Shown in pieces: positions 1 through 30,362 of a DNA stretch of 30,362 nucleotides. A program made the position numbers and the translations under genes. The notes beneath the pieces were generated by a model, which was not told the origin of the DNA, searched no databases, and saw only the letters and a list, made by a program, of their open reading frames with translations. Where the stretch lies: IMG/VR virus record IMGVR_UViG_3300042879_001337, positions 1 to 30,362 of that record; one strand, 5' to 3'. The DNA comes from a virus. Each line of letters opens with the position of its first letter. Position 1 is the first letter of the stretch.

Positions 1-22
1 CCACCGAGTAGGTGGGTTTTTT
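1..22 (+). terminator. Rho-independent terminator of an upstream gene
   Basis: A short hairpin CCACC-GAGTA-GGTGG is followed directly by a T-run (GTTTTTT). It ends a rightward transcript entering from outside the window and isolates the late promoter just downstream. Confidence 0.8.
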
Positions 23-27
23 ATGGT

Positions 28-35
28 TATAAATA
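28..35 (+). promoter_or_regulatory. T4-type late promoter (TATAAATA)
   Basis: An exact TATAAATA octamer lies 6 nt before the ATG of the first gene. In T4 late promoters this box spans about -13 to -6, so transcription would start at about position 41, one base before the start codon. There is no Shine-Dalgarno sequence between box and ATG, so the late mRNA would be essentially leaderless. Confidence 0.7.
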
Positions 36-41
36 AATTAT

Positions 42-3000
42 ATGCCTAAAGAACATGCTGTAATTGTTATCGGACGATTTCAACCACCAACTGCTGGACA
101 CCATTCGATGGTCCAACATGCCATTGATATGGCAAATAGTCTTGATGCTGACCATATCATATATGGTAGCAAATCAGAGGGAGATGCAGATAATCCACTT
201 CCGAATGATGTTAAAAGAAGACACATGATGAGAGTTTTTGGTACAGAAAATGTAGTTGTCGATAAGAACTTAAAAGATGCCATAGCACAACTCAAACACG
301 CACATGATTTGGGATATAAAAAATTAACATTGGTTGCTGGTGGAAGTAGAGTTAAGGGTTATGAAAATTTTCGTAAATACTTTGGTAAAAAGAACATAAG
401 CGAAAAGACAGGTGCTGTATTAGATCTACGAGGAATCAAACCAGAGAACTTTAATGTCGTTGGATTGCCACGCGATCCAGACAGTGATGCTGGAAAGTTG
501 AGTATCGGATCGGGTGATTTTGATCCAAAAACAGGAAAAATGAAAATTGCAAAAGTATCTGGATCTTTGGTGAGATCAGCAGCAGATACTGGAGACTTTG
601 ACTTATTTCACTCAATGATGCCTTCTCATGTCTCTACTAGAGATTCTAGAGAGTTGATGAGTGATCTGGCAACACATATGAAAAAACTCCGCACAGAGGA
701 ATTACATCCAATTGCTGATAAACTTTTAAACGAAGTTGTTTCTGCACAGACTAGAGTAAAATTAGCAAGAGCAGCAAGAAGAACCGCAAAACGAAGAGCA
801 ATGCTTCGTAAGTTGAGATCAAAGAAAAGAAAAACAAATCCTCAATTGCAAAAGAGAGCAAAGCAACATGTAAAAGATGTTCTAAGAAAAAGAGTATTCA
901 AAGGCAATTGGAAAAAATTATCATACTCACAAAGAGCAAATATAGATGCAAGAATCAATAAGAAAAAAAGAGATATAAGTTCTATGGTTAGAAGAATAAT
1001 GCCAGAAGTTGTAAGAGATGAAACAAAGAGACTACAAAGACTACAAGGATTAACAGATTCATTTGATCCTGTAGTTGATAACTTTTTACAAAACTTTTTA
1101 TCAGAAGCAAGGACACCAAAGCGTCCAGAAAAAGATTCTGAAGGAAAGAAAATAAGAAGAGATCAAAACAGAGAAAATAAAAGAAATCAAAGAGAAAGAG
1201 ATGAAACCAAGATGAAGGCTGGTGATTTCAAAGGCACTATAATGGTCGTCAAAAACGATATTGGTGATATTGAAATCATTGACAAAGAATCTTACAATCC
1301 TGAAATACACGATGTGGTTGTTGCAGCAGATAAAGCAACCAGAGGAAATGTTTCCAAGTTCGTTAAAGATGCAGACTTTGTAAACACAGAAACATCTAAA
1401 AAATTATTTGGTTTGATTAAAAAGGGTGCAGGAAAAGGAAAAACTAAAGAAAAAGCAAAAGAAGAACCAAAGAAAGAAAAGAAAGAATCGTCAAAGGATT
1501 CTTCTAGTGGTATGCAGGAATTACCACAACAATTAGTTCCAGCAACAAAGAAAGCTTCAAAGAAAGATACATTTGCTACATCTCATGGTGCTACTGAAAT
1601 GGAATCTGGTATAGTCTATGCTTTGAATTCCATGCTAGGTCTTACACCTCAACAAATGATTGAAAAAGGTCTTATTGAGAAAAAAGATCTTGATGCTGCA
1701 ATGCAAAACCCCAATGAATCTTTCTTACCATCATGTCAGAGAGCAGCACAACAAATACTTAAACAATTTGGAAAAGTTTATATCAAACACACTGGAAGAC
1801 TGAAAAAAGAAACAAAATTAAATAAAGAAGCAAAAGACAATGGAGTAACTGATAAGACTCCAAAATCTGATTTACTTTTAGTTGATGATAAAGGAACAGT
1901 AGTTGCCACATTATCTCAAAAAATAGGAAATTCACAATTAAGTTCTGGTGGTCCAGCAGAAACCATAACAAATTTAAAATGGTCAATGGCACAAGTTGCT
2001 GATAAATTAGAACCCAGTGCTAAAAAACAAATAGAAAAATTTATTAAATTCTTCGAAGATGAATTAAGTGGAAATCCAAGAACGAAAAAAGGACCAGTTT
2101 CTTTATATCAAAAAGGTTCTGCTAGAGAAGGTCAAGATGAAGAAGTAGCAAGAAGAGAAAGATTGCATGATAAAGCAACTGAAATGTTGAATACAGTTTT
2201 AAATGGTGATAAAAATTTAGCTAAAGCATTTGTTTATTCTCTACTTACAGGTCAGAGCAAATTTGAAGAAGGAAGTCCATCATCAGCAACACACATATTC
2301 AGTGCAAACAGAGATGGTACTGATGCAAAGATTACTCCAATTGATATGGATTATTGCGGAAAAATTCTTGACAAAGTAAAATTTCAAATGAAGTTTAAAT
2401 CTTCAGCAGTAGAAACTACTGATGTTAAAAAGAAGTGGGCGGAATTTGAGGAAAGAAAGAAAAAATTAGGAGAAGAAGTTTCACCAGAAGAAGATTTCCG
2501 TCAATATTCCTTTAGAAGTGTTATTCGTTCATACTTGTTCGAACAAAATTCTTTTCGTAAAAAATTATTAAATATGATAATTGAAAATGCTGAAGAAAAC
2601 AAATTAAAAAATGTTGTCGCAAAAGAACCAACAAATCCAGAAGAAGCACTTCAATATTTAAAAGATGCTTTTGAATATATTGGAGATGATGGTTTTAAGT
2701 TAATACAATTCTTCGAAGATTCAATTGACTTTGATACCACACAACCAATTATTGATTGGTCAGAATATGCTTCAGTTCCTTCCACAACTACAAATAAGAT
2801 TTATGTAAATGGAAAAGAATTTGAAATTCCAGTAGAGGAACCATATAATTATGAAGACAATGGTTCTATGTCTTCTCCATTGTCTGAAGCATATCTAGAA
2901 GAAAAGAAAAGAAATTATCGCAAAGAATATGATAATTATCACTCAAAACCAGAACAAAGAAAGAATCGCAGTAAGAGAGTTCTTGCTCGTAGACTTATGA

Positions 3001-3128
3001 ATAAACTCGGTAGAGTTCGTAAGGGTGATGGTAAAGATGTAGATCATAAAGATGGCAATCCACAAAACAATGGAAAGCACAATCTAAGAGTCAGAGATAA
3101 ATCTGAGAATAGAGCAGACAATGACTAA
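42..3128 (+). CDS. Large modular protein: N-terminal nucleotidyltransferase, basic middle regions, C-terminal HNH-like domain
   Basis: A 1028-aa multidomain protein. Residues 7-20 (VIVIGRFQPPTAGH) and SGSLVRS at 173-179 match the GRFxPxHxGH and ISSTxxR signatures of the NMNAT/cytidylyltransferase superfamily. Residues about 231-350 are extremely Arg/Lys-rich. Residues 510-780 form another domain with a possible PD-(D/E)xK-like patch (SDLLLVD, then SQKIG, 609-629). Residues 955-1028 hold an HNH-like pattern (DVDHKDGNPQNN then NLRV). Short sequences ending in (L/I)xE occur at 227-231 (KLLNE), 352-355 (FLSE) and 951-954 (YLEE), near apparent domain borders. M1 is the only Met before the nucleotidyltransferase motif, which fixes the start. 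Such large nucleotidyltransferase proteins are known in T4-like marine phages, but their role is unclear. A virion or packaged internal protein is my inference from the late promoter and modular layout. Confidence 0.85.
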   Translation: MPKEHAVIVIGRFQPPTAGHHSMVQHAIDMANSLDADHIIYGSKSEGDADNPLPNDVKRRHMMRVFGTENVVVDKNLKDAIAQLKHAHDLGYKKLTLVAGGSRVKGYENFRKYFGKKNISEKTGAVLDLRGIKPENFNVVGLPRDPDSDAGKLSIGSGDFDPKTGKMKIAKVSGSLVRSAADTGDFDLFHSMMPSHVSTRDSRELMSDLATHMKKLRTEELHPIADKLLNEVVSAQTRVKLARAARRTAKRRAMLRKLRSKKRKTNPQLQKRAKQHVKDVLRKRVFKGNWKKLSYSQRANIDARINKKKRDISSMVRRIMPEVVRDETKRLQRLQGLTDSFDPVVDNFLQNFLSEARTPKRPEKDSEGKKIRRDQNRENKRNQRERDETKMKAGDFKGTIMVVKNDIGDIEIIDKESYNPEIHDVVVAADKATRGNVSKFVKDADFVNTETSKKLFGLIKKGAGKGKTKEKAKEEPKKEKKESSKDSSSGMQELPQQLVPATKKASKKDTFATSHGATEMESGIVYALNSMLGLTPQQMIEKGLIEKKDLDAAMQNPNESFLPSCQRAAQQILKQFGKVYIKHTGRLKKETKLNKEAKDNGVTDKTPKSDLLLVDDKGTVVATLSQKIGNSQLSSGGPAETITNLKWSMAQVADKLEPSAKKQIEKFIKFFEDELSGNPRTKKGPVSLYQKGSAREGQDEEVARRERLHDKATEMLNTVLNGDKNLAKAFVYSLLTGQSKFEEGSPSSATHIFSANRDGTDAKITPIDMDYCGKILDKVKFQMKFKSSAVETTDVKKKWAEFEERKKKLGEEVSPEEDFRQYSFRSVIRSYLFEQNSFRKKLLNMIIENAEENKLKNVVAKEPTNPEEALQYLKDAFEYIGDDGFKLIQFFEDSIDFDTTQPIIDWSEYASVPSTTTNKIYVNGKEFEIPVEEPYNYEDNGSMSSPLSEAYLEEKKRNYRKEYDNYHSKPEQRKNRSKRVLARRLMNKLGRVRKGDGKDVDHKDGNPQNNGKHNLRVRDKSENRADND

Positions 3129-5199
3129 TAGACAAACAAGACACAATGCAAAAGTCGGTGGTGCGGAAAGTTATGTTAGTAGCAGTGGTCACGCAGCACA
3201 GTGGAGTCCTGAAGGTCTGGAAGACATTATAAAATCAGACAATATAGTTGTAAGCACAAATCATTCTAGAAATCAAGGAGTAATCACATTTTCATTAAAT
3301 GCTGAAGTTCCCAGAGCAAGACAGGATAAAAATTATTCTCCAGACCATTTTATGAATACTACAAGATATTCGTTGGGACATGGGATAATTTATCCAGATG
3401 GTTCGATAGATAAACAGGCACATCCCAAATGGACTCACGATCCTGGATTTATGGATGAACGAGCAATTAAACACATTTTATCAAATCACTTAAATTCTTT
3501 TATATCACATCCACGCACTAGTGAGCAAATGACAGTTGCTCAATATCATGGATTACAATCTCAAATTCAAGAAGATCTTCGCAGATGGTTCAAAGAAAAA
3601 TGGACTGCACAGGATGGTTCTAAATGTGGTGATTATAAAGGAAAAGGAAGAGTTAAGTGCAGACCATCTCGTAGAGTTTCGGAGAAGAGTCCTCAAACAT
3701 GGAGTGAAATGTCTCCAGAAGAAAAGAAGAAAGCAGTAAGAAAGAAACAAGAAGCACATCGTAAAGGAAAGCAATGGTCTTCTCACAAATCTGGAAAAAC
3801 CTGGGATGGATCAAAAAATAAATATAAGCCAGGGAAGAAAAAAATGAATGAATCATTTCTAATTGAAGACGATGTTATCATGTCTGGGGAAAATCCAGCA
3901 GAATATAGAAAAAGATTACTAACAAGAATTCAATCTGGTGATATATCTGGAATGGATAATCATGATAGAGTTCATGGTGCTTTGGCATATATTGATTCAA
4001 TCCGAGATCAGTATCAAGGCAGAGAAAGAAATATTGTTCTAAATGTAAATGGTGTGGGAACTGATGGTGGTGCTAAAATTGGATTCATAATTCATGGAAT
4101 TCATCCAAAGGGAAAACATCTAATGGCACAACCAGTAGCAAAAGGTGCTGCAACCCATCCTCGTCTAGAGGAACTTCCAATTAAAAACATATATGGATTA
4201 CAAATGTCAACATATCCAAATATGAAATCAGAACATAGAGAAACATTAAGAAGACTAATGGACTTCAGAGGACTACGAGAAATGACTGAAAACTTCAAAC
4301 AATTAATAATAGAAAAACGAAAATCAGAAGGCAAACCATACAAAGGATTCAAGAAAGGCAAGAATCACCCAGAAGGTGGTCTATCTCGCGCAGAAGCAAA
4401 GAGACAAGGCATTCATGCTGGAATTGAAACGAAAGATGAAGCAAAGCGTAAAGGTGGATTTGGAAAACTCTCACCCAAGACACAAAAGCGTAGAAAATCA
4501 TTCTGTGCTCGTATGTGTGGAATGAAGAGAAGAAACACCAGTTCAAAGACTGCAAGAGATCCAAAATCGAAAATCAATGCAGCACTCCGAGTTTGGGGTT
4601 GCAGATGTGGAACAAATGAATCATATGAAAATATTTTAAATAATATACTTTTAGAAAAAAGAGGTTCTTGTTGGGAAGGTTATAAACAAGAAGGAATGAA
4701 AAAGAAAAATGGGAGAATGGTTCCAAACTGTGTACCAGTGAATGAATCTATATTAAATGAAGAAAATAACCCAACAAACAAAAAATTATGGTCAAGAGCA
4801 AAGGCACTTGCTCGTAAAAAGTTTGATGTATACCCATCAGCATATGCCAACGCATGGGCGGCAAAATGGTATAAGAAGCACGGTGGTGGATGGTCAAAGG
4901 GAAAGACAAATGAAAGTTTCGATCAAACCCAATTAACAACTGAAGATATTTGCAAGAATGTCTTTAATGCTAAAATTCTTGGAGAAGAAATAGTAAATAG
5001 CAATAATGCTGGTTCTATGACTGCTTCAGAAATATCTCTTCGTGACAAGATTGAGAAAAAGGTAAAAGGAATCAAACCAATCAAAAAGGGAGATTCTGAG
5101 AAAAATGCAAGATACAGATTCGCAACATATCTTGTTCTCAAGAAGAGAGAGAAGGAAAAGGGTAAGAAGGAAACAAAGGGTAAGAAGAAAAAGAAATAA
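3121..5199 (+). CDS. Multi-module basic phage protein with repeated capsid-targeting-like linkers
   Basis: A 692-aa Lys/Arg-rich protein overlapping the previous gene by 8 nt. It is a string of small domains joined by similar linkers: MNESFLIE (242-249), MTENFKQLIIE (388-398), TNESYENILNNILLE (498-512), VNESILNE (540-547) and TNESFDQTQLTTE (597-609). Domains between them include a Cys-containing basic segment (165-219), an unrecognised domain (250-387), a Cys-rich block (399-497, with CARMC and CRC), a short GSCWEGYKQEGMKKK segment (515-529), a YPSAYANAWAAKWYKKHGGG segment (571-590; DUF5872-like from memory) and a basic C-terminal helix region (636-692). Comparable small domains recur in T4-like marine phage proteins. 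The linkers resemble T4 capsid-targeting sequences cleaved by prohead protease after (L/I)xE, so release of several small internal proteins is plausible but unproven. Confidence 0.8.
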   Translation: MTNRQTRHNAKVGGAESYVSSSGHAAQWSPEGLEDIIKSDNIVVSTNHSRNQGVITFSLNAEVPRARQDKNYSPDHFMNTTRYSLGHGIIYPDGSIDKQAHPKWTHDPGFMDERAIKHILSNHLNSFISHPRTSEQMTVAQYHGLQSQIQEDLRRWFKEKWTAQDGSKCGDYKGKGRVKCRPSRRVSEKSPQTWSEMSPEEKKKAVRKKQEAHRKGKQWSSHKSGKTWDGSKNKYKPGKKKMNESFLIEDDVIMSGENPAEYRKRLLTRIQSGDISGMDNHDRVHGALAYIDSIRDQYQGRERNIVLNVNGVGTDGGAKIGFIIHGIHPKGKHLMAQPVAKGAATHPRLEELPIKNIYGLQMSTYPNMKSEHRETLRRLMDFRGLREMTENFKQLIIEKRKSEGKPYKGFKKGKNHPEGGLSRAEAKRQGIHAGIETKDEAKRKGGFGKLSPKTQKRRKSFCARMCGMKRRNTSSKTARDPKSKINAALRVWGCRCGTNESYENILNNILLEKRGSCWEGYKQEGMKKKNGRMVPNCVPVNESILNEENNPTNKKLWSRAKALARKKFDVYPSAYANAWAAKWYKKHGGGWSKGKTNESFDQTQLTTEDICKNVFNAKILGEEIVNSNNAGSMTASEISLRDKIEKKVKGIKPIKKGDSEKNARYRFATYLVLKKREKEKGKKETKGKKKKK

Positions 5200-5223
5200 A
5201 TACAATATAGAATAGAGGTCCAA

Positions 5224-5811
5224 ATGAAAAAAGTCATTTCAGAATATCAACACCCAGATATCAACAGAGCAGCATTCTGGCCAGCAGATGCCGAAGCAGT
5301 TAGTGGAAAGGATAGATTAAATCCACAAACTACAGAAGGCATTCACAGAATCAATGTATTTTTGAATCATTTCTTTAGCAAAGCAACACAAAATCCCCAC
5401 TATGAGGTTGCTCAGTTAAAGGCAAGACTAAATCATCTTAGACTTGACTTTGACTTTGACAATACCAAACCATTGAATCCTGTAGAAAATTACAAGGTAA
5501 GTCATGGATTTATTTTTGGTACAACACCAACTACAGATTTATCCAAGGGATTTGATTCTGGATCAGATATGCCAACTTATAATCTAGAAATAAGAACAGT
5601 TAAAACAGAGGATGGTTTTAAAATGGAAGGTAAATTCTCACATTCTGAAAATGTTTCGGAAGCAATGATGAAGAGAAATAAAAGAATTAAAACAATTAAA
5701 GAAGTTTTTGAAAAAGCAAAAGCAAAAAAACTCATAGATCCAACTGGAACCAGAGAAAAAGAATCAACAAAGAAAGATTTTGTAAAGTCGATTGAACGAA
5801 AGTCAAGATAA
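5224..5811 (+). CDS. Hypothetical phage protein (195 aa)
   Basis: Starts at an ATG preceded by AGAGG, 8 nt upstream of the start codon. There is no recognisable catalytic motif, signal peptide or membrane segment. The N-terminus has a distinctive HPDINRAAFWPADAEAVSG stretch and the C-terminal third (about 145-195) is a strongly charged Lys/Glu-rich helix. It lies between the modular late proteins and the next conserved small gene in the same rightward unit, which suggests a virion-related or assembly role, but I do not recognise the family. Confidence 0.75.
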   Translation: MKKVISEYQHPDINRAAFWPADAEAVSGKDRLNPQTTEGIHRINVFLNHFFSKATQNPHYEVAQLKARLNHLRLDFDFDNTKPLNPVENYKVSHGFIFGTTPTTDLSKGFDSGSDMPTYNLEIRTVKTEDGFKMEGKFSHSENVSEAMMKRNKRIKTIKEVFEKAKAKKLIDPTGTREKESTKKDFVKSIERKSR

Positions 5812-5820
5812 TGGTTTAAA

Positions 5821-6198
5821 ATGAAAGAAAAATTGTGCCACAATAATTTTATAATGTATGCAATGAAAATGTATAGCAATCCCCTTTGTACGGGGATGGA
5901 AGAATTCAAAGAAGATATATTAAGAATAAAATACATAAAAAGACTTCTTTTAAAATATAAAAAAAATCATAGTTTGAAAGAAAGATTGATTCTAAATCAT
6001 ATTATAATTTTGCAAAATGTTTTTGGCGCAGAGGCTTGTACTAGAATATTGTTTTACAAAATTAATAAAGATTTACATTCTTACTTGAAATCATTTTTAG
6101 AATATCTTGAATACCTACCAAGCAATATACCAGAAGTTGACTTAAATGCAATAAATTCTGATCACAGAATACTAATGATATTGGAAAAGTTAAAATGA
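5821..6198 (+). CDS. Conserved small phage protein (125 aa, DUF7207-like from memory)
   Basis: A helical, basic 125-aa protein. YAMKMYSNP (12-20), followed by a region rich in Ile, Leu and Lys with KERLILNHIIILQNVFG, resembles a small protein conserved in T4-like marine myoviruses; the DUF7207 label is from memory and not verified. No function is known to me. No clear Shine-Dalgarno is visible before the ATG at 5821; Met12 (5854) is an alternative start. Its stop overlaps the next start as ATGA, implying translational coupling with the KxDG protein. Confidence 0.75.
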   Translation: MKEKLCHNNFIMYAMKMYSNPLCTGMEEFKEDILRIKYIKRLLLKYKKNHSLKERLILNHIIILQNVFGAEACTRILFYKINKDLHSYLKSFLEYLEYLPSNIPEVDLNAINSDHRILMILEKLK

Positions 6199-7628
6199 TA
6201 AATTTCAAACAATTAATAAACAATATAGAATTAGTAGAACAAGCAGACTCGGCAAAAGAAGGAGTCGGACATTTACCACACATTGGTGAACTTCTCTATA
6301 CTGGTAATTCTAGTGGATCAGTAAAACACTTAGTACATGGTTTAAAAACTCTTCAAGGAAAAAATATTGCAGGAGGTCTTTCACAAAAAATAGATGGAAA
6401 GATCTCTTTGTATTTTGGAAAGAAAGATGGAATTTCATATGTCCAATATAAAGGAAGTGGTGCTACTCCATTCTCCTCACAAGAAGCAATAGATAATTTT
6501 GTAAAGGAAACTGGAAAAGATTATCTGCATGGTGTATTTTCCGCTGGTCTAAATGCTGCACAACACCATCTAATAGATGACAATACAACATATCAAGCAG
6601 ATGTGATGTTACATCACGATGATGAACATGTCAAGGGAAACATTCTTCATTATTTAAAACCATCGCCAAAAACAAAAGCAATATTTGCTGTTCATACAGA
6701 ATTAGATTCTAGAACTGGGAAGAAAATCAAATATCTTCCAGATGTTTCACATTTAGAAACAGAAGAATCTCACTTTCCACAACTTAACATGAAAAATATG
6801 TTACATAGTGTGAGTCCAGAAGAAACAAAAACAATAACAGACAATATAGGAAAAGTTTCAAACATTTTGCAAGATGATGATGTAGTTCGTGTATCTAATG
6901 AAATAGCATCACACAGAGATCCATCAAATCAAACTGGACATAGAAATTTACATTTTGTTAAGTTCTCAAACAAGTATCAAAATGGAGAAGTAGATTCCAG
7001 GGATTATAATACTCTAGTCAATTGGACAAAATCTCAAATAAATTCTGCAAAAGGGAATGCAGAAAAAAATAGAATTAGAAGTCACTTGGATTATATCAAA
7101 AATAATAAATCTGGAATTTCAAAATTACTACAAGCACATACACACATTGATACTGCAAGCAATCATATCATAAATGCACTAAATCGTTCAAATCCAGGGT
7201 TAAAACCTGTTGATGTTGATGATGAAGGAAAACCAACAGGAAGAGTAAATTATAATAATAGTGAAGGATTTGTATCTGAACTTCCTGGTGGTACTGGTCA
7301 AGTTAAATTAGTTCCAAGACATTTCTCAGTAACAAATAGAAGAACAAGCAACGCAAGAAAAGTAAAACCAATCAAAGAAGAGATGACAACAGGAGGATTG
7401 GGTGGTGGGGGTGGAAATCCGCTAACTGCAAGTTCTGGTGATATATCTGGAATGGGATATAATCTGAAAGATCCTTGGCCTGATGATTTGAAGATAACAC
7501 CAAGAGTTCAATCTGAATACACTGCAAAAAATATGTTAGCAGCGTCACAAGCAAAATTAAGTGGAGATAAAGTCAGAAATATGAGAAAGATATTCTCACT
7601 AATGAATGTGGGAAGGGAAGCATATTAA
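6195..7628 (+). CDS. Putative packaged protein with nucleotidyltransferase/ligase-like KxDG motif
   Basis: A 477-aa protein. Residues 65-68 are KIDG inside GLSQKIDGKISLYFG, matching motif I (KxDG) of the covalent nucleotidyltransferase superfamily (DNA/RNA ligases), and YQADVMLH (133-140) could be motif IV. Large phage proteins with KWDG/KxDG of the DUF6267 type are known in T4-like marine phages, and I place it there tentatively. The first 15 residues (INFKQLINNIELVE) resemble T4 capsid-targeting peptides and end in LVE, a prohead-protease-like site; a near copy, NFKQLIIE, lies inside the 692-aa protein. The C-terminus contains a glycine run (GGLGGGGG) and a SGDISGM motif shared with that protein. 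Ligase activity is uncertain because not all motifs are evident. Confidence 0.75.
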   Translation: MINFKQLINNIELVEQADSAKEGVGHLPHIGELLYTGNSSGSVKHLVHGLKTLQGKNIAGGLSQKIDGKISLYFGKKDGISYVQYKGSGATPFSSQEAIDNFVKETGKDYLHGVFSAGLNAAQHHLIDDNTTYQADVMLHHDDEHVKGNILHYLKPSPKTKAIFAVHTELDSRTGKKIKYLPDVSHLETEESHFPQLNMKNMLHSVSPEETKTITDNIGKVSNILQDDDVVRVSNEIASHRDPSNQTGHRNLHFVKFSNKYQNGEVDSRDYNTLVNWTKSQINSAKGNAEKNRIRSHLDYIKNNKSGISKLLQAHTHIDTASNHIINALNRSNPGLKPVDVDDEGKPTGRVNYNNSEGFVSELPGGTGQVKLVPRHFSVTNRRTSNARKVKPIKEEMTTGGLGGGGGNPLTASSGDISGMGYNLKDPWPDDLKITPRVQSEYTAKNMLAASQAKLSGDKVRNMRKIFSLMNVGREAY

Positions 7629-7828
7629 TGGCAAAAAATAAAAACAAAAAAGGCAATGAGTCAAAAAATTATTATTTTTGTACTCATGTCAATAATGCTG
7701 GATATCAATTTGAATTACTTTTAACAGAAAAGGAATTTGATGCTGCTGTTAAAAGAGCAGAAATGAATCCAGAAGATATTCCTGAAAATTATATTGTTTT
7801 ACAAGGAGTTAAAAAGAAATGCCAATAG
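7628..7828 (+). CDS. Small hypothetical protein (66 aa)
   Basis: The ATG shares its first base with the stop of the preceding gene (TAATG), and the 3' end overlaps the holin-like gene by 10 nt, so it sits in a tightly coupled operon. The product is soluble, with a Lys/Asn-rich N-terminus followed by a mixed region (FCTHVNNAGYQFELLLTEKEF). I do not recognise the family. Its place just upstream of a lysis-like pair makes a lysis accessory role possible, but nothing in the sequence proves it. Confidence 0.6.
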   Translation: MAKNKNKKGNESKNYYFCTHVNNAGYQFELLLTEKEFDAAVKRAEMNPEDIPENYIVLQGVKKKCQ

Positions 7829-8253
7829 AACTTCTCACACTTATTGGTGGATCTGCTACTGGATTCTTGTTTCGCTATATGGCAGAAAAACGACAATCAG
7901 AACAAGAAAACTTTAAAAGACTATTAGATATTAATAACTTTAATGAAAAGACAAGAGAAACCGCTGCTAAAAGAGTACCAATTGATGCTGGCAAAGCAGT
8001 ACGACAAATCATTGTATTGGCAGTATTGTTTGGTACAATAGCAGCACCTTTTGTTCTTCCGTTTTTTAATATACCAACCGTGGTTGAAATCAATCAAACA
8101 CACCCAGAAATTTTATTTGGTCTGATTCCACAAACATCGGAAACTATTTTTCAGACTGTGAATGGATATTTGTTTACCCAAGAGAATCGCCAGATTTTAT
8201 TAGCGATTGTTGGGTTCTATTTTGGTAGTGCTACAGCAGGAAATAAATCATGA
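7819..8253 (+). CDS. Putative holin-like three-TM membrane protein
   Basis: A 144-aa protein with three hydrophobic segments: about 4-20 (LLTLIGGSATGFLF), 63-85 (IIVLAVLFGTIAAPFVLPFF) and 127-141 (ILLAIVGFYFGSATAG). A charged stretch (MAEKRQSEQENFKRLL, with many Lys and Glu up to 60) lies between TM1 and TM2. Small-residue patches (GGSATGF, GSATAG) occur in the first and last segments. Size, topology and immediate linkage (ATGA overlap) to a spanin-like lipoprotein suggest a class I-like holin. No endolysin is recognised in the window, so the lysis assignment rests on topology and neighbours. Confidence 0.55.
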   Translation: MPIELLTLIGGSATGFLFRYMAEKRQSEQENFKRLLDINNFNEKTRETAAKRVPIDAGKAVRQIIVLAVLFGTIAAPFVLPFFNIPTVVEINQTHPEILFGLIPQTSETIFQTVNGYLFTQENRQILLAIVGFYFGSATAGNKS

Positions 8254-8786
8254 AAAAACTATTAATTTTGACACTTTGTGTGTTAGCATCTTGCAAATCA
8301 GTATGCAAAACAAACGGATTACAAACAACCCCAGATGTTCTAAACAAAACAACGGATACAGTTATAGCAAAAGATACTACTGCTGATCTTCCAAAAGGAT
8401 CTCATATTAAAACCGATTCAGAGAAAAAGACCGAAGTAACTCTAGAGCATGATACTGTGGTTATAATAAAACCAGAACCATCTGAAGAACCAATAATTGA
8501 AAAACCACAAGAAGTTATTGTTCCTAAAAATACTACTGTAATTCTACCAGAAAATACTAGTATTCAAACTGTTGATACAACCAAGGTTAATATTGAAGCA
8601 CAGACTGAAGTTCAATTACCTGTAGGGACAGAAGTAAAGATGAGTAGAGTGAATTGGTATGCTCTATTATTTTACTTTACATTGATCTTTGGTTTAGCAT
8701 GGTATTACCTTCAGGGTAAAGGTGAAGACAAAGATGGTGATGGTTTTATAGATCCAAAGAAAAAGAAATCAAAGAGCGGAAAATAA
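8250..8786 (+). CDS. Putative unimolecular spanin (lipoprotein with C-terminal TM)
   Basis: A 178-aa protein. The N-terminus is a lipoprotein signal (MKKLLILTLCVLASC) with lipobox LASC and Cys15 as the predicted lipidated residue; Lys follows, so outer-membrane sorting is expected. A Thr/Val/Pro-rich, probably beta-rich periplasmic region spans 20-130. A single TM helix (136-154, WYALLFYFTLIFGLAWYYL) is followed by a basic tail. An outer-membrane lipid anchor plus a C-terminal inner-membrane TM in one chain is the u-spanin architecture of phage T1 gp11. The cytoplasmic tail carries an EF-hand-like DKDGDGFID (160-168), which is odd. It overlaps the holin-like gene by ATGA. The last 18 nt overlap the convergent RuvC-like gene. 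Confidence 0.65.
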   Translation: MKKLLILTLCVLASCKSVCKTNGLQTTPDVLNKTTDTVIAKDTTADLPKGSHIKTDSEKKTEVTLEHDTVVIIKPEPSEEPIIEKPQEVIVPKNTTVILPENTSIQTVDTTKVNIEAQTEVQLPVGTEVKMSRVNWYALLFYFTLIFGLAWYYLQGKGEDKDGDGFIDPKKKKSKSGK

Positions 8787-9314
8787 AGTTTTACAAATAT
8801 AAAAAGAATCTACGATGTCAGTCACAGGACTCCCAACAAGTGTTTTGTTGGGAGTTATCATTTTGTGAAGGTCCAATCCAGTTTCTTTGTGAAAACAATC
8901 AACCATCATTTGTTTATCAGCATTTCCCTTTCCTGTTGCCAATTTTTTAACTTTGGTTGGTTCTATTATTTCAATTGGTATTGAATTTTGATATAACTTA
9001 TATTTTAAGATTCCTGTATTTTCCGCAATATTAAAAACTCTCCCAGTTGCATTATATGCATAACCTTCCAAACCAATCAAAGAACATCCCATACAAATAT
9101 CCATAACCCATTCTGAAATAGAATCATATCTTTCACAATCTTGATTGTAATCAGAAAACAACTCTCCGTGAATATTTCCACGGAAAGTCGTTGCATATTT
9201 TTTAGTATCTGTTAAAAAATAAAATGAACAGTTTTCAAAATTAAAAGATTTTTCAGTATTGTGTACACAAATAGAGGGTCCATTAAGAGAATAATCAATT
9301 CCTGCTATTATCAT
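8769..9314 (-). CDS. RuvC-like Holliday junction resolvase / RNase H-fold nuclease
   Basis: A 181-aa protein. IAGIDYSLNGPSICV at the N-terminus places the first acidic residue at Asp7, as in RuvC. IGLEGYA gives Glu83, and DIVDSFYICK at the C-terminus gives Asp166 and Asp169, completing a D-E-D-D active site of the RNase H fold. GKGNADKQMM is the usual substrate-side helix region. It probably resolves branched DNA before packaging, a role played by endonuclease VII in T4 itself. The gene is convergent with and overlaps the spanin-like gene. No clear ribosome binding site is visible before the ATG, so it may be read from upstream leftward transcripts. Confidence 0.8.
   Translation of the reverse strand: MIIAGIDYSLNGPSICVHNTEKSFNFENCSFYFLTDTKKYATTFRGNIHGELFSDYNQDCERYDSISEWVMDICMGCSLIGLEGYAYNATGRVFNIAENTGILKYKLYQNSIPIEIIEPTKVKKLATGKGNADKQMMVDCFHKETGLDLHKMITPNKTLVGSPVTDIVDSFYICKTLFSAL
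8829..8864 (+). terminator. Intrinsic terminator of the rightward operon, inside the convergent RuvC-like gene
   Basis: A perfect 11-bp stem (ACTCCCAACAA / TTGTTGGGAGT) with a 5-nt loop is followed on the + strand by TATCATTTT. It lies about 40 nt after the spanin-like stop codon and within the coding sequence of the opposing gene, whose codons for the TPNKTLVGSP region form the stem. Confidence 0.65.
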
Positions 9315-9347
9315 ACTAATATGTATGACTTTAATTTGATTTCACAT

Positions 9348-10994
9348 TTAATTTACAATTTTAACATTTGGCTCTATAAGATATGGTTGATTTCTTTGCT
9401 CCATACCATAATCCACTAGAGCAGTTGTTACTATATTTTTCAATAATACATTTTTAATGTTTAGTGCTTTGTCAGAATCAGTGGCATGCCTCTTCCATCT
9501 GATCGGTTGATCTTTGAATATTATGTTTTCCATCAATATATGATTAGCATCAATCATCCACCAAGATCCCGCAACAGAATCTCTGTCTTGTGAAACATCC
9601 CAGTTTACAAAAGCAGTATTATCATATTGCTGAGTACCAGTAACAGAACTACAATTCATTTGGAATGCTTGCATCCAGAATTTTCTTGCTTTGATGTTGT
9701 AGAAAATATTGTTTTCTCTTCTTGGATCTGCCACTGTCAATGAAAAGAAATGAACAAGATCGGCATGATCATCACCTATTCTGACATAATCATCAATAAA
9801 TGCATTTATATGAAGTCCTGTATTTGCTAATGGGGTATCTCCAGGTCTTATCAATTTTGAATTTATAGAAGTTGTTGCACTTCTCATAGTTCCTCTCGTA
9901 TTGTACATCTCACAATTAATGTAATATGTACCTATAAAATTAGAACTAAATTCACTTCCAAGAGTTGGACTTTTAAGTGTTCCATCTGCGTTGTATGCTT
10001 CATAAGTAGCGTAACAATTATTTACAGAAATAATAGAATCTAAATTTCCACCACTTCTTATTTGTGTGCTGGTGATCGTATCATCACAATAAAAAGTAAC
10101 ATTATTTACTTGAAGTAATTTTGTTCCATAATTACCAACACCAACCAATCTTACTTTATCTCTAGTAAGATTAGGTGCTGCTTGAATTGTGATAAATCTG
10201 CTTATAGTTGATGGTGATGGGAATGAAAAAGTACCTACACCATTTGTGTGAGTTCCTTCCATTAACATTATTTTAGCACCATCACAAATTCCATTTTGTG
10301 CAGTTCTAACTATTCTTAATGCTTTACCAATAGTTTTATATGGTTTTTCTTCTGACCCATCAGCAGTATCATCATTGCCATTCGGAGAAACATACATCAC
10401 AATACTTCTCAATGTTTGATGTGCATTCACATTTACAAACATTGAATGATTGCCATCTTTAAATTTAAGATTATTCTCTCCACCCGCTTTTATATTAGTC
10501 AAAGACCCCTGAAGAACTCTTGGCATTCCTATATTTGGGTATACTATAGCTCGAATTTCGATTAATCCATCTTGTGTTTTAGAGGGATCGATGTTTATGA
10601 AATATTCTTCTACATCATTTGATGAATTTAATTTCTTTTCAGTTATAGTTTTCCAACTTCCACCATTTACTGAAAATTCTACACGATTAATTCCACAAAC
10701 ATGAAATGCAATAACTCCCACAGAAAATATTGAACCATATTCTGTATAAGGTACTGTAGTCCATCTTGCTATTGCTTGTGCATCGTAACCCCAATCTGAT
10801 GGAGTTCCTGTATTGTATGGTTGTGTTGTAGGACCATTAAATCCTGTTCCAATATCCGCCGTTTCTATAGTTGGATTTTCTAAAAATATTGCAAGATCAA
10901 TTGCATTTACGATTCCATCTTTATTGTAGTCATACAAAGGATCATTTGTATTCCACGCATTTAATAATTTTGCTAGTTCTTCTGAATTTGACAT
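9348..10994 (-). CDS. Beta-helix surface/fibre protein with N-terminal dockerin-like EF-hand
   Basis: A 548-aa protein. Residues 22-33 (DYNKDGIVNAID) form an exact 12-residue EF-hand loop inside a dockerin-I-like segment (LLNAWN ... LAIFLEN), a type of module abundant in planctomycete exported proteins. Residues about 74-165 form an Ig-like domain (IARWTTVP; RVEFSVNGG). From about 200 a right-handed parallel beta-helix is suggested by VSPNGNDDTADGSEEKPYKTIGKAL and later short Asn/Val-rich repeats. It lacks a signal peptide. It is a paralogue of the next gene rightward (shared ARW-VP and SPNGND-like blocks). Strong ribosome binding site AAGGAGG before the ATG. Tail spike, fibre or adhesin is the likely role; enzymatic activity is not evident. 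Confidence 0.7.
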   Translation of the reverse strand: MSNSEELAKLLNAWNTNDPLYDYNKDGIVNAIDLAIFLENPTIETADIGTGFNGPTTQPYNTGTPSDWGYDAQAIARWTTVPYTEYGSIFSVGVIAFHVCGINRVEFSVNGGSWKTITEKKLNSSNDVEEYFINIDPSKTQDGLIEIRAIVYPNIGMPRVLQGSLTNIKAGGENNLKFKDGNHSMFVNVNAHQTLRSIVMYVSPNGNDDTADGSEEKPYKTIGKALRIVRTAQNGICDGAKIMLMEGTHTNGVGTFSFPSPSTISRFITIQAAPNLTRDKVRLVGVGNYGTKLLQVNNVTFYCDDTITSTQIRSGGNLDSIISVNNCYATYEAYNADGTLKSPTLGSEFSSNFIGTYYINCEMYNTRGTMRSATTSINSKLIRPGDTPLANTGLHINAFIDDYVRIGDDHADLVHFFSLTVADPRRENNIFYNIKARKFWMQAFQMNCSSVTGTQQYDNTAFVNWDVSQDRDSVAGSWWMIDANHILMENIIFKDQPIRWKRHATDSDKALNIKNVLLKNIVTTALVDYGMEQRNQPYLIEPNVKIVN

Positions 10995-11021
10995 TAGTTG
11001 TCCTCCTTAATAATATCTAGT

Positions 11022-11053
11022 GAAAAGAAACAACCCCCATTTCTGGGGGTTGT
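11022..11053 (-). terminator. GAAA-loop terminator hairpin between the two beta-helix genes
   Basis: On the minus strand a perfect 10-bp stem (ACAACCCCCA / TGGGGGTTGT) closes a GAAA tetraloop and is followed by TTTCTTTTC. It lies after the stop of the 523-aa gene and before the 548-aa gene. The 32-nt block is repeated at 12714-12745 with one mismatch. Confidence 0.75.
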
Positions 11054-11070
11054 CTTTCATTGAGTATTGT

Positions 11071-12642
11071 TTAGGATTTAGGAACGCTATTATAGCATCC
11101 ATATGCTTTCACACCGTTATATTCATAGCCACCTTCAATTGGTTTCCATTTTGCTCTTCTTCCAGTATCAGTAAATGTTGCAATATTATCCCAGTGAAGA
11201 TCGCAATCGGTGAGGATAACATCTTCCATATCTCTAGTTTCCCAACCATCTTCTGAAGTATCTCCACCGAAAAGCATCTTTTGATAAGGAGACTTGTGGT
11301 TGATGATAAGAATGTGGAATGCCTTATTATTAATCTGAGTAAACGGAGGTCCACCAGCGTTCACGATGTTCTTTCCCAATCTTGGTCGTGGAACATGGAT
11401 GAATGTATTGTTCACGAAAGCAGAATTACCAAAGTAACATTGCTTATCAACATCTGGAATAAATTCTGGTCTGTTTCCAAAAAACCAATCTCTTCCTGCC
11501 AAGACAGGTCTGGCGAAGATTCCCTGAACACAATCTACGCCAGTGGCATAGACTCCACTCATGATGACATTTTCGTGTGTTTCCCACATCTGATAAATGT
11601 CTGAATGTTTTGGAGTCAAGAACCCTGCAAAAGTATCAATTGTTACATTGAAGATTCCATTTGCCCTTGAGAATGCATCACCCCATATTCTGCGAATGGT
11701 TGAGTTTCTGACCATCGGTGTGCTGTTATATCCAGAGCAGAAGTTGCTGAGATGGCAGTCAGTGAAGAAGTGTTCTCCACCTATACATCTAAATACAACT
11801 GCATCTTTACCGTTGGTTGAGAGAGGAATGGACTTGTCTGGGTGTCCCTTATTCTGCAAACCATTCTCATACCATGCCTCATTGGATGGATTGATGAACT
11901 TGCAATTATCCCACCACATATCTTTTCCTGAGAAGTACCCGACTCTTCCAAAGTCTAGAGTAATATTTACCCAACGAATTGGAAGTTTACACCCAAATGA
12001 TGTGCTATTTGGTGTGGTAAAGACTGTATTTCCAGAACCACGAATTGTCAACCACTTACTTGGACCAGTTCCAGATGCGGTCTTCTTTGGTCTAATAAGT
12101 TCAAACTCTCCATCCCCAAATTGAATAGTATCACCACTTATAACAACGCTAAGTGCTTTCTGTGCTGTTCTAAATGGAGCAGAAATACCATCATTAGAAT
12201 CATTACCAGTAAGTTCAACTTTATATACTTTTCCAATATAAGTCTTTTCAAGAACTAAATTGTGAATGCCCAACTTTGAGACAAGTAATGGTTCAAGATA
12301 TGAAGATAAATTTTCATATCCTTTCTTTGGACCCACTGAATATGGTTCATCGAAAATTAATTCAGAACCATCATTTGCAATTACCTTTGCAGATACAGTG
12401 ATTGTATCACCAGGCAACAGAGTATCAAAATCAAAGTCAAAAGAGTATTCTTCAATCTTTGTCTTTTGATTTGATCTAATCTCTGTAATTACATGTGAAG
12501 TTGTTGTATTACCCTTCTTAACTGTATACTGAACTTCTTTAATTCCGTCTTTGTGATAAGCAACTAAACCAATCTGTTGCACTCCATCCAATACCTCATT
12601 CGGGACTCTTGCCCATCTCGCTATCGGTTTGATGTGTGACAT
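11071..12642 (-). CDS. Beta-helix surface/fibre protein, paralogue of the 548-aa protein
   Basis: A 523-aa protein. The start at 12642 (MSHIKPIARW) is chosen over an upstream in-frame codon at 12732 because AGGAGAAAGT precedes it. The N-terminal Ig-like part (IARWARVP, IKEVQYTV) and the beta-helix entry (VELTGNDSNDGISAPFRTAQ) match the neighbouring 548-aa protein, but the dockerin-like segment is absent. The C-terminal 300 residues are rich in Trp, Asn and Gly, with short turns as in right-handed beta-helices. It is probably a receptor-binding or depolymerising tail spike; no catalytic residues can be named. A late box and two hairpins lie in the 148 nt before it. Confidence 0.7.
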   Translation of the reverse strand: MSHIKPIARWARVPNEVLDGVQQIGLVAYHKDGIKEVQYTVKKGNTTTSHVITEIRSNQKTKIEEYSFDFDFDTLLPGDTITVSAKVIANDGSELIFDEPYSVGPKKGYENLSSYLEPLLVSKLGIHNLVLEKTYIGKVYKVELTGNDSNDGISAPFRTAQKALSVVISGDTIQFGDGEFELIRPKKTASGTGPSKWLTIRGSGNTVFTTPNSTSFGCKLPIRWVNITLDFGRVGYFSGKDMWWDNCKFINPSNEAWYENGLQNKGHPDKSIPLSTNGKDAVVFRCIGGEHFFTDCHLSNFCSGYNSTPMVRNSTIRRIWGDAFSRANGIFNVTIDTFAGFLTPKHSDIYQMWETHENVIMSGVYATGVDCVQGIFARPVLAGRDWFFGNRPEFIPDVDKQCYFGNSAFVNNTFIHVPRPRLGKNIVNAGGPPFTQINNKAFHILIINHKSPYQKMLFGGDTSEDGWETRDMEDVILTDCDLHWDNIATFTDTGRRAKWKPIEGGYEYNGVKAYGCYNSVPKS

Positions 12643-12713
12643 ACTTTCTCCTTTTTTGTTTCTGTATTTACATTCAACAGCGAATGTGTATTCAGAAATC
12701 GACACTATATGTA

Positions 12714-12745
12714 GAAAAGAAACAACCCCCATTTCTGGAGGTTGT
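12714..12745 (-). terminator. GAAA-loop terminator hairpin after the PEP-CTERM gene
   Basis: The second copy of the 32-nt block. On the minus strand the stem is ACAACCTCCA / TGGGGGTTGT; the single change leaves a G-U pair, so the hairpin is preserved. It is followed by TTTCTTTTC. It ends transcription from the PEP-CTERM gene, but it also lies downstream of the late box at 12783-12790, so it could attenuate that promoter. Confidence 0.7.
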
Positions 12746-12751
12746 CGGACC

Positions 12752-12766
12752 TGAGATGCTATCTCA
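12752..12766 (-). other. Short inverted repeat (TGAGAT/ATCTCA)
   Basis: A perfect 6-bp stem with a 3-nt loop located just downstream of the PEP-CTERM stop codon and before the terminator hairpin. It has no T-tract of its own. Possible mRNA 3' structure or operator; no further evidence. Confidence 0.35.
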
Positions 12767-12782
12767 AGTGGGGTATTATACC

Positions 12783-12790
12783 TATTTATA
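12783..12790 (-). promoter_or_regulatory. T4-type late promoter motif (TATAAATA) upstream of a beta-helix gene
   Basis: An exact TATAAATA on the minus strand directly after the PEP-CTERM stop codon. A second box, TATAAT preceded by AGG, follows at 12775-12780. Either could drive the 523-aa beta-helix gene with a leader of about 130 nt that contains two hairpins. Confidence 0.5.
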
Positions 12791-13459
12791 TTAGCGACGA
12801 CGGCGACCCATCAGACCCGCCATACCAAGAAGAGCAATTGCCCCAGGAGCAGGAGCGGAAAGAACAAACGCACCCCCTGCGGTATTACCGATGAATGTAG
12901 GAAGTGGTCGCCAATCGCCCCACTTGTTCTGTCCATTTTCATCAGTAAACCAGAAGTCTTGAACATTCTGACCCTGCGACCAAACAAATTGATCACCAGC
13001 AGCATCATTGAGTTGTGCTCCAATGTTCATAAAGTATGAACCTGAAGTAATCTGGAATGAAATTGGAACATAAAACTCATAGATTGCTTCACCAAAGAAA
13101 TTAGTTTCTCCAGTTGCAGTCGCAGTAATGTTTTCCAAATCAATAAATTGATTTGTAACTTGTGTTTCAAAGTCTGTATTCCAAACAACGATCTGGAAAC
13201 AATCAACATTTGAAAGACCCTGACCATTGAAACCATTCATAGAACCCCACCACTTCAATGAAGAAGTTGTGTATGAATCCTCAAGTTCAAATCCCTGAGC
13301 ACCACTCTGTGCATAAGTATATGCACCCTTTGATTCAAATGCATCAGAATAGAATCCAACAGTATCAACTACTGGATTGTTAACAACGATGAAATCTGCC
13401 ATTGCCTCAGCACCAAACATTACGGTTGCTACGATACTTGCCATTACATTCTTAATCAT
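12791..13459 (-). CDS. Secreted protein with PEP-CTERM (exosortase) sorting signal
   Basis: A 222-aa protein. The N-terminus is a Sec-type signal peptide (MIKNVMASIVATVMFG-AEAMA, cleavage likely after AMA at 21). The mature part is Asn/Gly/aromatic-rich and probably beta-sheet (many Phe and Trp, no catalytic motif). The C-terminus (about 203-222) reads PAPGAIALLGMAGLMGRRRR: a Pro-rich signature, a hydrophobic helix and an Arg cluster, the architecture of PEP-CTERM signals; the PAPG form is common in planctomycete proteins. PEP-CTERM proteins are processed by a host exosortase and exported to the surface or matrix. It is monocistronic, with a strong promoter and GGAG ribosome binding site upstream and a terminator after it. 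The 3' end is visibly more GC-rich than surrounding DNA, consistent with acquisition from a host. Its role is unknown. Confidence 0.8.
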   Translation of the reverse strand: MIKNVMASIVATVMFGAEAMADFIVVNNPVVDTVGFYSDAFESKGAYTYAQSGAQGFELEDSYTTSSLKWWGSMNGFNGQGLSNVDCFQIVVWNTDFETQVTNQFIDLENITATATGETNFFGEAIYEFYVPISFQITSGSYFMNIGAQLNDAAGDQFVWSQGQNVQDFWFTDENGQNKWGDWRPLPTFIGNTAGGAFVLSAPAPGAIALLGMAGLMGRRRR

Positions 13460-13473
13460 ATTTTTCTCCGTAA

Positions 13474-13490
13474 TCCCCCAACGAGGGGGA
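13474..13490 (-). promoter_or_regulatory. 5'-leader hairpin of the PEP-CTERM mRNA
   Basis: TCCCCC and GGGGGA flank a 5-nt loop. Given a start about 7 nt after the -10 box, the transcript would begin at about 13492, so this stem would sit at the very 5' end, ahead of the GGAG ribosome binding site. Such 5' hairpins can stabilise mRNA; the effect here is inferred. Confidence 0.45.
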
Positions 13491-13498
13491 GTTTTAGT

Positions 13499-13526
13499 AT
13501 TATACCATAACTACATTTTTTGTCAA
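13499..13526 (-). promoter_or_regulatory. Consensus sigma70-type promoter of the PEP-CTERM gene
   Basis: On the minus strand TTGACA (13521-13526) and TATAAT (13499-13504) are separated by exactly 16 bp, with TGG before the -10. Both boxes are perfect E. coli-type consensus. It overlaps the last codons of nrdJ. It belongs to the same promoter family as those before dut, the SpoU gene and the polymerase halves. Confidence 0.8.
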
Positions 13527-15448
13527 GTGGTAAGATCCACTATTTCACATTTATCTCCACTACATGCAAAAGTTTGTGAACTCTTGGTACTGTCTGTCTT
13601 TTCATAATTCTTGAGAAGTGACCAGTCTACATTCTTAGGCATTTCCACCGATAAGGCAGTATATGCAATCTTAGTGCATTCCTGATATGGTGCTTGCTGA
13701 TATGAGTGATCTGAATGCGGCAAGAACGAAATGCCACTGATCTCATCGAAATGCTTATACACGAATGCTCCTACCTCCATCCATTCGTGTTCTCTGACTG
13801 TAACTGTAATAGATGGTTTATGCTCACACCAGTGACGCTGATATGTCAACCACAATTCAAGATGTTCAATTGCAGACATATCATTACGAGTAACAGAACC
13901 CTCTGCCTTCATGGGGAATGAGAATACCATCGTGTGGTCTGGCTTCATCACGCAAGGTTCTGCGGGGAATCCTAGATCGATCATCATCTGACACAATGGA
14001 TCCTTGCGATCTGCACGAACGGTACGGATGTAGTATTCACTATGACGAGCATGAATACCAGATGCGGCATCAGTCAACTGTGAAACAGTTCCAGATGGTT
14101 TTATGCAAGTAATTGCAGCAGCAGGATTGATTCCAATCTTTTCTGCCCATTCTTTATTTGTAATTATTGCAATAGTTTTTAGATCTTGCAATACACCAGC
14201 AAGTAATTTATGATCCTTACTTCCCATTAGAACATTATCAAGAATACCTGTTAATGACACTCCAAGCAATGCTTCTTCCTGACAATTCTTTTTCCACTCT
14301 GATGAGAGGTACGGAAAATGTGTAAGCGATGCTTGGAATGTTCCGAGAATAGAAGCAATTCGAATCTTACGAGCGATATCATTTTGTGTATCTTCTGGAC
14401 GAATTACAACTTCAGTAAGGTTGCAAAATTCACGATCCCGAAGAATAATTTCAGAGCAAGGATTCGTTCCAAACTCATAGGATGAGTCACGGCGATCTCC
14501 AAGTTTACTAACAGTTCGTCTGCAAGCATCACGATTGAAAATACCGCGTTCTCCACTCTTTGACTTATAAAGTGAAACCCATTCATCCATAAAAATACCA
14601 ATCTCTGGTTTCTCCTTGTATGCAACTGAGTTGTTTGCAAGTGCGCGTTGTGGATTCTCATTCCACCATGCACCAGACTTTGCATCTCTCATTCTTTCAT
14701 CTGTGAGATTCGATAGGCTAATAAGAGCAGATCTACGGACTCCTCCGACCACGACAATTTCCGCAATCTTGCATACGATGTCGTGACATTCGATTGATGT
14801 GAGTTTTCTTCCCGCTGCTCTCTTAAAAGTATCACAGGTGAATTTGAAAAGATCTTCGAGAGGTCTTGGTCCACTTGCTCTCCCACCAAAAGTTTTGAGT
14901 CTTGCCCCAGAAGGACGAACTTTTGATATGTCCCACTGTGGTATTTGACCTCCAATGAGTAAGGAGATAAGTTCTTTATAAGCCTTAGCCCAACCAGCCT
15001 TGCTATCTTCCACAATAATTGTAGTATCGCTAGGACTGAAGTGTTCAGCGATTGTAGGAAGTTTTTCAACATACTGTCTCTCCACAGAAAAACCAACACC
15101 AGTTCCACACATCAAGATGTATAAAATTTCATCAAACGCTCTTACACGATTAATTGCAACATATGAACAGTTATATCCTGCGGTATTATCTCGTCTTAAT
15201 GCTTCTCCTGCGGTCATCAGTGCGCGCATAGAAGGCATTACTTCAAGATTAAGAACAGCATTCTCTAGTTCAGAACGAAGTTCTGATGACATTATATAAC
15301 TATTATTTTCTTTGAGTTGAACTTCAAAGAAATCAAAATATCTTTTGACGGTTTCTTCCCAAGATTCTCTACGCTTTTCTTTCTCAATCCATCTTGCATA
15401 TCGTGAAGTATGGATAAATTTTTGATAATCTGACGGCAATTCTTTCAT
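13523..15448 (-). CDS. nrdJ: Adenosylcobalamin-dependent (class II) ribonucleotide reductase
   Basis: A 641-aa enzyme that reduces ribonucleotides to deoxyribonucleotides using coenzyme B12. Visible residues aligned to Lactobacillus RTPR: Cys94 (GYNCSYV) and Cys342 (FCNLTEV) for the substrate disulfide, Cys331 and Glu333 in NPCSEI for the thiyl radical and acid, and a C-terminal Cys629-x4-Cys634 pair (CSGDKC) for re-reduction. PSGTVSQLTDAASGIHARHS is a conserved loop. It is somewhat shorter than the 739-aa RTPR. AAGGAG precedes the ATG. It lies 23 nt after thyX in the same direction, forming a dNTP-supply unit with it and the replication genes. It needs host or environmental B12. Confidence 0.93.
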   Translation of the reverse strand: MKELPSDYQKFIHTSRYARWIEKEKRRESWEETVKRYFDFFEVQLKENNSYIMSSELRSELENAVLNLEVMPSMRALMTAGEALRRDNTAGYNCSYVAINRVRAFDEILYILMCGTGVGFSVERQYVEKLPTIAEHFSPSDTTIIVEDSKAGWAKAYKELISLLIGGQIPQWDISKVRPSGARLKTFGGRASGPRPLEDLFKFTCDTFKRAAGRKLTSIECHDIVCKIAEIVVVGGVRRSALISLSNLTDERMRDAKSGAWWNENPQRALANNSVAYKEKPEIGIFMDEWVSLYKSKSGERGIFNRDACRRTVSKLGDRRDSSYEFGTNPCSEIILRDREFCNLTEVVIRPEDTQNDIARKIRIASILGTFQASLTHFPYLSSEWKKNCQEEALLGVSLTGILDNVLMGSKDHKLLAGVLQDLKTIAIITNKEWAEKIGINPAAAITCIKPSGTVSQLTDAASGIHARHSEYYIRTVRADRKDPLCQMMIDLGFPAEPCVMKPDHTMVFSFPMKAEGSVTRNDMSAIEHLELWLTYQRHWCEHKPSITVTVREHEWMEVGAFVYKHFDEISGISFLPHSDHSYQQAPYQECTKIAYTALSVEMPKNVDWSLLKNYEKTDSTKSSQTFACSGDKCEIVDLTT

Positions 15449-15471
15449 AACAACTCCTTTAAAACGGTATC

Positions 15472-16179
15472 TTATGTATTCGTCGTAAGCACACTCCAGG
15501 ATTCAGGAAACCAAGGTTCAATTATTTTTCCAATAGCCCTTGCATATTCCTGAACTTCCCATTGTGCGTGTGGATCAATTCTTTGTTTATAAACACGCGC
15601 ATACGCTGGTAGAGATCCTGTCCACCACCATTCTGTATAGACTCCCTGTGGAAGAACAAACCTTGCTTGCTCGGGTGCTACTCCTGCCTCTAGCAAGTCA
15701 TTGTATGCTTCTATTGCAGACTCCGCAGAATCACGATAGATCTTATCGATAGTCATCTTTACCTTTGGATCTTCAATAAAATCTTCCGATCCCTGCTTTG
15801 CTCCGTTCGTTGGTTTACCACGAAAGAATGGATAATAAAGATCTGGTTCATATGAAACATATCTGCGAGAGATTTCGTTCTCCGTAAATCCAACTTTATG
15901 TTTAAAAAGTTGTGTACGAATTGAAATCGGTGCTTTGATTCGCAAAGTAATAGATGTATGTGCGAATGGAGTCCAGTGATTATGATCTGCAAGATACTTT
16001 ACAAGTTTAGAATCTTTTACAGAAAGAATATTGGCAGGGACATGACTATCTGGATGGTCCCATTCACTTTGTTTATTAAATGAAACTCTTGCTGCATTGA
16101 CCACAGTCAAATCAGTACCCATGTGATCAACATATTCGACAAACCCAGAATCAAGGACTGTAATTCTTTCAGTTTTCAT
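15472..16179 (-). CDS. thyX: FAD-dependent thymidylate synthase ThyX
   Basis: A 235-aa flavoenzyme making dTMP from dUMP with methylene-tetrahydrofolate and NAD(P)H. The signature at 93-107 (KHKVGFTENEISRRY) is a variant of the RHRxxSxNExSxRY motif, apparently one residue longer. WTPFAHTSITLRIKAPISIR upstream of it is the usual FAD-binding strand region, and PEQARFVLPQGVYTEW (about 193-208) is the conserved C-terminal dUMP-binding area. AAGGAA precedes the ATG. It overlaps the upstream unknown gene by 11 nt and is followed by nrdJ. Confidence 0.9.
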   Translation of the reverse strand: MKTERITVLDSGFVEYVDHMGTDLTVVNAARVSFNKQSEWDHPDSHVPANILSVKDSKLVKYLADHNHWTPFAHTSITLRIKAPISIRTQLFKHKVGFTENEISRRYVSYEPDLYYPFFRGKPTNGAKQGSEDFIEDPKVKMTIDKIYRDSAESAIEAYNDLLEAGVAPEQARFVLPQGVYTEWWWTGSLPAYARVYKQRIDPHAQWEVQEYARAIGKIIEPWFPESWSVLTTNT

Positions 16180-16690
16180 TTTTAAATTCCTTCAAAAAGT
16201 CTGATGTCTCTCCCAAAACTCGTTTAATTTGTTGGATTGCAAATTCTATAAACTTTGGATCGTTTTTGATATATTTTGTTATTTTCACAAAATGTTCCCA
16301 ATCATTCATATCAAAGGAATCATAATCCAACTCTCTAGCATGACGAACAAAATTTGACAAATAGTTCTTCATCCCCAAAGGATCTTCTTTATTTGTCTTT
16401 TTCTTTTCCATCCATGCTTCAGTTGCTTGTTCCTCATTGCCAAGTTTGTTTACTAGATTGTTGAAATTCATTTCCCTCTTGCGAAGTGTTGAATACAGTT
16501 CTTCTAGAAATTTTTTATTGTCTTCATGCCAATATTGTAAAGTAACACCATCTACTTTTGAAAAGGTCTTACCATAATCAACTGCCCTGTAAAACAATTC
16601 TTCGTTAGTTTCTCTAACATATTCACTAAATTTAAAATGAAATTCAGCAATTGTAATCAAAGTATCATAATCTTCTTTTGAAATTTTCAT
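16169..16690 (-). CDS. Hypothetical protein between primase and thyX (173 aa)
   Basis: A charged, helix-rich 173-aa protein with no recognised motif, signal or TM. GGAG precedes the ATG; the gene overlaps the primase by 4 nt (ATGA) and thyX by 11 nt. It is therefore co-translated with the replication genes. A replisome accessory role (for instance helicase loading) would fit the location, but the sequence alone does not support naming it. Confidence 0.75.
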   Translation of the reverse strand: MKISKEDYDTLITIAEFHFKFSEYVRETNEELFYRAVDYGKTFSKVDGVTLQYWHEDNKKFLEELYSTLRKREMNFNNLVNKLGNEEQATEAWMEKKKTNKEDPLGMKNYLSNFVRHARELDYDSFDMNDWEHFVKITKYIKNDPKFIEFAIQQIKRVLGETSDFLKEFKNEN

Positions 16691-17667
16691 TTATATTTTC
16701 TCCATGAATTATATGCAAGCATAGCAGATGGTCCACTGTGTGTGTTGGTTTGGATTATATCATGGACATTCATTCCATTCAACACCATATCATTGATATC
16801 TTTTTCTTTGATGTGTGGGGGAAAAATACAAACCTTTTCATTTCTCTCAATTAACTTTTTGAGTGTGTCTGCGACTGATTTGTTTCTAGGTTCATTGTCG
16901 AGAACAAATAACAAATTTTCATTTTGAAATTTTTCTCGTATCTCTAAAAAGTTTCCAACACCCAAACATGCAATTGCATTTGGAAGAAACAAACTGTCGA
17001 ATGGTCCTTCAACAACAATGATTGGTTTGCTTTTATTTAGTTTCTCTATGCCGTATGTTAATTTTAATTTTTCATTTTTCTTAAGAGTTATATACTTTGG
17101 TTTTGCATTTGTAAGAGTTCTCCCCTGAATACCAATACATCTATTGTGTTCATCATAAATTGGTATTATTATTCTTTTGTCATTTAAAAGTTTATAATCG
17201 GGATTAAACTTATTCGCAAGATCACCAAATGTTTCAGTGAACCCAATATTTCTTCCGTGTGTTGGCAATTTTCTATTTTCTATAAATTTGACTGCCTCAT
17301 GTGTCTGTGGAAGTTTTTCAATCAAATCGTACTGGGGCGTATCGAATTTGCTTTCGATGACTACCACCTGTCTCTCCTCTATCTTCTCGGTCTTATCCTT
17401 AAATCTCTCAAGGCAATATTCTTGAAATAAAGGTGGAGATACAATTTCTAGAAATTTATAAATGTTAAAAGATATTCCACAATTGTGACATTTGAAAAAA
17501 TAAGAATTTTCAGAGACGAAAAAATATCCTCTCGCCTTATTCTTATTGACTTCAGAATCTCCACAAATTGGACAACGACAATTTGCCAAATTGTCTTTTT
17601 TCCATTTAAATTTCTCCAAACGATTGGATACTAAATTTATATACTTTTTATCAAGATATGATGACAT
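16687..17667 (-). CDS. 61: DNA primase (T4 gp61 / DnaG type)
   Basis: A 326-aa primase that lays RNA primers for lagging-strand synthesis with the gp41-type helicase. The N-terminal zinc finger is visible as CPIC (32-35) and CHNC (60-63). The TOPRIM region contains VVEGPFDSLFL (218-228), with the conserved Glu and the following acidic loop LDNEPRNK near 256-263. The start at 17667 is an ATG sharing a base with the helicase stop (TAATG); an in-frame TTG four codons upstream is less likely. It overlaps the downstream unknown gene by ATGA. Confidence 0.88.
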   Translation of the reverse strand: MSSYLDKKYINLVSNRLEKFKWKKDNLANCRCPICGDSEVNKNKARGYFFVSENSYFFKCHNCGISFNIYKFLEIVSPPLFQEYCLERFKDKTEKIEERQVVVIESKFDTPQYDLIEKLPQTHEAVKFIENRKLPTHGRNIGFTETFGDLANKFNPDYKLLNDKRIIIPIYDEHNRCIGIQGRTLTNAKPKYITLKKNEKLKLTYGIEKLNKSKPIIVVEGPFDSLFLPNAIACLGVGNFLEIREKFQNENLLFVLDNEPRNKSVADTLKKLIERNEKVCIFPPHIKEKDINDMVLNGMNVHDIIQTNTHSGPSAMLAYNSWRKYK

Positions 17668-19040
17668 TAAAAATTCCAATCATCTGTTTTTGATTTTTTA
17701 AAGTTATCTTTAGTTTGCGTAAATGTTTGTGCTGGTTGTGGTGTAGGTGTTGTATTGTTCTTAATATCAAATACTTTCATCTTGGCACGATTAATACCAA
17801 GAATAAACTTACGATTTACCGCAGTATCATTATACCTGTTCTTCAATTGCTTGACCATGATCTGATTCATCTCTGCCAATTCTTCTGTAGAGATGAGAGC
17901 AAACATGAAATCAGCAGTGGCAGGAAGACCAAAAGATTCAGAAGTATCTTCAAGACCTACATCAGAATTCGAATATCCAGATCGTGTAGTCTGTGTTGCA
18001 CTAAAGATAGGAACACCATATTCAACTGCAAGACCACGAAGTTCTTCTGCGATTGATTTGATATATGTGTATGAATTTATATTGTTACCATTCTTTAGTC
18101 TGGCAGATGCACAGATATTCAAATAGTCAATGAAAATAATGTCTGGTTTAAACTTTCGCTTCAACCATAATTCATCAAGCAAAAATCTAAAGTGATTTAC
18201 ATTTGCAGTTGCTGTAGGATATTCCTTGATGATTAGTTTTCCCTTGACTCCTGCACTTAGATTCTGAATTCTTTTTTCATATACTGTCTTTGGTAACTCT
18301 TTCAAATTGTCCAAAGTAATATCTAACAAATTTGCATCTATTCTTTCTGCAATTCTTTCTTCTGCCATCTCACATGTTATGTAAAGAACATTGGCATTTT
18401 GTTTTAAACAATTCGCTGCATGATGACAAAGAAACAAGGACTTACCGACACCTGTTCCTGCCATAACAATATTAAGAGTCTTTGTAGGAGTTCCACCATT
18501 TGTAATTTGATTAAAGAAATCCAAGTCAAATGGAATTTTCTTTTCAATTGTGTGATAAAAATCATAACGCTGTTCATAATCTTCAATGTAATCATGTCCA
18601 ATGTGGATATCAAACGAAACAGCGAGTGCTTTTGATAAAATATCAGGAATTGATCCATGAGACTGTTGAGACTTGCCATCAATGATTTGAATGGATTCCA
18701 TAATTGCATTATACACCGCTTTCTCTTTGCAGAAAGATTCTGTCTCATTTACCAACCAATCAACATCACAAGATTCCTTAGAGGTTGATATATCTTCAAC
18801 TATATTAGATATCCTCTTAAGTTCATCTTGTGTAATTGATTTATTTTTATCTAGAATAATATACAATGCTTCCTTTGTTGGAAGATTATTATATTTCTGA
18901 ATAAAATCATGAATACTTTCAAAAACAAATTTAACACAACGATCATGAAAATACTCCCTCTTTAAGAAGGGAGTAACTTTTCGTGAGTATGATTCGTTTT
19001 TTAGTAAATTGTGTAGAATGAGTTTTTCAATATCTGTCAT
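17667..19040 (-). CDS. 41: Replicative DNA helicase (T4 gp41 / DnaB family)
   Basis: A 457-aa RecA-fold hexameric helicase. Walker A is AGTGVGKS (194-201), preceded by NGGTPTKTLNIVMA. TCEMAEERIAERIDANLL (222-239) is the DnaB H1a-type region, Walker B lies in DIIFIDYLNI (about 300), and SATQTTRSGY is the H3-type sensor. GAGGAAGA precedes the ATG, which overlaps the uvsX stop (TAATG). The order uvsX, helicase, primase matches the T4-like replication core of marine myoviruses. Confidence 0.92.
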   Translation of the reverse strand: MTDIEKLILHNLLKNESYSRKVTPFLKREYFHDRCVKFVFESIHDFIQKYNNLPTKEALYIILDKNKSITQDELKRISNIVEDISTSKESCDVDWLVNETESFCKEKAVYNAIMESIQIIDGKSQQSHGSIPDILSKALAVSFDIHIGHDYIEDYEQRYDFYHTIEKKIPFDLDFFNQITNGGTPTKTLNIVMAGTGVGKSLFLCHHAANCLKQNANVLYITCEMAEERIAERIDANLLDITLDNLKELPKTVYEKRIQNLSAGVKGKLIIKEYPTATANVNHFRFLLDELWLKRKFKPDIIFIDYLNICASARLKNGNNINSYTYIKSIAEELRGLAVEYGVPIFSATQTTRSGYSNSDVGLEDTSESFGLPATADFMFALISTEELAEMNQIMVKQLKNRYNDTAVNRKFILGINRAKMKVFDIKNNTTPTPQPAQTFTQTKDNFKKSKTDDWNF

Positions 19041-20080
19041 TATTCTTCCTCAGTTTTGGTTTCAGCACCATAACTGAACTCATTATACACTGCCTTGTCG
19101 ATCAGATCAAGTATATCCTTTGTAAAATACTTTTCTGGATTATCATAAATTGTTTTTTCAAAAACTTTTGATCCATCAGGAAGTTCAATTCTTGTAGAAT
19201 TTTTCTTAAAGATTCCAGCATCTACTGCAATATCTACAAGACCGTAATATGGATCAAGACCAGTATCATAATTTAAACGAACATCAATTTGCTTATTTTC
19301 TTTGGTAAATCTACCCTTGTAAAGTTTACAATGAATAATATTACCAACGACCTCCCCATCAGCATTCTTGTCTTTCTTCTTTGAAAGATAAACAATAGTC
19401 GATGCAGCATATTTAAGACCTGTACCACCACCCATCTCAGACATTGGAACATAAGCACCAACTACTTGATAAGTATGATTCGTCATAATCATTGGAATCT
19501 TTGCAATGCCAAGTTTGACTGTGAGAACACGGAAGGTAGACTTCACAATCTGTGCGCGAGTCATGTCTCGCGTTTCCTTTCCTTCCGCAGTATCATTCAT
19601 CTCTTTAGATGTTGACAACATTCCAAGAGAATCAAGAACAATCATTGTTCGCTTTCTATTCTCCTTTGGAAGTTCAAGATATTTGTCAACAATGGTAATT
19701 GCTTGGTGACGGAATTCTTCTACAGTTGATACTGGAAATACTGCAATCCGCTTTGGATCAATTCCACGATTCTTGAACATTTCAGATGTCACTGCTTGTT
19801 CAGAATCAAAATAAAGAACAACTGCATCTGGGTTGTCATTTAAAAACTTTGACACAATCGAAAGAGTAAAATAAGTTTTACCTGTTGAAGATTCACCTGC
19901 CAAAGCAGTAATCTTATTATCTGGCATTCCAGAGTAAATACTTCCACTCAACAATCCATTCAAAAGATAAGTTCCAGTGTCAACAAATCCACTGACATCT
20001 GATCCTTCCAACCCATCGCTAACCAAAGACGCATACTTGTTTCCTGACATTTTAACCATTGACGATAAGAAGTCGCTCAT
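19040..20080 (-). CDS. uvsX: UvsX RecA-like recombinase
   Basis: A 346-aa strand-exchange ATPase used in recombination-dependent replication and repair. Walker A is AGESSTGKT (61-69), Walker [11 protein letters not shown] (about 145-154), and [18 protein letters not shown] (about 217-234) is the RecA/UvsX L2-region pattern. The C-terminus is acidic (TKTEEE), as in other RecA-like proteins. AAAGGAA lies before the ATG. The gene follows the C-terminal polymerase half by 9 nt and is translationally coupled to the helicase. Confidence 0.92.
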
Positions 20081-20089
20081 ATATTCCTT

Positions 20090-21202
20090 TCAACCGAATA
20101 GGTTTTCTAGTGTATTTTTCTTTTCTGTTGACCAACCGATAATATCCAAAATAGAAGTCAGGGGATCGATGAATGATTTTTCAAATTGTAACTTGTAATC
20201 AATATATCCTTCCAACTTAAATTCCTTTGGAAGAACATTTGAAAATGAAATAACTTGATCCTTTCCCATCACACCACCCAAAGGGTTTGGTGTTTTCAAC
20301 ATGAGAAATTTAATCTTATCACCCTCTTGTATTTTACGATACTTTTTACTGATCTTGAATAGATCAATGTAATGATTATAGATCAAAGCACCCTTGACTG
20401 CAATGGGTGTTGATTTTTTATAAATTGTTCCACGATCAGAATATTTATTCAAACCATTGACACTTCTAGGAAATGCAATGTCTTCTGGTGGTAAAGAATA
20501 AAACTCTTTGCGACATGACTCTACAAAATCAATCATGTCTTGTTCTGTACCATTCATCGTGATGTTGATTGCTCTCTTCAAATGCTTACGAACAAATTCA
20601 GGAGTTGAACTACGAGTAGTTTCAATTCCCATGATTTTGAGTTTTGGTTCAGAATAACGAACACCTTCAGAATCCAATACATTCAACATGTATCTTTTCT
20701 TAGCAGTCCAAATGCCCTTATCCGCAATTACTTCTCTACCCATTTGCATTTTGTTTTCATAGGCATTCATAATCTTGGAAAGTTCTTTAAATTTCTTCTC
20801 AATAAATGGAAGAATAATTTTCTCAGAACAATTATCCAAATAATCTGTTTTCTTTTTGGTAGACTCATTTGGAATAAACTTTTGAACCAAACCACTGAGA
20901 TTCAAATATACAGAATCTGTATCAGAAGCAATTACATAATCAACACCATTAGTTCCAACGGTTTGATTTATAAATTCGTTGAGTTTATTTCCAATCCACT
21001 GAATAGACAACTGACCCGACAGAGTGATTGCCTCTGCGAGTTCAGTTGAATAATATCTGAAATACTGATTTCCTATAGCACCATAAGCAGAGTTCAATTG
21101 AATCTTACGAACAAGTTGGAAATTATTATACTTAGAGATATCCAACTCTGTTTGTCTTTTAAGTTTTAACAATTGATCATCTGATAATTTAGAATAATCC
21201 AT
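20090..21202 (-). CDS. 43B: DNA polymerase, C-terminal half (T4 gp43 / family B, split gene)
   Basis: A 370-aa fragment carrying motif B (KIQLNSAYGAIGNQYFRYYS, 33-52), motif C (ASDTDSVYLNL, DTDS at 94-97) and the thumb region (GKKRYxLNV-like TAKKRYMLNVLD, EPKLKIMGIE). The first residues, from MDYSKL, correspond to the second fingers helix, so this half starts at the fingertip. Motif C has Ala-Ser where T4 and RB69 have Tyr-Gly. The last residues, NTLENLFG, are a clamp-binding-like C-terminus as in T4 and RB69. The start at 21202 is preferred over a codon 7 residues upstream because the promoter -10 lies between them. There is no Shine-Dalgarno sequence. It must pair with the N-terminal half at 24112-25593. 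Confidence 0.9.
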   Translation of the reverse strand: MDYSKLSDDQLLKLKRQTELDISKYNNFQLVRKIQLNSAYGAIGNQYFRYYSTELAEAITLSGQLSIQWIGNKLNEFINQTVGTNGVDYVIASDTDSVYLNLSGLVQKFIPNESTKKKTDYLDNCSEKIILPFIEKKFKELSKIMNAYENKMQMGREVIADKGIWTAKKRYMLNVLDSEGVRYSEPKLKIMGIETTRSSTPEFVRKHLKRAINITMNGTEQDMIDFVESCRKEFYSLPPEDIAFPRSVNGLNKYSDRGTIYKKSTPIAVKGALIYNHYIDLFKISKKYRKIQEGDKIKFLMLKTPNPLGGVMGKDQVISFSNVLPKEFKLEGYIDYKLQFEKSFIDPLTSILDIIGWSTEKKNTLENLFG

Positions 21203-21209
21203 AAAGTAT

Positions 21210-21237
21210 AGTATACCACACAAAAATCAAAAATCAA
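21210..21237 (-). promoter_or_regulatory. Sigma70-type promoter, leaderless, for the C-terminal polymerase half
   Basis: TTGATT (21232-21237), a 16-bp spacer and TGG-TATACT (21210-21215) on the minus strand. The ATG begins 7 nt after the -10, so the first transcribed base would be at the start codon. A second TATACT overlaps at 21205-21210. Confidence 0.6.
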
Positions 21238-21593
21238 GACAAAGTAAGAAGATACTTTGTAGTATTTACGATTGAAAGCATTTCATCACGAATATTTAGG
21301 AGATCGCTATCATTTTCATTTAGACTATTTGGAAGATCATTTTGTAGATAATTTCCAAAGGCACTTAAAACCATAAGTGGTTTTGCTTTGTCATAATTGC
21401 TTACAGAAATTGTAAAATCCCCAGCAATTCTTTTTCCATATTTACCCATATATGTTTCAACAAAAGAATCTATAAGAGCATCTAAACCTTCATATGCCTT
21501 TCCCAGTGCTTTGTGTTCTGAATACGAATGTGTTTGCCAATGAAGTATCCTCAATTGACTTTGTACTTTAAGAAAAATATCTACATTAAACAT
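21234..21593 (-). CDS. Small Dps/ferritin-like protein (DUF5856-like from memory)
   Basis: A 119-aa all-helical protein. The segment LHWQTHSYSEHKALG (17-31), followed by LIDSFVE (40-46), resembles the Dps helix pair with HW, a second His, then Asp-x3-Glu; candidate metal ligands are His18, His27, Asp42 and Glu46. Phage proteins with LHWQT..Y.EHKAL are known as a conserved family (DUF5856 in my memory). Iron binding or virion-associated functions are possible; neither is shown. AAAGGAT precedes the ATG and a late box lies just upstream, so it is expressed late, unlike its replication neighbours. Confidence 0.75.
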   Translation of the reverse strand: MFNVDIFLKVQSQLRILHWQTHSYSEHKALGKAYEGLDALIDSFVETYMGKYGKRIAGDFTISVSNYDKAKPLMVLSAFGNYLQNDLPNSLNENDSDLLNIRDEMLSIVNTTKYLLTLS

Positions 21594-21613
21594 AAGTTAT
21601 CCTTTCGATATTA

Positions 21614-21621
21614 TATTTATA
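21614..21621 (-). promoter_or_regulatory. T4-type late promoter (TATAAATA) of the Dps-like gene
   Basis: An exact TATAAATA on the minus strand, 20 nt before the ATG. The predicted start near 21608 gives a short leader that contains AAAGGAT. Confidence 0.75.
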
Positions 21622-21686
21622 TCTTTAAATTAATCATTGTGAAAAATTTGTAGATACATTGAATGTGTCCATCTATCTGCTATTGA

Positions 21687-22298
21687 TCAATCTTCACCGC
21701 TAGCTTGGCTGAAGGCAGCACTTATGTTGAAGACATCCAAGACACTCGCTGTACCAGGTGCAGTCTTCTCAAGCGTCACATCAAAATTACAGGGTGCGCT
21801 TGTGCTTGGAGCAATATAAGAAAACTTCAGTTGATCTCCATCGGCAAATGTCCCTGTTAGCGTAGTTACAAGCCCCGACGATGAACTATTAGTACTAATA
21901 CTATTTATTTCGACATCGTTCTTGTATGCATTGAATGTACCACTGTTAAAGGTTCCGACAGAGGCAAAAGTCACTCTCAATGTCGCAGGACTACCAGTGT
22001 TGACTATGGTTCTGTTGGTATTAAAAACAGTGGTGTTAACATTGCCGTCATTGATAACGATATCATCGAACGGCGCACTCAAGGATGTTTGTTCATCTGG
22101 TGCTGAACTTGCTCGACGGGAACCACCACCACTTGCATCTGCACCAAGTGATGTTGATGTAATAAAATTTTGTAATTGGGTATCACTAATAGAAACTCCA
22201 CTATTAATATCCTCCCAAAGATTTTTTTGATTTTTCTTAAATATTCTTCCGTCCATCAATTTAATGATATTGCCAGTTGGTCGTAAATAAGGATACAT
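21687..22298 (-). CDS. Putative fibre/structural protein (203 aa)
   Basis: A Ser/Thr/Asn/Gly-rich, beta-prone 203-aa protein without signal peptide. The N-terminus (MYPYLRPTGNIIKLMDGRIF) may be a docking segment. A Gly/Ser/Ala linker (DASGGGSRRASSAP) near 68-81 precedes a C-terminal beta domain with a composition similar to the 178-aa protein at 28740-29276. The start at 22298 is chosen because GGAGAA lies 6 nt upstream and a late box precedes it; an earlier in-frame start at 22337 would lie upstream of that late box. Role inferred from composition and late promoter. Confidence 0.65.
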   Translation of the reverse strand: MYPYLRPTGNIIKLMDGRIFKKNQKNLWEDINSGVSISDTQLQNFITSTSLGADASGGGSRRASSAPDEQTSLSAPFDDIVINDGNVNTTVFNTNRTIVNTGSPATLRVTFASVGTFNSGTFNAYKNDVEINSISTNSSSSGLVTTLTGTFADGDQLKFSYIAPSTSAPCNFDVTLEKTAPGTASVLDVFNISAAFSQASGED

Positions 22299-22315
22299 TT
22301 GATTTTCTCCAATAT

Positions 22316-22323
22316 TATTTATA
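22316..22323 (-). promoter_or_regulatory. T4-type late promoter (TATAAATA) of the 203-aa fibre-like gene
   Basis: An exact TATAAATA on the minus strand, overlapping the stop of the 81-aa gene. The predicted start at about 22310 gives a 12-nt leader that begins with the ribosome binding site GGAGAA. Confidence 0.75.
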
Positions 22324-22564
22324 AAGTCAATTTCCATACTCCATTAACAATTACACCACAATCTGGGACATTCTCAGGATTAACCTTTTCCACAGAATAG
22401 CACTGTGTTAATTTCATACCAGATCTAAGTTTATTTAGACTGTCGCACTCATCTACCGCATTTGTTTTCTTTTTAAACACAAGAATACCCTTTCGGGGTT
22501 CTCCCGAAGGGTCTTTCATGTTATCCATCACAAAATTGTCTTTATCAGTAACTATTCCATACAT
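22319..22564 (-). CDS. Small hypothetical protein (81 aa), last of a nested cassette
   Basis: Its ATG overlaps the stop of the 57-aa gene (TAATG), so it is probably translated by coupling. The product is soluble with three Cys (DECDSL, TQCYSV, PDCGVIVNG). A hairpin is embedded in its coding region at 22487-22512. No family recognised. Confidence 0.6.
   Translation of the reverse strand: MYGIVTDKDNFVMDNMKDPSGEPRKGILVFKKKTNAVDECDSLNKLRSGMKLTQCYSVEKVNPENVPDCGVIVNGVWKLTL
22487..22512 (-). other. GC-rich hairpin inside the 81-aa gene
   Basis: ACCCTT and CGGG pair with CCCG and AAGGGT around a 5-nt loop, with one bulged base. The downstream minus-strand sequence (ATTCTTGTG) is not a good T-tract. 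It could be a weak terminator, an RNA processing site or a coding coincidence. Confidence 0.4.
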
Positions 22565-22737
22565 TATATTAATCCATTCTCTTCATCGAAGCGAGTGATC
22601 GCTTCCAGAGCGTATTTGCTTACTTGACTACGAAGTTCCACGATCTCAGCATATGCCTCTGAAATTGTACGAATTACATCAGGTGGGAGATCTTGCCTCT
22701 TGCTCAGAACCCGAAGTTCATAGGCAATGTCTTTCAT
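22564..22737 (-). CDS. Small hypothetical protein (57 aa)
   Basis: A helical 57-aa protein, MKDIAYELRVLSKRQ at the N-terminus and QVSKYALEAITRFDEENG near the C-terminus. It is framed by an ATGA overlap upstream (22734-22737) and a TAATG overlap downstream, the strongest evidence that it is real. Regular heptad-like Leu/Ile/Val spacing suggests a short helical bundle or coiled coil. Function unknown. Confidence 0.6.
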   Translation of the reverse strand: MKDIAYELRVLSKRQDLPPDVIRTISEAYAEIVELRSQVSKYALEAITRFDEENGLI

Positions 22738-22838
22738 GCTTCATTCCCAATTTGATCACTGATTTCTGTGAAAGGAAGGATCGGTAGTTCTGCCACTATT
22801 CCAACACAAGCGGATGCTAAAACTGTTGCGAGTTTCAT
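22734..22838 (-). CDS. Tiny hypothetical protein (34 aa)
   Basis: Starts at MKLATVLASACVGIV, a short hydrophobic, signal-like stretch, and ends with an ATGA overlap into the 57-aa gene. Its own ATG overlaps the stop of the 67-aa gene (ATGA). An upstream extension of this frame exists (to 22964), but it runs antiparallel to no conserved feature and overlaps the 67-aa gene heavily. Could be a small lipoprotein or membrane peptide. Confidence 0.4.
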   Translation of the reverse strand: MKLATVLASACVGIVAELPILPFTEISDQIGNEA

Positions 22839-23038
22839 TGTGTGTTCATCCTGTAATTCATATTCTTTCCTGTTCCAAGTTTGACACCCTCTCCTGGTGG
22901 ACGCACTTTTTCGGATTCTGTGGCAATCGGACGAATTTGATGCGCCCACAAATGCCCTTGGCACTTCACCATAAAAAGTGTTGTTGTGAGAATTGTTATA
23001 GTCACAACATAAAGAGTATGTCTAATCTTTGGTTTCAT
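22835..23038 (-). CDS. Small single-TM protein (67 aa)
   Basis: An N-terminal signal-anchor (TLYVVTITILTTTLFMVKC, about 8-26) is followed by a Pro/Gly-containing tail (RPPGEGVKLGTG). Linked by ATGA overlaps to the 84-aa gene before it and the 34-aa gene after it. The Cys after the hydrophobic segment is not a good lipobox. Function unknown; a membrane-associated small phage protein. Confidence 0.55.
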   Translation of the reverse strand: MKPKIRHTLYVVTITILTTTLFMVKCQGHLWAHQIRPIATESEKVRPPGEGVKLGTGKNMNYRMNTQ

Positions 23039-23289
23039 TGTGATTTATCCTTGTGGCAATCCCATCCACGATTCTCCGCGTAACCCTTCGGATCAAAGTG
23101 TGGAAAATAATGATTCCACCTGACGGTTCCTTTCAATTGGCAAACTTCGCGCCTCGCTTCGTCGCGTTCCGCGCGAAGTCGTTCGATCTCGTCGGCGGCT
23201 TTGAGAAGATCGGCATTGACTATAAAGACAGGAGTTGTCGTATCTACCTGTGTATAGTAGCGCAACCGTGCCACAATATCATCGCTCAT
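23035..23289 (-). CDS. Small coiled-coil protein (84 aa), first of the nested cassette
   Basis: The middle (AADEIERLRAERDEARREV, about 31-49) is a strongly charged coiled coil of a kind common in small phage ORFs. The C-terminus is His/Trp-rich (RWNHYFPHFDPKGY). The coding DNA at about 23150-23230 is visibly GC-rich against its AT-rich surroundings, suggesting recent acquisition. It begins 17 nt after tRNA-Leu(CAA) and overlaps the next gene by ATGA. Confidence 0.65.
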   Translation of the reverse strand: MSDDIVARLRYYTQVDTTTPVFIVNADLLKAADEIERLRAERDEARREVCQLKGTVRWNHYFPHFDPKGYAENRGWDCHKDKSQ

Positions 23290-23305
23290 TCGTCATCCTC
23301 CATAA

Positions 23306-23387
23306 TACCAAAGGTGGGAATCGAACCCACATGCCGTTAGGCAACGGATTTTGAATCCGCCGCGTCTGCCAGTTCCGCCACATTGGT
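23306..23387 (-). tRNA. tRNA-Leu (anticodon CAA)
   Basis: A class II tRNA on the minus strand. Acceptor ACCAATG pairs with CTTTGGT apart from one U-U mismatch; the T arm is GTGGG-TTCGATT-CCCAC; the anticodon loop is TTCAAAA between GGA and TCC; a long variable arm with TGCC/GGCA-type pairing is present. CCA is not encoded. Reads UUG codons. Confidence 0.85.
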
Positions 23388-23391
23388 GTAA

Positions 23392-23475
23392 TGGGAATGG
23401 TGGGAATCGAACCCACACGATCAATTGATCGACAGATTTTAAGTCTGTTGCGTCTGCCTGTTCCGCCACAATCCC
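23392..23475 (-). tRNA. tRNA-Leu (anticodon UAA)
   Basis: A class II tRNA on the minus strand. Acceptor GGGATTG / CATTCCC with one U-U mismatch, anticodon stem ACAGA/TCTGT with loop CTTAAAA, long variable arm GATCAATTGATC, T arm GTGGG-TTCGATT-CCCAC. CCA not encoded. Reads UUA, a frequent codon in AT-rich genomes. Confidence 0.88.
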
Positions 23476-23478
23476 GAA

Positions 23479-23549
23479 CTACCCCGCCTAGATTCGAACT
23501 AGGAAAAAGAGAACCAAAGTCTCCTGTGATACCGTTTCACCACGGGGTA
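23479..23549 (-). tRNA. tRNA-Gln (anticodon UUG)
   Basis: On the minus strand, acceptor TACCCCG / CGGGGTA, anticodon stem GGAGA/TCTCT with loop CTTTGGT, T arm CCTAG-TTCGAAT-CTAGG. The first base directly follows the stop codon of the SpoU gene, so the tRNA must be cut out of the SpoU transcript. CCA not encoded. Confidence 0.88.
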
Positions 23550-24089
23550 TTAAAACACATTACTTGCAAGTGCGTACATTGCAATACCACTTGCGGTCCC
23601 TACATTCAGACTCCTTACAGTTCCATACTGCTTAATATACAGTATGTGGTCACAGATGTCAAGGATTTCTGTTGGAAGACCGACTTGTTCTTGACCAAAT
23701 GCTAGAACATAATGTGTATTTGTATTCCATGAAAATTCATCAATCGCAGAAGCACCTGGCACATTATCTATGCCAATAACTCGTACTGTTCCGTATGTAC
23801 CTCGAATGATTTTGATTCTTTCTTCAAGTTCAGAAAAGGTTCTGGTATGAAGAAAGTTTGTATAATGATGTGTACCGACAGTGCCGCGACGATCATATTG
23901 CTTTGACCCGTAAAGAATTACTTGCTTCGCAAGGAACGCATTTGAGTTACGAATGACTGTAGCAATATTGAAATCGTTATATAGATTGCTACAAACCACG
24001 GTAAAATTATTCCGCTTCGAATCCAAATCCGCAATGATTGCTTCATGCGACCAATAGTGGTAGTGATCGATGATGTTCCTCGTCTCCAT
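23550..24089 (-). CDS. SpoU/TrmH-family RNA 2'-O-methyltransferase
   Basis: A 179-aa SPOUT methyltransferase using S-adenosylmethionine. Motif 1 is NIATVIRNSNAF (41-52) with catalytic-type Arg47. Motif 2 is LAFGQEQVGLP (129-139). Motif 3 is IKQYGTVRSLNVGTASG (152-168), where Gly replaces the usual Ser of SLNVS. The Leu-Gly knot region is therefore complete. Its size equals the bare catalytic domain, as in TrmL. The only ATG is 6 nt after a consensus -10 box and there is no Shine-Dalgarno, so the mRNA is predicted to be leaderless. Three tRNAs follow on the same transcript, including the two Leu isoacceptors that TrmL modifies at wobble position 34 in E. coli, so those tRNAs are attractive substrates. 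rRNA is an alternative. Confidence 0.88.
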   Translation of the reverse strand: METRNIIDHYHYWSHEAIIADLDSKRNNFTVVCSNLYNDFNIATVIRNSNAFLAKQVILYGSKQYDRRGTVGTHHYTNFLHTRTFSELEERIKIIRGTYGTVRVIGIDNVPGASAIDEFSWNTNTHYVLAFGQEQVGLPTEILDICDHILYIKQYGTVRSLNVGTASGIAMYALASNVF

Positions 24090-24095
24090 AGTGGT

Positions 24096-24123
24096 ATTAT
24101 ACCATATCTGGTCACTTTGTCAA
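24096..24123 (-). promoter_or_regulatory. Consensus sigma70-type promoter, leaderless, for the SpoU-tRNA unit
   Basis: TTGACA (24118-24123) and TGG-TATAAT (24096-24101) with a 16-bp spacer, all on the minus strand. The ATG starts 6 nt after the -10. It overlaps the stop end of the N-terminal polymerase gene. Confidence 0.85.
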
Positions 24124-25593
24124 CCCCCTACGCTTGATTTCTGCGTCAATCTTTTCTAGTTCTTTCTTCGCATCGATCATTTTGTTTTTGAAACTTTTAC
24201 GGTCTTTATACATGTTTTCCATGAGGTCTGGAAGAAATCCACGAACATCTTTTCGATATGTTGTTCCATTTGCTGCAATGGAAAGATTCTTGTCTTTAAA
24301 TTCTTCGATGGATTTCATGGAAACAATTCCTTGCTTTAGAATTCCTTCTGGGGAAATTACACCTCTTGCTCCCTCATTTGTAATGGTTTCGGGAGAAATA
24401 TTGTATTGCATGATCAAGTGGGGATACAGACTGTTCAAGTCATATGACACTACCCAATCATGCATTCCAACAATCGGTTCCTTGACATAAGCACCAGCAT
24501 ATTGCTCGTCCTTACTTCCTCGCTTCTTGGAAGGAATTACAATTCCACGATCACTCAGATAATTGTAAATTATCACATCCCATGTTCGAACTTGAGAGAA
24601 TACATCTTGAAAATTTACTCCAGCAGAATATGCCAATGCAACTGCAAGTTCTATTAGTTTTAGTTTCTCTTCAAGCTTCTGAACAAGTTCGACATCTCGA
24701 ATGTTATACTCAATAAACTTTTGAAAATCTTTCTTGTAGAATTCTGTAATGCTTTCGTATTCAGAATAAGAAAGTTTCTTTTCTCCTAACTCAACATATG
24801 AAATATGATTGAGACTATAAGACTCTTGATTCACATATGTAAATGTTTTGTAAAGTTCATAATAATCTAACATTGATATTCCAACGATATCATACATTAG
24901 ATCTTCTCTGCCTTTTCTACTGATAAACTTCTCTTTGATCTTTCCCCACGGAGAAAGCATCTTTGAGTATTTCTTACCAAGAACTTTAGTAATTCTCTTG
25001 ATTAAATACGGAAAGTCGAAGAAACGAATGTTCCAACCCGAGACAATATCAGGGTAATTTTGCGAAAAATATTCAACAAAAGATTTGAGTAGATCTTCTT
25101 CTGCGGTAAATTCGTAAACTTCAATCTTCTCTGTTGTTTTGAATCTTCCTTTACAGAAAGTTGTCTTTCCATTTTTAGTTGATGAGATCGTGATAGCAAT
25201 AACTTCTTCTTCTGGATTCTCGACAGAGGGGAATCCTTTTTCTGACGATGTTTCGATGTCGATGTATGCGATATCGAGTTTTGAGAAGTCATATGAGATA
25301 CTGGTTCCGTAAATATTATTTATAAATTTATATTCTACAGGAATATCGCCATGAATATCAAAGTTCTTAATGTTGGAATATTGATCAATAAATTCTTTGT
25401 AAGAATCATATGATTCAAATTTTATTTCGGAAAGATATTTCCCATCAATGGATTTGAACTTTGTCTTGTCGTTTGATGACAAGAACAAAGAGTTTTGAAA
25501 ATCAACTTCATTATAATTAGTATCTCCAAATTCATCCTTCTCTGCAAGGAGAATTTTCTTGTAATCATAATAAACATTCGTGTAAAACTTCAT
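24112..25593 (-). CDS. 43A: DNA polymerase, N-terminal half (T4 gp43 / family B, split gene)
   Basis: A 493-aa fragment with a complete 3'-5' exonuclease: Exo I YIDIETSS (Asp112, Glu114), Exo II GWNIRFFDFPYL (Asp193) and Exo III YNIRDVELV (Asp300). Polymerase motif A is SYDLNSLYPHLIMQYN (Asp385). It ends in MYKDRKSFKNKMIDAKKELE and IDAEIKRRGLTK, matching the first fingers helix of RB69 polymerase, so it stops at the fingertip before motif B. Together with the 370-aa half the total is 863 aa, close to the 903 of RB69. The start at 25593 is chosen because the -10 box lies between it and an earlier in-frame codon at 25620. No Shine-Dalgarno is present. Confidence 0.92.
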   Translation of the reverse strand: MKFYTNVYYDYKKILLAEKDEFGDTNYNEVDFQNSLFLSSNDKTKFKSIDGKYLSEIKFESYDSYKEFIDQYSNIKNFDIHGDIPVEYKFINNIYGTSISYDFSKLDIAYIDIETSSEKGFPSVENPEEEVIAITISSTKNGKTTFCKGRFKTTEKIEVYEFTAEEDLLKSFVEYFSQNYPDIVSGWNIRFFDFPYLIKRITKVLGKKYSKMLSPWGKIKEKFISRKGREDLMYDIVGISMLDYYELYKTFTYVNQESYSLNHISYVELGEKKLSYSEYESITEFYKKDFQKFIEYNIRDVELVQKLEEKLKLIELAVALAYSAGVNFQDVFSQVRTWDVIIYNYLSDRGIVIPSKKRGSKDEQYAGAYVKEPIVGMHDWVVSYDLNSLYPHLIMQYNISPETITNEGARGVISPEGILKQGIVSMKSIEEFKDKNLSIAANGTTYRKDVRGFLPDLMENMYKDRKSFKNKMIDAKKELEKIDAEIKRRGLTK

Positions 25594-25599
25594 ATGCGT

Positions 25600-25628
25600 A
25601 TTATACCATACCATTCTCATCTACACAA
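25600..25628 (-). promoter_or_regulatory. Extended -10 promoter, leaderless, for the N-terminal polymerase half
   Basis: TATGG-TATAAT (-10 at 25600-25605) with a weak TTGTGT at 17 bp on the minus strand. The ATG begins 6 nt downstream. The string ATGGTATAATAC is also found at the SpoU and PEP-CTERM promoters. Confidence 0.6.
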
Positions 25629-26347
25629 CAATTATCTAAACACTTTTCAAATGGTTTTGCTTTGATATTTGTTTGATGATCGTGAAACTTTTGACCATCC
25701 TTGTATATTCCACGCAAATAATCTCTTTCACCTTTGTTTCCATTTTCTTTTAGATGAGCATTATAGTGCTTTCTTGAATCTGCCCATTCTCTATACTTCT
25801 GATTAAATTCTGGATCGTTTTCTAAAGATTCAATTCTTGGATCAAATTGCTCTATAAAATTTCTTTGATAAGGAAATATAGTACAGAATGGTTCTCCTTC
25901 TTCGAATATCACATCATAATTTGGTTCTGTTATCTTCCAATTCATGGTGAATGTAAATGGCAACCAATCTGTCTCTACCATTCCCTCAAGAGGACTTACT
26001 CCTCTCTTTGGATTATTTGCTGGTCCCTTGACATAAAGATTTATTCCAGGATCAGTCTTCATCAAGTAACCAGTGTGCATGGTGATGATACCAGATCCGA
26101 AGTGAGACAATGCAATTTCTGGTTTACCAAAAAAATTAAACTTGACTGCTCCAATATCATTATTACCATTCCATCTTGCAGCAAATTTATAAGGACAAAC
26201 AAATGTCCATCCAAATCCATTTGCAACTGTCAATGGAAGACAACGATACGCAAATCCATTCGGCGTATCGTCCATCCACTTTCTTTTTTTGTCTGGCAAA
26301 TGTATATCGGTGATCTGATGACCAGCAATGTATGCAGTGATTTTCAT
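25601..26347 (-). CDS. DUF6065-like protein (248 aa)
   Basis: A 248-aa protein with a conserved-looking block WMDDTPNGFAYRCLP (24-38), followed by ANGFGWTFVCP and AARWNG, which I recall as typical of DUF6065 proteins found in phages and some bacteria. The C-terminal part is charged and Lys/His-rich with Cys residues at the end (CLDNCC). It overlaps the Nmad1-like gene by ATGA. Function unknown; beta-rich, possibly an enzyme of small-molecule or DNA modification, by neighbourhood only. Confidence 0.7.
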   Translation of the reverse strand: MKITAYIAGHQITDIHLPDKKRKWMDDTPNGFAYRCLPLTVANGFGWTFVCPYKFAARWNGNNDIGAVKFNFFGKPEIALSHFGSGIITMHTGYLMKTDPGINLYVKGPANNPKRGVSPLEGMVETDWLPFTFTMNWKITEPNYDVIFEEGEPFCTIFPYQRNFIEQFDPRIESLENDPEFNQKYREWADSRKHYNAHLKENGNKGERDYLRGIYKDGQKFHDHQTNIKAKPFEKCLDNCCVDENGMV

Positions 26348-26667
26348 TGAGTATTCTTTTGTTTGTCTGCGATGTATGCTGCAAGAAGAACCGAATAATT
26401 AATAAGATCAATCAATGTGTCATGCACACCCTCATCTGAAACCACAAGTTTTCCTTTGATCGCAAATGTTGATAGTCTAGACATCTTGTCAGTCATTCTC
26501 ACCAAGAAAGCTTGTTCTGTAGAACAAACCCCAAGTGCTTCTGCTCTGCGAAAATTTGCAAAAGGATCAGAACCAGTGCCAGCATAGTCGGCATTTTTCT
26601 TTTTCATCAGATCCAGTGCATATGTTGTCATTGTTTTGTGCATTTCAAATAATTCATCACGGGTCAT
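26344..26667 (-). CDS. Nmad1/DUF1599-like nucleotide-modification-associated protein
   Basis: A 107-aa all-alpha protein. KKNADYAGTGSDPFANFR (about 23-40), then VRMTDKMSRL and DTLIDLINYSVLLAAY, match the DUF1599 (Nmad1) pattern KNxDYA..dPFaNFr ... RmxDKlxRl ... DtlxDLinY. This family is associated with modified-base biosynthesis and related to all-alpha NTP pyrophosphatases. The start at 26667 follows GGAG; the upstream in-frame TTG is unlikely. It overlaps the DUF6065-like gene by ATGA, and its start lies just past the methyltransferase stop. Confidence 0.8.
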   Translation of the reverse strand: MTRDELFEMHKTMTTYALDLMKKKNADYAGTGSDPFANFRRAEALGVCSTEQAFLVRMTDKMSRLSTFAIKGKLVVSDEGVHDTLIDLINYSVLLAAYIADKQKNTQ

Positions 26668-26668
26668 A

Positions 26669-28000
26669 TCATTCTCCAAATAATTGTTCTAATGTATTTT
26701 TGCTATAATTCAGATCAAATCCATTCTTAGAAAAACACCAAATATTTTCAATAAATGTTGTTGTTAGATGGTGATTCAAATTGTCTGTCTTCTTTGGTCT
26801 TTGTTTGATTCTCATTCCAATTTGACCATCGAAAACTCCACCTATAGATGTTATATGATCAACCATTTGATCACAGGTCTTATATCTATCTGAACCCAAT
26901 TGTGGGTCCATGATGTTGATCATCATAGATCCTGTTGGTTTCAAAGATTTAAAGCAAGATGTAATAACTGGTTTTAGGAATTTATTCCACCAGTTGTCAT
27001 ACTCTGGATATCTCGCCCATGATTGTTTCCAATCATCTCCACCTTCATCATACAATTCTGTCGAAAAATATGGAGGAGAAGTAAAAATGCAATCGAATTG
27101 ATTTTCTTCGATTACATCTAAAATATCTTCTGCTGGTGCATTATAGCATGTTACTTCTTTTCCAGATTTTCCAACACAATGAAATGCTTCGTAAAGATGT
27201 CCCCTTACCTCTTTTTGAAAAATTCTTATAGTTGGTTCTTCACCCGATAATAGTTTTTCATATACTATACATTGTGTTTTATACACTTCATATACACTGG
27301 GATTCGGATCAGTTCCAAAGTAAGATTTCGCCTTTGATGTGTAAAATCCTGCTAGGCGATCACCCCAACCCATACTAAAATCAAAAACAGATCCATCAAG
27401 TACATTTGATCGATCAAGCACAAAATCAAATATTGTTTTTGCAACATGTGGTTTGAATTGAGTTGCAACATATGCACCCAATCTAAAAGAACCACGAATC
27501 TTATCTACGCTTATTCCACGATTGTCTAATCTCCAAAATGTCCAATTCATCTTGGAAAGTTTTTCCTTAGAGAACCAAATTTCATTTGGAGAATAAAATC
27601 CATGAGAACCACAATCGTAACGATTTCGTTGTTGGTAATAGTTACTTATATCATTGTGGTAATGTCCAAATGAAATAACAAACTTACCAAATGTTGAATA
27701 TGGATATTTGTAATCTTTATATTTTTCTACAACTTCTCCAGCATCATCCATGATGAAAGAAGAATAAGATTTATTTTTTAAATCTAGAAATTTTGTAGTT
27801 ACATCCTCTGTTGATATTTTCCTAAAAGGAAAAAGTGGTGAATATGCTTCAACATATTCAGAAAATGCTTCCTTGATTTCTTCTTTTGAAAATTGTTTAT
27901 TTAAATTTATCCAATCATCTTTTAAAATAATTGGAATTCCATCAGTATCAGCATATTGCTTCATGATGGATATAATTTCTTTTGTTTTGTCAGTTAGCAT
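26669..28000 (-). CDS. DNA methyltransferase (TSPPY type) with C-terminal clamp-binding-like motif
   Basis: A 443-aa protein. The SAM-binding motif is VFDFSMGWGDRLAG (205-218) and the catalytic loop is TSPPY (307-311), the form usual in N4-cytosine and some N6-adenine methyltransferases. The N-terminal 130 residues are a separate charged helical domain of unknown role. The last residues, KNTLEQLFGE, are almost identical to the C-terminus of the polymerase (KNTLENLFG), suggesting binding to the sliding clamp. GGGG lies 6 nt before the ATG; the gene overlaps the dUTPase gene by 7 nt. No restriction partner is visible, so it probably protects or marks phage DNA. Confidence 0.8.
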   Translation of the reverse strand: MLTDKTKEIISIMKQYADTDGIPIILKDDWINLNKQFSKEEIKEAFSEYVEAYSPLFPFRKISTEDVTTKFLDLKNKSYSSFIMDDAGEVVEKYKDYKYPYSTFGKFVISFGHYHNDISNYYQQRNRYDCGSHGFYSPNEIWFSKEKLSKMNWTFWRLDNRGISVDKIRGSFRLGAYVATQFKPHVAKTIFDFVLDRSNVLDGSVFDFSMGWGDRLAGFYTSKAKSYFGTDPNPSVYEVYKTQCIVYEKLLSGEEPTIRIFQKEVRGHLYEAFHCVGKSGKEVTCYNAPAEDILDVIEENQFDCIFTSPPYFSTELYDEGGDDWKQSWARYPEYDNWWNKFLKPVITSCFKSLKPTGSMMINIMDPQLGSDRYKTCDQMVDHITSIGGVFDGQIGMRIKQRPKKTDNLNHHLTTTFIENIWCFSKNGFDLNYSKNTLEQLFGE

Positions 28001-28518
28001 GATACCCCAGTTGAACCAAACCCACCGTCTCTATCTGTTTTGATGGGTGGTCTTTCTACTATGTACATTATATCATAGTTTATCATGAGTTCAAGTTGAC
28101 CTTGAGCAATTCTATCCCCATTTGAAATTCTTAACTTCTGTTGAGAATTATTGAAGATAGGAATAAAAAGTTCTTGAACATAATCAGAATCAATTACACC
28201 AGTAGAATTAATAAGATTCAATCCCTTTTTACTGGAAAGACCAGATCTTGCATAAATTTTAACACAATGAAAAGTTGGAATGTCCAAAATAAAACCAGTA
28301 GGAATCAATGCTCTCCATTGTGGGGGAAGTTCTATGAAGCATTCAGAACCTGGTTCTTGTACTGCTAATTTTTCAACCTCATCATTTGTGGTTGTGAATG
28401 CTTTTACAGATTGTTGATATGGAATGTATGCACAGATATCAAAACATGCTGAATTTTTTGTAGCAAAATCGATATCTTTTACATCTGGATATTTTTTATA
28501 GACTTTTAATGCGTTCAT
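27994..28518 (-). CDS. dut: dUTPase (trimeric dUTP diphosphatase)
   Basis: A 174-aa enzyme hydrolysing dUTP to dUMP, which feeds ThyX. All five motifs are visible: I SACFDICAYI (23-32), II ARSGLSSKKGL (89-99), III NSTGVIDSDYVQEL (103-116), IV GDRIAQGQLE (133-142) and V DGGFGSTGV (164-172). An insert of about 25 residues lies between motifs I and II. No Shine-Dalgarno precedes the ATG; the consensus -10 lies 6 nt upstream. First gene of the methyltransferase-Nmad1-DUF6065 unit. Confidence 0.93.
   Translation of the reverse strand: MNALKVYKKYPDVKDIDFATKNSACFDICAYIPYQQSVKAFTTTNDEVEKLAVQEPGSECFIELPPQWRALIPTGFILDIPTFHCVKIYARSGLSSKKGLNLINSTGVIDSDYVQELFIPIFNNSQQKLRISNGDRIAQGQLELMINYDIMYIVERPPIKTDRDGGFGSTGVSC
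28067..28094 (-). promoter_or_regulatory. Possible internal promoter inside dut
   Basis: TTGAAC (28089-28094), a 16-bp spacer and TGA-TATAAT (28067-28072) on the minus strand, about 65 nt before the methyltransferase ATG. The spacing matches the other promoters in this window, but the sequence is coding, so the match could be chance. Confidence 0.4.
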
Positions 28519-28524
28519 AACAAA

Positions 28525-28552
28525 AGTATATCACAAATAATTATCTTGTCAA
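28525..28552 (-). promoter_or_regulatory. Consensus sigma70-type promoter, leaderless, for dut
   Basis: TTGACA (28547-28552), a 16-bp spacer and TGA-TATACT (28525-28530) on the minus strand. The dut ATG begins 6 nt after the -10, and no ribosome binding site fits between. Confidence 0.8.
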
Positions 28553-28562
28553 TTCAAACATC

Positions 28563-28643
28563 TTATGAATCATAAAACTCTTGTGTATGTCCTTTAACAT
28601 ACATGTATGCTTCATGAATTATATCAATTCCTTTTGGTTCCAT
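28563..28643 (-). CDS. Possible micro-ORF (26 aa)
   Basis: Minus-strand reading MEPKGIDIIHEAYMYVKG followed by eight more residues and a stop. It overlaps the fibre-motif micro-ORF by a few bases in another frame. Amino-acid composition looks protein-like, and the frame stays open upstream for 14 codons with a possible TTG start, but no ribosome binding site is visible. Confidence 0.3.
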   Translation of the reverse strand: MEPKGIDIIHEAYMYVKGHTQEFYDS

Positions 28644-28716
28644 CCCATTGCCATGAGTTTGAACCAACGGTGTATATTTGATCTAGTGAAGGTGAGTTTG
28701 GGAAGTTAAGTGGCAT
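28624..28716 (-). pseudogene. Micro-ORF or remnant of a fibre N-terminal motif (30 aa)
   Basis: Minus-strand reading starts MPLNFPNSPSLDQIYTVGS and then SWQWDGTKRN before a stop. This is the NFPxSPxxxQxYTxGxxxWxWDG motif that begins many phage fibre and collar proteins. It stops right after the motif, so it is either a truncated fibre gene or a remnant. No strong ribosome binding site. Confidence 0.45.
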
Positions 28717-28739
28717 AGGTTATTTAAAATATTTAGTAT

Positions 28740-29276
28740 TCAAAACTGGAATTGACTAAAGGTAATTGTGTCTATAACAGCATTGCCATCTGTTTGATTG
28801 TCGATTCTAATTGTTACGGTATTTGGTGGTTCGTCAAATGCGCCTGCATTCCCAAATCCAAAGAATGCAAGATAGTCTCCTGAAGACACAGACAAAGAAG
28901 AAACAACCAAAGTTGCTCCGTTATAAAGAGTTGTGAATCCGTCGAACCCTTCGTGTGTTCCTTCTGGAGTCGGTGTGCCGCCGTATTGGTTGCTACTGCC
29001 ACAATAGCGAGCAGTTGTTGATGCAGCAGTAGATGCTTTTCTATAACTTACAGTTGGGGGAGTTCCTGCTGTCGATGTAACTGTAAAGGTTAGGGTAATT
29101 GCTTGGTTAATACCCAGTATTTGTTCTTCAGTATAGTCAGCGCATGGAGAAATATCATCACAACCCAATGTCCCCGTCCAATTCAATGCTGGAGTTGGAG
29201 TCACAATACTAGAAGCAACTACTACTCTTGGTCTACTAGAAGCAATAACACCGTGGGTTGAACTTGGAATAATCAT
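28740..29276 (-). CDS. Putative fibre/structural protein (178 aa)
   Basis: A Ser/Thr/Gly/Val-rich beta-prone protein with an N-terminal HGVIASSRPRVVVASS stretch and three Cys in the first half (GCDDISPCADY, RYCGSSN). The C-terminal half (about 115-178, SSGDYLAFFGFGNAG) looks like a small beta-sandwich. It overlaps the larger fibre-like gene by ATGA, so the two are co-translated and probably form one appendage. A composition like that of the 203-aa protein at 21687-22298 suggests a related role. Confidence 0.65.
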   Translation of the reverse strand: MIIPSSTHGVIASSRPRVVVASSIVTPTPALNWTGTLGCDDISPCADYTEEQILGINQAITLTFTVTSTAGTPPTVSYRKASTAASTTARYCGSSNQYGGTPTPEGTHEGFDGFTTLYNGATLVVSSLSVSSGDYLAFFGFGNAGAFDEPPNTVTIRIDNQTDGNAVIDTITFSQFQF

Positions 29277-30362
29277 GCGGTCAACCCTCCTGCAATATTG
29301 AACACATTGCTACTGTAAGATATAATACTTACCGCAGCGTGTTGACCAGCAGTCCTAAGTTTACCTTCAAAACTATTAAGTGTTGTTCCCGATCCAGTGA
29401 TTCCAACTGCACCAGCACCTATCTGAATCACAGTAGTATTGAATCCTACAGGCAAACCCGATGGAACGGTGAGGGTAACTCCACCAGCATTGCTCCATGT
29501 AATGATTTTACCATTGTCACTAGTTAATAAAGAATATGTCGTTCCTGTTAAAGCGTTGATTGCATTTGAAGTGATTCTATATCCACCGTCAGAAACAACA
29601 GCAGCACTAAAAGTTACTCCAGCAATTGGAACACCAAAGTTTGCCTGTGTAGTATTAATATTGAAAAGATTTGTACCAGTATTTCCAACTCCATTGTATA
29701 TCGTGAATACACCAGAAACATTTTCAAGGTAAGTATTGAATCCTGCTGCTGGTCCTCTTCCAAGTCTTATAGCACCAGTTCTGCTTGAAGCACCAGATGT
29801 TGCCTGTGCAATTCGCAGACCCGCACCATCGGTAGAGGCAACGATGTCTATGGTATTTGTAGTAGATGAAGCAGATAAAGTACCAAGTGTTGTTCCGCTT
29901 GTCACATAAAGACTAGCGGATGTTATACCAGCATTCATAACTTGAAGAACGCTGAATGTATTTCCTTCATTTGTTCTGGCAACATTCGTAACTGCACCAG
30001 TCAATCCATTTACAGAGGTGACGAGGTTTGGCGCGTATATGTTTGATGTAAATGTAACGCCATTAGTTACAGTAAATAATAAACCACCCTCAGATTCAAT
30101 ATCAATTTGTTTTGGAGAATACAGATAGATCCTATCGTATCCAGTGATTTGACTGTTTGTGCCAGCAATTTCAATTTCTCCAGCACTCAGTCCAAGTGGA
30201 TTGGGTGTGGCAAATATTCCAACTGTATCAGCATTTAAGTTAATTGAATCTCTTACTGCGGAAATGGCTAAAGAATCAGTTGCATTATTCATGTCAATGA
30301 ATTGAAGTCCACTAGATTCAATCAATACTCTTTCAGCAGTTTCTGTTCCATTTATGGTAATT
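29273..30362 (-). CDS. Tail-fibre-like structural protein, partial (5' end beyond the window)
   Basis: The reading frame is open to the window edge (the first complete codons read ITINGTETAERVLIESSG), so the true start lies outside. At least 355 residues are visible. They are rich in Gly, Thr, Ser, Asn and Val with repeats such as SVNGLTGAVTNVARTNEGN and ITWSNAGGVTLTVPSGLP, typical of phage fibres, where SVNGxTGxV repeats are common. The C-terminal 80 residues (GGVTLTVPSGLPVGFNTTV, then GSGTTLNSFEGKLRT and YSSNVFNIAGG) form a recognisable fibre tip-like domain seen in many phage proteins. Confidence 0.8.
   Translation of the reverse strand, partial: ITINGTETAERVLIESSGLQFIDMNNATDSLAISAVRDSINLNADTVGIFATPNPLGLSAGEIEIAGTNSQITGYDRIYLYSPKQIDIESEGGLLFTVTNGVTFTSNIYAPNLVTSVNGLTGAVTNVARTNEGNTFSVLQVMNAGITSASLYVTSGTTLGTLSASSTTNTIDIVASTDGAGLRIAQATSGASSRTGAIRLGRGPAAGFNTYLENVSGVFTIYNGVGNTGTNLFNINTTQANFGVPIAGVTFSAAVVSDGGYRITSNAINALTGTTYSLLTSDNGKIITWSNAGGVTLTVPSGLPVGFNTTVIQIGAGAVGITGSGTTLNSFEGKLRTAGQHAAVSIISYSSNVFNIAGGLTA

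Follow-up and report, generated by a model that had tools for sequence, protein, structure and literature searches.

Split replication genes in described phages

Split replicative polymerases have so far been known from a few cultured Straboviridae. The fingertip split of gp43, the family B DNA polymerase, has precedent in Aeromonas phages 25, 44RR, 65 and Aes144 and in Acinetobacter phage vB_AbaM_Lazarus; Acinetobacter phage ZZ1 has also been noted as having a split gp43 (PMC4177764). In Aeromonas phages 44RR, 25, Aes002 and 65, both halves are on one strand, with the exonuclease and motif A in the N-terminal half and motifs B and C in the C-terminal half, and the gap is either 2–49 bp or holds one GIY-YIG endonuclease gene. 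Between 43A and 43B, Lazarus has 2.98 kb with a homing endonuclease gene in antisense orientation and five small ORFs; no tRNA or SpoU genes are annotated there. No published description of cargo turnover or reassortment was found for the split gp43 of Lazarus or ZZ1. Split gp43 chains co-purify and show polymerase activity, according to a passage of PMC2988022 that cites Petrov 2010.

Other essential replication genes have likewise been cut by homing endonucleases, with subunits that reassemble, as in T4, where mobA splits the topoisomerase genes 39/60, and in the split nrdA of phage Aeh1 (PMC2988022, PMC5009743). These are different genes, however, and the descriptions found mention no large variable cargo region. 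Nuclease genes also occur near essential genes at the boundaries of genetic exchange in the homing endonuclease islands of phages (PMC10448857). The locus described here differs from these islands in that the exchange boundary falls inside a formerly single gene.

The window, which is the whole 30,362-bp stretch that was analysed, is a fragment of the genome of an uncultured T4-like phage. Its gp43 shares the fingertip break and the distribution of motifs with the Aeromonas phages, as the sequence-only reading had recognised, and the break is in the same position as in 44RR and phage 25. It differs from them in a gap of 2.9 kb with tRNAs, a SpoU gene and small genes. That reading had also held that such gaps are usually small or filled by a homing endonuclease gene, which is correct for Aeromonas but overlooks the multi-gene precedent of Lazarus. 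Our main reading, given a probability of about 0.78, is that this is a two-chain gp43 in which a fingertip split driven by a homing endonuclease has turned into a cargo and exchange site.

The two gp43 halves

The halves and the genes that follow them are located as follows.

24112..25593, minus strand: gp43 N half (43A), 493 aa, ATG at 25593 and stop at 24112; exonuclease domain, motif A and first fingers helix
24112..24150, minus strand: N-half tail, IDAEIKRRGLTK and the stop codon
20090..21202, minus strand: gp43 C half (43B), 370 aa, ATG at 21202 and stop at 20090; second fingers helix, motifs B and C, thumb and clamp-binding tail LENLFG
21143..21202, minus strand: C-half head, MDYSKLSDDQLLKLKRQTEL, the start of fingers helix 2
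19040-20080, 17667-19040 and 16687-17679: uvsX, gp41 and gp61 (PHROG matches), downstream of gp43

The ORF lengths sum to 863 aa, and together the halves cover RB69/T4 gp43 without overlap. In a sequence match (PDB), the N half corresponds to residues ~1–499 of RB69 gp43 and the C half to residues 535/554 through the end. The proposed division of motifs was confirmed by alignment: the N half has invariant exonuclease motifs and an invariant motif A, and the C half has conserved motifs B and C as well as a conserved KKRY and LENLFG tail. The N half also matches PF03104 and PF00136. Two half-length DNA polymerase families, which are database clusters, are matched almost end to end. Residues 1–490 of the N half align with positions 2–500 of the 502 in phrog_2062, and residues 2–370 of the C half with positions 12–381 of the 382 in phrog_1918. 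No paper describing the gene arrangement of these two families was found.

Alignments with T4, RB69, 44RR, Lazarus and phage 65 place the break at the fingertip, between the two fingers helices. The N-half tail lengthens fingers helix 1, which spans 453–488 in the model, past that of fused cyanophage homologues. In the alignment the C-half head is common to split relatives and missing in short-tip fused homologues. Both the tail and head sequences are conserved in the split relatives. Modelled as a single chain, the N half has a pLDDT of 83.5 and a TM of 0.81–0.84 against RB69 gp43. The C half, modelled without its partner chain, is poorly ordered around the palm.

The window gp43 groups with the cyanophage-type gp43 and is distant from those of T4, RB69 and 44RR. 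The T4-like replication cluster order is kept, with gp43 followed by uvsX, gp41 and gp61. A PEP-CTERM-like protein has a match in one MAG, at 87% over 23 residues. Host assignment through this protein was rejected, as the taxonomy of the MAG gave no firm assignment; a Planctomycetes 16S probe site was looked for and not found.

Contents of the gap

The gap between the halves contains the following features.

21203..24111, minus strand: gap between the gp43 halves, 2,909 bp (~0.17 to 8.0 kb across the window's clade)
23550..24089, minus strand: SpoU-family RNA 2'-O-methyltransferase, 179 aa; PF00588, E 1.7e-23
23479..23549, minus strand: tRNA-Gln(UUG); ARAGORN, Rfam
23392..23475, minus strand: tRNA-Leu(UAA); ARAGORN, Rfam
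23306..23387, minus strand: tRNA-Leu(CAA); ARAGORN
23035..23289, minus strand: small ORF, 84 aa; none found in family search
22564..22737, minus strand: small ORF, 57 aa; near-identical copy in the L178 gap
22319..22564, minus strand: small ORF, 81 aa; also in the gap of seven relatives' loci
21687..22337, minus strand: 216-aa ORF; homologue in the L028 gap, no Pfam or PHROG family match
21234..21593, minus strand: DUF5856 protein, 119 aa; PF19174, E 1.9e-20; phrog_858, E 1.3e-17

The predicted SpoU methylase and three tRNAs are thus supported by Pfam and ARAGORN matches. A gene proposed as Dps-like is present but is identified as DUF5856, and no database support was found for calling the 216-aa ORF fibre-like. 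In the loci of 17 relatives, SpoU is the first gap gene in most of those with large gaps. Two tRNA-Leu genes adjoin it, which made TrmL, the tRNA-Leu wobble methylase, an attractive identity. This was rejected, as the RlmB and TrmH models are the nearest in NCBIfam and outscore it, with all of them far under cut-off. The most widespread gap element is tRNA-Leu(UAA), which is present even in the smallest gaps (L046, L051–L053).

No homing endonuclease gene or remnant was recognised in the window gap in NCBIfam, Pfam and PHROG searches. The gap genes had been described as unrelated. This needs correction: close relatives do have homing endonuclease genes in this gap, and its content is therefore not unrelated to the known mechanism.

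Promoter-like sequences were found ahead of both halves and of SpoU.

25600..25605, minus strand: -10-like TATAAT, 6 nt ahead of the N-half ATG
24096..24123, minus strand: consensus promoter TTGACA-16-TATAAT, 6 nt ahead of the SpoU ATG; 12/12 consensus bases
21210..21237, minus strand: promoter-like TTGATT-16-TATACT, 7 nt ahead of the C-half ATG

The suggestion of one promoter for each half agrees with these predictions. For the C half it is backed by conservation, the position being kept in most large-gap relatives, and for the N half there is the -10-like sequence. Each half probably starts its own transcription unit.

The split gene and its products

The split and its conservation across the clade are established at the level of sequence, as is the purifying selection on both halves. 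Contig L004, which carries another IMG metagenome id (3300042453), matches the window at 100% identity through a 6,964-bp stretch that takes in both halves and the gap. In L005, a variant at 99.6% with 17 differences, the N half ends at the same stop. The search for phages with the same break point found dozens of other contigs broken at the same residue, with differing gap contents, in addition to the Aeromonas phages and Lazarus. An assembly artefact was weighed, in which the real genome has the halves side by side or the halves come from different phages, since metagenomes can contain chimeric contigs and the window is a fragment. The independent contigs across the junction rule out assembly error as the cause of the gap, and the probability left to an artefact is negligible.

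That one or both halves are relics, with replication carried out by another polymerase, is very improbable. The incompleteness of the window phage genome leaves room for such a polymerase, but dN/dS between split relatives is 0.02–0.11 in both halves, indicating strong purifying selection, and the catalytic residues are all intact. Furthermore, no other family A (PolA) or family B (PolB) polymerase was found in split relatives of 156.7 kb and 117.8 kb, which hold only the two gp43 halves. In these two relatives no full-length gp43 exists elsewhere; the window's own phage, known from a fragment, could still carry one.

A single-chain polymerase could also be restored if the gap were removed after transcription or translation, as an intron or through a split intein. 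There are examples among related genes: a group I intron lies in 43B of phage 25, 43B of Aes144 is annotated with a split intein, and the PolB of MIJ3 has a split intein (PMC6892783). However, an Rfam scan of 19900-26000 gave only tRNAs above cut-off, and no group I intron core was found in the window gap even at a permissive threshold, with the same library detecting the phage 25 intron as a positive control. After the homologous region the N half runs on for ~12 residues before its stop, and the C half has its own ATG and promoter, which leaves no room for intein halves. The N half ends KRRGLTK and the C half begins MDYSKL, without the extra sequence that a split intein requires. Conservation of the tail and head among split relatives also argues against splicing, which we regard as extremely improbable.

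Because the split is real and clade-wide, both halves are under purifying selection and the long relatives have no other polymerase, gp43 likely acts as a two-chain enzyme. One replicative family B DNA polymerase would most likely form from both chains. Its exonuclease, its first fingers helix and the aspartate of motif A would come from the N chain; motif B, the aspartates of motif C, the other fingers helix, the thumb and the clamp tail would come from the C chain. As the N chain stops and the C chain starts at the solvent-exposed fingertip, the active site could form again with no covalent bond between them.

Origin of the split

In the L055-type phages the order is 43A, a GIY-YIG gene and 43B, and the polymerase coding regions are ~93% identical to those of the fused L069. 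Among 943 phage records, the closest nucleases to this GIY-YIG are those between the gp43 halves of Aeromonas Aes002 and phage 25. A third lineage, L169, has a related GIY-YIG nuclease at the split site. By sequence, phage 25 and two other lineages share this nuclease family at one and the same site. The L055 allele of 43B carries a 9-nt insert, and in a pattern scan, stop-containing motif B inserts were seen only in the three L055-type contigs.

The AU test (p 1e-6) rejects one common origin for the split within the clade as sampled, since the fused L062, L070, L073 and L078 nest beside the split L046 and L053, which may reflect re-fusion or a second gain. The split relatives are not one clade on the tree, and horizontal transfer or re-fusion must therefore be assumed.

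Entry of a homing endonuclease gene into the fingertip coding region of gp43 probably also began the window's own split. As its gap no longer holds a nuclease, this split could have had another origin, such as insertion of a tRNA-Leu(UAA) gene or other non-nuclease element, with homing endonucleases arriving later. The near universality of tRNA-Leu(UAA) in the clade is consistent with this, as are the smallest gaps (L046, L051, L052 and L053), which hold little else, and entry of a nuclease into an already split gene has been argued as possible for phage 25 (PMC2988022). Against it, comparison of L055 with a near-identical fused sister shows a recent split at this exact position, together with a nuclease, and phage 25 has a related nuclease there too. 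Insertion of a non-nuclease element is considered unlikely, though a serious contender; entry of a homing endonuclease is preferred.

Cargo turnover and reassortment

The large uncultured clade in which split gp43 is the rule, with gaps of ~0.17 to 8 kb carrying tRNAs, SpoU methylase, HNH endonucleases and mobile cassettes, is new here. A search of the open literature gave no description of a cargo arrangement of this kind. Homing endonuclease genes lie between the gp43 parts in the window's clade and not in the window itself. A relative 97.6% identical to the window (aligned 2.3 kb) has an HNH endonuclease gene in the gap that the window does not have. In the sister L006 such a gene is between tRNA-Leu(CAA) and tRNA-Leu(UAA). 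Gap HNH genes are also found in L026, L028, L044, L094 and L096, with a further one annotated by eye in L142/L145.

Turnover of the cargo and one chimeric pair of halves can be read directly from the sequences. Between the window and L012, DNA identity is 95.2% for SpoU and 100% for the tRNA pair, compared with only 73.9% and 80.3% for the halves. In L043 the N half groups with L036/L040 and the C half with L061 (AU p 6e-5 and 3e-5). This suggests that the gap serves as neutral cargo space and as an exchange site between highly conserved essential genes. Within it tRNA genes, the SpoU methylase, small genes and HNH endonucleases would be gained, lost and traded, and crossovers could join halves of different lineages.

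In a wider reading, gp43 of T4-like phages may have been split repeatedly at the fingertip, with the split moving horizontally. Fused genes would receive the split allele, including the tail and head that extend the helices, through homing endonucleases. The gap would then become a standing exchange hub with the polymerase halves as homology arms, in which cassettes are traded and halves are reassorted into natural chimeric enzymes. We give this wider reading an even chance.

The stages seen in the clade are the fused gene, a fresh split with a nuclease, a split with only a tRNA, cargo of up to 8 kb and one three-piece case. Comparison of these makes it testable how a core enzyme survives a cut in the moving fingers domain, and whether such cuts allow phages to swap parts of the replication machine. 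Whether subunits are compatible can be tested directly on L043, a chimera that already exists in nature.

In metaG-MbCM1, several annotated gp43 pieces are fragments without cargo.

Structure of the two-part polymerase

The window comprises an entire IMG/VR record of 30,362 bp. Its T4-type family B DNA polymerase (gp43) is encoded in two parts separated by a gap of 2,909 bp (21203-24111). The sequence-only reading, which had proposed a polymerase split at the fingertip, is correct in its coordinates and motif account; the ORF positions and motif distribution agree. These parts and the associated promoter features are as follows:

Upstream of 28518: -10 box of the dUTPase gene, ending 6-7 nt before the ATG
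25600-25605, minus strand: -10-like box of the N part, ending 6-7 nt before the ATG
25593 to 24112, minus strand: gp43 N part, 493 aa (ORF and T4-type family B DNA polymerase match)
24096-24123, minus strand: promoter box of SpoU, the -10 ending 6-7 nt before the ATG
21210-21237, minus strand: promoter box of the C part, the -10 ending 6-7 nt before the ATG
21202 to 20090, minus strand: gp43 C part, 370 aa (ORF and T4-type family B DNA polymerase match)

The exonuclease domain and motif A are on the N part, the clamp tail and motifs B and C on the C part, and together the two parts make 863 aa, full length for T4-type gp43. Conservation of the key residues is complete or almost complete across 30 aligned relatives for the N part and 29 for the C part. 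UvsX, helicase, and primase follow 3' of the C part in the T4-like order, based on PHROG matches, and PHROGs includes families of half length to which each part aligns over its whole extent.

The split is not an artefact. Contig L004, which has another metagenome identifier, matches the window at 100% identity across 6,964 bp spanning both parts and the gap, and L005 (99.6% identity) has the identical N part stop position. In dozens of further contigs, at 57–84% identity, the N part ends and the C part restarts at the same residues as in the window. That the parts are relics is countered by pairwise dN/dS values of 0.02–0.11 for both among the split relatives, and by the lack of a further PolB or PolA in the 156.7 kb and 117.8 kb relatives that hold both gp43 parts.

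When aligned with T4, RB69, 44RR, Lazarus, and phage 65, the window's gp43 breaks at the fingertip, with the two fingers helices on either side. In the alignments, the terminal helix of the N part extends approximately 12 residues beyond fused (single-ORF) cyanophage homologues, while the C part head of approximately 20 residues (MDYSKLSDDQLLKLKRQTEL) is common to split relatives but does not occur in fused homologues with a short tip. The predicted N part model has a single closing helix (453-488) and a TM of about 0.8 against RB69 gp43. Modelled alone, the C part is poor around the palm, as would be expected if it needs its partner, yet this is weak evidence because the underlying alignment is shallow.

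Promoters

Most relatives with large gaps have a -10 box 6–7 bases 5' of the C part ATG, accompanied by a -35-like hexamer 16–17 bases upstream (p 0.000–0.040 against shuffles in the window, L012, L036, L061, L088, L095, L096, and L105). Small gaps in which the C part begins directly at, or within, the upstream ORF lack this box. In the window, SpoU and the N part are preceded by similar boxes. Scanning the region for generic promoters gave no excess over shuffles, therefore the promoter evidence is the conserved position. Since the -10 boxes end 6–7 nt before the ATG, leaderless mRNAs are predicted for the N part, SpoU, C part, and dUTPase.

Gap contents and turnover

In the window gap, small genes, DUF5856 among them, accompany a SpoU methylase gene, tRNA-Gln, and two tRNA-Leu. 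Gap length in the window's clade runs between roughly 0.17 kb in L051 and 8.0 kb in L178, the smallest gaps holding little other than tRNA-Leu(UAA). SpoU is also the first gap gene in 17 relatives. A 2OG-Fe(II) oxygenase and a metallophosphoesterase are among the additional cargo, to which annotation by eye adds PEP-CTERM-like proteins and a sugar-nucleotide dehydratase. DUF6065, recognised by sequence likeness, precedes the N part in the window and is within the gap in L012 and L061. Where the window has four bases between its two tRNA-Leu genes, contig L006 carries an HNH endonuclease gene; the two sequences are 97.6% identical across 2.3 kb that take in the N part. Between the window and L012, SpoU (95.2%) and the tRNA pair (100%) are far more alike than the polymerase parts (73.9% and 80.3%), showing that gap cassettes travel between lineages independently of their flanks.

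Other arrangements were found. In the single contig L044 (6205-10939), a Mom-family gene (Pfam E 1e-27) interrupts the N part a second time, with motif A on one side and the fingers on the other, leaving gp43 in three pieces (ORFs of 423, 103, and 371 aa). L145 (4080-4900) has an HNH-like endonuclease gene between the halves, identified by eye with no Pfam hit. In its near relative L148 (3680-3990), the C part ATG overlaps the N part stop (TAATGG) and the C part has an extra N-terminal leader.

Ancestry of the parts

The L043 N part clusters with L036/L040 and its C part with L061 (support 100/100 each), with alternative groupings rejected by AU tests (p 6e-5 and 3e-5). DNA identity switches within the gap, adjoining tRNA-Gly. 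In this one case the parts group with different lineages, so the split either permits a replicative polymerase of mixed ancestry or at least does not prevent it.

Split genes do not form one clade (AU p 1e-6): fused L062, L070, L073, and L078 lie beside split L046 and L053, and L055 and L142/L145/L148 stand apart. Judging from this tree, split-allele transfer, re-fusion, or both must have taken place. The four fused genes, whose position inside the split set is strongly supported, are possibly re-fused split polymerases or replacements by a fused allele.

Contigs L055, L056, and L129 are one population (mutual identity over 99.5%) in which a 234 aa GIY-YIG endonuclease (Pfam SegE, E 1.6e-5) lies between the parts; their polymerase coding regions are approximately 93% identical to the fused L069 gene. 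Among 943 matched phage records, the top matches of this nuclease are the gp43-gap nucleases of Aeromonas phages Aes002 and 25 (40%, E 2e-32 and 8e-32), with generic seg genes ranking below at 32%. In a third lineage, L169, this nuclease is directly upstream of a C part. These matches, taken with L055 and L169, link one nuclease family to the fingertip site in at least three lineages. In the window's clade this nuclease is gone or exchanged for HNH types, and the first cut there may have been made by a nuclease or by a tRNA gene.

In the L055 population (L055:5619-5790), motif B of the C part is also interrupted by 9 inserted nt that include an in-frame stop, GGT-TAA-CTA-GGT-AAT against GGT-AAT in L069. 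The site is that of the phage 25 group I intron, and the GIY-YIG gene adjoins. With its matched GGT codons on either side of a stop, the site is reminiscent of the bypass in T4 gene 60, where a 50 nt insert is thought to be protective against a homing endonuclease (PMC5009743). The 9 nt insert may be protective, with ribosomes hopping over it, or the C part may be dead. Beyond the stop dN/dS against L069 is 0.046, although most of this divergence may be older than the insert.

Precedents

Split gp43 as a kind is already known, in 44RR, phage 25, phage 65, ZZ1 (PMC4177764), and Lazarus, which has a 2.98 kb gap; Aes144 gp43 is in three pieces, annotated with a split intein. Split gp43 chains co-purify and show polymerase activity, as reported in PMC2988022 citing Petrov 2010. 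Judged against the open-access literature, which may leave out relevant subscription papers, the clade, the tRNA-SpoU cargo, the measured cargo turnover, and the reassorted pair are new.

Host

A window protein (12791-13459) has a C-terminal PEP-CTERM-like sorting signal (APAPGAIALLGMAGLMGRRRR), 87% identical over 23 aa to MAG KTt_bin-0236, and another (9348-10994) opens with a weak dockerin-like repeat. Both features hint at a host that makes surface proteins of these kinds, perhaps one of the Planctomycetota.

Follow-up and report, generated by a model that had tools for sequence, protein, structure and literature searches.

Gene content of the locus

The DNA analysed here, called the window throughout, is a stretch of 30,362 bases from an IMG/VR virus record and derives from a T4-like environmental phage. 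Its minus strand was found to carry a gene for a SpoU/TrmH-fold RNA 2'-O-methyltransferase of 179 aa (SpoU) and a group of three tRNA genes, all of them located between the two halves of a DNA polymerase gene (Table 1). Along this strand, the N-terminal half of the polymerase is followed by SpoU, tRNA-Gln, tRNA-Leu(UAA), tRNA-Leu(CAA), small ORFs, a gene for a DUF5856 protein, the C-terminal half of the polymerase, a 346-aa ORF and a gene for a DnaB-like helicase. There is no gap between SpoU and tRNA-Gln, as the stop codon of the former ends at 23550 and the latter begins at the adjacent base, 23549. This arrangement of a methylase gene and three tRNA genes on the same strand, with tRNA-Gln abutting the SpoU stop, had been noticed from the sequence alone (hereafter the sequence-only reading) and was confirmed by ARAGORN, Rfam and Pfam, the three tRNAs scoring 53–56 bits against an Rfam tRNA threshold of 29 bits.

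Table 1 Features of the SpoU-tRNA locus and of the split polymerase gene, in order along the minus strand.
Feature	Position in window	Strand	Evidence
Family-B DNA polymerase, N-terminal half (gp43A-like; exonuclease domain and start of polymerase domain)	24112..25620	-	Pfam, PHROG
Sigma-70 consensus promoter TTGACA-N16-TATAAT, extended-TG -10	24096..24123	-	12/12 match
SpoU/TrmH-fold RNA 2'-O-methyltransferase, 179 aa	23550..24089	-	Pfam SpoU_methylase
tRNA-Gln(UUG)	23479..23549	-	ARAGORN; Rfam 56.1 bits
tRNA-Leu(UAA)	23392..23475	-	ARAGORN; Rfam 56.4 bits
tRNA-Leu(CAA)	23306..23387	-	ARAGORN; Rfam 53.4 bits
DNA polymerase, C-terminal half (gp43B-like)	20090..21223	-	Pfam, PHROG

In the window genes, 48% of the Leu codons are TTA or TTG, and 78% of the Gln codons are CAA. 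Given this AT-leaning codon use, the phage tRNAs could plausibly be of advantage in serving these codons, and the suggestion of the sequence-only reading that they help to decode AT-rich codons fits these figures and is plausible to that extent. Two further genes were recorded in the window. One (42-3125, plus strand) encodes a protein of 1028 aa whose N-terminus resembles a cytidylyltransferase and whose C-terminus is HNH_3-like (phrog_3041; PF13392). The other (25601-26347, minus strand) encodes a DUF6065 protein (277 bits) and lies directly upstream of the N-terminal half of the polymerase; it is present in some relatives and missing from others.

Promoter upstream of SpoU

The sigma-70 consensus promoter in front of SpoU has a -10 box that ends 6 nt before the ATG. 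About 0.07 sites with a 12/12 match are expected at the composition of the window, and two were seen, the one upstream of SpoU and one elsewhere. The promoter is present with at most one mismatch in 50 of the 56 loci that have the N-terminal half of the polymerase directly upstream, and in the same 56 loci the motifs GGAG, GAGG and AGGA were found in none of the Shine-Dalgarno regions. Over all passing loci the promoters have 31 distinct spacers, and the distance from the -10 box to the start codon is 6–8 nt in 56 of 57; the hexamers are thus kept while the spacers vary, which argues for a promoter function. SpoU loci in other settings mostly lack this promoter, and some have an SD-like motif. 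With a perfect promoter located right before the ATG, the proposal of the sequence-only reading that SpoU heads a transcript is plausible for what is a predicted RNA, and the transcript of SpoU and the tRNAs, judged from these motifs, is likely to be leaderless and to start at the ATG.

A second promoter-like site (23634-23662, minus strand, 11/12) lies within SpoU towards its 3' end, 85 nt ahead of tRNA-Gln, and is kept in close relatives. It was not accepted as a real promoter, its conservation being explainable by coding constraint.

The SpoU protein

The product of the SpoU gene belongs to the SpoU_methylase family (PF00588; 83.7 bits, cut-off 29.7) and has the catalytic motifs of the SPOUT superfamily, with N41, R47, E134, S160 and N162 invariant in an alignment of 18 sequences. 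Comparison with five relatives gave dN/dS values of 0.085–0.118, about 0.09, indicating strong purifying selection. The protein had been described as a bare SpoU domain, which holds for its C-terminal side, where no extension is present, but not for its N-terminal side, where the domain is preceded by a conserved extension of about 27 residues (1–27).

The AF2 model of the protein (pLDDT 86.5, pTM 0.85) has the predicted alpha/beta-knot fold of SPOUT enzymes, and the best VIA structural matches listed were all SPOUT methyltransferases, with Z values of 14.4–18.5. The highest value was obtained with the rRNA methyltransferase AviRb (18.5), followed by TrmH (18.3 and 18.2), TARBP1 (18.0) and RlmB (17.3), while TrmL matched at about 15–16.6; YsgA and RlmR fall with RlmB at about 17–18. 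As matches within 1 Z were counted as tied, AviRb is tied with TrmH and others. Among the solved structures listed, those that cover the N-terminal extension, from residue 8–10 onwards, are of TrmH (1v2x, 7edc and 1zjr).

Since AviRb, tied with TrmH, tops the structural matches, an rRNA target has to be considered, in which an AviRb- or RlmB-like enzyme acts on host ribosomes and the neighbouring tRNAs are simply members of a shared translation module. The best NCBIfam score was likewise that for RlmB (TIGR00186, 46.9 bits); however, it is far under the cut-off of 160.15, the alignment begins only at model position 75, and a protein of 179 aa is too short to include an RlmB-like N-terminal domain.

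Relatives of SpoU and family assignment

The scores against the models for TrmH (NF008295, 39.8 bits, cut-off 227), TrmJ (TIGR00050, 30.1 bits, cut-off 167.15) and TrmL (TIGR00185, 26 bits, cut-off 190.6) were also below the respective cut-offs. One pattern scan disclosed relatives of SpoU encoded in 361 IMG/VR stretches. Full-length cellular relatives that include the N-terminal extension were found in 26 of 198 Actinomycetota genomes, at 135–217 bits with the next score at 71, and among 99 Bacteroidota genomes no full-length orthologue was found apart from a single tRNA-bearing contig in a Flavobacteriales MAG, which is probably of phage origin.

The Actinomycetota proteins (e.g. L230-L255) resemble the phage proteins over their full length, including the RNxxDxxxYW motif of the N-terminal extension, and the two form one clade with 98–99% SH-aLRT support, apart from the TrmL, TrmH and RlmB references. 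Most members of this uncharacterised cellular family have a TDRYQH-like stretch, as opposed to GTHHY in the phage proteins. Rv0380c of M. tuberculosis may be a further member.

The sequence-only reading had drawn an analogy with TrmL, by which the phage enzyme would methylate the ribose at position 34 (Nm34) of the phage tRNA-Leu(UAA) and tRNA-Leu(CAA). The two proteins do have in common a SPOUT domain without a C-terminal domain, and the two Leu tRNAs are neighbours of SpoU in the window. Nevertheless, membership of SpoU in the TrmL family, whose domain begins right at the N-terminus, was rejected on the score and the N-terminal extension. TrmL is a separate group (96%) in the best tree, and the phage SpoU falls outside it; nesting of the phage and Actinomycetota clade within TrmL is disfavoured, though not rejected (p 0.10–0.12), and AU tests of joining the clade with TrmL, TrmH or RlmB preferred no placement. 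In addition, a member of the Actinomycetota SpoU family and a TrmL-type gene occur together in two actinobacterial genomes (G031 and G061), which suggests that the two have different jobs. The phylogeny of the methylase, proposed earlier as a check of the analogy, placed SpoU with the Actinomycetota family in a clade of its own, and the grouping with RlmB or TrmH that had been named as evidence against a TrmL-like role was not shown either.

TrmH, which forms Gm18 in tRNA, shares with the phage SpoU the SPOUT fold, the SLNV motif and an N-terminal helix that was aligned in the structure comparison. It differs by a C-terminal extension missing from the phage protein, and besides the low score of SpoU with its model it lies in a separate clade in the best tree. 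Streptomyces XNR_5296 (Nm32) was considered as a functional proxy and set aside, as it probably belongs to another family because of its eL30-like N-terminal domain.

Distant relatives (30–33%) are encoded by the Rhodococcus phages NiceHouse and Trina (L083 and L084), with no tRNA within 6 kb. In NiceHouse and one Trina record, the annotation of this gene is tRNA-methyltransferase and nothing further. Phages that carry tRNAs together with tRNA-modifying enzymes are already known (PMC7162821); a paper on the tRNA-linked SpoU clade was not found in the literature searched, of which coverage was partial.

Linkage of SpoU to tRNA genes

Among 121 loci with enough flanking sequence, a tRNA gene was present within 3 kb of SpoU in 115 and within 600 nt in 108, and all 783 tRNAs in these loci are on the SpoU strand. 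For the large tRNA-bearing phage contigs (74–354 kb), a tRNA lies at most 600 nt from SpoU in 13 of 15, the expectation for random genes being 1.08; the resulting P of about 5e-14 assumes independent contigs and is too small because the phage contigs are related.

SpoU was also found in two contigs devoid of tRNA genes, namely G013 (L405-L411; 122,654 b), where neither ARAGORN nor Rfam detected any, and G023 (L446-L450; an 85,651-b fragment), where ARAGORN detected none. Both have a GC content of about 0.49, above that of the tRNA-bearing contigs, and may represent one lineage. The phage tRNAs are therefore not obligatory partners of SpoU, and G013 is a point in favour of an rRNA target. Against it stands the tight linkage to tRNA genes across many lineages, and together with the poor fit to RlmB described above this leaves an rRNA methyltransferase as an improbable identity for SpoU.

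The split DNA polymerase

The N-terminal half of the polymerase can be aligned with the RB69/T4-type enzyme as far as about residue 499, and the C-terminal half with the T4-type polymerase from about residue 529. In the alignment this break coincides with the end of gp43A of Aeromonas phage 25, which identifies the two window genes as a split gp43A/gp43B pair. The closest cultured matches of the N-terminal half are polymerases of T4-like cyanophages, at about 48% identity. Gene 43 is split in phages 25 and 44RR, the order of events being unclear according to a review, and the two halves from phage 25 co-purify with polymerase activity (PMC2988022). The break point in phage 25 is identical to that in the window, but the phage 25 gap holds a homing endonuclease (PMC2988022), whereas that of the window holds SpoU, tRNAs and small ORFs.

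Both polymerase halves were readable in 73 loci or contigs, with the gene intact in 59 and split in 14; these fractions are not population estimates because the loci were drawn from PolC hits and a few SpoU loci. SpoU and tRNAs occupy the gap in 12 of the 14 split genes, while one of the remaining two gaps contains tRNAs and an HNH endonuclease (L342) and the other a GIY-YIG endonuclease (L368). The SpoU-tRNA cassette probably came to occupy the 43A/43B gap that is known from T4-like phages and is elsewhere home to homing endonucleases.

Contigs G006 and G009 have an intact polymerase, with SpoU located in a tRNA array elsewhere in the contig; SpoU is therefore linked to the tRNAs and not to the polymerase. 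The phage module of tRNAs and methylase put forward in the sequence-only reading thus recurs across a diversity of phages, both in the polymerase gap and in separate tRNA arrays, with a conserved promoter and under strong purifying selection. The view that SpoU is a passenger of tRNA and homing-endonuclease islands, functionally unrelated to the tRNAs, draws on the HNH and GIY-YIG endonucleases housed at the split site and on an HNH family that recurs near SpoU in 15 loci, but it is very doubtful given the low dN/dS, the invariant catalytic residues, the conserved promoter and the retention of the tRNA link where the polymerase is intact.

Candidate tRNA substrates and target position

Both Leu tRNAs of the window have, as read from the sequence, the loop C/U34-A35-A36-A37-A38, in keeping with a TrmL-like activity. 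At least one of Leu(UAA) and Leu(CAA) is present in all 15 tRNA-bearing SpoU contigs, and in each of the four large SpoU contigs with only 3–4 tRNAs it is Leu(CAA) that lies closest to SpoU. However, among these SpoU-bearing contigs Lys(UUU) and Arg(UCU) likewise occur in 15 of 15, and a strict tie to Leu tRNAs was discarded. In an analysis of 33 clusters, SpoU had Gln as its nearest tRNA in 12, against an expectation of 4.6, and Leu-NAA in 8, against an expectation of 8.1; the two nearest included Leu-NAA in 19 (13.4 expected, p 0.006), Gln in 16 (9.0 expected) and Glu in 11 (5.0 expected). One locus (L050) has no Leu tRNA between its polymerase halves.

The Leu tRNAs are thus not singled out as the TrmL analogy implies, the nearest position favouring Gln and the enrichment of Leu among the two nearest being shared with Glu. 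Reading the substrate off the nearest tRNA was abandoned as well, since Gln, Leu and Glu are each enriched in some form; the neighbours of SpoU vary among Gln, Leu, Glu, Gly, Ile, Asp and Pro, and therefore the isoacceptor is not readable from synteny. Taking these data with the phylogeny, methylation of position 34 of the two Leu tRNAs by a TrmL-like enzyme is considered unlikely.

In E. coli, TrmH introduces Gm18 into the tRNAs for Leu, Ser, Tyr and Gln (PMC11640301) and so uses tRNAs of the kinds found beside SpoU in the window. By analogy, this range would cover the Gln and two Leu tRNAs better than that of TrmL, although its source is a single organism and it leaves out tRNA-Glu, among others. 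A target in the tRNA body is also favoured by the listed structures that reach into the N-terminal extension, all of them of TrmH. G18 is the leading guess for the target position, a tentative one that is weakened because the C-terminal extension of TrmH is absent from SpoU; positions 34 and 32 are each less probable candidates.

Proposed role of the SpoU-tRNA cassette

The phage SpoU proteins are best read as a clade of phage tRNA 2'-O-methyltransferases that is so far uncharacterised. It seems fairly likely that the window protein is a SPOUT-fold 2'-O-ribose methyltransferase of this clade, kin to the uncharacterised Actinomycetota family, which is expressed with the phage tRNAs and methylates one tRNA nucleotide. 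Transcription from the strong host-type promoter would cover SpoU and the tRNAs and would probably be early, and the leaderless SpoU message would probably run on into the tRNAs. The enzyme would then 2'-O-methylate one nucleotide in the phage tRNAs, its probable substrates, and perhaps in host tRNAs, and this methylation may stabilise or tune the tRNA pool during infection.

In another scenario, which we regard as rather improbable, a phage-dedicated tRNA 2'-O-methyltransferase of new specificity, made early together with the phage tRNAs, would block the 2'-OH at a site where host defence nucleases attack tRNAs, and the modified tRNAs of phage and host would thereby outlast the infection. Anti-phage defence models gave no match to SpoU or to six other window proteins that were scanned.

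A tRNA 2'-O-methyltransferase that is expressed with the phage tRNAs bears on the largely unsettled question of whether host or phage enzymes modify phage tRNAs. In a single study on a T4-like vibriophage, the tRNA modifications were shared with the host, suggesting the action of host enzymes (review PMC13191261). A widespread methyltransferase of tRNA islands, with its own promoter and under strong selection, offers a genetic handle on 2'-O-methylation, and a function for the phage SpoU would also give the first function to the conserved Actinomycetota enzyme family.

Sigma-70 promoters were also observed close to other phage tRNA genes. In G007 (L284-L289) consensus promoters end near several tRNA 5' ends, for example at 16118 before tRNA-Ile at 16155, and another ends at 20109 before tRNA-Arg at 20145. 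Over the large contigs, 11 of 137 tRNAs have a sigma-70 match with at most one mismatch within 50 nt upstream, compared with 0 of 137 random 50-mers.
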